A stretch of 64,000 nucleotides of DNA, from contig JAJEKV010000052.1 in the NCBI GenBank assembly GCA_021234155.1, positions 2,660,254 to 2,724,253 on the forward strand. The letters run 5' to 3'. Position numbers and translations under genes: made by a program. This document shows positions 1 through 64,000 of this stretch, in pieces (the first letter of the stretch is position 1; every line of letters starts with the position of its first letter). This DNA comes from Isoetes taiwanensis (lineage: Eukaryota; Streptophyta; Lycopodiopsida; Isoetales; Isoetaceae). Under the pieces are notes generated by a model. It was given only the letters and a program-made list of their open reading frames with translations. It was not told where the DNA came from and did not search any database.

Positions 1-795
1 TCATTTCAGCTTGTAATTCTTCCCAATCTTTTGCTTTCCACGTGTTTTAGCTTTTGTATGGCCCTTTCAATGAGAGAGACCGTAAAAAGGTAGAAGTTTG
101 AGGCCTCGGATCTAGCTCATCCCGAGAGAACTGTTGGTTCTTAACATCTAAGAGAGAGTTTGCATATCTTGACCATACCCCTAAATCTTTTAAAGGACAA
201 TCTGATTTTCTAGCTGCCAATTTCCTCCAAAACTGCCCGGAAGCATTACTATAAAGAAGATTTAGCATGTGTTCTCTGTTTTGGATTCGAAGCCCTCTTT
301 TTTTGCGCCGTGTCAATCTTTTATACTCAGCTTTAATTTCTGGTACTATATCAGGGCTGAAGTTCAAAGCATGTTTCAACTTCCTGTGCAATGTTTTACA
401 GTCATGGTCATACCATCCATTTTGAGGCATAGATCCAACTTTTGCCCGCTGTTCTTTGCATTCCCTAACAGAATATGGAAAGCAACCTTTAGAAGCTTCT
501 AGCATGGCATAAGATAAAAGCGCAGCTTTATTCTCTAGTGATCCCCTTTCCTCAATACCTTGGAGGTAAGAATTCAAAACATCATTATAGACCGTGTCCA
601 TGCAGTGATCAAACTCAAAATGATAATCAAGTATCCCACCGACTGGTTTTATTTCTACTTGGGTATGTGGTGATTTAATGGTGAAAACCAAAGGAACATG
701 ATCTCCTTTTGCAGGCCTCTTATCAATATAAAAGGAATCAATCTCACATATGAAGTCAGGGGAACCAATAAGAAAGAAATAAATGATAAGGATCT
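1..795 (-). mobile_element. LINE (non-LTR retrotransposon) fragment: endonuclease end and linker to reverse transcriptase
   Basis: On the minus strand an open frame (about 691 to 47) encodes 214 residues of the stretch that joins the endonuclease and reverse transcriptase of plant LINEs. Visible marks are a W-Y-D-H-D-C motif followed by basic helices, YKRLTRRKKR, and LLYSNASGQFWRKL. The frame stays open upstream to about 790, giving IGSPDFICEIDSFYIDKRPAKGDHVPLVF, whose GDH matches the SDH/GDH motif that ends the APE-type endonuclease domain (broken here as two pieces of family-typical sequence). The element runs off the left edge of the window, so its RT part is not visible, and its 5' side stops near 790. 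The assignment rests on family resemblance; no target duplication can be defined. Confidence 0.7.
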
Positions 796-3700
796 ACCCG
801 AGATTGGATAAACCAATTTTTACTCCTTCAATAAGCCGATTTTCGCCCTCTTGTCGAAATATAGATGGCACATAGAAAGCTCAAAGAAATCTCGGAGATC
901 GGCACAGAGAAAGCTTAGAAATCGAGAGAAAACTTCTGTAAAACTGGAAAATATTCAATAAAATCGAAAGAGAAGGAAAAAAGAAGAATTAAAGGTTTTA
1001 CCTGCGAAGACCACCGAAGGTCGTGCCACGCGAAAAGGGATTCAAAATGCTATTGCTCAAGGCGGCCCTGAACATAACCTTGCACTCCATTTAATCATAC
1101 GCAGATTCTCATTACTACGCAGAGGGGGAAAATGGTCGGAAAAGGGACCTTTGTTTAGCTGTAATATGTAGCATAATAACAGGGGGTTTTCTTTGTATTT
1201 TTTTACGCTTTTCACTAAGGTTTTCCTATGATTTCGTGATGTATTCAAATGGATGTACTAATGCGTACATCTAGAGTGCACCATTTCTGAGCCATTGATT
1301 TTAGCCTTTTTTTTTCCAATGGTCAACAACCAGTGGCTCACAACAAAAGCCCCTTTTTTGTGCGTGTGCTGCATAATGGTCAACAACCAATGGCTCACAA
1401 CAAAAGCCCTCTTTTTGTGCCTGTGGTGCATGATGGTCAACAACCAATGGCTCACAACAAAAGCCCTCTTTTTGTGTGTGTGGTGCATAATGGGCACATG
1501 AAGGGCTTGAAGGGCGCATGTAGTGCGGGTTTCCCACCGCAACACACATTTCTTATCATAACTTTTGATCCGTGAGCTCGTTTGAGATGATTTTTATTGC
1601 GTTGGAAAGCTCTCTCCGAGATCTTTTTGATAGTGTATGATATGGATATGTTTGGTTAAGTTATCTATGATAAAACAGCAATTTTTCGGCCGGGTTTGGT
1701 AGGCTTTCACATCCTACCAGCTGATTAATACAGGATTGCGCTATTAGATATTGTTTTATGGCTCATTCCGAATGTAGGTTGCAAAAAATTACCATGCATT
1801 TTTAGATTTTGAGGCAGTTATTAAGCAAATTCCAAGGCTTCTAGATCCTTGTGCTAACAAGCAGAAAAGTTTCCCACTTTGGTTTCTCACCACAAGAATC
1901 CCTGGAGGCCAAAGGCTGCTGTTAAATTCCAGTTGAAAAATGTTTATGTATGGGTGTTGCAAACTTTATGACTTTCAGAATAATGGGATCAATCCGCTCT
2001 ATCTTTATGGTAACTTTTACTTATGTTCTATTTGTTTTATTGTGATGAAATTCAAAAGCTACAGGTGATGAAAGCCTCAAATGAATTCTAGTTTTTTTTT
2101 GGTTTGAATTCTAAAATTTTTGTCACACCCGGGGGGGGGGGGCCAGGGGCCAAAAAATTTTTTTTGCAACACAAACCATTAGCATCCAACATATAAAAAT
2201 TAAATCTCCCCACACATACCAACCAACACATAACAACCATTGACATTAACAACCAACACATAACTACCATTGACACTAATTAACACAACCATTGGGTCCA
2301 ACACATTTAAATTAAAATCCCCCTTAAATCCCCTTTGGTTTGGGTGCATATTCACACGGAGGGTGACGTAGGGCAGCGAGAGCCCTCTAATTGTATTTTG
2401 CACGTACAAAATCAACACCATATAGTATTTCGCTTGAAATCTTATAGTATTTTGCGAATCTTGTTATACAGTATAGCAAATTTTGTACTTGCATACCCCA
2501 CAAACGAGGAACTTTACGTACGGTGTAGATTAAGGAATAAGGGGTGAATATGCCTATCCAACAGCACCGGAATGAAGCAGTAGAAAAAAAAAACTGATTG
2601 CATGGCCTCAACAGATTGGAAAGCTCATACAACCAGTTAGAACCTTGACAACCTGCATGGTGTAAGGGAACAATCACACGTTTTGAAGCCCAAGATCCCG
2701 CCTGCACCAGCTTCTTAGCTACTTCAACACGAAACATGAATGCTTGATCTTCTACCTCAGTTTGCATTTCTCTGCAGGTACTCTAGAAATTTCCAATCCG
2801 GTGCAGAGAATCTAAGGATCTATGAGCTAGCTTATGTTTGATTAGCCAAGCTGTAATCGGCCCAACCTGATAACAGGCCAGGGGAATGAACCGCCACTAA
2901 AACCCTAAGCTTAAAACCATAAGCAATCTAAGCAAGCAATGCGATTTGCATTGCCGTAAGGTAGATCCAACCCAGTCACTGCCATAATCACACCGAGATC
3001 CACCGCCCCCGAGAAACCTGCCGTTTCGAAAAAATCCACTCTTTGCAACGGAAGGGGGGCGTTTGCCGGAAGAAAAGGAATGTCGCCGGAAAACGCGTTT
3101 TGGCCGGAAAAACGCGTTTTTGCCAGAAAAAGCGTGAGTTTTGGGAGCCGGAAAGGGGACACCGGCATCAGCAAAAACCCCCAAAAACTTTTTAAGTAAG
3201 TAGATAGTTTGGAAGGGCCAAAAGATGATTCACAAGGCAGCGAGAATGTAAAGAAGGTAAAACGCTGTTAGCTGAAAAAATGGGGGTCTTTAGGTTTCGG
3301 GATGGCATTTGCACCCACAATAGCTTTAGCATAGGTATGGGAGCGCTCTCTTAAAGATCTCTTCAGCTCTCTTGATGCCAAATGCCAGATCAAATACCTG
3401 CAAAACAACGTCAAGAGCAGAACATTAGCGACGGAGTAGGTAGCGGCGCCACTGTACAAAAAGGACCAACTTTTATATTCTATAAAAACTAATAAAAAAT
3501 ACAGTAACATGAACCATCTGGGCATTACATAGGGGTTTTTAGGATCATACTTTTAAAGCTCTTAAAACCCCAATTTACAATTTCATTCAAGGGAATGGAT
3601 TTCAAAGGTTAGATGTTCTTGCCTTTTAACTATTAAACTGGTTAACTTGACTAATAAATCAATTATTTAGTCAAAAAAAAATTATTATGAAATGCCCTTC

Positions 3701-3803
3701 ATAATGCTTGGGTCTCGAACTGACACCAAGTCAGTAAAGAGAAATGTCAGGGGAGTGGCCTGGCGCTTATGACCACCGCGAAATAGAGAGCGTCAAAAAT
3801 AAA
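796..3803. other. Gene-poor stretch with simple repeats
   Basis: I see no convincing gene. It contains the 57-bp minisatellite listed separately, a G run near 2131-2141, diverged CATTGACA/AACCAACACATAA repeats at 2220-2290, and a GC-rich patch at 3050-3135 with several copies of GCCGGAAAAACGCG-like sequence. Minus-strand open frames at 2387-2767, 2897-3184 and 3268-3525 have no recognisable domain. Sequence at 3690-3765 recurs at 5560-5625. Confidence 0.5.
1321..1491. repeat. Minisatellite, three units of 57 bp
   Basis: Units start at 1321, 1378 and 1435, each beginning GGTCAACAACCA and containing GGCTCACAACAAAAGCCC. The unit length is a multiple of three, so all frames stay open on both strands and spurious open frames appear. 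Units 2 and 3 are more alike than unit 1. Confidence 0.9.
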
Positions 3804-4724
3804 ATGAAAGATTGTTTCCCAGAGATAGAAAAAGTGAAAAGCTTTAACTGGAAGAAGCTTGTTTCGATGATGGGCGAGTTTCAACAAAAAAGGAGGTACA
3901 TGACCTAGTCATAGTCATAGTCTTATTTTTATTTTTTTTAATATTGTGTTGATCTATCGATTTATATCAAAGGCAAAGAGTGCTTGATAAATTGAAGTCG
4001 GATGCCAAAAAAGCTGGAGGCGATTGGTCAAAAGTTCCTAAAGCACTTAATTTCCATAAGGAAGATATCAAGGTATTTTTTATTTTTGTTGCAATTCGTT
4101 CAATTTAACTGGTGATCATGTTGTGTGCCTTGCAATCAGATCGCTTTCGAACGTGCAAATGATCCTCTGAAGAAACATACAGAACGGACTGCGAAAGCAA
4201 CTTCAAGTAAACGAATTCCGTCTCACTTGGGCTCCGGCGGTTGGAAAGGATTTCACCATAGATTCGTAAGAGCTATAAACTAGTTCACATTAATTTTAAT
4301 GAGAACTTTAAATGTCATTAGCTAATACTCGTCATATTGTCATAGTACTGGCTATACGGGTTCCCCCCTAGCAAGGACCACATACATATAGCCACTACTC
4401 GTGGAGTTGTTTATCTATATCAACAGTTATACGAAGAGGGAACTATCCCACATCACGGGAATGCCAATGTACGTATATGTAATTAATGTAATTCCATGAA
4501 CTACATTAATGCCATATTCTTCTGTTTTTTTATAGGAAGCAGTGGAACACATGAATCAAGCCTTAGCCGAGGACGTGGGAGTGTTCGACGAGGGAGCGTC
4601 GAACTTTGGAGAGTCATCCGATCGCAAACCTCAACATAATAGAACCCAAGTTGAGGATGAGAGGCGTCCTCAAACCACTTACTCGGATGACGACTCCACT
4701 AAGTCTGAGAGAGATTACCTCTAG
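3804..4724 (+). CDS. Five-exon gene, plant transposase (Ptta/En/Spm, Transposase_24)-like protein
   Basis: Exons are 3804-3895, 3973-4072, 4140-4265, 4346-4468 and 4536-4724. All four introns have GT-AG ends and every junction keeps frame, giving about 210 residues with no internal stop. The start is the ATG at 3804; an upstream exon cannot be excluded. The middle of the protein has a basic stretch, then KRIPSHLGSGGWKGFHHRF, then PPSKDHIHIATTRG. This order resembles the conserved block of plant Transposase_24 proteins (basic helix, H-x-G-S-x-x-F, then a helix beginning with a P-S-x-x-x-x-x-x-T-x pattern). The C-terminus is acidic and low-complexity. Such proteins are usually the accessory ORF of CACTA-type elements or domesticated copies. 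Intact splicing suggests a recent or functioning gene. The family call is by eye; the exon model is firmer than the function. Confidence 0.6.
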
Positions 4725-4852
4725 GCTAAAAGGGTGGATACTCCCCTTTAACGAGCCTTTTTGTTAGCGTCTTTCAAGGATCGTGATTATAAGCCTATTT
4801 TAAATACTCTAGGCTAAAAGAGTGGATACTCCCCTATACGGGTCTTTTTGTG
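4718..4852 (+). repeat. Direct repeat just after the transposase-like gene
   Basis: A stretch of about 44 bp beginning CTAGGCTAAAAGGGTGGATA occurs at 4723 and again, slightly changed, near 4809. Each ends in CTTTTTG. It overlaps the stop codon and 3' region of the upstream gene. Confidence 0.75.
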
Positions 4853-4969
4853 ATTATTTAAAAATATAAATACAATATACGATTTTCAATTAAAGAAAAA
4901 AAAGGTGACATGCCTTTTGCCTCTTGTACATAATATTGTAATTTTTTTTATTTTATTTTAATTTCCTGC

Positions 4970-5330
4970 ATAACGTCGCATGCGACGTCTAGTATTCTTT
5001 ATTTTAATTTTATTTAATTTACTGATTTTAATTAATAATAACATATATTTATATATATTTATGCACATGCGATGTTTAGTAGACGTTGCATGCGACGTCT
5101 ACTAGACGTCGCATGGTCACGTCTGTGTGGCGTTTGGGTCACGTCTGTGTCACATGGGTCACGTCTGTATCACGTCTGGGTCACGTCTGTAGACATCGCA
5201 CGCGTTGTCTGTACCGCGTCGCATGCGACGTGTCTCTAGCAACATCTAGGTCACGTATGTGTCACGTGGCCAGACGTTGCATAGACATGACCCAGACGTC
5301 GCTATAGACGTTGCTAATTGACCTTTCTCT
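4970..5330. repeat. ACGT-rich array of short palindromic and direct repeats
   Basis: The motif ACGTCGCATGCGACGT (a perfect palindrome) or shorter pieces occurs near 4974, 5090, 5105 and 5217, mixed with many GTCACGTCTG copies in both orientations. Such arrays are typical of subterminal regions of CACTA- or Mutator-type transposons, which would fit the transposase-like gene just upstream. I could not identify the matching opposite terminus. Confidence 0.6.
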
Positions 5331-5850
5331 TGTTGCGTATCCTTCCAGAATGACACCAACAAAGCACCTTTAAGCAATGCAGTTTGAATATTCTTTACTA
5401 TCCCATGTAGCATAGCGCAAATAATGTTGTTCTTTTAATGCCATGGAAAAAAAAAAAGAATAATGTTGCTTTTTCTTTTTTGAAGCCATGGAACAAAAAT
5501 TTAGGCCCTTTCAATCACATCTTTTCCAGTTACAGTTTGAATTAAATATTTTCATCTTGAAATACACTCCATAATACTTAGATATAGACTGACACCAAGT
5601 TAGTAAAGAGAAATGTTCGCAGTGGGCTTGGCCGCCGTGATAAATTTCTTGTATGTATAATTCCCTCTAGATTTTCAATCACAATTGATAGGCCTAGCAT
5701 CCCCCTCCTCCCTTTTTTTTTACTTGATTACTTCAAAACCAATCTAGGGCACATAATTGTATATCGCGTCCACTAATAGCGTCACTATGGGTGTAACATA
5801 AATTCTCTGAAGGAGATGAATTTGCAAAAGTGGTGTTGCGCCATCAGACA

Positions 5851-6671
5851 TTACATTGATACAAACAGGCTAGTACCAATTAATAAGATGATCCACAGGA
5901 TGAAATGGAGAGGTGAATTGGAGAAGGGTGTATGCACAACGCTGATAAACAAGTAAGACAAAAAGTTAGAGAGGGAACAGAGACCAAGAGCAGTTATAAG
6001 AAAGGTGGTTACCTGGAGCCTCGAAACACATTATTTCGTCCGCTAGGTGGTGGGGAAGGAGAGGGAGAGGTCTTAACAGTAGGAGGAGGAGGAGGAGAAG
6101 GAGGAGGAGGAGGTGTATTTGGAGGCGGCGGGGAGTATAAAACACTTGTAGGGGGAGGGGGGGATGGGGGGGTATTTGAAGCATAATGGGTAAAAGTTCC
6201 ATTGTTGAATAATGAAACAACAACGCTATCCAAGTTGGATTTTTCAACAGCAGTAAGATAGAACACAATAGAGGAGTTAAGAGCGGTCCGGACCGCTATA
6301 TAACCCTCGTCGTCTATTATCAGGGCACAAGTATCCGTCGTTGAGTAATCGCCAACCATGGCTATGCCTCCCCATGCGGCCAACACATCATTTGTGCTGT
6401 TCGCTTCCCCAAAATAACACATCATCCCTTCCCCTGCGCTGTTCGAAATGAAGAAAAACGTGTAATATAAATTGTTTAAAGATCGTAGATACACTTGAGA
6501 CTGCGGAAATGTCTCAGTCGAATTTGCAACCATGGAATCAAATGTACCATATGTTGCTCCATGAACTAGCAGAATGCTCTGACAGATGAATGCGCCCAAC
6601 AGCGCTGCTTCTTTACATCCATCTTTCACGAGCCAAATGTGAGATTCGTTGTGATTTTTTATTGGAACCAA
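5851..6671 (-). CDS. Secreted proline-rich GPI-anchored protein, copy 1
   Basis: Two exons: 6013-6671 and 5851-5941, with GT-AG ends (donor CAG|GTAACC, acceptor TTTATCAG). Exon 1 gives an N-terminal hydrophobic segment (LLGAFICQSILLVHG), a ~130-residue domain with N-glycosylation sites, two conserved cysteines (GMMCYF, TDTCAL) and the motif DDEGYIAV, then an SPPPP-rich extensin-like tail. Exon 2 adds SNSPLHFILWIILLIG-type hydrophobic sequence ending at the stop, as expected for a GPI-anchor signal. It is paralogous to genes at 8292 and 49762. The ATG used there is present here in another frame: one extra base separates it from the signal peptide, so this copy must use the ATG at 6671 with a longer N-region. 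It probably acts at the plasma membrane or wall; the function of the domain is unknown. Confidence 0.7.
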
Positions 6672-6889
6672 ATTTGTACCACACTTGTACTCTGAGATTC
6701 ATGACCTCGTCTTGATTGTTATCAGGTCATGGAGTCAGCAATCTTGGCATGGAGCAGAATCGTGGGTTTTGAACAGTTACATATCGCATCTCCACCAGCA
6801 AGTTGCTAAGCGTACAGAATTCGCAAGTTTCAAAAGTCCAGTCTGTTCATTCACTATTTCTGCCGTATTCTGCCGTATAGTGTTGAGGG

Positions 6890-9800
6890 TAGTGTTGACA
6901 TGGTGTTTTATGTCCTTTCTTAGTTCGTTCCTTGGAAAGACTAAGCAATAAATTCGCTATCAAGAACTTATTTGTTGTAATGCAAAAGGAAACTTGTAGG
7001 CCCCATTTTTGCGGGCTGAGAATTTGTTGAAATACAAAATCTGGATCGTTTGGTTTAATAAGGACCTGTAGAAATGGGCTTTAAGGGTTTTTAGTTGAGC
7101 CCCTTATGATAAATAAGGTGCTCATTTCCAAAAGAGCATCTCATTTCTGTCCTACTTATCTTATTTATTGCCAAAAACAAGTAAGATTCATTGTTTGGAG
7201 AGTATCACCTGTGGAAATGACACAGCCGAATCCATAGCCATGGATGAAAAGATAACATATGCACGTGCACACTAATCCGCAGCGAAAAAGCACGAATTAG
7301 CAGCAAAAAAGCCCGAATTAGCGCAGTTCCTTTCTGCCCATTTCTCTCTCATATGGGACCTTGTTTACTGTCATACTGATTGATTGACTTGGCATGGCTT
7401 TGCCATGATAGTTGCTTGGATGCTTCATGTGTGTTGGCACGTTGACCTTTAAGTTTATGATAGTTAAAAAATGGGTGATCATGCAATTTAGGCTTATAGT
7501 TTGATCTAAATGCGGGCGTTCAAACTTATGAAGCTAAGGTGCTAACATAATGCACAATGGAGCATGCACGTTGTTGGGGGGTTCATTATGTTTCTTTAGC
7601 TTGAATGTACAGTTGAAAAATAGAAGCAGCTTTATGTATCAGGGAAGTATAAAACCACAAATAAGAACTTGCAGCATGCTTGAAGAGCTCATAAGCAACA
7701 TTCTTAATTCTCAAAGAGCTTTGTTTCGTTTCCCTTGTCACCCTCGTGGGCCTTAAATAAGGCCCAGGCAAGCCAAGCTCACCTGTTCTTTGAGCTTCTC
7801 TACAAACAAGGAAGTTCATATTCAGAATATTTGGAATGCCAATAGATAACAGATGCTACTTTCAGTTAGTGTCACAAAATATTTGCCCTGTTATTAATGC
7901 TCAAGCAAGACAAGGAACTACTAACAGATAAAAGTGTAAAATATCTAACTGCACATGCTTATACTAGCTAACAATCTAGCTATAAAGCATCTGCAGTGCT
8001 TGAACTTCCAGCGTCCATACGAGCACGTGCCTGATGTTCAACAAGCCTTTTTTGGGTTTATTTGTTTAGTCTTTGCAATGCACTCACTATCCAGTGATAA
8101 AAGTCTTCGTTCTCAGCATGAAGTTTGGCATATGATTGTAGGAAGGCAACACCCACGATCTTTCCTCTAATATGCCACACAGCTAAAGCAAAGTTGACGA
8201 ACTATGCAAGCAAACTAACCAAAAATAAAATAAAATAAAATAAATGAGGGGATTAAAAGGCCAAAAAAGTCCACAGATTTTGAGAGGGGAGATGGATGCA
8301 AAGAAGGCACTCTTCTTAGGGGCGCTACTCTGTCACTTAAGTGTGTTAGTTCGTGGAGCAACATATACTGTTTTTGCATCCATGAAACCAAATGCAAGCG
8401 AGACATTTCCACAGGTCGACATTTTTCAAACTTCGCCAAACAATGTGAATTACCTGTATATGGAAATAACATACACAGCAGGGGCAGGAATGGATTGTTA
8501 TCTGATGGAGGCAAACCTGACAGGCCAGACTGCTCAACTTGTGCAAAAATGGGGACCGGTGACAATGAAACTACTGTACAATGATATATGTCAGCTTGTG
8601 TTGGATGATGGGGGGTATATTGCAGTGGAAACAGATGGCTACTATCTCAACATCTACAATCTCACAAATTATCAGATTGCTCACATGGCTGATGTCAATA
8701 TTTACCTGGAGAACAATGGAACGATTTGGGTTTTGGCTAATGGCACCACCACTCCATCTGCCTCCTCCCCGCCTCCTCCTGCCTCCTCCCCGCCTTCGTC
8801 TCCGCCTCCTGCTGCCTCCTACCCTCCACCTCCTTCTACACCATCTCCCTCCGCCTCCTCCCCTCCGCCTCCTCCTGCCTCCCGCACCTCCCCCCCTCCT
8901 CCTCCTAGTAGTAGAACCGGTATATTCCAAAACAGGTAACTACATCTCAAGGTTTTTTCCTTTTTCACTTGTTGACTTCTCTTACTAACACTCTCCTCTG
9001 TTTTCAATTTTTTGCAGTTCTCCACCTCTCTCCAAATTCTATCTTCCATCCATTTTGTTTTCTCTTTTCCTGCTTTGTAAAATTGCATTCTAATTTCAAT
9101 AAAAGTTAATTCATTATGGAGATTGCAATAATGTAATAAACGCCTGGAGCGAATTACTGTTATATTACATAAAATTCGTTTTTCCTTTCAAAGCGGCGCC
9201 TAATTATCGCCGCCTTCTTTTTCTTGCAGCTTTGTTTCTTGCCGCCTCATACTTTTTCTTGCAGCATTCAGATCTAGAACGGGAGGTGCAGTATTCAGAT
9301 CTAGAACGGAAGAACGGGAGCTTCATTTTCCTTCTGTTAAAGATCCACCCTTGTTCTGTCGTTGAAGCATTCTTGCCACAGAGCAGTATAAGGTCATGTC
9401 AGTTCTTTGCACGAAAAGAGAGAGGTCTTGCTATCAGTTCTTTTCCTTGTTTTCCTAAGCAGGGCCATAGACAGATGCTCTGTTTCATTGATCTGGAGTG
9501 CCATAGACAGATGCTCTGTTTTGTCATTGATCTTGTTATGTTGTGGATTGTTGCCGCTATAGCCATCTGCCATGTGTCCGTACGTAATTCGCCCTCTTAT
9601 ACGTAAATGCATGTACTAGCTATCTCTGTTTTTCTTCTCTCCAATATCATGTGGATTGGGGACTACAGTTGCTCTAGACTATAGCGAACGGATCATGTTG
9701 CTAAGTCATCCCAAACCTGGCTTTTCCTTCAAGACAGACTCAGGGTTTTCAATCTCTATATAGTTGACTTTGTATTTGTTTTGGCTTTTCAAGCATCTAA

Positions 9801-10560
9801 GTTCACATTGTCCTAAACAAACACATATCTAATAACATGCAAATCATATGGATTGTTGTACAAACAAAGGTAACCCAATGTGCAACATGACAACTAGCAA
9901 TAGTTATATGTTGACTTGGAAGATTATGATCGTAAATGTGATAGTCTCATGTACTAAAATAAAAATTTAGCACTTCACACGGTTTCTTTCATTGAAAAAA
10001 TGCATGTGGTTAACTTTTTCTCCTTCAACCTACCTCATCATTAGGTTCTACAATTTGTTTACAATAGATACTATAATTGGAAAATACAAACAAAAAAAAT
10101 TGACCGTCAATTTTTGGCCAAAAGCCCAATATATATGGGTCTCATGATCATCTATTTTTTTCATTTATTCCTTTCCACAACTCTTCTTGCGCACATATGG
10201 AATATGGTAGAAGGGCAGAGTCACTTTTCAATCTTTTTTTGCAGTGCTGCGCTTCTCTCCAACTTCTATCTTCTATCCATTTTGTTTCCCTTTTGCTGCT
10301 TTGCAATATTGCATTCTAATTGCAATATGTGAATTGCAAAAGTAAATGCATGTATAGGCTATCTTTATCATGTGAATTGGCCAACACATTCCATGGCTTG
10401 GATGGCCAACACATTCTCCTAGCATCCTACTATAATAGGTGCATTAGAGTCTTTTCGGGATGTACTTTCCCTCTAAGGGGAATAAGAATATTTTATAATA
10501 ACTATTATTATTTTGTTATTTATTCAACAACCACTATCCCTTGTATATAGGTCATTAATA
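6890..10560. repeat. Segmental duplication, copy A (partner 48490-52260)
   Basis: This block, including about 1.3 kb upstream of GPI-protein copy 2, the gene itself and the downstream AT-rich region, matches 48490-52260 with many small differences and indels. Shared landmarks include CTTTCTTAGTTCGTTC (6915 and 48510), TTTTTGCGGGCTGAGAATTT (6999 and 48600), and the gene start. The 6960-8240 interval holds no further gene; a ~150-bp stretch near 7700-7850 is absent from the partner. Confidence 0.85.
8292..9093 (+). CDS. Secreted proline-rich GPI-anchored protein, copy 2
   Basis: Two exons, 8292-8935 and 9018-9093, with donor AACAG|GTAACT and acceptor TTTTTTGCAG. I start at the ATG at 8292 because MDAKKALFLGALLCHLSVLV is a standard signal peptide shared with copy 3; an in-frame ATG at 8244 would add 16 residues. 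The mature part has two cysteines (GMDCYL, NDICQL), the motif LDDGGYIAVETDGYYLN, several N-x-S/T sites, then about 60 residues rich in Ser-Pro repeats like extensins. Exon 2 encodes SSPPLSKFYLPSILFSLFLL and a short tail, fitting a GPI-attachment signal with small residues before a hydrophobic end. An AATAAA occurs shortly after the stop (near 9100). The LDDGGYIAV pattern faintly recalls the repeat of beta-prism lectins, but this is speculation. Confidence 0.78.
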
Positions 10561-10965
10561 TCGACCCTTCATTCGTCTCAACCATGTGCAGTTTTTTTCT
10601 AGGAAACATACCAAAATTAAAACTGCAACTTTTTTTCTAAGGAAAAGTAACAAAATTGAAATTTGAAACTATATTTGTTGTCATAACTGATGTAGCTTCG
10701 ACTTTTTGTTCCCACAATTTATGTCTTCCAACCAAGCTCTTGAAGCCTTGGATCAAAGCCATGTCATCAATCCAGATTTAAAACTCAAGTCAAAGGCTTG
10801 GATGCGCAATACATATTCGCATCAAGGAGTTTCTAGATTTTGCACATGAATTTGCATTTGCAGTTATGTTCTGTTGTTCTTTTGGATTACTTAATTCATG
10901 CACAACATTGTAACAACAAAGATTAGAATTATCATATTTGTAAAAAATGGAATCACTTGGAACAG
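9100..10965. other. AT-rich region with decayed 3' copies of the GPI-protein gene
   Basis: No complete gene. At 10238-10320 a TTTTTTTGCAG acceptor is followed by sequence closely matching exon 2 of the GPI-protein genes (ending GCATTCTAA), without its exon 1. The region around 9650-10100 (CTGGCTTTTCCTTCAAG, CCTAAACAAACACATA) is the unit repeated several times downstream of copy 3. An imperfect AGATCTAGAACGG repeat lies at 9270-9310. Confidence 0.6.
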
Positions 10966-10966
10966 G

Positions 10967-11079
10967 AAATGTGGAGGCTTCTTCAAAGTTAAAGTGAATG
11001 AGGATCTCTTGAGATCCGAGGGAGCTAAAAATGCATATTTAAGGGCACATGGTGAGATTTATCCCAGGGACCCAATTAC
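10967..11079 (+). other. Possible internal exon of an unidentified gene
   Basis: Between a candidate acceptor (TTGGAACAG) and a good donor (GG|GTAAGT at 11080) the frame is open and encodes KCGGFFKVKVNEDLLRSEG followed by AKNAYLRAHGEIYPRDPITG. The composition is protein-like, but I do not recognise the family, and no adjoining exon is certain. Confidence 0.3.
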
Positions 11080-11164
11080 GGGTAAGTTTCCAGTTTTTTA
11101 TTCTGTTACCAGTTTGATAGCAGAAGATGCAGATTGTTGCAATGTTGTGGAATGCTCAAGCTCA

Positions 11165-14050
11165 TAATGTAGATTGTCCTTAGCTAATAATGAGCATGCT
11201 CAAGCTCAAACCTCAAGTCCTGTTCTAGGTAATTTTTCAAATATTGTCTTACGTAGACAGTCTCAGAAGATACCAGTCAACAAGCCTTTGTAAAGGCTAG
11301 TTCACTTAACTCAGTCAGGCGATTGCATGCATTTCTACTTAATCGCGATCATCCTAACATAGTTTAATGCCCAAGAATTCACATTTTTTGGGCGTACAGA
11401 ACATGTGAGTTCAATTATAGGGGGTTATTTCGACCATTTTACATAGGCATACTTACCATTAGGGGATTTTTTCACCACTATTTAGGGTAAACTATATATT
11501 TTAGGCATTAAATTAGCTTTCATAAGTCAGCATACCAGGGGTGTTTTTGGCCACCCCTTGGACGTAGATGGCATATCTCCTTTTTTTATAAGTGAATCCC
11601 TCGGGAGTTTAATGCTGCTCTTTTTCTATGCAAAAATTAAAATGGGTTAACAAGAACTAATATACTTGATTATGGAAAGATAAATTGGAGGACCCCCAAA
11701 TACTGGATTGTGCTATAAAGAAACTGGTCTGCTACATGTGTGCTCAACAAGTTTCTATGGCTGGGACATGCTTTCTGTCGCCATATAGGCCTTACTCTGT
11801 AGGAGCCTTCTTTATTTGCGACTAGTAGTATATATGAGAATCTATCTATCTATATATAATAATAAAACCGAAATAGGATGATAGTTTGTGCACGATCTTC
11901 GCCATTAATTTTATTATGTATAAAAAGTTTCGTTCTAAGCCGAATAGTTAGTTATTATTTTATTTTACCTAGTTGAATGCATGCCCGAAACAACGTCATA
12001 TTGACCGGAATATGTTTTTGCGAATGCTCAATTATCATTTCTCTTGTAAGCCAAGGATCGATTATAGAAAGTATTCTTTCTGGGGCTTGAGCAAGATCGT
12101 TTACATTAGTTTTCTGTCGACAGCCATGGAAAATTTCCAGAGGAATCATGGAGCAGGTATAACCCATCTAATCTGGTTGTTATTTTAATCACATGGTTTT
12201 CAAATAATAGAGTTCTAATCACAGGATGGTTATAATCGCAAAGTTTTCTAATCACAGATTGTTTAGAATGAAGAACCTGTTTCTTGGACACAGAGTAGGC
12301 AATAGAGATGCCGAATTTGTTGAAATCTATACAGACAAACTGTATTCGTCACACCATGGCTACGCGTAGGAGGTATTTTTCTTTATCTGTGCTTTGAATG
12401 TTATTACATGCAGGGAGTGAATGAGTTGAGGTTAGGGTTTAAAAAAGGAGATCCATCGACTGTTTCAACGAAGCATAATAACTAAACGGGATGATTTGCA
12501 TGCTCTTTTTTTCCATGATTCCTTGCAGGGCTTCCATAATGTCTTGATTTGTTGCGGGGTTTCACAATGGAGAGAGCAAACCGAATCCCAAAGATTTTAG
12601 GCAGTACCAGCTTCATCCGGCATCAGGTAGCAGATTTTTCAATGCTTTCGGTTCCTTGGTTTTCTTTGGATACTAAGGGCCTGAAATCTAGCGATGGCAT
12701 CCAGAGAACCTTTTACACAAAAAATATGAGAGCTCCAGCATGCCTTTGATATCTTAATCCACCTTAGATTTTTTATTTGTTTTGGTCAAAACAGATTCCA
12801 TTGTTCTTCAAAATAGAGGTAGGATTATCTTTTGTCCCATCAAATCTTCGGCAAAGTTAAGGGGAAAAGGAAGCCTTGAATCCTGGAGAGACATCAGGAA
12901 TTTTGAAGGAATTTTTCAATGCAGGATAGCATAGATTTCAGGACATTTTCGTTTGAAGGCTTAGGATTTTTAGTCAAGATCGTATTGTTTAAGAGTTGTT
13001 TTAAGGATTCCGTTGTTGATTTGTGCATCAAATTTCAGAATTTGTTTATCCATGAGGTATAAATATTTCCTGAATCTTCCCCTGTACAAATGCTTTGGGT
13101 ATCTAAGATATGTTCTTTCTGTTATTGCAACATTTTGTTAGTGGATGCTTCGCTAGATAATATTCAAAAGGCCCCTTCACCAGCATTCTCACCATGTAAA
13201 GTAAGTATTTTCATGTCTTGGTTTCGTTGTTTGGAAGTTAACAATTACAGAAAATTTCAGTTCCTTTGCATTCATCCATTTCTATGCTGAATTTGACCTC
13301 CAACTTGCCCTTTGCTTTGATGCTTTCCCTTTACTACTCTGTAAGCAAGCAATGAAACTGATCGAGAAGCTTATATTCCTTAGCATGCTTAGATAGTTTG
13401 CTAATTTAGATAACATGCTATTAAAATCTTGCATATTTATTTTGGCATAGTGCACCCTTTTCACCTTCTTGCAAGCAAATAGCTCTATACAGCAAGCAGA
13501 TGTGCAGGTGGAAGTTTTAACACCCATCTGTTTATTACAGCAAAAATTTCATATGTGTTCACTGTTAGTATATTATGTCGCCTATTTTGCATCATGTCTC
13601 TTCTGTGTCCAATCACATGCAACAAATGTGCAGCATATTTTTTTTCAATCGTTTCCAAATTTGTAAATGCATATTCTTCTTTAATGGTTTCCAGAATTAG
13701 ATGTCTATATATGGAAGGCAAGAAAGCCTCAAATGTAGGAAAATATTGAGATTAAACAATTTAGAATAGGTTTCATTAGGGGAATTTTATTGTGCTTATT
13801 ATGGTTGGAAAATTGGGTTTATTTTATTAGAGCTTCTCATGACACGGAGCACTTTATGCAGGGAGCGCTTTAGCCAGTTTAATATGGTCTATTTATCGAA
13901 TTTCATCTTTTTTTAACCGAGGATTCCAGTTCAATATATACATTTTATAGACATCTCATGTGACATTGTCAATGCAAATTAAACGGAGGAGTAAGTAACT
14001 CAATAAGGATGTCCTTGGAATTGTATTTGATGTAATGGTTGTGCAATTCT
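11165..14050. other. Intergenic or intronic DNA with a few exon-like islands
   Basis: Mostly AT-rich. Exon-like islands with plausible splice sites occur at about 12124-12155 (start MENFQRNHG, donor GTATAA), 12529-12627 (KPNPKDFRQYQLHPAS, donor GTAGCA), 13141-13200 (DASLDNIQKAPSPAFSPCK, donor GTAAGT) and 13483-13508. They might belong with the open frame at 14061, but the phases cannot all be reconciled by eye. A TCTATCTATATATAATAATAAAACC stretch (split here: it starts at 11841) resembles the AT-rich 5' start of plant Helitrons. Confidence 0.35.
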
Positions 14051-14054
14051 AGGC

Positions 14055-14376
14055 AACAACATGGAAATAGGGTCGCTTTTTTCGTCGGAAGATGATCTAT
14101 TTGCCGCCACGTGTCCTGTCAGTACATCACGGAATGGAAAGGGGGAAGACGATTCCGCACCTACTAAAAACTTACAGCTTACTCCCGGTTATAACAGATT
14201 TACAGAGATGTTGCAGCTAATCGTGGGATTTGAACCCACAAAACCAAGCCAAAAATTGACTGGATCCCTTTTGCAGGGCATGCATTTATCTAAATCCTCA
14301 CATGCTACAGAGGAATCCGGCAGAGAAATCTCCCGGTTACTCAGAGATTTCTTCACAAGATCGGCCAGAAAGTGCT
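14055..14376 (+). pseudogene. Open frame of unknown gene, interrupted by LTR retrotransposon
   Basis: After a candidate acceptor (ATTCTAG at 14053) a frame encodes NNMEIGSLFSSEDDLFAAT, a Ser/Lys-rich stretch, then FTEMLQLIVGFEP and a basic segment ending RSARKC, exactly where the LTR element begins. If the element is removed the frame continues about 28 residues from 17231 and then stops. The family is not recognised. A T-arm-like sequence lies antisense at 14226-14246, so part of this could instead be a decayed tRNA-derived repeat. Confidence 0.3.
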
Positions 14377-14732
14377 TGTTAACCACCTAGTGGTTAACAT
14401 TGCGCATGCACATGTTAGGTGCATGCACATGTTAGGTGTCAGTGGTGGCAGACTGACACTTGGCATAATTAGGTTAACATAAGTGTAGGGATTAGATTTA
14501 GTTAGATGTACGGCTCAGATTTGCGGTCTACACTATATTAGACCGGAGCCTCTTCAGATGTACTCAGGTTTATCTCAAATTTGGAGAGCCTCATTTGGCC
14601 ACGTTCCCTTCATTCTTTGTACATATTTCTTTGTCTTTTTCTTGTTTCGTGATCAAGAGCGTGGCAGCTTTGTAGCATCCGGCAGTCATAGACTGCTGCT
14701 GCAGGGTGCATGCCAAGAACTCAACATTAACA
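14377..14732 (+). repeat. 5' LTR
   Basis: 356 bp, TG...CA ends, 97.8% identical by eye to the 3' LTR. It starts with the palindrome GTTAACCACCTAGTGGTTAAC and contains a tandem GCATGCACATGTTAGGT pair. Confidence 0.92.
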
Positions 14733-16255
14733 CTGGCGCCAATTATCTTGGGTTAACTCGTGATCACTTCTTACGCCTTCTTTGTTTTTTTGTTGTCTTT
14801 CTTTGCTCTTATCCTCATCAGTTCTTGAATACTTCTTGTACATTATTCTCAACCCTTCAATCCCTTTTATTGGCCCAACCAGTTGTTGAAATAGTCCGGC
14901 TGGAGGCCCTTTTGTCAATCAATTCCTTAGCAATTAGTCTAGTTATGAAATCAGTTTTCAAAACTCTGTTTTTCATGCTGCAGCAAGCTTAGTTTTACAG
15001 TAGGCGATTTCTGGAGTGGTGACAGCACTCCTCTCTGCAAGATCTTCAGAAAAATCACCAGTTTGATCTTCTTTTTTCTTCTATCTGCTGAAAATTTGTT
15101 AAAATATCATGCTCTTTTTCATTATCCTCTGTTTTTCTCTCAGTTTTATCAGAAATCCAAAAATATTCTCGATCATTTCTTGTTCAGTTTATTTACAGAG
15201 GGGCAGCACTCGGCTAGCCCCCTTTGAGCCCATATGTTCCAGTTCTGGCTGCTTAGTTTCAAGGTTTTCTTCTGCAATCTTCAAAGCCAGTATGTTGTCT
15301 CCATAGCTCCTGCACATACACAGAGTTCCAGAAGTTTCTTGAGCTTATACATTACCCCAGATACCCGCAGAGTTGGCGCAGATCCAAGCAACTATACTGC
15401 CAGATTTTCATCAGCTCTTACCTCGTTTCATTTCCACCTGCATAGAGCCCACTGAATCACACAGATCTTCCAAGTTGCTGAAGCTCTATTCCGTTCACCA
15501 GTCCAGTTCCGGCATGGTTATCCTTTTGCACTCTGTTTTTTTCGGCAAAATATGTGAGGAGAAGGATTTTCTTCAAGTATTTCGGCCTCAAATTCGTCTA
15601 CCTTCTTCTTGATTTCTTTTCGAGGGGGGCGGCACACTGGCTAGCCCCATCCATCTGTTCCAGCATGTACCGGTTGCAACTCCAGCAAGCTCATCTATCA
15701 GTGGATCTTTGAAGCAACAGGTCGGCTTTCTTAAAGCTGTCCTGTAAACAAGTAAACATTTTCATCAGTCAAAGCTGGATTCTATTCGAAAATCTTTGTG
15801 GGTCAGATATTTTATCTCTCCTAGCCAGCACGTCTCAGGTCAGATTCCTTCAGGCTCCTTAATCTGTGCTATCTGCAAAAAAAGCAAATGATTTCATCAG
15901 TTAAAGAGGATTCGACCATCCTTGCGGGGCAAAGTCCAACATCTAAAGCTGTGTGCTTCCAAGTAGCAGCCATTATTTCCCCTCTGCATCAATCTACCCG
16001 GCAGCACCGCTTTCTGCAACCAAATGGCTCTGTTCTAGCACACCCGGCCAGTTCCTATCTAAAAACGCTACAAATTTGGCATCCTATCAGCCTTTACCTT
16101 TTGGCTGCGCATTTCAAGCCATATATTTGGCTCCATTCGCCACCATATTGGCTGCAAATAGCAAGAATCGCACCGCCATAGCCGGCCATTTGTATTTTTG
16201 GCCTCACGCTCTGTTTTTGAGACATATTACTTAAAAAGGCAATTCCCATTTTTAG

Positions 16256-16525
16256 GGTCACGCCCACGCTCACGGGCTGGGACCACGCCCACGCAGACGG
16301 GCTAGGGTCACCCTCACGGGCTAGGGTCACGCCCACGCTCACGGGCCACAGCCACGGCCACGGCCACGCTTTCCTGCCTCTTACCCACGCCCACGGCCAT
16401 TGCCTCCCGGTCAGCGTCACGCTCATAAATCCACGCTCCTCACGCTCACACTTTGCTTATGGCCACGCTTCTTGCTCAAGATCCACGCTCTGCAAAATAT
16501 TGTGACGCATAGCCACGCTCTTCTA
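16256..16525 (+). repeat. Degenerate CACGCCCACGCTCACGGGC repeats inside the LTR element
   Basis: About 270 bp of short CACGCT / CACGGGCTAGGGT / CCACGGC repeats in the interior of the LTR retrotransposon. A second internal duplication links 15199-15245 with 15625-15667 (GGCTAGCCCC context). Confidence 0.75.
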
Positions 16526-16869
16526 TGGTCGATCACGGGGATACTTTTAAGGTGTTTACATTTTTGAAGACCCCATACTTATTTTTTAATGAACTTTTGG
16601 GCACTATATGTTGAAATAGACTTACCCATGATATAAGGGAATAGTCTCTATATTTTTTTGCCCCAACGTTCCTATGATCTATGTTCTACATCGACATTCC
16701 TTTGGATCCTCTTCGTCATCAATGCCTTCATGAAGATCTTTTACGGCGACACAACCCAACCATTACCATCATTTTTACCCCTAATTTTTGGCACCATGTT
16801 GTAATTGTCGGACTTGTCTTATAAAAGTCTGTACATGTTTTCGTGCTAAAAACTTTTAGGGGGAGGCAG

Positions 16870-17225
16870 TGTTAACCACCTAGTGGTTAACATTGCGCAT
16901 GCACATGTTAGGTGCATGCACATGTTAGGTGTCAGTGGTGGCAGACTGACACTTGGCATGATTAGGTTAACATAAGTGTAGGGATTAGATTTAGTTAGAT
17001 GTACGGCTCAGATTTGCGGTCTACACTATATTAGACCAGAGCCTCTTCAGATGTACTCAGGTTTATCTCAAATTTGGAGAACCTCATTTGGCCACATTCC
17101 CTTCATTCTTTGTACATATTTCTTTGTCTTTTTCTTGTTTCGTGATCATGAGCATGGCAGCTTTGTAGCATCCGACAGTCATAGATTGCTGCTGCAGGGT
17201 GCATGCCAAGAACTCAACATTAACA
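16870..17225 (+). repeat. 3' LTR
   Basis: Directly preceded by the polypurine tract. Same ends and length as the 5' LTR; about 8 substitutions separate them, with no indels. Confidence 0.92.
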
Positions 17226-17602
17226 GTGTTGTATTTCTTATGCTCCATATACCTCTGCCCTGCCCTGTTTCTTCTGCAATGCGTTGCCGAGATTAGAAGC
17301 AAGAACATTAAAGAAAACATAGTTTTGAAAAGAATGTTAAAAGAAAACACAGCTAAAGAAGCGCCATTGTAGAAAGCAGAGCCATCGCCACAGAGAGCAG
17401 AAAACAGCGCCACAGAAAGCAGAAAACAATGCCATTAAACACAGAAAGCAGCGCCATTGCCACCGTCGCTGCACCTCCGCATCAGCTAAAGGAAAAAAGA
17501 AGTCAGAGAAATACAGCTCTGAAGCAGCGCCATCACCGCCATCGCCGCCTGGAAGGGAAAAAAAAACGCAGAAACAAAAAAGCTCCCTATTTCCATGTTG
17601 TA

Positions 17603-17715
17603 GGGGGATGCCCACCGGTCGCACAATCCGGTGTGGCCGGTGACCCGCTCCCGGCTTCGCCGGTCGCGGGGCCCCACCGGTCCACACCGGAAAGTGCTCC
17701 TGGTGGGCATCCCCC
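17603..17715. mobile_element. Small GC-rich foldback MITE (113 bp)
   Basis: Perfect 14-bp inverted termini GGGGGATGCCCACC, flanked by TA on both sides (17601-17602, 17716-17717). The interior holds more nested inverted GC-rich words (CACCGG, CCGGTGTGG). A TA duplication fits Tc1/mariner-type MITEs. Confidence 0.75.
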
Positions 17716-17719
17716 TATA

Positions 17720-19795
17720 CAAAATTAAATGATGCTGCCTTTTACACTGCTGTGTCCCTTACTATTTTGAGGTTCCTATTTTTCTTCCATCAACGGACCT
17801 TAATAAGCCTCGGAAAAATGTTTTTGCTTCTATGTTGGTCATTAATTTAACAAGACATGTGTTCCAAAGATAGAGGAATGGAGCCCTGGACATGCAAACA
17901 AAATGGCTAAGAAATATATTTGTGCGCTTGTAGTGGTGCTTTGTGTTATAGTTGTAGGACTTCATGATGTAGTTGTAGGACTTGTGCCTTTTCTCTTACG
18001 AAGAGAGAGTGGATGTATTTTAACAATGTCCAATGCAGTGGCACAAATTGGTAAGGGAGATGGTTTTTTAACAATATCCAATGCAATGACACAAATTGAT
18101 AATGCATTTAGAAAGACGATTTTGGGTTGCATGTCTTTGTTTTTGTCTAAGAAAGCCATTCAACACCACATGTTATACTCCACTTGGTATGTCTCCACCA
18201 TCAAGCTTGAAGGACGGGTTCTTCTCTATACAAATTGACGTCCGTATGGTATGTGATTAATTATTGATTTGATTTATATTATGACAAGTATATTGATGAA
18301 TATAATTTCACCCATAGCATATGCAGCACATTCTCACTTTGCTAGATTCTGTTGTCAGTATGGATACAACTTCAAAGAAATGACACACATGATTTTGCCT
18401 AACTTATGATTGCTTATTAGATATGCGTTCCTTTAGTTCCTCTATTATTGAACGTTGTAATGCTTTTGCCTAACTTATGATGTCCAAAATCGCGAGAGCT
18501 TGTGAGCAAAAAATGATGGAACAAGCAAAAATTGATGGAGCAAATTGAGATTTGATCAGAAACAAATTCGGGAGCTTCATGTGCCTTCTTTTTTCTTTTG
18601 AGGAACCATGCACAAAACTGGACGTTGATCCAAAAACGATGCCAAAAAAGTATCCGTTGAAAAAGGACGTTCTATTAAATATGAAAAACTGAAGGGCATT
18701 TTGTAAAACTTGAAATGTTACATAAGGGTATACGTTGAAGGGCATTTAGTAAAATTATGGAAACTTAGGGGCATCTGGTGAAATTCATCAAAACATAAGG
18801 GCATTTTGTAGTTTTTTCCTTCATTTGAATCAATTAATTTAATTTAATGTTCAAGAGCTCATGACGATTTTAATCAAATTTCTAACTTTGTGGCTCTTTT
18901 CTATTGGAGATGGCGCATGAGTTAGAACCAAGTTAGGAATATTTCAAGATGTCATGTTTTGTATCTAAGAGGTGAGCCAATTGAAGTACTTGCATCATCG
19001 CTCACATTGAACATATTGTAAAACAATGTGGGATGGATGCTTATCGCAACAGTGGCATCTAAAAAACCAACGAGGTAGTATGAATGTGTTCATCATAACA
19101 ATGATGTCTACAAGACCAAACAGGTAGTATTTAGACTACGCACTTCTTCAAAGTCAGATTTTGCTTTACTGAAATTGATTTATGATTTTTATTCTTCTTC
19201 GTTCTACCATAAGATGCGGCCTTTTTTTTGTTGATGTACTTAACTACTTCTAAGGGTGAAATTTTGAGCATAAGTTTTGGATCTGACTTTCTAAATTTTC
19301 GTCTTTAGAGGTAGATTTAACTATCCCCCACATTCCTTATAAAGCATTGTTTTCTGTACTAAAATTCACAAAGTTAATACATTGATGATATTGTCATTAG
19401 ACAAATTTGAATAACAGAAATAATCACAAAAGAAAATAATGTCTATTTTTGCCAATATCAACATGCGCTATTGCCGAAGTTGTATCTTGAATGTTAAAGG
19501 GTGAGTAAAAAACATGTGCCTAGACATTAGCCCGATCATGCAGAGTCAGACTTTTTAATAGCTTTATGATGTTTTTGTTTCGAGGTCGAACATGGGATGC
19601 AGACTATAGACCATTTTGAATTTGGGCTTCAAGCTCTCTAAACGTTTTGGAGTTCAGATTTGATTTTTGTCATCATATAAGAGTATAAGAGTAAGCCCCA
19701 TACCTTGTATTTATTTGTTGTATTGCCTTAGTCCAATCTTTATTTCTTTATGATCTTTATCTATGGGACCTGCTTCTATTTTTTTGTTCACAGTC
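17720..19795. other. Gene-poor stretch
   Basis: No recognisable gene. A short duplication, GTAGTGGTGCTTTGTGTTATAG-like TAGTTGTAGGACTT, occurs at 17947-17985, and an ACAATGTCCAATGCAGTG/ACAATATCCAATGCAATG pair at 18022-18090. TTGCCTAACTTATGAT recurs at 18394 and 18467. GAAGGGCATTT-type phrases repeat at 18690-18810. Confidence 0.5.
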
Positions 19796-20066
19796 ACTAT
19801 TGCCATACACTGCATCTTTTTTTCAAATTCGTAGTGCTAATGCAGCTGCTTCAGATTCATCTATATTACTACAGTTGAAGAATGCCATTCTTGAGGATCC
19901 TTTTAATTCCCTTTATGACTGGAAAACAAATATTCCTTTGTGCAACTGGACTGAAGTAACTTGTGGTGGCCATCAGAATGGGAGTGATGTGGCTCTGGAT
20001 CTTGCCAACATGTCATTGGCATGCACCATCTCTTCAAGGCTTTCTGAACTACGCCATCTTAGGTAG
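19793..20066 (+). pseudogene. LRR receptor N-terminal fragment (LRRNT_2)
   Basis: The frame encodes SDSSILLQLKNAILEDP, then WKTNIPLCNWTEVTCGG and VALDLANMSLACTISSRLSELRHLR before a stop at 20067. This is the N-terminal cap of plant leucine-rich-repeat receptor kinases or receptor-like proteins (L-L-x-K-x-x-I, W...C-x-W-x-x-V-x-C, L-D-L). The usual GN-rich LRRs, membrane segment and kinase are absent from the following kilobase, so this is a detached fragment or an exon whose partners have been lost. A plausible acceptor (GTTCACAG) precedes it at 19793. Confidence 0.65.
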
Positions 20067-20208
20067 CTTGATTTTGAAGCATGCGAGTTAAGTATTTCAG
20101 TTTTCTTTCCTTCCAGACAGATCCTCCTATAGGCTTAAGTAGGTACTTCAACGGATCTGATCTTTGGGAAGTTGTGTACTATGTTTATCTTGAATAAGAA
20201 ATAGAAAT
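20060..20208 (+). repeat. Local duplication, copy 1 (partner 20676-20820)
   Basis: About 145 bp starting TAGCTTGATT and including CAGATCCTCCTATAGGCTTA recurs 615 bp downstream at roughly 90% identity. The first copy begins at the end of the LRR fragment. Confidence 0.85.
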
Positions 20209-20675
20209 ATTTTAAAATCTTGTGAAGGAAGTCCGAGATGAAGCTTCTGCCAGGCACATGATTTTTTGTGGCATATAAGCTTGCTTTAAGGCCCCTTATC
20301 ATAACAAGATTGATTTCACTGTTTAATCATAGTGTTGAGGAGAGATCTCGCGATTAATCTTGGCAATCCAGACCATGTAAGAGATTTTCCATGGCTTCAT
20401 TTTTATATTGATCTAGGGTACAATCTGAATTTATCTCTCTCTCAATAATTAGCGTATTTGGGAATTGGGGAGACAGGAATCTGATGTTCTCTATCCGTTA
20501 AAATCCACATTACAGTTTTTGTATGCAAGTACATCTTTCAATGCTTTGTTAAAACTGCCATTCTTATATGTAGTTGCAGCTTTTCAATGCGTGTCAAGAC
20601 TATTTTAATGTGTTATTGGCATGTGGCCTTGGAGTATTGGGGTCTGGTAGTCTTTTGTGCATCAATAAAAAAAAC

Positions 20676-20820
20676 TTTAGATAGCTTGATTCTGAAGAAT
20701 GTGAGTTAACTATTTCAATTTTCTTTCCTTCCAAACAGATCCTCCTATAGGCTTAAATAGGTACTTCAACCAATCTGATCTTTGACAAGTTGTATATTGT
20801 ATTTATCTTGAATAGAAAAC
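20676..20820 (+). repeat. Local duplication, copy 2
   Basis: Partner of 20060-20208. The DNA between the copies holds no gene. Confidence 0.85.
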
Positions 20821-21178
20821 AAAAGTATTTCTGCATGGTTTCATAACTTTATGGAACTCTCGTAATAGTGCCTACCTCTGTGATGAAATTGTGAATCTTA
20901 TAGTTATCCTTCGTTCTGATTGTTGTTTATCTCACACGTTTCCTAATCTTCTGCCTCATTGTCCTTGCTTGTACAGGAGTATGAGTATTACAAGGTGGAG
21001 ATGGTGAATGATGGCATGAACGAATTGTAGTTCAACTTGAAGGCCCTATGCAGAATTGGAGCATCTTGAACCCGATCTTCAGACTAGATTTATTATGAGT
21101 CTTTTTCTCTGGTAAGTTCTCTGTGTCTAGATGCTCAGAGTTTATCATCTAGACCATTCTATGATCCATTCTATATCG

Positions 21179-21195
21179 TAGCAGCATTATTTCCC
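21179..21195 (+). repeat. 17-bp target site duplication, left copy (LINE)
   Basis: TAGCAGCATTATTTCCC, identical to 30721-30737, which directly follows the poly(A) tail of the LINE. Confidence 0.88.
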
Positions 21196-21673
21196 ATGTC
21201 GCTAACTGGCCAGAATCATACCATGCTGCAACTGTCAAGATTCCTGCTAACCTCCAGCGCCGTTGAGTTAATGGATGAACCGAGGCACAAAGTGGAAGAT
21301 TATTTTCCACAGGTATCCACCAACAAGGGGCACTCAACTGATGACATGCAACAAGATCAATACGAAATAGGGTCCGTATTGTCTCCCAAGACTCCAGCAA
21401 GCCTTTCAAAAAAGGAGAGGCATTAGGAAAAGGGCATAGCTGATAAAAGAGACTCCAAGGAAGAAGCGGTTTTAATGAAGCTTTCCCAAAAGGAACACAC
21501 TTTGCAAGTGACTGCCTCACCAACCGCACTCCAGGTGAATCAACCATATCCTTGAGGATCCTCCAAATGAATTTAGAAATTAGAATCTTCTCTGCAAATG
21601 GAAGTCTGTCATACCCAAACCACCTGCAAATTTCGGCTTGGTGCATTTGGACCATGCAACCTTGACCACAGCA
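21196..21673 (-). pseudogene. LINE ORF2 segment, inverted part (second piece)
   Basis: Minus-strand frame encoding VAWSKCTKPKFAGGLGMTD through GILTVAAWYDSGQLAT, the region after the RT thumb. It continues directly from the piece at 29572-29840 once the DNA transposon and one copy of its 4-bp duplication are removed. Small frame breaks lie within it. Confidence 0.8.
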
Positions 21674-21702
21674 GGGTGAAAGTATGCTGGTGGGTAGCAA
21701 AA
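21674..21702 (+). repeat. Left terminal inverted repeat
   Basis: 29 bp, one mismatch (position 24) to the right TIR. Followed by CCAGCA/CCAGCACC hexamer repeats (21712-21740) and two TTTTTTCCCACCC words. Confidence 0.92.
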
Positions 21703-21848
21703 AAACGCGACGCCAGCACCAGCACCAGCACCAGCACCCAAAATACATTTTTTCCCACCCGTCATACACTTTTTTCCCACCCTTCACCTATATAGTACCA
21801 CCTATATTCTGCCCGTCTATTCGTCTAGCCGGTACCCGTTTATACAAT

Positions 21849-24540
21849 CATGACCTGTTTGCCGCCCCCGGTAATGAATGCGACCCCTGCAATCTGGAAC
21901 CACTAGACAAACGAACGAACTTTCGAATTTGTGTTTTTCCAAATCTCTCTTCCCCAACTTTCTCTACTCCGGCCAAGCAATCCGCGAATTTGCGCTTTTG
22001 GATTTCCACTTTATACAAACAGATCAACCATGGTAAAGAAGGTGATTGATCCGCCCGCTCAAGCAGTAATTCCAACGGAACCCATTATCCGGGTAAGCAA
22101 AAAGCAACAAAACAAAATTTCAATGGGTTTAAGGTTCAACCCTGTTAATTCGATTTTCTTGCATTCTTCCGGGCCGGAAAAACGCGTTCCCTTAAGACCG
22201 GGACTGGCTGATTGCGAACCGAAGAAGACTTCCATGCGTATCGCAGTCCGCCAAAACCGAGGGCGTTCATCCCTCTCAATTTCGAACAGATCTCATATCC
22301 GGCAGAGAGTACAATGAAGTTTGGGATACCAACGGGGTCATTCCCTGGCAAAACTTCCATTGACAAGGTGAGGCCGAGGACCGAAGAAGCTCTAATAGAG
22401 CTTCGAAAGCAAAATATACCCTGACGGGTTGAAGAACGAGAAGTTAGAAAGACGATATCATACCTATTTGCATTCAATAACCGCACTTTGAGAGCAAAGC
22501 GGGATCCACGAAGTTCAAGGTTAATTGGGCGTGATTCGCGGCAAAGAGTAGAGCCTACGGCATGGGTTAAAAGTGAACCCAGCAAGGTGCTCCAGCCAAG
22601 CGAAGCGAGGCCGCAAATCTCAACAAACCCACGGCACCGAAAGCATAGCGTAAAGGCCCGCCTGAGGAGGCACCGGTATTAAATTAGAAGGGAGGCCGTC
22701 CATTAGGAGCTTTGCATCAGGCCCAGCTTACGGCTTATGGGGGGAGAACATATCACGCTGGAAGTCCCGTGCAAAGATTTGCGGGGAAATCCTAGACACC
22801 GCAGCCGGGCTGATTTAGTCTCCAACAAGGAGCTAGTTGTCCAGTCGATCGAGGCTAAAGGGAGCTTTCTTCTTGGCTTCACAAGAGAAATTGCAGAAAA
22901 TTAAAGACAACATCTCACGTCTTCAAGCAGTCATAGGTCCCGATCTTTGGTGCCTCTGGCGAGCTCTTGAGCTTGGAGAGAGAAAAGACATGGCGGAGTA
23001 CATGCTCAAAGCCCTTGTTGAAATGGGGGTGGCCCAATAGATGAGGGATAGTTCAACAGTGGCCACTATAGGCTGGCGAGGTTGCAAACAATGAAGTGCG
23101 ACTTGCAAAAGCCAAGCGAAGATTTTGCGAGAATCTCAACAGCTTAGGGAACTTACAAGAGAGCTGGCCAAACTTGTGAGCATCTATCCCGTGACATTCA
23201 GGGTTGCCAATTGGAGATGAGGAGAGATGCTCCACATGCGGGCTGGCATTCCGGATGATTACACCCTAAGTCCGGGTTGAAATGTGGTCCGCGTATATCA
23301 TGTCACCGCCTCGAGTTTGCTTATGGAGAAGACACAATTGCCTCGAATGCTTTCGGAAAACAGTTCCAGCAGGCTTAGTGGAGGAATTGGGGAAGACAAA
23401 TCAAGCGGGAACCCTTATATCTTTGGGCACACACAAACAAATAGTTGAGACAATTGACCTAGATGAGGTGGTAGCTACAACTCCAGGGCAACGAACGAGA
23501 AAAAGGAAGCATGTGAAAACACCTCTTAGTAAAAGGACCCCTGACACAAGTCTACAAGGACTCGAACTCCACAAGCAAGAACAGCCAAAAAGGTACACGC
23601 TTTGTTTCACGAAGTGGGTACATTAGAAGCGCCGTAGGCGGTGAACGGCATGAGGCAAGCGGTCGGCCAGACATTGCGGCACACAAAGCAACGTGCTAAA
23701 GACACCAACACGGTCCAAAGCAGATTCCAGTGGTTACGGCGATCTTTGAGAAATACAATATAGTGCCAAATTCTGCGAACCTCTACAAAAGGCCTCCTCT
23801 AACACTTTGTTGATGCGGGCGGAACAAGGATGTTGAAGACCCAAATATAGTGGATAAGCGGTGAACAAGGTTGTGGGCGAATCACAAGGCTCACAAGGTC
23901 CGGGACCAAAAGGTTATAGAGCCCGAGTGAGGGTGAGTCGGATGATTCGGTTGATGAGGGCGTGCCTATAGGCGTGGCACTAGGAAAAAAAACCAACCGT
24001 CTAATGTAATTTATATGTACTTGTTTTCAGGCCCAATTTTGTTTGCACAAGACTTGCCAAAAACGATCAGTTAAAAGGTTTTTTGTGTAATACCATAATA
24101 TATGTTTTTTCCCCATTGTGTCCTTGTAAAATTTGTTTCGAGTTTCAACCTAGGGATCAATATGCATTTGCATGCGAGAAGGAGAAGAAGGCGACCACAA
24201 GTGGTGCTTCTTGAATCTAAAAGTCGAAGATAGTGAGAGAACCCGACGGATAATGAAGAAACCAAAGTGCAAAAACAAACTATTACATATAAAAGGTGCA
24301 ATCCAATATTTAAGTTCAAGCGGTTATTTTACTTGTCTTATTTCACTTGGCATAATGTCCCGCGGTTTAGGTTTGGTAATTGTAGCACCACTTTTGATTT
24401 TGCGGAGACCAAGGACCCTAAGCCACCACTTGGTGCGGGTTCGCGATAGCCGAGAAACACCCATACATTGGGGACGAGGGAGATACTAGTAAGGATGTAT
24501 CTAGCTATGGCTATCAGCACTCTCCATCACCGGTAGCAAA
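21849..24540 (+). pseudogene. Decayed or multi-exon coding region of unknown product inside the DNA transposon
   Basis: Plus-strand coding-like islands lie upstream of the FCP1-like gene. A candidate first exon at 22030-22092 encodes MVKKVIDPPAQAV...EPIIR with donor CGG|GTAAGC. Later islands include 22290-22370, a charged Arg/Ser/Pro-rich stretch at 22490-22680, a helical segment at 22866-23038 (EKLQKIKDNISRLQAVIG, LWCLWRALELGERKDMAEY), and a basic segment at 23470-23600. The region is GC-richer than its surroundings and broken by stops and frame changes, so no model can be trusted. It may be the upstream part of the FCP1-like gene. I do not recognise the protein. Confidence 0.4.
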
Positions 24541-24651
24541 AGATAAACCGAGTCCAAAGGGTCTTTCGCAAAGAACTTCCAAAGACGTCCGGATAGCACT
24601 TCCCGGCCAAGTCCAAAGACGCACAAGCACGATCACGGCAGCCCATCGATA

Positions 24652-25410
24652 GTGGTTGCAAACGTCGAGGGATGGACACCCAGACGGAAGTGCATGGTGC
24701 TTGACATAAATGGTGTACTGGCACAGACACAACAGAGGAGAATGAACCAAAAAATCTTGCATCCACTACAAACGAACCATGTTGTAAAAGAAACTGCAAG
24801 TAAGTACCTCATTTGCAGACCAGGGTATCATGAGTTTGTGGAGTGGGCACTGCAGAGGTTTGATGTTGTGATTTGGAGTGCTTCTCTACTTCGGAATACA
24901 AGGGATATGGTGGATGCATTGTTCCCTGAGTTGCAGACTAGATTCTTGAAGATATATGGTCAAGAGCATTGCTATGCATGCGAGCATCCAACCAGCACAG
25001 AAAAGCAACTCTTTTTCAAGGAGTTGAAGGTTGTTCTTGAGGATTTTCCTCAATATCATGGTATGATTTTCTTGGTTGATGACAGCCTGCACAAAGGGTT
25101 TCTAAACCCTGCACACACAACCGTTCCTGTTATGCCTTTCAAGGGGCAAGAAGAGGACAATTTTTTGCAGAAGTTTGTGTGTCCAGCTTTGGAATACTTG
25201 GCCTCTCATACATTACAGGAAACGATCTCACAAATTGATTTCACTGATGCATGGTTGGCCCCGGAGACAGTTGCAGTGCTGGATTACTGTCTCAACAACT
25301 ACCTTGTCTCGGCCTACTATATCCTCAATGCTCCTATTGAAGTACAAAGGCAGCTGCTGGGCACCCTTCCTGGCGACGAGCATAGATTTGAGGACTTCGA
25401 TGACTCGTGA
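24652..25410 (+). CDS. FCP1/NIF-domain (HAD superfamily) phosphatase-like protein carried by the transposon
   Basis: The frame encodes an FCP homology domain over nearly its whole length. Motif I is MVLDINGVLAQ, with the nucleophile Asp but Asn where the second Asp of DxDx(T/V) normally sits. Motif II is DVVIWSAS; the last motif is IFLVDDSLHKGFLNP. FCP1/SCP proteins dephosphorylate Ser/Thr, often in the RNA polymerase II tail; loss of the acid Asp may weaken or alter activity. The frame is open upstream to 24547, and the first in-frame ATG (24694) lies right at motif I. The true start is therefore probably in an upstream exon, and 24652 is only a nominal boundary. The stop is at 25408. The gene is intact to its end, unlike the opposing transposase. 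It lies inside the 7.9-kb element, so it is either a standard element gene or captured cargo. Confidence 0.72.
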   Translation: MVANVEGWTPRRKCMVLDINGVLAQTQQRRMNQKILHPLQTNHVVKETASKYLICRPGYHEFVEWALQRFDVVIWSASLLRNTRDMVDALFPELQTRFLKIYGQEHCYACEHPTSTEKQLFFKELKVVLEDFPQYHGMIFLVDDSLHKGFLNPAHTTVPVMPFKGQEEDNFLQKFVCPALEYLASHTLQETISQIDFTDAWLAPETVAVLDYCLNNYLVSAYYILNAPIEVQRQLLGTLPGDEHRFEDFDDS

Positions 25411-25529
25411 AGTAACCATTGTACACTACTTTTTTGTAATATATGCACGATTACTTTGTGTTATCTTGAGTATTGAGTGATCTTGTAAGATGTCTCAAAT
25501 CTTGGGTGTACAATTTTCTGTAATATATA

Positions 25530-25665
25530 TCAAGCTTACTCTCCAATACTACAAGCATTGTTTCCAATACTAAAATACTCCAATACAGCACTACTACAAG
25601 CATTGTTTCCAATACTAAAAGACTCCAATACTCACAAGCATTGTCTCCAATATAATGATCAGAAT
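25530..25665. repeat. Tandem CTCCAATACTACAAGCATTG-type repeats
   Basis: Four to five imperfect units containing ACAAGCATTGT(T/C)TCCAATA lie between the two converging genes of the transposon. Confidence 0.8.
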
Positions 25666-26465
25666 TTGAGACAAGTACACAAGTAACTACAGACCTGTTA
25701 AAATGATAAAACAACTAGGTCAAAGCATATTCAACCTTCATATGGCAGACTATCAAGGATCATCTGGTGAGTAGCCTGATCAAGGGAAAATCTGTTGGTG
25801 CCAGGAATCTGATTCATCTCAAACTTGATAGCTGATACGTGATGACTATACTAGAAGGTCAGACCTTTGTCTTCAAGTAGCTCCCAAGTACCATCGGGCT
25901 GGACAACATAGTACAAACCAGCCAACACATGTTCATCGACATTGAAGGTCTGACCCCAGCTATCCTTGACAATTCTGTCAAGGATATGCCTCGGCTTAAC
26001 ACATTTCACCACATAGAAATCTGCATTCTCCTGATTTCCCTCCTCGGCTACAACAGCAAAGTTATCACCTTCCTCTATGTTTCCACTAAGCCATTCTCCA
26101 TCACCTTCAAAAAATGCCTCATCGATTTCGTCTTCAGTACCTTCACCAGTAGACTTTTCTGGCTTTAGAGTAACATATTTCCAATTCTTTAACCTCTGCT
26201 TGTTCACACAAGATGACCAGTTTCCTTTCAAACAGTTACCACAGAAACAACTTAAACCTCTATGAGCCACCCTTGTGCTTGATTTGGCCAAGTATGTCCT
26301 GATGCTGTGTATTTCCTTGGTCCCTTCTACCACAGCGCATCCCGCCGGTCTGTCCTATCAACATCATCCTTTCCAATGAACCCGGTGCACGCAAAAAGCC
26401 GGCAACAACTATTGCGGTTCACATATACGATGCAGAGGCACAATCTGACATTACCGCGGCAGATA

Positions 26466-26533
26466 AAAGCGGATGAAAGCACTTTGTGAAGCGGATGAAA
26501 GCCGTTTAAAAGCGGATGAATGCAGATGAAAGC
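26466..26533. repeat. GCGGATGAAAGC repeats in the last transposase intron
   Basis: Four copies of (A)GCGGATGAAAGC or a close variant within 68 bp. Confidence 0.8.
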
Positions 26534-26871
26534 ATATTACCTCTTGATGTCCCCGTTGCTGGCACCTTCATTCCAACTCATAGCGAATTCACAGGCATCA
26601 GCAGCACCCCTAAATCTCACTCCATCATACTTGAGCTGCTCTCTAGTGAATGCCCCTTTAAGGACTGCCCCTTGCCCATCGTGCTCTCCCTTACCATGGG
26701 CTGTCCCAAAGAAATTCCATATTATTTCCTTCCCTAGCTCGTGGTGATATCTTGGTAGGAAATAGAATGGTCGGGCATATTTGAATTGGCTAGAACAACC
26801 ATCTGACCAAACTATATGCCTGGAGAATTCTACACCATTTGATACTAGCCATGAATTGTGCTTTCTAAGAC

Positions 26872-27185
26872 AAAAGCATGTTAGGGTGTCCCTTAAAAAG
26901 TATTATTTAGTGACTAAAAAGGTACCTAAAAAGGTAGCCAGGACTGGGTACTGGGTACCTGTATAATATCTCAATATAAGGTATGTTTTAGAACTTTTTA
27001 TATATATATTGATCTCCGATAGCATTATCTTTATCTTAACTTTGAATATTACCATGTCCTTGACTTTTATTTTGGATTTTTGTATTAGTTTTAATGAAAA
27101 GAAAAATGAGAAAGTACCCAGTTCAGAAGTACCTAGTGTATGTACTTTTGCAGGTTCCAAAAGTGGTACACCCTAACATGCTTTT
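26872..27185. mobile_element. MITE-like insertion (314 bp) in the transposase gene
   Basis: Ends are an 18-bp inverted repeat, AAAAGCATGTTAGGGTGT. Flanked by AC on both sides (26870-26871, 27186-27187). Removing it with one AC joins FVQLG to LRKHNSW in frame on the minus strand, across a conserved coding block. The interior carries repeated GGTAC words. No coding capacity. An intron reading is less likely because splice phases do not fit. Confidence 0.68.
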
Positions 27186-29542
27186 ACCCAATTGCACAAA
27201 AAGAGTGTCATGAAGCTTGTCATCACTCAAGTAAAAATGGGTTTCCTTCAATAGCTTTCTGGTAATTGTGTGACACGAATATCTTCAACATGGAACACAG
27301 ATATGAAATGAAAGCCTTCACTGCCGTTTTCTTGTAGGACAATCTAAGGACTGGCTTTGGTCCTTTCTTTTTTTTCCCCTTGCCATTTGAGGTCTCATCT
27401 TGTCTTTGCGGCTTGGAGGTGTCCCACCAGCTGCCTTGGATTTCTTACTTTTGTTTCCCTTCTTCTCAACTTGTCTTTGCTGACTTCAGTGTGTCCCACC
27501 AGCTGCCTTGGATTTCTTACTTTTGTTTCCCTTCTTCTCAGCTTGTGCTGCAGCTTCAGGCTGTGTTCCACCAGCTACCTTGGACTTCTTACTTTTGTTT
27601 CCCTTCTTGGTGGCATTGGATCTTTTCTTTCTGCTGCCACCTGGCACTTCCTTGGTAACGCAGGCGCAACTCCACCAACTTCTTCCTCGTCTCCACTTTG
27701 GAATCTGTAACAAGGTGCGTAGCATAAAAAAGAAGATCGGTATAAAAGTTTGAAAGCACAAAAGCAGTATTCAGCACATGACAGCACATATCAGCATGCT
27801 TCAGCAAGCAATAAAGAGAGTATTACCTTTTCAAACGTCTTCCATTCAAGCAAGAACTCGTGATTCTCTCTTTCTCTTGGACATATAGGAAGACTTTTTA
27901 TGCCACACTTCGACATGTGCGCATCAAAGCGATCATGTTTATACCATTCTTCACCCTCGCTCTTGCAAACCACAGCCCTCGAGCTTCGGCCGGTTGAGTC
28001 ATACGTATGTTGGGCGGCGGACACTTCTCACCGGTCCACCAGGACCTCAGCGGTGCACTTGCACTCTTCACCATGGAATCCAGTTTTCGCTGACCTTAAT
28101 GCATTCAGTGCTACCCTGGCATACTCCAACTTCATATGGTATATGCAACAACAGGTTTCCCTTTCTGATACTTTCTTTACATAAATAGGCTTCAACTTCT
28201 CGAAAGCCTTTAAGCAAACAGGGTGTTCAGGATGTGCCTTTTTGTATTGTTGATATAGCTGCAGCTGAATGGTGGCCTTTGGTTAGAAATATTTATGCAA
28301 TAATAGCAGAAAAAAAAAGTTTGTATGGAAACTTATACATGTGTGACCTCCATAAGGTGCAAGGGATAAGAAATTCGGAAGCCTGACTCTCCAACAGTGT
28401 TCACAACATCTTTCTTGCAAGGAGAGACTCTGTTGTTTTCTTTCCAGAATTCTGTTATGCTTTGCTTGCAAAGCGAGGGTGAGAGAATCGCACCTCAACC
28501 TCTTTTGGAAAGCGGACCACGCGGACCATTTCAAGGAAAGCTTCGATTTCCTTAATGCAAAGCGATTGCAATTGTTGACCTCATGCAACCTATCATAAGA
28601 AATATTGCACATGTATCAATGAACATATCCCAGCCAGCATCACTCAGCAGATACAAGCACTTGAAAGCATGAAGAAGCACAGGCATGAAGGCAAGAAATA
28701 GATGTACCTAACAGCCCTGCCATAGTGGAATTGCATCTCGAATTTGTGGAAGGAGCCATCACAAGTGTTGAGGTTCTGGCTCTCCAAATATCATGGTTCC
28801 TTTGCCTCTTTGTGGCTGCCATTGTCTGTTTCAAGTTGTTGAGCAGCACCCCGCTGCCTTGCACTCCTTTGGATTTGGCAAAAGTCCGGTTCTGAGATTT
28901 CCATTTCGTGGTGATGAACCACCCTCTTCATCACATCAGCCTTGAGTTCGGGTGAATGCTTTTTGGTGAGCTTATTGAAGTAATCAACTACTTGCTTGGC
29001 TATTTCTTGCCTGCGTCTCATGCTCAGATCCTCCCGCTCAACCGGCCGCTCTTTTCATCTTATTCCTAATCAGTATTCTCTCTTTCTCCGCTGCATCCAA
29101 TTTCTTGTAAATTGCGGAGGAAATCGGATCTTCACGCGTGATATTTCCCTGTGTTGCATTGACATCCAACAAATCGAACACCGTCTTTGGGATTCATCGG
29201 GCCAAAAATCCAATGCTAAACGTGTGATTGCCTCGGGCCGGTCTCTCGGGGGCGCCATGAAATTCCCAGAGAGGGAGGATAAGTGAATTGAGGGAGAATT
29301 TTCATGACCCATGGCGAAATAATCCAATTTGCAACGTAATACCACACCACTCGCGCGAAAATCCAGCCAAAAACCCACAATCATTTTCCTAACGGTTCAT
29401 TCGTGAGGTGGACGTGTTAGTACATGAAGGGCGTAAAAAAAAATGACGGGCAGTTACACCCATCAGCACCCCAAATTAAGCAAAAGCAGGGGTGCTTTAA
29501 GCGGGCTAAAACCCTGCTATAAGCATGCGTCCGGACGCATGC

Positions 29543-29571
29543 TTTTGATACCCACCAGCATACTTTCACCC
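29543..29571 (-). repeat. Right terminal inverted repeat, next to a 24-bp palindrome
   Basis: Inverted match to 21674-21702. Immediately inside, 29521-29544 is a perfect palindrome whose half-site is AAGCATGCGTCC; its last bases overlap the TIR by 2 bp. Confidence 0.92.
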
Positions 29572-29840
29572 AGCATGCTCCTCAGTCCCACCCCAAATAA
29601 AATTACGGACAATAGTAACAATCACCTGAAATTTTGACTGAGAAGCCAGAAGGGCAGAGGCCATATAGACATGGGAATTACTTAAAACATGCTTAGCAAC
29701 CGTTATTCGCGCTGGCAAAGAGAGCTTAGCAGTATTCCACCAAAATAAATGCTTACGCAACCCTTCTATGATAATATCCCAAGCATCAGAGGTAGAAATA
29801 TGAATGCCCACAGGAATACCAAGAAGTTTAGTAGCCTTTC
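29572..29840 (-). pseudogene. LINE ORF2 segment, inverted part (first piece)
   Basis: Minus-strand frame from the inversion junction: KATKLLGIPVGIHIS, DAWDIIIEGLRKHLFWWN, LSLPARITVAKHVL, VRNFIWGGTEEHA. This is the canonical plant LINE RT thumb region, continuing at 21673. Confidence 0.82.
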
Positions 29841-30720
29841 ATGAGGAAGCACCTTCCAAGGAAACTCTGCAACACAAGGAGGTACACCGATGGGACAGAC
29901 CTATTTGGCAAAAGATTGCTGGTACTCTGCCATTGGTTGCTCCAGAGGATATTGAAGGGTGCATGTGGGTTTCCCACCAGAGTGTTCACGAGCATAGGTT
30001 TGTGAACTCTATATATAGGCTGCTTGTCAATAGTGATATCCTTCCGCCATCCACTAGGTGGTCCCTTCAGCTTTCACCTCCTAATTGGAGACGTATGTGG
30101 ACTTGGGCTTGGGATAAATTACTCCATCCTAAGGTGGCGGTGCTTTGGTGGCAGATTCTTCACAGATGCCCTCGTGTGAACGTGCTTGTCCACAGATTTG
30201 ATCCTCCGATTAATCGACCTCGCCCCTTTGTGCAAGCAAAGGGACGAGACCATTGAGCATTGTTTCTTTTTATGTGTTCATCTCCAGCCTGTTTGGTCTT
30301 GGTTGCTTACTCTTTTTCATGTGACATTGACAAGCCAGCAAGTGCTTCTGGCTATTTATCCGGATGCTTGGAATAAGTTGCGGAGCCAAGCATTTCATTT
30401 AGCATCAGGATGGTTGTTGTGGTCCATCTGGAAGCGCAGAAGACTGTGTATCTTTCAGGGTTTGGATATTCCTCCTGCAGTTGTCCTCCAGAACGCACAA
30501 GCTAGAATCGCTAAGGCATACCATTGTTCTTAAACTTGCTCACCTTGGCGACAATTGATATTTGAGTCCTATCTGAGTGTGTTGTCTTATGCATAGGCTG
30601 GTGGTTCTACTCAGTGGATCATGATTATCCTCTGAGACTTTATTCCTGCCTCTGCATTTGTATTTTGCTTTTGGCTTGGAGTTTCAATAAAGTTTGTCGT
30701 TCTTCAAAAAAAAAAAAAAA
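29841..30720 (+). pseudogene. LINE 3' part: zf-RVT region, 3' UTR and poly(A)
   Basis: Plus-strand frames encode KEVHRWDRPIWQKIAG, STRWSLQLSPP, then WTWAWDKLLHPKVAVLWWQILHRC (split: W-x-W-x-x-x-H-P-K and W-x-x-L-H-x-C), the zf-RVT block. A change of frame near 30225 leads to DETIEHCFFLC and WLLWSIWKRRRLCIF. AATAAA at 30686 and A15 at 30706-30720 end the element. Confidence 0.85.
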
Positions 30721-30737
30721 TAGCAGCATTATTTCCC
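30721..30737 (+). repeat. 17-bp target site duplication, right copy (LINE)
   Basis: Identical to 21179-21195. The following 30738-31094 holds no recognised gene. Confidence 0.88.
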
Positions 30738-31094
30738 TCTTGCAATGGTAAAGATGTGTAGCTAAGTGCACTTTTTAATCTTTGTGGTGCTTTATGCTTG
30801 TGTGGTCAGTTTGAAGAGGCAATTAAAATTTAAGGAGAGCTGGAAAATTAGGCTGTCATGATCCTTTTACCATGGGTTTAAGTCTTCATTGCCAAGATCA
30901 GATCGTTCATGTGATGGGAAATTTTACGAAATGCATAGAGACCAATAGAAATGCAATTGATATACTTGTACACATAAAGCTTTCTAGGGCCTTCGATTTC
31001 TTGCATATGTCAGCAATTTCCCAAGCCATTAACCAAATAGAAAAGGCAGAACAAGGAGAATGAGTTTTTGGGAAAGTAGAAATTAAGGCAAATG

Positions 31095-31849
31095 TTTTTT
31101 TTTTGAAGAACGACAAACTTTATTGAAACTCCAAGCCAAAAGCAAAATACAAATGCAGAGGTGGGAATACAATCTCAGAGGATAATCATGATCCACTGAA
31201 TAGAACCACCAGCCTATTCAAGACAACACACTCAAATAGGACTCAAATATCAAATGTCGCTTGGCAGGAGCAATGAAGAGCAATGGTAGGCCTTAGCGAT
31301 TCTAGCTAGCTTGTGCGTCCTGGAGGACAACTGCAAAACCCTGAAAGATACACAGTCTTCTGCGCTTCCAAATGGACCACAACCACCATCCTGATGCTAA
31401 ATGAAATGCTTGTCTCCGCAACTTATTCCAAGTGTCTGGATAAATAGCCAGAAGCACTTGTTGACTTGTTAATGTCACGTGAAAAAGAGAAAGCAGCCAA
31501 GACCAAATAGGCTGGAGATGATCACATAAAAAGAAACAATGCTCAATGGTCTCGTCCCTTTGCTTGCACAGTGGCAAAGTGCTAACACTCGAGGATCAAA
31601 TCTGTGGACAAGCACATTCATACGAGGGCATCTGTGAAGAATCTGCCACCAAAGCACAACCACCTTAGGATGGAGTAGTTTATCCCAAGCCCAAGTCCAC
31701 ATATGTCTCCAACTAGGAGGTGAGAGCTGAAGGGACCACCTAGTGGATGGCGGAAGGATATCACCATTGACAAGCAGCCTATACATAGAGTTCACAAGCC
31801 TGTGCTCGTGAACACTCTGGTGGGAAACCCACATGCACCCTTCAATATT
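31095..31849 (-). mobile_element. 5'-truncated LINE copy, same family as 29841-30720
   Basis: Starts at its 3' end with T10 (31095-31104) and is the reverse complement of the zf-RVT-containing 3' part of the LINE at 29841-30720. It ends at GATATTGAAGGG-equivalent sequence. It has a small replacement near 31575-31600 that breaks the frame. The two copies lie tail to tail, 374 bp apart. A clear target duplication is not visible. Confidence 0.85.
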
Positions 31850-33129
31850 GGCACTTTTTCCCCTTACGATTGGTGCATATCTTACAGAGGTAGTTCTTCT
31901 ATTCCATATTTTTCTGCATGTAATCACGGGACAAAATGCTAACATTCTAGTATCTGCTTTGTGTAGCATCTTTTCTTAAAAGGTTTTGGCATGGATTTGA
32001 ACAAGGCATATTGTAGAGCTACAATGATAGTAGGCGAGGCCGTGGCCAATATTTGCGTTGTTGCTACTTTTAGTGTGGTTCTCTTTGTTGCGAATTGGAG
32101 GGACCTAAAAGTAGCTCCTCTGTTTGAGGGTAGATTGCTGGTCTTTGATACGGGCTATCATAGTGTTTTTTATACAGTTCATATGGTCTAGCACTTTGCT
32201 ATGCATCAGAGCTGGTTAGAAAAGGCAGGGTATCATTCAGTCCAATAATGAAGCATTTTGTTTTGCTCATATTTACTGCTTTTGGGGTTGTCAAGACACT
32301 TGCTCTCGCTCTGGATATAATCAAAGGGTCAGATACAATAGGCTCAGTTTTTTACATTCTAGAGTATAAAACAGAAATTGCCTTAGATGATTCAGAGATA
32401 TCAACTTTTACTCATGTTAATGGTGAAATTGGATTAAGACATGCCAGCTTTATTTACCCAACGAGGTATGATATCTTGGTTTTTGAGGATCTGAACTTAA
32501 AAGTCTATGCTGGTAGGAGCATTGCACTTCTGAATCTAGTGGTTCAGGCAAAAGCTCTATTATTGACGTCATAAGCAGATTTTACGATCCAGTATCTGAA
32601 AAGGTTTTGATTGATGTATGGGATATTAAAAGGATAAATCTGAGGTCTTTGGGACAGCATATTGGCTTGTTGCAACATGAGCTACTACTTTTTGCTACTA
32701 TTATATACGAGAACATTCTATATGGTAAACCTAAAGCAACAAAAAGCGAGGTTGTTGAAGCAGCTAAGGCAGTTAACGCTCATACATGCATAAGTGGACT
32801 AACTGATGAATATAAAACAGATGTAGGGAAGATGAGAGTGCAGTTATATGGCGGGCAAAAGCAACGCGTTGCTATTCCAAGGCAGTTTTAAAAAAATCTA
32901 GCAATATTGTTGCTTGATGAAGCTACCGCATTGGTGCATAGTCTGAAAAGATTGTTCATGCTGCACTGGACCGTAGCATGAGTGATAGGACAAAGTGATG
33001 GTAGCACATAGGTTATCTACAATAAAAAATACAGATATTATTGCAGTTCTACAAAGTGGAAAGATGGTTGAGCAATGAAGTCATGATGATCTCATTTTTA
33101 AGTCTGGTACATATATACAAACCTTGTGA
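31850..33129 (+). pseudogene. ABCB (MDR/PGP-type) ABC transporter, C-terminal half
   Basis: Remnant of the second transmembrane domain and second nucleotide-binding domain. Order: PLTIGAYLTE, an intron (31890-31966, GT-AG), HLFLKGFGMDLNKAY, GEAVANICVVATF, SSYGLALCYASELVRKG, FTAFGVVKTLALALDIIKGS, GEIGLRHASFIYPTRYDILVFE. Then come the Walker A SSGSGKS (frame-shifted by 1 nt at ~32538), QHIGLLQHELLLFATIIYEN, signature LYGGQKQRVAIPR (normally LSGGQ), Walker B ILLLDEAT, and the H-loop AHRLSTI. The end KSGTYIQTL is followed by a stop at 33127. At least four frameshifts and several stops make it non-functional. The retained intron shows it is not a simple retrocopy. It abuts the LINE at 31849, which probably cut it. 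Confidence 0.88.
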
Positions 33130-36108
33130 CTTACAAGAAAACAGAAAATAAATTGAAAAAATTGTCAAATTGTGCAATAGAGAATAGATTTACAAGAAAT
33201 AGAGACTGATTTATGTGGATAAGAGCATTATTTTGCATCCTGCAAGGGATCAGGACATGCTTGTTCTCAAGAAGTTAAGAAAGTTCCATGATTTTCAAGA
33301 TGGAGGAAGAATTCTCATGAAGATAATCAATGAGAAAAGAGTTGAAAGCTGCAAAAAATGAAAGCAATTATGAACTTTATTTTGTCACACTTTATCCATT
33401 TTGATCCCTAAAATCTGGTTGGATTTAGAAAATACATCAAACTATTCATGATAGGCCTATGTACCAATTATTTTTTTGAGATAAATGCTAATAATTTTTT
33501 TTCCAATGTTGTAAAAGCGTTGGATTGCAAACAGGAGGCAAATATAAAGAGAATAGAGAGTTCCTCAGTCTATATCTAGGTATTGAAGGCGAAGTCACAT
33601 GGGCTGAAATTGCTGCAACGCTTCTTGGCACGCATGCCAACAACAGCAGCTATTGTTCAAGGGTTGGGCATACGCGGGGCTAGCTGCTCAGGTTTGGGCT
33701 TAGCTGCTCTGATGACAAAGGATCTGTAACAGTGCTGCAGTTTATCATGTGAACTAGCCAACAACCTGCTGCCTAGCTTAAAGCTCAGAATCGCTATTGC
33801 ACAGCTTGGGAAGGCCATATGAACTTGGCATGAGCCACTAAACAGACCGAATTTCAAATGGAAGGTAACTTCTTCTTTTATGATGTATAGATCTCTATGT
33901 TCGTGTTTGCCACGTCCATATTTCATTTTCCATTTTCATTTTGTACCTTGTGTTATCTTTGCAAACAAGTTTGCACTTATAATAAATAGTTAGCTGGCAT
34001 ATTTTATGTTCCATTTTCAGCCGTATCTTGTGTTATCTTTGCAAACAAGTACGCACTTATATTAAACAGTTAAATGTTTGAGATTCAAGGTTGGGCAACT
34101 TGCCTTCCTTTTCTGCCACTTTCCTATCTAGCCGTCTGATTCATAACAACTCCTCTTCCTCCTCCTCTTCCTCATCTTCTAACTTGGAACGATAATTGTG
34201 TGTATTGTTAGTTGTATTATCCAAAGCATTTTTTGCGTGCATAAAATTATTTTAGTAGTGGTTCAAGTCCCCCTTGAGTTCTATGAATTGACTTGCATAG
34301 CTTCGTAATCAAAACTCTTGGGCTAAAAAAATGACACTCTATGCTCAAACAAAAAAGACCCACACGAAATGATGAAACAGAAACGACGCCACAGAAACTA
34401 TGAAAACACACTCTCGGACCACTTGAAGGCAATCCCTCGTGTGCAGCACCTTGTTTTTTTTATATAATAAAAAGTACATAGTACAATGTTTCAATTTTCA
34501 TAAAGAAGAAGAAGAAGAAGAAGAAGAGATTTTAACGTCACGCCATAAAGAACTACTACAGGAGAAGCCTCACCATCTTCATCCTCTATGAACTGAAACT
34601 TATTGGATTGAGCAGCAAGAAAAACAAAAGAGGTATAAGACAGAGGTCATAGAACCTGACTCTCAGTATCTTCTGAATCAAAACGAAGGGGTCGCCCTAT
34701 AGAGGGCGTCTTCCACTTCCAGTATCCATCAAGGAGCCCATACATCCTCGACTGTGTGGAGATCAAGGAGCCCATACATCCTCGACCATATGCAGAAGAC
34801 ACCGTGAAACAATCACCATCACTTCTAAGTGGGATAGGTGGACAAGCATTTTTTTTTTTTTTTGAAGGTAAGAGATTTTTTTATATTATATATAAATAAA
34901 GAAGTACAATGCTTGATGTTAGTAGAGAATTACTACAGGAGTAATCTCGACATCTTCATTTTCTACTAACACAAGCTTACTGATATACATGAAGCCCAAA
35001 TACTGCTCTGATAGCAAATAAGTCTTGATAGCATAAGATCTCCCGTATGGTAACCAGAGTAGCCAAGATGATGCTAGGAAAGAAGGCTCCCGAAAATTCT
35101 TTCAATGTATGAAGAGAAGTAATAAGAAATAAGAAGTGGATGGAGTTATACATCTGCATCAGTATAGCATTAAATTCCAAGCATCTCGACATAGCAGTAT
35201 CGAGTGCACCTATTCCAAGCTTATCAGTACTTAGAATGGAAACCTGTAATTTGGCTTATCAGTACCAAAATCTTACACTCAAACATCAGTATTTGAGCGG
35301 CTATCCAAGTATGATTACTTGAGAAAGCTCCAGGTTTTTGAAAATTTAAATCAAGCATTAGCACTTGAAGAAGCTATTTTCTGCCTTGGCTTAGACAACT
35401 TCGATTCAATCCTTAATACTTCTAAGAAATCCCACAATAAACCTTCTGATTTGAAAGAAAAATCTGATCAAACTTGGTAAACCTGAATCTTTCTGCTAGT
35501 AAGAAAGTACAGGAGAAGAAAATAGCTGCCTCATAGGACAAAATCTCAAAATTAAGAATTTTGATGCTCAAACCAGAAGCAGCTTATCTTACCAGGATAG
35601 TATCAGATCTACTCCACCTTATAGGCCAAGATTCGCCATTTCGGTGTATCTCTGCATGAAAGGAAAAGAATCTGCCTCCCCAAGAACCGTTTGAAAAATG
35701 GAAATGGAAGTAAGGGCTGTCAGATTTGCTTGATTCTTCTCATTCCAGAACAGAAAACATTATGCTTTGGGAAGCAAAGAGGAGAAAAGCCACGTTAGTG
35801 GCATAACACAAAACCTGGAAGGATCCGCCGCGAAGCTACTCCAAGGAAAAAAACATCATAGAAATTGCAAGATTTGCTCCAGAAGCATGCCCAAATCCTC
35901 TGCTAGCATCCGAAATCCTCCCTTGTAAATGTGATGCAGCAGTGCCAGAATGGGAGAGAGAGGGGCGGCCCCTCTCTCACGGCCGCCCTAGCCGCTGAGC
36001 GCCAAGAACGGCATCTCTCCGTGAGCCAAAAAGAATTTGTAGTTTTTTCTTCCTGGACAAGCATTATGACCAAGCTGCATTACTCCTCTTACCATGACAC
36101 TAAAAATA
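33130..36108. other. Repeat debris without a gene
   Basis: No supported gene. TTGTGTTATCTTTGCAAACAAG recurs (split) at 33951 and 34031. A (GAA)8 run sits at 34505-34528, followed by ATTTTAACGTCACGCC, like the 3' end of the SINE at 36109. CAAGGAGCCCATACATCCTCGAC is tandemly doubled at 34730-34788 (split). T15 at 34849 and a matching AGTACAATG...ACTACAGGAG pair (34480-34560, 34905-34945) suggest two diverged retroelement tails on the minus strand. A GC-rich inverted word, GGGGCGGCCCC, lies at 35952. Confidence 0.5.
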
Positions 36109-36333
36109 TGATAGATAGATAGATAGATAGTATTTTAACGTCACACCACTAGGCAGCATCCAACTGGACATGTGACCACACTATATTGCTTGGTTGGGCC
36201 CTGCCCCCAACCACTTTACATTGCGTCTGTGGGTTTTGACACCCAACAGTTCAGAGTGCGATTCTGGGCAGTCTCGAACTCGAGACCTATAGTTGCTAGA
36301 TCTAGTGTGTTACCACTAGACTAAATGCCCAAA
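36109..36333 (-). mobile_element. tRNA-derived SINE
   Basis: Read on the minus strand from about 36333: GGGCATTTAGTCTAGTGGTA contains a polymerase III A box (TAGTCTAGTGG), and about 35 bp later GGTCTCGAGTTCGAGACT forms a B box in a T-arm-like hairpin. The body ends in GTGACGTTAAAATA followed by a (CTAT)n tail, which appears on the plus strand as GATA repeats (36109-36131). Related tails, GACGTTAAAA, occur at 34530 and 39634. Confidence 0.78.
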
Positions 36334-38332
36334 TAGATCAGTGTTAGGAGAGCAACCTATCACTCTGCTCATAGAAGCTACCCCTGCTTCTTGAATCCTA
36401 GTTTCTCATCTCATAAGCAAGCAAATTATCCTGTACATTAAATTGTATCAGATGTTGTATTGTCGGGGTAAATATTCAACCTGAGACTGGCTAGACAAAG
36501 CATATACCCAGCTACCAGACTCCTCCTTTTAAAGCTCGGTGCAAGATGTATAGATATCAGTAAAACCCTAGCTCAGCAATCCAATCCAATCTAATCCATT
36601 CAACCTACTTGCATTACAAGCTAAAGCGGACCAAAATTGCATAAGTACCTGATCTTTATCTGAACCACAAATTTAGTCTTTTCACTAGCAAGAAAGGGTA
36701 AAAATAAACAAGGGCATTCCAAATCACTTCAAGATTTATTTCCTTAAATAAGCTTACTCAGAAAGAACTCAAAGACTTGACCTGCTTCAATTTGTATCAA
36801 TTCAACCTATATTTTTCCAATCTATCCCAGATCGACTCAGCCACAGAAAAATCCCATACCAGGGAAGGGCCTACGAAGTTTATCCCCCAATTGGGACTTG
36901 GATGGGCCAAAGCTACTTCATTGTTCTAAACTTCTAAATCTAACATTTAAAGTCCACCATTGTCCTTCTTAGAGACGGTTGGAAATTGCAAAGGATTTAA
37001 TGAATAGTAGTCCCACGGAACGGATGAAAATGCAATGATGCTGCTAATTCTCTATTATTATATCAGCTCTATTACATTCCATCATCTATAGCATATCATT
37101 GTCTATGATTTTAGCAATGGTATGGTATATCGATTGAATAATCTAAGGAGAGAGTAAGTCCTGCAAGAGAATTAATGGACATTTTACGTTTCCCATTTGC
37201 AAGGCTAATACTATTGTTATCTACAATCAAAGTGCCACACTTCAACCAATGCTTGTTTCGAAAAAGATGAAAAACGAGAGCCAGCTGACAAACTATTGCA
37301 TCTATCCAAACATGTGCACATCATTGTAGAATTGAAACAGGTCAATGGGACAGTGAGCCACGTGAAACTAGGATTTCTCAGTGTTGTGACATGGGAATAA
37401 GATGGGCACTTTTACTCTTCAAATATGTCCAGATCAGAGCAAAATATGTGGATCCGATTCAACCTAATGAGCCATTACATGTACTTTTGCAAATACCTGG
37501 TATTCACATTTCCCTCCAACATTGATGGTATACTATGTACATATTCATCAACAAGCTTATTATTGTCAAGGTTTTTCCCTCAAAAACCCTATGGAATGGG
37601 GTTTTTTTGCAATCCTGTGTAGTACTCTGCTCTTTTTGTACTGGATCCCATAGATTGAACCCATCTTGCCTCAAGTTTGACTATTTCTAAAGTGATCTTC
37701 CCTCACGATCTGCTATAGCTTCTTCTCCAGTTTCTCAAACTTTTTTCCATGCAATGATTTGGCATCCAAATCACAATTGGAGCTTCAACAACCATCTGAT
37801 ACGATTCTTGTATCTATTTTTTAAATTTGGTTTTTCTGACAGGTGAGAAACTTTTAAGGTTTTTTTCCAGATTCATGTTTCTAAGGTTATAGTAGTTTTT
37901 ATTTTCGGTTCTCCAAAACTCATGCATTTCAGTTCTACTATGAATTCAAAATGCATTTTTGAGCCCGATGGGTTATCTCCCAGTCTTCATGGATTCTTAT
38001 CTTGGGATGACTCATCCTCGGCATGCCTGCCATGGTTGCAGATGCATTTCTGGAGATAAGATTTCAGTTATGCAGCATGATGCGAACATGGATTACGATT
38101 TTTAAGGTACTTCGGCTGGGTATTATCATCGATATGCACTGTATAGGTAGCACAGGCAGTCCGTGAAAAATTCTTGGTGGTATGTAGATGCAAGCTTTGA
38201 GCCTTTCTATGCAACTTTTTATGGAAGTAGATTCTTTTGTTTTTGGCCAAATTTGATTTTGAAGGTGCCATATTGCATTTGAGAGAGGATGAGGCTGAGA
38301 GGACGAAATTGAGAGCGATCTGCATGGCAAGT
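36334..38332. other. No recognisable gene
   Basis: AT-rich DNA with no convincing exon. 37570-37660 (AGGTTTTTCCCTC...GGGGTTTTTTTGCAATCC, then CCCATAG) resembles 39532-39630, probably pieces of one SINE-like family. Confidence 0.45.
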
Positions 38333-38849
38333 ATGACATATTTAACAAAATTTGGACTTATTCAAATCTAATAAATGTACTTCAAGAATGCCATGATAAT
38401 ATCATATGTATTTCTAGCTCTTATTAATTTTAATAATTTGTTAGATTTATCTTTAGATCGAAAATATGATACTTACTAAAGTTTAAAGTGTTTTCTAAAC
38501 TAATTCTCGCTTTCATCGATTTAAAATTAAATTTTCTTCTAAAATAACTCTGTATTTTCATCGATTTAAAATGCTATTCTTTTCAAAATATTTAAAGAAA
38601 GTTTTAGATTGACATTAATTAAATGATTACGTTTATGTTTAATAAAAAATTAATAGTTTATTATTAATTAAAAATATATTATATTTCATCAATAATAAAT
38701 CATGCAATAGTTATTATTAAACCAATAACTTTATATCATTTAATTAATCTATTAAAGCATATTTGATCTTCTCAAAGCATATTTGATCTTCTCAAAGCAT
38801 ATTTGATCTATTAAATCTGAATAAGTCCAAATTTTGTTGAATATGTCAT
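38333..38849. mobile_element. AT-rich MITE, complete copy (517 bp)
   Basis: Inverted termini extend over 40 bp, beginning ATGACATATTTAACAAAATT on the left and the equivalent on the right with few mismatches. Three tandem CTCAAAGCATATTTGAT units lie at 38767-38815. No coding capacity. Confidence 0.82.
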
Positions 38850-39212
38850 CTTAGATGTTTAACACTTAAGATTACTGTAATGCTCCTTTATTCCTACAAA
38901 CTTACCAAGGTACGTAGCCGTCAATGCAAGGCAAAACATTATTAAAGTATGGAAGGTCCCTTGAAGTCCAAGCCTCGTTGACATCACGTCCGACTTCCGA
39001 CTTGCTACTTGTATAGCTATGTTAACTGGAGATAAAGCGTTTGACTCCCAACGAAACGCGTGATCCTCCACAAAAGGTATCCATCTTCTAGGAAGGAAAA
39101 ATCGAAATATAAATAAAAAATGGTATATATAATATAATAAATAAACAAAACAATTATCAGCGCACCTCACGCAAGTTGCAAAAAGGGAGGTTTTTGTGCC
39201 TCTGCAGGCCAG

Positions 39213-40001
39213 ATGTCTAAACTAATTCTCGATTTCATCGATTTAGAGTTAAATTTTGCTATTAATTAGATTGACATTAATTAAATGATTACGTTTATGT
39301 TTAATAAAAAATGAATAATTTATTATTAATTAAATGTCAATGCATTTTATTTCATCAATAATAAATTATTCAATAGTTATTATTAAACCAATAACTTTAT
39401 ATCATTTACTTAATTTCAACATAAAACTTTTCTCAAAGTATTTTTTATAAGTGTAAAAGTTTGTAAATTGTGAAATTCTTATAATAGTTTCAAGTCATTA
39501 TCTCCGATTGTCTAGTATCATCATTACTGCAAAGGTTTTTCCCTTGAAAACCTTTCGAGGCAGGGGTTTTTTAATCCTAGTAGTAATGATTGTACTAGCC
39601 CATTGTATGGGTCCCATGACCTATTGGTCCGTGGACGTTAAAAAATCTATTCTATTCTATTCTATTCTATTCTATCCTATTCTATTCTATTATCAAACCA
39701 TCAAATTTCATTTAATTATCATGATTGCTAAATTTTGAATCTGTTGAATCATTAAAAATTAAATTTTTTATATTCTTGAAATGTCTAATTCTAAATAGAT
39801 TCAAATGAAAATTAGTTTGGAAATCAAGTTAATTCTTTGATAACCCTTATTGTTTTAATTTAAAGATAAACTTATATAATCAAAATTTATAAAAATTATA
39901 ACAATCAAGAAGAATCAAACAATACATAAATTCTTATAATGGCGTTCTTGAAGTGTTATCTATTAAATCTGAATAAGTCCAAATTTTGTTGAATATGTCA
40001 T
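39213..40001. mobile_element. Second copy of the same MITE, left-truncated and interrupted
   Basis: 39217-39410 matches 38500-38750 (CTAAACTAATTCTCG, TTAATTAAATGATTACG) and 39961-40001 matches the right terminus. The insert at 39527-39700 splits it. Confidence 0.78.
39527..39700 (+). mobile_element. SINE-like insertion ending in (CTATT)n
   Basis: Starts near CAAAGGTTTTTCCC, includes TTGTACTAGCCCATTGTATGGGTCCCATG, (split) and ends GGACGTTAAAAAAT followed by about ten TCTAT units (39645-39690). The tail matches the SINE at 36109 in orientation and wording; A and B boxes are not evident. Confidence 0.5.
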
Positions 40002-40359
40002 AAGTATTGTTTACACATACAGATGACATGATGTAGAGACAAAGTTATGGGATGTATATGTGTAATGATTATCAGAATTTCTAGGCCCGCTAAAACCCCC
40101 GTGCGGGATTCTGTGCAGGATGAGCTGGATGGTTTGGAGCAGATAATAGATGTACGCATTCAATAAAAGCATCTAGAAGCTAGCAAGTGCAGATGACTCA
40201 TAAGTCTTCTCATAGTCAAATTTGATAATAGGTATGCATTCTACAATTATTCCTTTCGGAGTATGCAATTCTTGATTAGGAAAATGGATTCATTATGACT
40301 TTACTTAATTATGTGGATTGCAAGCTGCTAGATATATGATTCCAAGCTAAGGATTTTCT

Positions 40360-40670
40360 TCTTACCATTTCCTTTTATGTGCAATGAAGCATGCTTGAGA
40401 AAATGCATACTTTGCCCATCCCTTTTGGCTATTGGTTCGATTAGGACTTCCCTTTTGCATTTTTTTGCTTTCGTAGTTGTTGTTTGCCCAATGGTAATCT
40501 GTTGAATAGGTAGTAGGCACATTGCATACGGTGTCAGAGACTATATGGTCTAAAAGCCCTTTGTGTGCAGGATTCTGTGGCAGCCATTTCCTTTTATGTG
40601 CAATGAAATGTGCTTTGAAAATGCATATATACTTTGCCCATCCTATTTGGCCATTGGTTCCATTTGTAAA
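40360..40670. repeat. Direct duplication of ~85 bp
   Basis: CCATTTCCTTTTATGTGCAATGAA...TTTGCCCATCC...TTGG occurs at 40366-40440 and again at 40577-40660, about 85% alike. Confidence 0.8.
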
Positions 40671-40699
40671 ATATTGAATACAGAATATGGAATGCATGC

Positions 40700-42552
40700 A
40701 GAAAAAGCATGCAATGATCCTCAAGCTTAGTGCACAAAAATGTTACAATGTAAAAAATGGTCCATTGCTAAAATATTACAATGTAAGAAATGGTCTATTG
40801 CTGCTTAAGGAACTATTAGGAGCGTTATTCAATCATCTAAGGTAAGTTTAGGTCACACCTGCAATTATCTCTTTTATCACTTATATAGCTAGGTAGATCA
40901 TGAGATTTCAGATTATAGAGTTTTGAATAAGATTTTCCAATAATTATAGATGGCCAAGAGACTAGACCTCTTGCAGGCTTACGGTTGTGTATATATTTGG
41001 TCTCATAGACTCTATGTAGAATTGTTTCTTACAAGAAGCACAATTTCATTCAGATTGCAGGTCACCAGCATGCTTTGGCATAAGAGTCATATTTGTCTTC
41101 ATCCAGCAATGGACATAATTGCAAAGCCACTTTATGTCAGTCTTTTTATGGTCTGTTCTCTACTTTGTATCATGTTTTTACATTATTATTTTAAAAAGCT
41201 GTTTCACAATAATTCTACATATAAGAGGCTATGATTGTTGTTTGGAGGATCCAATCTTCCTTATCATCTAATTATTTATGTATTGTAATGTTGTAGGCAT
41301 TTTTCTGGACATTTTTCTAGCTTATGCCCCACAAAGAAGCATGTTGGGTATATTTCCACATTAGTATGTTCTTTATCTCATACCCATAATACTTCTTTGA
41401 AGAGCAAGATTGCAAGCTGTGGTCAGGTTCTGAGGAAGATACATCCAAGATTCTTTGCCTGGAAAGATGTCACATCTTGCCCAATGCTACATTGAATTTT
41501 AAGATCAATGTAATTTTTGAAATTTGCGAATCTTAGAACAACTAGCGTCCAAGGTTATTGAAAGTTATTTCTAAGGGATTTATGACTGCTATAGGTACAA
41601 TAGTAGGCCCTGTTGCTCTTATCTGTTTAGATGGTCGAAACTTGCATTTGTGCACTTATAAGGTGTATGTTGGTTGCCACAAAGAATCACTGAAGAATCA
41701 CATTTGCTTTCCAAGAACATTCTATCCTCTTGGCTATGTACAGATATATAGGAATTTGGATGTGTCCTACAACTAATGTGATAGCGCCATAATTATTTAC
41801 AATGGGGGTCCGAGGACTGATGGGAGGAGATGTCATGCTTTTATATTTATTGGTGGCATTGAATGGCATCCTATTGCAGATCATTCAGAGCAATTTGGAA
41901 CATTGCATTACAAATATGCATTGTTCATATGGATTTTCTTCTGCAGCTCAACGTACACTGCTCAATGTCTTCTACTTGGAGCTCTCCACGACAAGAGACA
42001 TAGCTATATTGAATTGTACAATATGTTCGTTGTGTGATATTTTGGTTGGCTCCATCAAATTTCTCTCTGTAGATGTAGAGTAATGCTGGCATTTGTAATT
42101 CTTTTTTGCTAGCATCATGTGATAACCATTCAGAACTCCACCTTTGATGCACAACTCTCATTCAGGCATGGGGTTTAATGCTTATTAATAAGTTTGAACT
42201 ATGGGAATATATCTTGCAACCTTGCATAATCATCCTACAAAAAATATGCTAGAAAAAAAATCATTCATGATCTTTTATACAAATGTGAATGGCCTATGAG
42301 CAAAAATGATACTCTAATGTGAAAATTGACTTTCTCAAGATGCACCTTTATTGCACAAATTTAAAGTGTTGCACAAACAAAAACTTCCATTCATTGAATG
42401 CATACTCTCACGAACCTTTGTAAACATAGAACATAACTCTAAATGATACAATCTAACCTTATCTCCCTTCTCCCATTTTATTCTTTCAAATTTAGCAAGG
42501 TGTTCTGAAGATGTCTACAACTTCATGGCTACATATAATATAGTCATATTTA
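40700..42552. other. Gene-poor interval ending in a Helitron 3' terminus
   Basis: No recognisable domain in the short open frames (for example 40950-41234, 41558-41776, 41802-42083). Probably Helitron interior, because it leads into the terminus at 42553. Confidence 0.4.
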
Positions 42553-42582
42553 TGCCCGGCAACGTCGGGCACACATTACTAG
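42553..42582 (+). mobile_element. Helitron 3' terminus 1
   Basis: Hairpin TGCCCG-GCAACGT-CGGGCA (42553-42571), then CACATTACTAG ending in CTAG, followed by T. This is the CTRR-plus-hairpin end of plant Helitrons. Confidence 0.78.
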
Positions 42583-42589
42583 TTGTTTT

Positions 42590-43735
42590 TTAATCTGACC
42601 TTCACATCATCAATCACATAGCTTTTGCTTTTGTTGTGTTCTTTTCAACAGTTTTAATTACAAGCCTTGGAAGGACAATGGCAAAAAACAACAAGGCAGG
42701 AGATGCCAGAATGATGCAAGAACCGTGCAAGGGTTGTCGGATTTGATGCAGATAATGGGATTTCATGCTCCAGGCAATGGCATAACTAGAGTTTGCAAGA
42801 ATAGGGAACAAAGTATTTTAGGAATATTCAAAAGATTATTGCGATATAGCCATAATAGCCACAATTAGATCCAATGGGCGGGCACAGTGGGATTCATATG
42901 ACTTGCAAAGGACCCGAGTTTAAATTTATTCATTGTCAAAATTTGCATGATCTTGAACCACAATATTCCCAACTCCAACTTCATGCATATGCTTTTATAA
43001 TAAATGGCCAAGTGGGCCATAGGCCACATTGACATGCCAAAATGTGGCCCAGTTGGCCATTGAGAAAATGGAAAAGATAGTTGGGTCCGACACTAGTCAA
43101 TTGCCACTATGTGGTACAATACACATTTCATTTTTCCTCAAATTTTCCAGCGCTTTTCCTTGTTTGCCCTCATTTTTTCGATCGTCTTATTTATCAACCA
43201 CGATCATGTTTGAACAAAAAAAAATACACAGGGTTTTCGTGGACTTAACCAATTTTTTCGTGAGTGTCATGTTAAAGCCATATCGAGGGAAAAAATACAC
43301 GGAGTTTTTTTTTATTTCATGCTGGTTCAAACATGAGCGTGGTTGTACTATTCTATTGTTAAATAAGACGCTCATCATTCTTTACCCAATGATGTACTTG
43401 CAACCACTTTATCAATGATACAAGTACACATTCCCAACGAACTTCCGTATATAGTTTATGGCTTTTGTGTTTACAGAAATGGGCTCAAGGCTACGTGTGC
43501 CCATTACGAACCGACTTTTTGTTATATGGATTATGGCTTTCGTGTTGTAGAAATTGTCTCATGTTAAATGTTTTTATTTGTGTTATGCACCATCTGACTA
43601 TTGGAATATTATGAAATGCTAGTTATGCATGTTCTTAGGGAAGAAATATACTACCTTGAGTATAAGTGACATGAAAAGCAATTGATTTAGTTTTACTGCT
43701 CCCTATATTATGTAGAGTAACAATATACAACCAAA
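42590..43735. other. No recognisable gene
   Basis: Short open frames only. An ACAC(A/G)G(A/G)GTTTT motif with neighbouring AAAAAATACAC repeats at 43216-43300. Confidence 0.4.
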
Positions 43736-43739
43736 AGTA

Positions 43740-44870
43740 ACTACTCGCGTTTATGTATGTATAATTCCATCTAGATTTTCAAGAGTTACAAACAAATCTA
43801 GGGCACATAATGGTAAATTGCCTCTTGCATCACTATTGGTATAACATAAATTCTCCGAAGGAGATGAATTTGCAAAAGTTGTCTAAAGAATTAACCACAT
43901 GGGGAAAACAATATCCAGGATTCCTCTCAATTGACAATGTTGGGTGAACGACATAATTAGGCTACATGAAACATTGCCACTTTCATTTCAATATCCACTT
44001 TCACAATATCGACACCTGTATTTAAACATTATACTAGCCCAACGCTAAATATGCATGTCAATGATTACAATATGATCTATAAATTTGGGTATATATGCAC
44101 CAACAAAGCACCTTTAAGCAATGTAGTTTGAATATTCTTTACTATCCCATATAGCATAATGCAAATAATGTTGTTCTTTTATTACTCTTTGTCTTCGTGG
44201 ACGACATATCACATCTCCACCGGCAAGTTGCTAAGTGTACAGAATTCGCAAGTTTCAAAAGTCGAGTCTGTTCATTCACTGTTTCTGTCGTATAGCATTG
44301 ACATGGAAATTTATGTCCTTTCTTAGTTCATTTCTTGGAAAGACTAAGCAATAAATTCCCTATCAAGAACTTAGGCCTTTTTCCACAGTAGTCCCAAAAT
44401 ACTACTACCATATACAATATACGACACTATTTGTGACTCAGGGCTAAAAATGAGACACATAAACTTGAACTTGCTTTTCCACTGCATGGTAGTCTATGAC
44501 ACCACTAAAATATTAGTGGAAAACCATGAAAAAATAATTAGTTATGTATTCAAATAAGACTAGATGTTTCTATTTTATGGTGGGGGAAATCCCCCGGAAT
44601 AAAATAACACTCCATTTACAATCCAAACCTATTCCGAACCTAAATAAGACATCTCTTATTTTCATAGTGGAAAAGTGATTTTCTTTTAGGGCAATAGATG
44701 GCCAAATATCATTTGATAAAATATGTGTCTGTCCATTCAAGTCTGTTCATTCACTGTTTCTGTCGTATAGCATTGACATGGAAATTTATGTCCTTTCTTA
44801 GTTCATTTCTTGGAAAGACTAAGCAATAAATTCCCTATCAAGAACTTAGGCCCTTTTCCACAGTTATCTT
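43740..44870. repeat. Rearranged pieces of the 5.3-7.0 kb block
   Basis: 43740-43885 matches 5640-5845 (the flank just beyond GPI-protein copy 1); 44095-44190 matches 5342-5440; 44205-44370 matches 6783-6970. 44735-44870 is a second copy of 44265-44385, almost identical. GPI-protein copy 1 itself is missing here. Confidence 0.82.
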
Positions 44871-45927
44871 ATATTATAATGTTATACCGTAAGTGCGTAG
44901 TGCACCGAGCCCTAAATTGGGCGGTCCGGATTAATCTACCCAACGGTGTAGATGATGTCACGTTAAAAGCTTTTAAGGGGTTTCGACCTATTAGGGTTTT
45001 TTGTGCGTTTTTTTTGGGACGGTTCGATTCCTTGATCTCCATATGTGCTCTCTGGTCCGTGCTGGGTTCTCGGCTGCGAAGAATGGTGGATCGCTTCTTA
45101 TTTCTCTGATCTGAGTCATGGTGATCATCTGCAATGCTGCATTTCGGCCTCCTCCAGCACTGGAATCATGGCAGCGAAATCCGAACAGGGGATCCGGCCT
45201 TGCATTTTATAATTTCTGGTTTCCTTGCTGGTTGGGCTCCGAGCCCTGTTGTGCCGGATCGTATGCATCCGTTCGTTTCCTAGGCATGCCAGAAATTCCG
45301 GCATGGCAAGCTGCATGTTTCGCCCTGCAGCATGAGGTTATGCTGTGTATTAATAGAGTAGCCATTCCGGCGGAGCCCATTTTCATTTTACTTCTTCTTT
45401 TTCAGATTGGGTAGCTGCTGTTCTATTTCAGGAGGAGTTATTTGTGAAGAGCCATTCCGGTGGAGCCCATTTCCAGTGAGTATCTCCATCCCTTCTATTG
45501 CAGAGGATAGGGAGGATAGGGCATCAGGAGGCTGGATAGCAAGTCGAAGGTTTTACAAGGGAGGTTTTTATGATGATTTGGCGATGATTTCCTTAAGGAT
45601 TCGCTGGGATGGCTTATCTTTACAAGGCAGGGTTTTATGATTGAAAGCTTCTGGATAAATTTCGTATCAGTGGCGCTATTACTGTGTTTTTGTGCGGGCT
45701 AGATTCTCTGCATTCGATACAGCTCTGCAAAATGGTATTCAGATCCCTTATAGTTGTCAAGTTTTTTATAAAACAGGGGTACTTGGATGTGTCCCGTTTA
45801 ACTAAGTTGGACGTTTTTGTAGATATACTCATTTGAGAAGGCGAAGCTATTCATGGTGCTATGGTGGAATAGTCTGCAGATATGGTGCAAGATTTGTGAG
45901 GCAAGATGCATGAACCCTACTTTGTAT

Positions 45928-46500
45928 TTACATGACATCCTGCTCAATGTCTCTTTGCTGCATTTCTAAGAAGAGCCACTGTGCCTGTTCCCAAATATTC
46001 CCCCTTCCACAAAGAACAATCAAGGAATTAAAGGTGATGCGGTCTGGCTGCACTCCTCCTCGCTGCATCTCTTCAAACATCTCTAATGCCTTGGACAAAT
46101 TACCACCACCTTTTCCACATGCATCATTGATTGTATTATAAGTTAGAAGATTCGGCTTGCATCCTGACCTTTTCATGCATTCAAAAACTTCCAGAGCTTT
46201 AACACATTTACCACAACGGCATAAGCACTAATCAATGCAGAATAAACATACACATTGTTCCCAAACCCAGCTGATTTAACTTTGTAGAACACTTTTTCTG
46301 CAATCTCAACTTTTCCTAACTTTCCAAGTTATAAGATTGCTCTTGCTCCATTGCCCACGAACCCTTTCCTGCATAACCATCCATTCAAAACTCTTAAGAG
46401 CTTTTTCCCATTCTCCTTTATTGCCAAGTTCTCTAAGAATGTAAGGCAAATGTTGAGCGCCAGTAAGCTTTTCTGAAGCTTTTTCAAGGGAGCCCCATGT
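45928..46500 (-). pseudogene. GUN1-like PPR protein fragment
   Basis: Minus-strand frames encode about four pentatricopeptide repeats: ELGNKGEWEKALKSFEWM, VEIAEKVFYKVKSAGFGNN, YVYSALISAYGRCGKCVKALEVFECMK (split), CKPNLLTYNTINDACGKGG, and VQPDRITFNSLIVLCGRG followed by W-E-Q-A-Q. The wording, with DACGKGG, GVQPDRITFNSL and DIEQDV, is closest to GUN1-type chloroplast PPR proteins, as far as I can judge. At least two frameshifts (46205, 46335) and an early stop after DVM show it is broken. It lies upstream of a Helitron 3' end (48487), so capture by that element is plausible. Surrounding DNA from 44871 holds no other clear gene. Confidence 0.72.
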
Positions 46501-48458
46501 ATAGAAACATAGATCGTGCTGGCATTTAAATGTAATCTTCAGTGATCTCTGGAAAACAGATCAGAGCACTGTACATTTGTATGAATTTTCACCTTTAAAT
46601 AAGCTGTCCAAGACTCTGTGCTTTATTCTCACAATAAAGAGCTGGTCTATTTCTTTGATCTTCTATGTTATTTTATTCTGTTGCATCTATGCCATACAAG
46701 TGTACAGTTTAGGTTTTGTCAAATTGAAATATGGGTCAAAGTTTTCCTTATTTTATGCTTCGATGGAGAGGAAGAAGCAGGATGAATGCACTGAGCTCCA
46801 CAAAGATGGCAAGAGCATGGCCACTAATTTTGAGCCATTGCATGCACTGGATTCTTCAAATATCAGGCCTGCACATTGCATGCACAAGGTTTTAAAACAG
46901 TATAAAGGCGCAGCACATTTGTAAAAATTCTCTAAGATTTATAGTCTTTTTTGTAGATGTTGAGGCACATTGTCATGTGATTATGCAAATAGATGCTGAG
47001 CCACATTGTCATGTGATTGTGCAGATGATATAGGATGACGTTCATCTAAATATGTCTCATATCTCATATGTACCAGTGAAACTATGAAAATAGGAATGCT
47101 TTGGTATCTTCATATTCTGGCATATGTACTTTCTATTTCTACCGCAAAAAACTGCACACAGGCCAAATCTTGCCTCTTGATATACCCACAAAGAAGGCTT
47201 AGAAGACGTGCAATATGACTACTTAAGTTCCCAAGCATTGGTCTGTGGAAGGTTCCCTTTTCAATATTTTATTTTCTTAGCCAGCCTCTTGCAGGTTGAA
47301 TAAATGAGAATATATTCTTTGTTTTAGAAATCTAATTTTCATGTTGTAAAGATCAGGATCTTGGTTATCCACAATTAGCAGGTTGAATCTAAATTATACT
47401 GGTACCTTGGGACTGCAGAATGACAAACAAATTGGATAACATTGCGAGCTTTCGTCTTTGCAAGATTTAATCTTTTCCTTTATCAGTCTTCTTTTGTGTT
47501 TGGTGACGGTGTTTCTAAGGATCATGATATTAGTTATCCACAAACTTGCAAGTTGAATCAACAGAATTATAGCAGCACCTTTGAAGCGCTATATCAAAGT
47601 TATTGTTGTCCGCTTCACACTGAGGCAGGTAGAAGAACAATAAGCTTTTTATTTATCTCATTTTGCCAAGCAAATTTCTGCTTCAGGTTTGAAATTTTAG
47701 GCATGCAGAAACTCAAAACCTTATCCATGTAGCGTGAACACAGGGTTTCACAATAGGTGGTTATGAACAAGATTTTTTTTGCTTTAAGTTATCTATCTAT
47801 TTATTCATTCATTTCTCTGAGTTATTGATGTTTAACTACAGCTGTTTAGACTGTCAATCATAGATATTTCGTTTATTATTTGCAAATTTGAATAGTTTCA
47901 TATACTAGGAAGGTCTATTAGTTCCAGTCAAGATGGGAAGTTAGAACCCTAAAAGTTTGATGGTGTAAATGTGACTTAAAAGTTCCTAGAAATGTTATAG
48001 TAGTCACACGTGGGATACATAGAAAATCCATTTAAGCACATCCTCCATCTTTTGCAAATATTTCATATTTAATTCGCAAGAGCCATGCCCTTGGGTTTCA
48101 TGTTTTATTTGCGCACACAATTAACAACATCCAGGCATTTCAATTTAGAGCTCCAATTAAAGGTTCCAAGTACTTTTAAAGGTAGCTATAGCTAAAGGTG
48201 CAACACACACTAAATAATGAAATCAATGCAATGCCTTTAAATGGTTACATGGTGTTGTAAAAGCAGCAAGAGAGAGTGTTGATCTGAAATTTGGTAAACA
48301 AACTGAACAACTCATAGACATGGCCAATTGCATTCTATAAATTCCCAAAATGGTCAATGACCTAGAAGTTACTCTACAAGTTCCGAAAATGATCCAAGGG
48401 CCCAAAAGTTACTCTACCCAAATGCACAAGTTTCCAACATTTTCAAGATTCTAAATTA
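46501..48458. other. No recognisable gene; probable Helitron interior
   Basis: Short open frames without domains. AGATG(C/T)TGAG(G/C)CACATTGTCATGTGATT occurs twice (46955, 46990). Confidence 0.4.
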
Positions 48459-48487
48459 TGCCCAGCAACGCTGGGCACCATTACTAG
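48459..48487 (+). mobile_element. Helitron 3' terminus 2
   Basis: Hairpin TGCCCAGC-AAC-GCTGGGCA (48459-48477), then CCATTACTAG, followed by T. It abuts the duplicated block that resumes at 48490. Confidence 0.82.
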
Positions 48488-49761
48488 TATTAACATGGTG
48501 TTTTTTGTCCTTTCTTAGTTCGTTCTTTGGAAAGACTAAGCAATAAATTCGATATCAAGAACTTATTTGTTGTAATGTAAAACGAAACTTGTAGGCCCCA
48601 TTTTTGCGGGCTGAGAATTTGTCGCAAAATCTGGATCGTTTGGTTTAGTACGGACCTGTAGAAATGGGTTTTTAGTCTTATGATAAATAAGGTGCTCATT
48701 TCCGAAAGAGCACCTCATTCCTGTCCTAATATCTTATTTATTGCCAAAAACAAGTAAGATTCATTGTTTGGAGAGTACGAGCTGTGGAAACTATACAGCC
48801 GAATCCATAGCCATGAATGAAAAGATGACATTTTGCACCTGCACACTAATCCGCAGCAAAGAAGCCCGAATTAGCGCAGTTCCTTTCTGCCCTTTTCTTT
48901 CTCATGGGACCTTGTTTACTGTCATAATGATTGATTGACTTGGCATGGCTTTGCCATGACAGCTGCTTGGATGCTTCCTATGTGTTGGCACGTTGACCTT
49001 TACCCGGTGTAGAAGCTACAGTTTATGATAGTTAAGAATGGGTGATTTATGCAATTCAGGCTTCTGATTTGATCTAAATGCAGGTGTTCAAACTTACAGA
49101 ACTAAGGTACTACATATGCACAATGCAGCATGCACATTGTTGGGGGGCCATTGTGTTTCTTTAGCTCAAATGTACAGTCGAGAAAGAGAAGCAGATTTTC
49201 AGCTTTATCCCTACAAACATTCTGGATGGTCCTTAAAATAACTAGCTTTAAGGATGTGTATCAGGGAAGTATAAAACCACAAACAAGAACTTGCAGCATG
49301 CTTGAAGGGTTCGTGAGCCTCATAAGCAACATTCTTCAAATGTCACAATATATTTGCCCTATTATTAATGCTCAAGCAAGACAAGGAACTACAACAGATT
49401 AAAATGTAATATATCTAACTGCACATGGTTATACTAGCTAACAATCTAGCTATGAGGTATCTGCAATCGCTTCTTCCAGCCTCCATACGATCAAGTGCCT
49501 GATATATAACAATCCCTTTTTGGGTTTATCTGTTTAGTCTTTGCAATGCACTCACTAGCCATCCAGTAATAAAAGTCTTCGTTTTTAGCATGAAGTTTGG
49601 CATATAATTGTAGAAAGGCAACATCCGAGATCTTTCCTTTAATATGTCCAAGACTAAAGCAAAGTTGATGAACTACGCAAACAAATTACGTAACCAGCAA
49701 TAAAATAAAATAAATGAGGGGTTTAAAAGGCCAAAAAAGTCCACAGATTTTGAGAGCAGAG

Positions 49762-50565
49762 ATGGATGCAAAGAAGGCACTCCTCTTAGGAGCGATACTG
49801 AGTCACTTGAGTGTGTTAGTTCATGGAGCAAAATATTCTGTTTTTGCATCCATGACACCAAATGCGAGCGACACATTTCCACAGGTGGACATTTTCCTTA
49901 AGTCACCAAACAATGTGTACTATCTGTATATGGGAATAACAAGCACAGCAGGGGAAGGGATGCAGTGCTATCTGGCAGAGGCAAACGTTCAAACTGCTGA
50001 GCTTGTGCAAAAATGGGGAGGGGTGACAATGCTGGGAGATTACTCTGCCAGTGATGTGTGCTCACTTGTGTTGGATGATGGGGGATATATTGCAGTGGAA
50101 ACCTATGGCTACTATCTCAACATCTACAATCTCACAAGTTATCAAATTGCTCACATGGCTGATGTCAAAATTTACCTCTACAACAATGGAACCCTTTTGG
50201 TTTCTGCTACTGGCTCCACCACTCCATCTGCCTCCTCCCCGCCTCCTCCTGCCTCCTCTACCCCATCTCCTTCCGCCTCCTCCACTCCGCCTCCTTCTAC
50301 CCCATCTCCTTCCGCCTCCTCCCTCCGCCTCCTCCTGCCTCCCACTCCAGCCCCCCTCCTCCTAGTAGTAGAACCGGTATATTCCAAAGCAGGTAATTAT
50401 ATTTCTTTCAATTCAGTTTGTTTTTTTTTCCTTTCGTCTTGTTCTCTTATCTTACTAACTCTTTCCTCTCTTTTCAATCTCTTTTGCAGTGCTTCACCTC
50501 TCTCCAAATTCTATCTTCCATCCATTCTGTTTTCTCTTTTGCTGCTTTGCCACATTGCATTCTAA
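49762..50565 (+). CDS. Secreted proline-rich GPI-anchored protein, copy 3
   Basis: Exons 49762-50392 and 50490-50565, same structure as copy 2 (donor AGCAG|GTAATT, acceptor CTTTTGCAG). Signal peptide MDAKKALLLGAILSHLSVLV; cysteines in GMQCYL and SDVCSL; LDDGGYIAVETYGYYLN; then Ser/Pro repeats. A one-base deletion near 50320 shifts the frame in the proline-rich tail, giving Leu-rich residues (SLRLLLPPTP). The shifted frame reads through the donor and on into intron sequence. If spliced at the shared sites, the exon-2 frame restoring SPLSKFYLPSILFSLL would not follow. The GPI signal may therefore be lost or reached only by read-through. An in-frame ATG also exists at 49714. Confidence 0.7.
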   Translation: MDAKKALLLGAILSHLSVLVHGAKYSVFASMTPNASDTFPQVDIFLKSPNNVYYLYMGITSTAGEGMQCYLAEANVQTAELVQKWGGVTMLGDYSASDVCSLVLDDGGYIAVETYGYYLNIYNLTSYQIAHMADVKIYLYNNGTLLVSATGSTTPSASSPPPPASSTPSPSASSTPPPSTPSPSASSLRLLLPPTPAPLLLVVEPVYSKAGNYISFNSVCFFFLSSCSLILLTLSSLFNLFCSASPLSKFYLPSILFSLLLLCHIAF

Positions 50566-51234
50566 TTTGCAATTTGGAGATTGCAATAAAGTAAATGCAT
50601 GTACTAGCTATCTTTGTTTTTCTTCTCTCCAATATGTGGATTGGGGACTAGAATTTCTCTGCAATATGTGAATTGGGGACTACAATTTCTCTGCAAATGT
50701 CATGTGGATTGGGGACTATAATTGCTCCAAACCATAGCAAATGGATCATGTTGACCCTAAACCTGCCTTTTCCTTCAAGATACATTTGGAATTTTCAACC
50801 TTTATAATTGAGTTTGTATTTGTTTTGGCTTTTCCAACATCTAAGTTCTATTTTACTACTTCCATTCACATTGTCCTAAACAAACACATACCTAATAATA
50901 TGCAAATCATATGGATTCTTGTACAAAAAAAGCTAACCCAACGTGCAACTTGACAACTAGCAACAAGAGTCGCAACAATTATAGGTTGACTTGAGAAGGG
51001 CGATTTGTGACCATATATTTGTGATAAAGTCTCACGTACTAAAATAAAAAATGCATGTAGTTAACTTTTTCTCCCTTATTCGGCCTCATCATTAGGTTCC
51101 ACAATTTGCTATTTTAATTGTCAAATATAAATAAAAAAAATTGAAAGTCAATTTTTGGCAAAAAGCCCAATATATATGGGTCACATGACCGTCGATCCCT
51201 TTTTTTTTTTCTTCATTCTTTGCACAACCCTTCT

Positions 51235-51472
51235 TGTGCGCCAATGGCTTCCCTCCCACATCCCCTTCCTCCTCCCACTAACAGAACTGATTTACTCCAA
51301 AACAAGTAACAAGAACTGGTCCAATTCAAGGTTCCTTCCTTATCATTTTGTTGACTTCTAACACTCTCGTTTGTTTTCAATCCTTTTTTGCAGTGCTGCG
51401 CTCTCTCCAACTTCTATCTTCCTTCCATTTTGTTTTCTTTTTTGCTACTTTGTAGCATTGCATTATAATTTT
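51235..51472 (+). pseudogene. Truncated copy of the GPI-protein gene (exon 1 end plus exon 2)
   Basis: CCTCCTCCCACTAACAGAAC...CTCCAAAACA (51268-51305) corresponds to the end of exon 1 (PPPSSRTGIFQN); the donor is AGTAAC instead of GTAAC. A TTTTTTGCAG acceptor at 51393 leads into an exon-2-like sequence that ends GCATTATAA. The domain and signal peptide are missing. Confidence 0.72.
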
Positions 51473-52260
51473 ATGTAAATTGTGATACAAAAATTGCATG
51501 TGCTAGCTAACTTTTTTTCCTTTCTGCAATATCATGTGGATTGGGAACTACAATTGCTCTAGACCATAGTGGGCAGATCATGTTTCTAATAGATCCAAAC
51601 CTGTCTTCTCCTTCGATATAGATGCTAAAATTTCAACCTTTTTTACTTTGTATTTGTTTTGGCTTTTCAAACATTAAGTCCTATTTCATTCCATTCACAT
51701 TGTCCTAAACAAACACATACCTAATAACATGTATATCATATGATTGTTGTACAAACAAAACTAACCCAATGTGCAACATGACAAAGAGTCACAATAGTTA
51801 TACATTGACTTGGGAAAGGAGATTGTGAGCGTAAATGTTATAAAGTCTCATGTATTAGAATAAAAGATTAGCACTTCAAACGGATTATGTTGCTAAATTG
51901 GTCCCAAATCTGCCTTTTCCTTCCTTCGATCTCTATAGTTGACTTTGTATTTGTTTTGTCTTTTCAAACATCTAAGTTCGATTTTATCTCTTCCATGCCA
52001 TTGTCGTAAACAAAAACATACCTAATAACAAAGAAAGCTAACCCAACGTGTAACATGACAACTAGCAACAAAAGTTGCAACAATTATAGGTTGACTTGAG
52101 AAGGGATATTGTGGTCCTAGATGTGATAAAGTCTCATGTACTAAAATAAATAATTAGCACTTCACACGGTTTCATTGAAAAAATGCATGTGTGTCAACTT
52201 TTTCTTCCATCAATCTTTGGCCAAAAACACAATATATATGGGTCTCATGGGCATCCATTT

Positions 52261-55200
52261 TTTGGATTGCCTCTTCAAAAGGGCAATTCCTTAGAGGGAG
52301 GGGTATATTTTGGCATATTTTAGGCATATCTTATGATCGGATGGCCATTATCGCTGATCAATTTTTCTGGCAATGAAAAGTTTTCTGGTACTTTCTCATA
52401 TGGATATACTCTTAAGGTTTTTCGTGTTCTGGATGCCAAGTTTTTTTTTAAAGGCGATTGGAAACTCATTTTACCCTATTTTTATCCTTTAGACAATTGC
52501 TTTTTTTACCTTTAGGCTCGAGTGTTCTTTTATAGAACTTTTCTTAGAATCGATCCTTCTGATATGAATTTTTACGTGCCGTTTTTAGAATTGATTCTCT
52601 CATTTTCAAATAAACATAGTGTAGATCTTGCTTCTTTTTATGCAACGCCCTATTCTTCTTCAGATTTATGCAGCCAGGTTAGGGTCTGTTGGCAAGGCAA
52701 TGTGCGGATCGAAGTTTCTAGGGAAGATGGCAGAATTGCAGTGAAAATGAGTTCTTGATCTATATTTCCAATCTTTGCTGTTAAATTTGGGTATGTCTGA
52801 ATCTTCCATCTTTGTTACTAGTTTTTCTTTTTTTCGTTTCTAGTTTAAATGCTATCGAATCATATATATGACAAAATTCTATTTTCTGTGCTATGAATAG
52901 TAGTGGATATATATCTGCTAGATCTAAATCTTTCACGATTAATCCACTTCAAATCTTTTCATTTTCCAAATAAGTACATAGATTGTTAGATGACTTTCCT
53001 TCACAATATGTAGGCATTGAATTGAAATGGATCTAGCAGAGCTATTTGCAACTTGGAAGAAAATCACATAGCATAACAAGTCTCAACTACAAAGAGCAAC
53101 TTACTCCTCCTAACAAAAGATTAATGTTCCCTTTTGTAGGACCCAAAGCATTGTGGTCATTGTAGGACAAGAGTGTACAACGAACACATTTGTTACCCTT
53201 TCACTCTGGCTCCACTTGACAAGAAAATTGGAAAACTTTTAATTGTTGATTCTTATCTTGGTCTCTAGTTGGCCGCCAAAGGGAACTCTCTAGACAACAA
53301 TCTATTATTTATGCAAATGATTTTGACCTACACGTAAATGCCTCTATATATTTCACAAATTCCAGCACTAGGTGAAAAAGAAGGCATGCTGCATTCTTAA
53401 ATCCAGTATTCTGACCGTCATGCCAAAACTGAGTTTGGCAATGATGAGCTTATTTCTTAACATTTTTGAAGTGGAAAGCAGTGGAAGGTCCACATTGAAC
53501 TATAATGATCTTGGTGAAGCATTAGTTTATCATATGCCCCTGAGACATATCTTGATCTGCGTATTTCCTAATTCATTGTGTTTTTTCGTGTTATATATGT
53601 TTTTGTCACAATCATTAGCAGCTCTATGCAAGTTTCTTCTCTAGCGTCTCATTCATTGACTTGTAATTATCAAGCAATATTCTAAGCAAGACTTTATAGA
53701 TTAAAAGAATGCAAAATATTTAGGTGCACATTGTAGAACATTTGTATTCTGGCTAGATGGCTTCTAGAATGACACGTGCAAAAGAGATACAACTTACCGA
53801 AAAATGACCACCAGCTTGATGGTTGTAAGCTTGCAAGAACTGTTGCTCCATGGGACAAGGGTCCTTATAAATACCATTATTTGATGCCATTTTATGCAAT
53901 TGTGTCCAATCCAAGAGTCAGTATTTTTCGTGCATTTCAAACTCAAATTAATGTACCTTATATGAGGCGCACAATAATACTTATTCTAGTAGATATGCTA
54001 ATCAATAACTATGCTATGTAAGCAGTTTCATGCTCTGCATCCTGGAAACTCGTACTAGGATATCTGCCTATTCAGTTCTTCCAAGGAAAATAGACTACGG
54101 TCAAATGCAAGTGCTGACCCAGTAAGTTATGAGATCAGGAATTTGAAGACAATATTAAATCACTTTGATGACGATGAAGTTTTGAGCCATCTAAATGAAC
54201 AGTTGTTCCTAGACCAGGAGCATATATACTTAAATAACTTGGAGATGGCCCACAATTCAAGATGTCTTCGGTTGTTTCAATGAAGATTGATTTGAGTTTG
54301 CTAGCTGCAGCAACTACTATTTTCTATTGTGAATGTGCTTTTACACATAGACAACATGTTAATACATTTAATTGATCTTATGGTGAACCTAATTAAAGAA
54401 TCATAGCATGCATTTGTTTAACATCATAGATAGACATATCGACTTTACATGTTAGATGTATGGATGTAAAGAAGCATAGCATGCATTTGTTTAAAATCAC
54501 AGATAGGCATACCGACTTCACATGTTAGATGTATGGATGTGGTCAATTTGATTTTTCTGGGAAATTTAGATCCATAATTTCTCCATTTAAGTCAAACCTC
54601 TAGAAATAATGACTCGAAGATGACCAAGCCAATCTACGCTTAGCAATTTATCCAAGATAAGTAGTGACCAATATTTTATGCCCCTTCAAATATGTAGAGA
54701 TTAAAAAACACTCTGAGAAAACTAGAGATGCAATACGAAGCTAATTAAAGGAGTAATAGAGAGAAATGCATAGTATTTGTTTAAATTTTATCAGTCCTCT
54801 TATGTATCTTGCAGGAACATCTTAACAGCAGAAGCAATGTTTGCTTTATACGTGTTGTGGAGGAGCAGGCAATCGATCTTCCAAACCTAGTAGCCCCTAT
54901 AATGTGGTTGCCATCTGTAATTGCAAATCAAATATTCAGAATAGGCCAAGCTTCCTTCAAAGTTAGGTCATGGTAAATCTACAGGCAAAAAGAAGTTCAT
55001 CAATTTATATGGCAAAAGAAGGCGGTGAAAGTTAGGGTACTCTAGAACAAAAGTGTAAGCGGATACTTGAATTAAAAATGCAAGTGTCTAGATTGAAATA
55101 TAAAGATCTTGGATATATTATGATCTTCCAAATAATCTGTCTACAAATTTCTATCTATAGCGAGTCAAGCTTGATCATCCTTATGATGAGCCAAGCTTGA

Positions 55201-55850
55201 ATAATCAAAGGTCCATGTGCATTCATAAAGAAATGTTAGCATGCCATGGATGGTTTGCAGCCTGATTGGTGACTCTATAGCTAAAATTATAAAACTGAGA
55301 GCCATAACTAGGAGACTTGTTTGATCACTGTGCATTTACATGTTACTGTTAGGTAATTTCAATTGGATGGATTGATTATGTATTGTCTGGTGACTGGTAA
55401 GCATAGTCTAGAAATATAGAATTAAAATCGCTGAGAGATATGCAGGAAAAGTCCCTTGCAGAGATCTGATGCTCCATCAATGGTTCTTATAAACATACAT
55501 TATAGTGTTGAATAGTTATGGATATGGATGACCTATGCATGTGCTCTTCATCCACAATTGTTCCTCTTTCTAGTACCATTTGGCTGCACAACAGATGCAA
55601 AGAACATTTTCTGAATATTATGGCATAAGATTATTGCATTGGTCATATATTATTGACAGCAACGTTGAGATGGGCATCCATTCCCTAAAATAACCATCTT
55701 TATAGGAGATCTTCAACATGCTTTCACAAATCCTATATTATAATGTTTTAGTATGTTGTATCAAACTCTAATTTCAATAATTAAAATCATCTTATTGCAT
55801 CCGAAGGCCGAGATTTATCGCATGACTTCCCACTATCGTGGTTGGTCATG
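52261..55850. other. Gene-poor stretch
   Basis: Open frames at 52522-52758, 53372-53644 and 53776-54021 show no known domain. A 73-bp tandem pair begins CATAGCATGCATTTG at 54402 and 54475. Confidence 0.45.
54402..54541 (+). repeat. Tandem duplication, 73-bp unit x2
   Basis: Units at 54402 and 54475 are about 90% identical, sharing CATGTTAGATGTATGGATGT. Confidence 0.88.
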
Positions 55851-55859
55851 CTTTGATCT

Positions 55860-56660
55860 CTTCAAAGGAAAGGGAAAATAAAAAAAGGGAAAAAAAGAAC
55901 AAGAGAAGGAAAGGGGGAATGTGAAGGGCAAAAAGGCACGAGAAAAAGGGTAAGAGGTAAAGGGTAAGGAAAGAAAGGAAAGGAAACGGAAAGGAAAAAT
56001 GACATGGAAAAAGGGAACGGGAAATGGAAAAAGGAGGGAGAAAACAAAGGATAAAAGGGCACTGGGAAAAGGGGAAGGAGGAAAGGGTGGGCAAAGGTGG
56101 AAAAGGGAACAGAGAAAGGGTGGGGAGAAAGGAAGGGGGGAAGGGCATGGGACAAGGAAAAGGGAAAAAAAGAAAAAGGGAGGGAAAAAGGGAATATGAA
56201 GAAAAGGGCACAAGAAAAGGGGGAAAAGGGAAGGGGGAAAAGGCACGGAAAAAAGGGGGAAATGGTAAATATAGGGGAAAAGGGAAGCAAAAGAGCATGG
56301 AAAAAAGGAACGGAAAAATGGCATGGAAAAGGGAAAGGGAAAAAAGGGAGGGGGAAAGGGAAGGGAAAATGGAGGGGATAAGGGAAGAGAAGGGAGGTAA
56401 AGGGAAGGTGGAGAACAAGGGGTATAGAAAGCAAGGGAAGAGGAAAAAAGTAGAAAAAAAGGAAGGGAAAATGGGCATGGAAAAAAAGGAAAAAGAAAAG
56501 GAAGAGGGAAGGAGGAAGGGGTTGGGAAAGGAGGAAAAGTGTTCATTAGAATAAAGAAAAGGAAAAAGAGGAAACAGAGAAAGTGGAGGGTGGAGGGGGG
56601 GATGTGGGGATGTGTGAAAGAAAGGAAAAAGTGAAAAGAAAAAAGGAATTGTGTAGGGAA
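55860..56660 (+). repeat. ~800-bp homopurine tract
   Basis: Almost only A and G on the plus strand (GGGAAAAGGG, GGAAAGGG, AAGGGGGAAA words) with scattered T or C, and no fixed unit. The long Phe/Pro- and Lys/Gly-rich open frames on both strands are products of this composition, not genes. Confidence 0.92.
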
Positions 56661-56720
56661 AATCAGGTTATCATTCACATGTTTCCACCTTATGCCCAGT
56701 GTCTAGCTTACGCCTAGCTA

Positions 56721-56749
56721 TGCCTAGCAATGCTAGGCACCATTACTAG
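56721..56749 (+). mobile_element. Helitron 3' terminus 3
   Basis: Hairpin TGCCTAGCA-A-TGCTAGGCA (56721-56739), then CCATTACTAG, followed by T. Both stem arms differ from terminus 2 but remain paired. Confidence 0.85.
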
Positions 56750-56754
56750 TATCT

Positions 56755-59478
56755 AATATTGTTCTTATGCAGACTAACTGTTGTGCAAGCTTCTAGTTCC
56801 TGCAAGTCACCTTCTTATATTATGTGCAGACCATAACTTTTGCTCCAGTCCTAGTTAGAAAATGAGTTTGAAAAAGGTGCAACAACTAATGGTTTGGCTC
56901 TTGATTGAACAAATTCAATTTGAAGAATATTGAGACTGTGCAAGTTTGAGAATATTCAGGATGGAAGATTAATGTCAAAGATCAAGGATGAACAAATTTG
57001 TGCTGAAGAAACATGGTCAAAGCACTGAGTATTGGAATTGATATAATTTTTTTTTGATAACTTTGCGATAGTTTGTTTTGCATGCTTATGAGTGTCTTGG
57101 TCCTATAGCTTGCAACTTCCCCTTTGGAGATGAGAAGATTAGCTTTTGATTCTGCAAGATTCAAATGGGCTTTAAGCATGGCATGGTCTTGATCATTTAC
57201 CTTGACCATAACAATTGGTTCTAAGGTGCAAGCTGCTCAGCTCCTTATTCCTTATGCTGGTAAGTTTTCAAATCTTGCCCCATTTCTCTCTCTGAGGCTA
57301 TATTAGCTGCACCATCTTTGATATATTGCTGGTGTGTATTTATAAGTATTCTTATTTATCATGTTGTTTGTAGACATGCTGAATCATTTTTTTACTCCAA
57401 CGTATTCTTATCGTTGGCATACCAAGGATTGTGTGCTGAATGTCGGCCAATCAATCCATGAAGGTGATGAGGTTTGTTATTCTCTGGAGCATAGGCATGT
57501 TGAATTTTTCTGAAGACTCCTTTCATGCTAAGGTGACAATGTTCTTTACTAATTATTAATCTTTTGTTCTCCTAATGTTATCGAAGATGACTCTAAATTA
57601 TATAAGGGGTAAATCAAACCAAGTTGGTAGCTGATCAGAAGCAAGGGTCTGACGGAATAGAAGTCTATACTGCAAAAGATATTCTAGACATTCAGAAGCC
57701 AAGGGTGCATATTTTGCTATACTTCTGATATGTACAAACTAAACATGTGAATATGGTAACTATAGAATAAAAATTCCATAGTTTAACTTTAGCCCACTTC
57801 ATTTTGGTTATATTCTGGTAGCTTGTTTAATTTGTTTCGTAATTACAGACTATTATGGAGATACCAATGGAGCTTATGATTACAGTGAGCGAGAAGCCTC
57901 CATGAATGTTATTTCTTGATATTGTGCCACTTGGACACCCAATATTCGTGGTCATTAATTCGACAAATCCAGAGGTGTGAGCGTTATGTATGTTCTTTCC
58001 TAATGAAGGAAATGGTGGACTGCTTGAACATGCTGGACTGCTTGAACATGCTATGCCATCTTTTGCATCTTAGAGCCTTTACATGAGGTAGAGCACTTGT
58101 ATGTTAACAAAGAAAATTGTCAAATAAAGATGATTCAAGTTCTGGTTTAGCAAATAAGAAGGATAAAGTTCTGATATTGGCTTTCGTTCTGAAACGCTAG
58201 CTAAATCTATTGAAAAACTGTGGGGATGTTTCAGGTATGACCGTGCATTAGCTATATGGAGCTCAGTGTCATGCAGAAGAGGTCGTCAAGATAATCAAAC
58301 AATAGTGAAGAGTTCTGAATCATGTGGTTGGAGATGAATTGAAGGTCATTGTAAAACTTTATGCTGTTATATTGTCTATATCCAAGATCTTTATTGTCCA
58401 AGATCTTTATTCTTTGCTAATCAAGGTCATAAAAACTTTATGTTGTTATATTCCAAGATCTTTAGCCTTTGCTATACTTTATTATTTCATTATGGATGGA
58501 AATTGAGTTTTAGATCTCTACATGTGTTATGTTTGTTGAGTAGCAAATTGTATAAGGAAAAGGCCCTGTGGCCTTCTTTCCATAAGGGAAAGCTGGCCGA
58601 TGCGACCTTCTGAAAGAAGGCCACAGGGCCTTTCCTCAACATAGAGGATGGCTGGGCCCAATTCAGGCGTGTGTCCACATGCAGGTCGAAATGTTAGAAT
58701 CAAAAAGTAAAGAAAAGTCAGAACGTGGCGTAAAAACTACGAAACGCGGAGTAAAAAGGGCCTTGCACATCTTTTCAGGCCTAGAAAAGGTGACACGTGT
58801 CACCTATTTATTGGATGAGACGGCTAGATTGGGCCCAACCATCCTTTACGTAAAGGTCCTTTACGTAAACAAGATTATCTGCAATACAAAAATCATACAT
58901 GTTCTACGTTGTGTTTTAATGTCGGTGTAAAAGCGGTATGCACCTATAATTCTAAATTATAAAGCTTCAACAAAATAATTCGCCAAAAGTTTATAAAACA
59001 AAATGCGTATTTTAATATATTTGCTAGTAAAACTAACCTTATTCTTTTTTACTTTCACCAACCGTTCTATAAAATTGCATCAAAAAGAAAAATAAAAGCA
59101 TTACTGACCAATATGTCCACTAGCTTTTCCAAATATATTGATTTTGTCATGTCCTAAATAGACCTGGTTTGATAGATAAATGGAACAGAAGCACAAAAAG
59201 GCAGCATGGAAACGTATGCTAACACGCTCAACAGGAGTGCATACGTGGAATAGATACGCGATAATGTTCCTTAGATTAGGCCAGTGACCATATTAGTGAC
59301 CAGGTCCAATTAAAATAAAGTTAATTTAACTGGAATGCCTTACAAAAAGAGATACTAAACTGCTAGCAAGAAAAAAGATAGTTTAAGTGGAACGAAATCC
59401 CTTAGCAAAAAGAGATACTAAATTTCTAGAAATCAGAGTAGCTATGATGCACGATAGAGGAAAGGCACGCAGAACTTA
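56755..59478. other. Gene-poor stretch with foldbacks
   Basis: Possible exon at 57216-57258 (GSKVQAAQLLIPYA, donor GTAAGT) of an unidentified gene. CCAAGATCTTTA(T/G) repeats lie at 58381-58466. A perfect 22-bp inverted repeat (58559-58580 and 58612-58633, AAAGGCCCTGTGGCCTTC...) encloses 31 bp. A 25-bp palindrome, TTTACGTAAAGG-T-CCTTTACGTAAA, lies at 58845-58869. Confidence 0.5.
58559..58633. repeat. Perfect 22-bp inverted repeat (hairpin)
   Basis: Arms are fully complementary with a 31-nt loop. Could be a small foldback transposon or a hairpin RNA source; flanking duplications are not evident. Confidence 0.85.
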
Positions 59479-59487
59479 AAGGACTCC

Positions 59488-59814
59488 GGAACGCCGTATA
59501 TCCACTCCGGGATATGGTAAACTTGGACACATGTCCGGGTGGGTTAACCACTGATATGTCCGAGCTTACCACAACTTTTGTCCGAGCTAACCATTGTTTT
59601 TTGGCCAGGATAACCACGCATTGAACTGAGCGTGGGATTGCATTTTGGCATGCTAATCTTTGAATAGAGCTTGCAATCAGCTTCTTTAAAGGTTTAATCT
59701 GAAGCAAGATCAGTGAAAAAACATGCAGAAACCGTTGTCTTTTGAGCTTGAAATTGAGCAGTGGTTAACCCGGATCTAGGTTAACCACATCCCGGAGTAG
59801 ATTTACGGCCATCC
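59488..59814. mobile_element. Mutator-type MITE (327 bp) with 9-bp target duplication
   Basis: Terminal inverted repeats of about 35 bp (left GGAACGCCGTATATCCACTC, right equivalent GGATGGCCGTAAATCTACTC) with roughly 6 mismatches. Flanked by perfect AAGGACTCC on both sides (59479-59487, 59815-59823). A 9-bp duplication is the mark of Mutator-like elements. The interior has repeated GGTTAACC words. It sits 12 bp beyond the stop codon of the kelch gene. Confidence 0.88.
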
Positions 59815-59826
59815 AAGGACTCCACG

Positions 59827-60949
59827 TCAAGCAGCTATTGATGCACAACAGATGCAAAGACCAGCAGACCTTATAGGAGAAATCTTCCATTCTTGCCCAT
59901 TCTTGGCTTGAGGATCATAGACAAGTGTTGGACAGTCTTTTGTGGGAAACAAGAACAACTTCCCATCTAAGCTTCCCAGGCAGAAATTATGCTTCACACT
60001 ACTCAATATGGGCATGCTGATTCTTTTCCACACATTATCAGCCTGATTGAATACCACAAGCTTGCATTCGTCTTTCCACTCAACACAGTACAGAAAATCC
60101 TGCAAAACAGTATGAGTTACCACCATGTTACAACCACTCCTTATTTGTTCCCATTTCCTAGATTGAGGATCATAGACATCTATCTGGCGATGACTGCCTA
60201 TGATCAAACTAGAACGACCGCCAAGGATGTGCAACTTCCCTCCAAGAGCACATGCAAATGCCCCCCATCTAGGCCTCTTCAGTGGCAACAACTCGGTCCA
60301 TATGTCTCCATCAGGGTCATACATTTCAACACTAGCAAGGCAATCACTTGCCCCTTGCCCTCCAACAACATACACAAGACCTCCAAGAACTGCACAGGCA
60401 AAGTCTGACCTTGCAGTGTGCATGCTTGCCACTTTAGTCCACCTAAGAAAAAACACATTGATCAGAACTCATGAAAACCTCAAGACCTGTGAAACAACCC
60501 ATAACATACACTGAGTTAGCAACAGACCAGTTCAAAGCAGAATCATATTTGTACACCTCAGATGAAACAACAGCCTTGTTTGCTTTCATGCACAATCCTC
60601 CAATAACAAAGAGCTGCTGATCAATCACAGCATAGTTGAAGCCGTTCTTCGGTCCTCCAGGCATAGGAGGAAGACTAACCCATCTGCCTTCTGAAGGAAT
60701 ATATGCACGCCATCTGGTATTCTGAGCATCTTCAGATACCGTGAGCACGTAAAGCTGTTCCTCAAGTTTTCCTGCCTCAATTCTTGCCTGGTGGAAATTT
60801 TTACTCTGGATTACTTTTCTCCATAGTTTAGACACAAGCCCCATAGTTGGAAATTTTTCGCGGGGAACACGGGCAAGGCACAGCGTGGCAACATCATCTG
60901 GAAGACCTGGGATGATAGGGTCCTCTAGATAATAAGGCATGCCTCCCAT
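59827..60949 (-). CDS. F-box/kelch-repeat protein (At1g67480-like)
   Basis: Exons 60528-60949 and 59827-60442, GT-AG intron of 85 bp, no internal stops; about 345 residues. The N-terminus has IPGLPDDVATLCLARVP and VSKLWRKVIQSKNF, an F-box. It is followed by kelch blades: VSLPPMPGGPKNGFNYAVI, FVIGG, WTKVASMHTARSDFACAVLG, YVVGG, VEMYDPDGDIWTELLPL, LHILGGRS and VYDPQSRKWEQI. In plants these proteins act as substrate receptors of SCF ubiquitin ligases, with the F-box binding SKP1/ASK and the kelch propeller binding the target. The ATG lies one base after a good acceptor (TTACTTACAG, 60951), so a 5'-UTR intron is likely. A MITE lies just past the stop, so its 3' UTR should include or be ended by that element. 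The best-preserved host gene in the window. Confidence 0.9.
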
Positions 60950-63286
60950 TCTGTAAGTAAGTGAATATTCAACTCAAACTCTAAGCAATTTGGTGGACCT
61001 ATTCAGGCAAAAGAGTTATTACTTTGATGTTCATGGAAAGAGAAGAACAAACAGATCGGTTCTACCTTAATTGTTGGAAAAGGATAGACCTTCAAAACAG
61101 GATCCTGAAGATCTGTTCACTGTAATTGCTAGGAGAACCAAGAACCATTGTTGACGTGAATGGTAAAAAAAAACCAGGAAGGTTTACTACTATGAACAAA
61201 ACACTTCGTGGGCAGGGCCTCTAGAGAGGAGTGCTTGATAGCCAGTTGCTCCAAAGTCGCACAACATTCCTTCAATTTCAGATGTCCATTCCCTGCCATT
61301 CTATTCTTTCTGCAAGCAGAACAAAACTGCGTCATGAAAATGCCATGCCAGATCAATCCAGAGGAACACAGAAATTATATGGTGAGATATAATGCTGAGA
61401 TGTAACGCGAGGATTAAAAGTACACCCACCAGAGACCAAGCGCCCTGTTTCCTTAAGAAATTAAATTTGCTTAAGAAATTAAACTACTATGATTACCTAC
61501 CAAAACCAACCACCCAAAACCATTGTGGCCCCTTCTATGCCAAATAAGAGTTAACCATAAGAGGTGACCATAAACACAACAAAAAAATCCTTTGGATCCG
61601 GGGATCAATGGGGCAGATCCAATCAAATGAGCAGAGCAACAAGAAACAAGCAAATAAAGGGATGCAACAAGAAAGCGAAAGACATACAACGAAATGAGAA
61701 TTTTATACCGGAGATTTCTTCAACAAAACGGCGGAGGTATTGCGTGGAAGTTGAACCTGTTTCTGTTATACAGACGCAAAACACTGCGGAAGATGCTTCT
61801 CGGTTTTGCCAAAGAATCAGACGCAAAACCACGACCCAAAGAATCAGACGCAAAAAACTGTACCAGAACGCAAAACACTCGCAAGAGATGCTTCTGGGTT
61901 GCAGGTAAAGAGATGCTTCTGGGTTGCGGGAAAAGATCCAAGCCGGCATTATCCAAGCCGGCATTATCCAGTAAGCAAGATTGTGCCACATTATCCACTA
62001 AGAAAGATTGTGCCATGTTTGCAAATTGAAATGAATAGGCGACTAAGGCCAATATTCGAATAAGGGCGTGCATAGCATCCAAACGCATTTGGATTTCATG
62101 CGATCAGCCTCCGCTCCATTGCCGGAATGCATGCGCCCCTTGCTTATACTGATGCATATAATATCGAGCATTTTTCATGGTTTTATCTAGGCCCGTAAAC
62201 TGCAGTTTTATGAAAATTCCTGGAATATTCTTTGTTTCTTTACTTTAGATAATTTTCATTTTATACGTTTTTTGGCGCCGCCGCCAATGTTCTCATAGCA
62301 GTGCTTCCCATAGCAGATCTTCCCATAGCGTCCCAGAGCTTCTCATAGCAGAGCTTCCCATAGACATCTTGCTTGTTTGCGACAGAGCATTTGTTGGCTG
62401 GCCGACAGAGCATTTGCTGCGTTTGTGCGAAGGTCCCCTGCATTTTGGCAAAGATCCTCTGTTCTTGAGCTATTAGAGCCGAGCAACATATATGACCTTG
62501 TTCTTGAACTTGCAGATCCGGTAGAGCAAACAGGGGCGGATCTTATCTTTCAACACAAGCAGGGGAAGTAGAGGATGCAATGGGCATAAGCAGCCCAAAT
62601 TTGATCGAGTAGGGCAGCCGATAAGGCGCATTTGCAAGCTGCTGCTCTGATATTCGACTCAAATCCCCTGTTTGTGTGAAGATCTAATGTTTGAGCCAGA
62701 CCCCTCTTCTTGAGCTTGCAGATCCCGTTTCCTTTTGCAGCAAAGAAGCTTCAATACGAATAATAGAAGCCAACTAACAAATTATGCCCCTTCTTTAGTG
62801 ATTTCAATTGAAAACTGCCCCTTCTTCAATGATTGTAGACATTGAAGGGCCAAGAAAACACCCAAAATCGCAAAAAACACTAAGAAACACGTCAGATCCA
62901 AGAACGGAATTTTCACAAAACTGACGGTTCACGTTTGGTAGCTGGCCGGATTTTGGGGTTTCCGGCCGGTTACCTAGCACGATTAGGGTTGCTCTCCCCT
63001 TCAAAGCCTTTCCATTTTCCTCGAAACCCTTCTAATTTTCTAAAAAACCCTTCATATTTTTTATAGAAACCCTTCCGTCTTTCATTAATAGAAACTCTTC
63101 CGTATTTATTTTCCATGGAAATCCTCTGAAAACGATTTCTAGCCTTTGAAAACGGGAAGCGTTTCTTTGGAAAATAGGAACGATTTCTTCTTTTAAAAAC
63201 GGGAAGGGTTTCCAGCGAAAGTAGGAAGTGTTTCCAGAACTTATTTAATTTTTAGAATATTGACACGCATAAACATTTATAGATCA
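60950..63286. other. Upstream region of the kelch gene and repeat-rich intergenic DNA
   Basis: Probably includes the kelch promoter and 5' UTR (to ~61400); no clear TATA box was identified. 61800-62010 contains doubled words (GAGATGCTTCTGGGTTGC, AAGCCGGCATTATCC, AAGATTGTGCCA). 62293-62365 has CTTCCCATAGCAGA repeats. 63060-63240 is rich in AACGGGAAG/GTTTCC words. No gene recognised. Confidence 0.5.
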
Positions 63287-63315
63287 CTAATAACGTTGCC
63301 AAGCATTGCTGGGCA
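63287..63315 (-). mobile_element. Helitron 3' terminus 4, diverged
   Basis: On the minus strand TGCCCAGCA-A-TGCTTGGCA (one mismatch in the stem), then ACGTTATTAG. The last four bases are TTAG rather than CTAG. The element would extend to the right; 63316-64000 shows no gene. Confidence 0.55.
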
Positions 63316-64000
63316 TAAGTTGAAAGTCTGTAAATATTTTGACCGCAATGAGAAAGGTGTGCAATAATATTTTCTTATAATAAAAATATTGAATAATTTA
63401 AAAACATTCAAAAGTAACTTAGCTCCTTCACGTTAGATACTGTTGCATCAGTATCTTTGAGAGCTTTGAATAGAACATCACGGTGGTTTATAAGAAACCT
63501 AAGCAAGAGTAAATTACCTGAGCAGGTTTTGAGGTGTGGCTATACTCAAAGTCTATAACTATTTGTGAGGCTGGGTATAAGTGGAATATCGTAAATGATG
63601 AACTGGAGTCATCACCCTCACTAAATATAATGATCATAGATACATGCTCACAATGTTGTGGTGAAACACTAATGTCAAAATATAATATGTGAATATAGAA
63701 AAATTGCCTAGCATTGATGGGCAAGGAGACATTTAATTTGCTAAATATTGTAATACATGTGGCAATAGCATTGGCTTGAAGCCAACGTGGGTAGATGGCA
63801 TTGGCGTTTCTTAGCAATCAAAGTGAGAAGACATCATTGGGCTTTTCAAAAATTTCAAATGTTTGTACTGGGGCTTCAGATATTCCATGTCTTTGTTATA
63901 GGAAACCACTTAGTCCAACCTTTGTTCCATGAAAGTATGAAAAGGGTCTTCATGATCAGGACCTATAATGCCTTGACAACCTACATAGCTATTAGTACTT

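Follow-up and report, generated by a model that had tools for sequence, protein, structure and literature searches.

The window analysed here, a 64-kb stretch of the genome of Isoetes taiwanensis, contains a DNA transposon (21674-29571) in which a transposase gene faces a gene for an FCP1/NIF-type domain, and this raises the question of whether the second gene was picked up by chance or is a regular part of a transposon family, and what it might do there. When the window sequence was re-examined, the borders given by the initial annotation were borne out together with the 23-bp terminal inverted repeats (TIRs) and the 4-bp target duplication AGCA (Table 1). Joining the flanks restores the empty site, at which a LINE reverse-transcriptase-like frame reads through as NFIWGGTEEHAVVKVAWSKCTKPKFAGGLGM, also as proposed. 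The convergent arrangement of an uncharacterised transposase on the minus strand, recognised by its SDG/HGKG motifs, and of a plus-strand gene matching PF03031 stands as well. No further modules of the transposon family were found elsewhere in the 64-kb window.

Table 1. Features of the transposon and of its insertion site in the window.
Feature	Positions	Strand	Evidence
Left target-site duplication AGCA	21670..21673		window sequence
Left 23-bp terminal inverted repeat	21674..21696	+	955 genome matches, <=2 mismatches
Predicted exon 1 of gene 1 (MVKKVIDPP...), GTAAGC donor at its end	22030..22092	+	copy alignment
Second exon region of gene 1, covering the N-terminal and coiled-coil-like parts, the RING finger and an acidic tail; frameshifted in window copy	22173..24004	+	open frames in other copies
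Stretch encoding the RING finger, with a broken frame in window copy	23222..23357	+	PF13639 match in L065
Gene 1 last exon region, stop-to-stop frame of 287 aa, NIF/FCP1-like HAD domain inside	24547..25410	+	PF03031
NIF domain, motif DIN in place of D-x-D	24688-25206	+	PF03031, E=1e-20
Gene 2, transposase, several exons, decayed, insertion inside	25731..29258	-	alignment with other copies, motifs
MITE-like insertion in transposase gene, 21-bp inverted arms	26873..27191		copy comparison
Right 23-bp terminal inverted repeat	29549..29571	-	inverted-repeat match
Right target-site duplication AGCA	29572..29575		window sequence

The TIR recurs throughout the assembly, with 955 matches at two mismatches or fewer, versus 0 for a reversed control pattern. 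Among 100 exact matches listed out of these 955 places, 28 inward pairs were counted, 21 of which lie 6.5-8.1 kb apart. Both TIRs and perfect 4-bp target duplications were present in all 11 copies fetched (the window copy and ten others, whose duplications all differ from one another), and a 4-bp duplication was also seen in copy L073; L072, whose left end could not be located where expected, was not counted. With inverted repeats, a target duplication, an empty site and many copies, the element has the features of a TIR DNA transposon, and the window copy belongs to a plant DNA transposon family with several hundred members.

The initial annotation had asked whether other copies carry the FCP1-like gene at the same position. 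They do: the NIF region occupies an equal position in 10 of 10 other whole copies, nine with full and one with partial coverage. Among the best matches listed (137 NIF, 150 RING and 150 transposase, the last being the best 150 of 155 family matches), a RING finger followed by a NIF domain on one strand was found in 56 pairs, versus 0.02 RING-NIF pairs expected by chance, and on opposite strands in one. In the same set, NIF and transposase lying within 4 kb were convergent in 57 of 57 pairs, and 25 full triples of RING, NIF and transposase were recovered.

Our preferred reading, to which we assign a probability of roughly 0.55, is that the window holds the decayed remains of one member of a lycophyte transposon family of autonomous, cut-and-paste type, whose convergent companion gene encodes a RING finger and a D-x-N NIF domain joined by splicing, the product being more likely a binder than an efficient enzyme.

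The transposase gene (gene 2) of the window is decayed. A TAG stands at 25851-25853, while the gene of L073 continues to the stop corresponding to 25731, and the MITE-like insertion of about 320 bp is absent from all 8 other copies aligned across its site (L063 and L070 are deleted there and hence were not among the 8). Transposases of other copies bear the motifs DFAEN, SDD, SDGC and HGKGEHDG, and the acidic residues D49, D108/D109, D143 and E182/D184, candidates for the DDE/D catalytic triad of an RNase H-like fold, are common to three aligned cores, two of them from one family. The transposase gave no Pfam match above cut-off and its core profile no PDB sequence match; among 66 pattern-matching stretches in IMG/VR, none was confirmed as a relative. 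The enzyme would act at the 23-bp TIRs, leaving the 4-bp duplications.

On the opposite strand, gene 1 is predicted to begin near 22030 and to encode, besides NIF, a RING finger that the initial annotation missed; the frame which had been taken for the gene would be only its last exon region. The contrast of an intact phosphatase with a decayed transposase, drawn earlier, is thus misleading: the NIF frame is open and the transposase is broken, but the RING portion, which shares its strand with NIF, is frameshifted in the window copy. For this reason, we rejected the intact NIF frame of that copy as proof of selection.

In L065 the RING part is a single open frame of 432 aa, and stop-free frames in other copies reach up to 623 aa. 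PF13639 matches the RING of L065 under its cut-off of 27.3 (20.1 bits, E=7.7e-4), as it does that of L074, a related element considered below (17.7 bits). All eight C3H2C3 zinc ligands (CxxC...CxHxxHxxC...CxxC) could be read by eye in L065, L073 and L074, and the best solved chains are the E3 ligases AMFR (E=0.001) and RLIM (E=0.007).

How the RING and NIF parts are connected was addressed with a tentative splice model of L073, built from hand-picked sites, in which predicted introns of 96, 100 and 110 bp with matching phases keep the frame open from the RING finger through the NIF stop. From this model we infer that gene 1 probably joins both domains in one spliced protein. The main alternative, which we consider possible though less probable, is that gene 1 is two genes with a promoter each, the RING protein being a conserved companion and the NIF gene an accessory. 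It is favoured by the TAA after the RING frame, at a matching place in 13 of 13 rows and in frame in L065 and L073, by the weakness of half of the model's six splice sites (donors 2395 and 2609 and acceptor 2495 of L073 score under threshold), and by other loci, characterised by their NIF and transposase parts, at which NIF adjoins transposases. Against it stand not only the matching phases and the roughly 100-bp introns of L073, but also a predicted GTGAGT donor before the TAA in 13 of 13 aligned copies, and the NIF exon region itself, which lacks an early start codon and has an acceptor upstream. The acceptor ahead of exon 2 is CAG in 6 of the 11 alignment rows readable there; in the window copy, the presumed acceptors ahead of exon 2 and of the NIF exon both read CGG.

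The NIF/FCPH domain of the window (PF03031) retains most catalytic positions of its fold. In an alignment of three NIFs the nucleophile Asp, the Ser of motif II, the Lys of motif III and the Asp-Asp of motif IV are kept. Motif I, however, reads DIN in 11 of 13 family copies (two are unreadable) and DLN in L075 and L076, so that every NIF read has D-x-N as opposed to the D-x-D of active phosphatases. The residue replaced by Asn is the general acid/base Asp, which is normally essential in the HAD/NIF fold. As all NIFs read have Asn at this second catalytic position, canonical dephosphorylation of the RNA polymerase II tail, suggested earlier as a tool for the element's own expression, is not supported. 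That the domain might nevertheless be an active phosphatase, which dephosphorylates the polymerase II tail or another target and raises the element's transcription, seems unlikely to us on this account, even though the remaining catalytic positions are kept and the solved chains matched are the CTD phosphatases UBLCP1 (by the window NIF and L075) and FCP1 (by L075 only). As judged from sequence, the NIF data would be better suited by a protein of ubiquitin-ligase type that carries NIF as a module for binding phosphoproteins.

Under our preferred reading, the product of gene 1 would start with a coiled-coil-like part and a RING-H2 finger, from which an acidic linker leads to the FCP1/SCP-like HAD domain at the C-terminus, the parts being spliced together. 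With Asn in place of the acid/base Asp, binding of a phosphorylated partner, such as an RNA polymerase tail or some other phosphoprotein, would be a likelier task of this NIF than its efficient turnover. Ubiquitination of this partner, or of the transposase complex, by the RING part could then favour the element's expression or transposition; both this ligase activity and its targets are putative. A more specific version, which we regard as rather improbable, is that of a phospho-directed ubiquitin ligase acting as a counter-silencing or transcription-control factor: the weakened CTD-phosphatase fold would read either a silencing factor or the phosphorylated tail of a polymerase (polymerase II or one of the plant polymerases that act in silencing), and the RING finger fused to it would mark the target.

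A wider group of elements bears on the age of the NIF module. In the L074 family, whose transposase core is 55% identical to that of the window family, the RING finger is present (E=5e-13) and NIF absent (best E=0.88); its target duplication, read by eye, is TAAC. Among the matches listed, RING-transposase pairs of this type within 8 kb were convergent in 44 cases, divergent in one and on the same strand in none. None of the best 150 RING matches of this type lay within 8 kb of the best 150 of 151 NIF matches, and with the first NIF query none of the best 150 of 151 lay within 12 kb of 138 transposase matches (138 of 173 were used, second pieces of loci and unlisted matches being dropped). An improved NIF query, paired with these 138 matches and three from the 155-match family list, gave three convergent NIF-transposase loci in the wider group and two neighbours on the same strand, among the matches listed. 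Altogether, NIF adjoins related transposases at four further loci, which apparently belong to two other lineages; in L076, the one of the four that was read, NIF shares 37% identity with that of the window family. One of two predictions of such neighbours failed, as no NIF was found at C1040:172566.

RING and transposase are thus the wider core. Since L074 has both without NIF, some elements of this kind can do without that domain, and as a trait of the entire wider group it is not supported. The older core would have been RING and transposase, with NIF added later and then kept. The earlier suggestion of a recent capture finds no support, as NIF belongs to the regular make-up of the family and occurs beside related transposases at the four further loci.

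Is NIF then merely host-derived cargo, hitch-hiking in a family amplified for other reasons? The L074 family speaks for this, and so do close copies: shared variants of 13 copies showed no codon-position bias in any of seven coding regions, nor in either of two controls, and therefore most of the visible variation is neutral decay. We nevertheless hold passive cargo to be improbable, because of the convergent placement of all 57 linked pairs among the best matches listed, the additional convergent NIF-transposase loci, and the dN/dS ratios (omega) of NIF, which range from 0.14 to 0.39 in six pairs. These six belong to eight pairs picked by hand out of 78, with copies shared between pairs; the other two, which involve the partial L065, gave 0.50 and 0.81 over 80-81 codons. 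The ratios leave out any codon that contains a gap or a stop or has three differences. An excess of synonymous changes in NIF was significant in two of four pairs tested (P=0.004 and 0.001; 0.06 and 0.08 in the others). Omega was 0.47-0.92 for the RING part, which indicates weak constraint, and 0.42-1.47 for the Cys block of the transposase. These ratios suggest that NIF may be under selection; the earlier proposal of selection on the cargo thereby gains modest support from small counts, and none from the state of the window copy.

That a single element once took up a piece of a host gene, in the manner of Pack-type elements, can be dismissed: nothing was found in its favour, NIF recurs genome-wide at a constant position, and transposase and NIF travel together, unlike in a non-autonomous element with a host gene fragment.

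In an early-branching vascular plant, the family adds a transposon whose transposase lacks a Pfam model and has an unexpected RING and D-x-N NIF companion. The idea that a transposon can make a tool of a host regulatory fold becomes testable with it. It also carries a warning for annotation. Repeats resembling plant proteins were removed from the Isoetes repeat library, according to the part of its description consulted (PMC8566536), so such elements may be among the listed ordinary host genes. In the titles and abstract openings of the open-licence PMC papers listed we found no transposon with a NIF/FCP1 or HAD gene, none with a RING companion, and no description of the combination of RING and D-x-N NIF beside a transposase; the passages concerned of PMC6431247 and PMC10541799 hold nothing on NIF, and no phage record matched the window NIF.

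The transposon NIF shares its HAD/NIF profile family and most catalytic positions with the SCP, FCP1 and UBLCP1 phosphatases; it differs in the D-x-N motif, in being transposon-borne, and in its PF03031 scores (about 67-77 bits in the family copies listed, versus up to 196 for the best matches of the genome). The RING of gene 1 has the ligand pattern of RING-H2 E3 ubiquitin ligases, with AMFR and RLIM as best solved matches, but scores under the Pfam cut-off and is attached to a coiled-coil-like part and, apparently, to NIF. In one group of flowering-plant MULEs, according to the table consulted, most members have a 'PMD in antisense', a recurring domain gene on the strand opposite the transposase as in the Isoetes family, but these MULEs show 9-10 bp target duplications, a SWIM finger and a different accessory domain (PMC6446971). 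Sola elements share the 4-bp target duplication (11 of 11 copies, L073 and L074 in Isoetes). The portions of the Sola literature consulted describe 4-bp duplications in Sola2-Fanzor1 chimeras (PMC3627910), an accessory gene opposite in strand to the transposase in Sola1-1_Ec32 of Ectocarpus (PMC12477816), and Sola1 in the list for the moss Physcomitrella (PMC9033089). In these sources, some Sola members thus carry an extra gene, as the Isoetes element does, but the accessory proteins named (Fanzor1; a ParB-like protein and a DNA methyltransferase) differ from its RING and NIF. The PMD of the MULE table is presumably the plant mobile domain.

The initial annotation described a DNA transposon whose borders were marked by an AGCA duplication and a restored LINE frame, and all of this was confirmed from the window sequence. 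The same 23-bp inverted repeats (GGGTGAAAGTATGCTGGTGGGTA) lie at both ends, AGCA flanks each side, and the LINE frame is restored over the junction once the element is removed in silico. The enclosing frame, on the minus strand at 21300-21673 and 29572-29900 of the window, is that of a degenerate LINE reverse transcriptase. The MITE-like insertion is missing from 8 of the 8 other copies covering that place in the alignment to the window.

Features of the window element (window positions)
Feature	Position	Length	Remarks
Transposon	21674-29571	7898 bp	ends and flanks read in the sequence
MITE-like insertion	26873-27191	~320 bp	inside the transposase gene; 21-bp inverted arms AAAAGCATGTTAGGGTGTCCC / GGTACACCCTAACATGCTTTT

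Whether the termini and the FCP1-like region recur elsewhere had been left as a question, and both do. In the host assembly (1,658,258,908 bases, 1110 contigs) the terminal inverted repeat (TIR) was matched 462 times forward and 493 times in reverse with at most two mismatches, against 0 matches for a reversed control pattern; the family is large. Among the 100 exact matches listed, 28 inward pairs lie within 30 kb, 21 of them spanning 6.5-8.1 kb and none less than 4 kb. Both TIRs and a perfect 4-bp target-site duplication (TSD), different in each case, were found in 11 of 11 whole copies including the window's; copy L073 has both TIRs and the TSD TATA, and the distant L074, of a related family, has TIRs and the TSD TAAC. 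Sixty loci picked by end sequence all align, partly by construction, to within one base of the terminus and extend inwards for 0.7-1.7 kb. The main alignments of other copies are ~88-97% identical to the window element, and the FCP1-like (NIF) region is fully covered in 9 of 10 and partly in one, L065. Another copy, L072 (C907:25698300-25706700 of assembly G000), has an open NIF frame; its left terminus is not in place, and a TIR at 25699117 sits on the strand opposite to expectation.

The convergent pairing of transposase and FCP1-like gene, claimed from the single copy, recurs: among the best-scored matches (137 NIF, 150 RING, 150 transposase), a NIF and a transposase lie less than 4 kb apart in 57 cases, and every one of these pairs is convergent. 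In the same set, at least 56 RING-NIF pairs lie in order on the same strand and one on opposite strands, and all three parts occur in order at at least 25 loci; first-look candidate totals (4709, 2546 and 9415) are not copy numbers. The three-part arrangement is therefore a property of the family as such.

Gene 1, on the plus strand, is predicted from the alignment of copies to have a short first exon ending at GTAAGC, followed by a long exon whose pieces are open in differing copies and which encodes, among other parts, a RING finger (PF13639, E=7.7e-4, under the cut-off); the best solved chains for this part are RING E3 ligases. A splice model of L073, with hand-picked sites of which 3 of 6 score under the set thresholds, links RING to the NIF frame, running from a GTGAGT donor ahead of the RING stop over two small exons to the acceptor TTTTGCAG; phases match, introns measure 96, 100 and 110 bp, and the frame is open through to the NIF stop. 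As exon 2 of L073 shifts the frame ahead of the RING part, the model begins at element position 1418. Its three donors are present in 13 of 13 aligned copies; some of these copies have lost an acceptor or have it displaced, as with the window's acceptor before NIF. On this model, RING and NIF would be joined by splicing in one product.

Gene 2, on the minus strand, encodes a transposase in several exons; it has a Cys-rich block, and its core bears DFAEN, SDD, SDGC and HGKGEHDG motifs. Its pieces had no Pfam match above the cut-off and its core profile none in the PDB, nor had the core and Cys block of the L074 transposase any above the cut-off in NCBIfam. It presumably resembles a widespread, unclassified or Sola-like group of eukaryotic transposases. 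In several transposases of other families (~55-60% identity) an in-frame TAG is followed by a second matching piece ~50 bp further on, most simply read as an intron at a common core position.

The second Asp of motif I is the general acid/base of this phosphatase fold. The family NIF domain carries Asn (N8) there, as do two NIF loci outside the family, L075 (on C1051, known as a NIF locus alone; 31% identity) and L076 (on C1034, adjoining a transposase; 37%), while D6, S64, K111, D131 and D132 are kept in all three; motif I reads DIN in 11 of 13 family copies and is unreadable in L062 and L067. For eight pairs hand-picked from 78, with copies shared between pairs, NIF dN/dS was 0.14-0.39 in six (among L061, L063, L071, L072 and L073; 11-30 changes per pair) and 0.50 and 0.81 in two with the partial L065 (80-81 codons). 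The choice of L072 and L073 for their open NIF frames biases these values. Of four pairs tested for synonymous excess, two gave P=0.004 and 0.001, the remaining two 0.06 and 0.08. Corresponding dN/dS ranges were 0.47-0.92 for the RING part, 0.42-1.47 for the Cys block and 0.24-0.48 for the transposase core (0.77-0.94 in pairs with the window copy). Shared variants of the 13 copies showed no codon-position bias, so the family's recent history is best read as mostly neutral decay.

L074 has a TIR of its own (GGGTCTAAGCAC...) and a transposase ~55% identical to the family's in the core, 44% in the Cys block, 38-52% in the C-terminal part and 30% in the N-terminal part. Its RING gene (48% identity, E=5e-13) sits where the family's does, again convergent with the transposase, and L074 has no NIF (best E 0.88). 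L074-type RING-transposase pairs within 8 kb are convergent in 44 cases and divergent in one, with no same-strand case. At C225, C156 and C1034 a NIF domain and a related transposase are convergent neighbours; at C1032 and C1059, contrary to the pattern, the two share a strand. Chance would give 0.26 such neighbours in any orientation. NIF was predicted beside two further C1034-type transposases and found beside one (C1018:22923401, adjoining 22925184), not at C1040:172566. By match identities, with DNA letters read solely for the C1034 NIF, C225 and C156 versus C1034 and C1018 look like two lineages. As L074 has RING without NIF, and NIF stands beside other related transposases, RING and transposase look like the old core of the wider group, and NIF like a later module, acquired either a single time with losses in places or repeatedly.

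Many NIF domains lie outside the window's family, a good number of them free of stops (best 150 scored in each of two rounds, >5000 first-look candidates), e.g. C1051:7004776, C1093:617049 and C1027:14323407. High-scoring clusters at C1018:22.9-26.8 Mb (142-172 bits), C1060 ~3.4 Mb and C1084 ~1.9 Mb are probably locally duplicated host CTD-phosphatase-like genes.

From the TIR, TSD and motifs we infer that the transposase moves the element, and the gene 1 product would be a companion protein; with a RING and a coiled-coil-like part, it may act like a ubiquitin ligase or as a scaffold. The initial annotation envisaged phosphatase action; as Asn replaces the general acid/base in all NIF domains aligned, the added domain would more probably bind a phosphorylated partner than remove its phosphate. 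Control of the element's own transcription or silencing by the gene 1 product would be a natural guess.

No transposon with a NIF or RING companion was met in the literature searched, mostly open-access and judged by titles and abstract openings. Accessory genes on the strand opposite the transposase are already known from Sola1 of Ectocarpus (PMC12477816) and from MULEs, where PMD lies in antisense to the transposase (PMC6446971); Sola2 occurs with Fanzor1 (PMC3627910).
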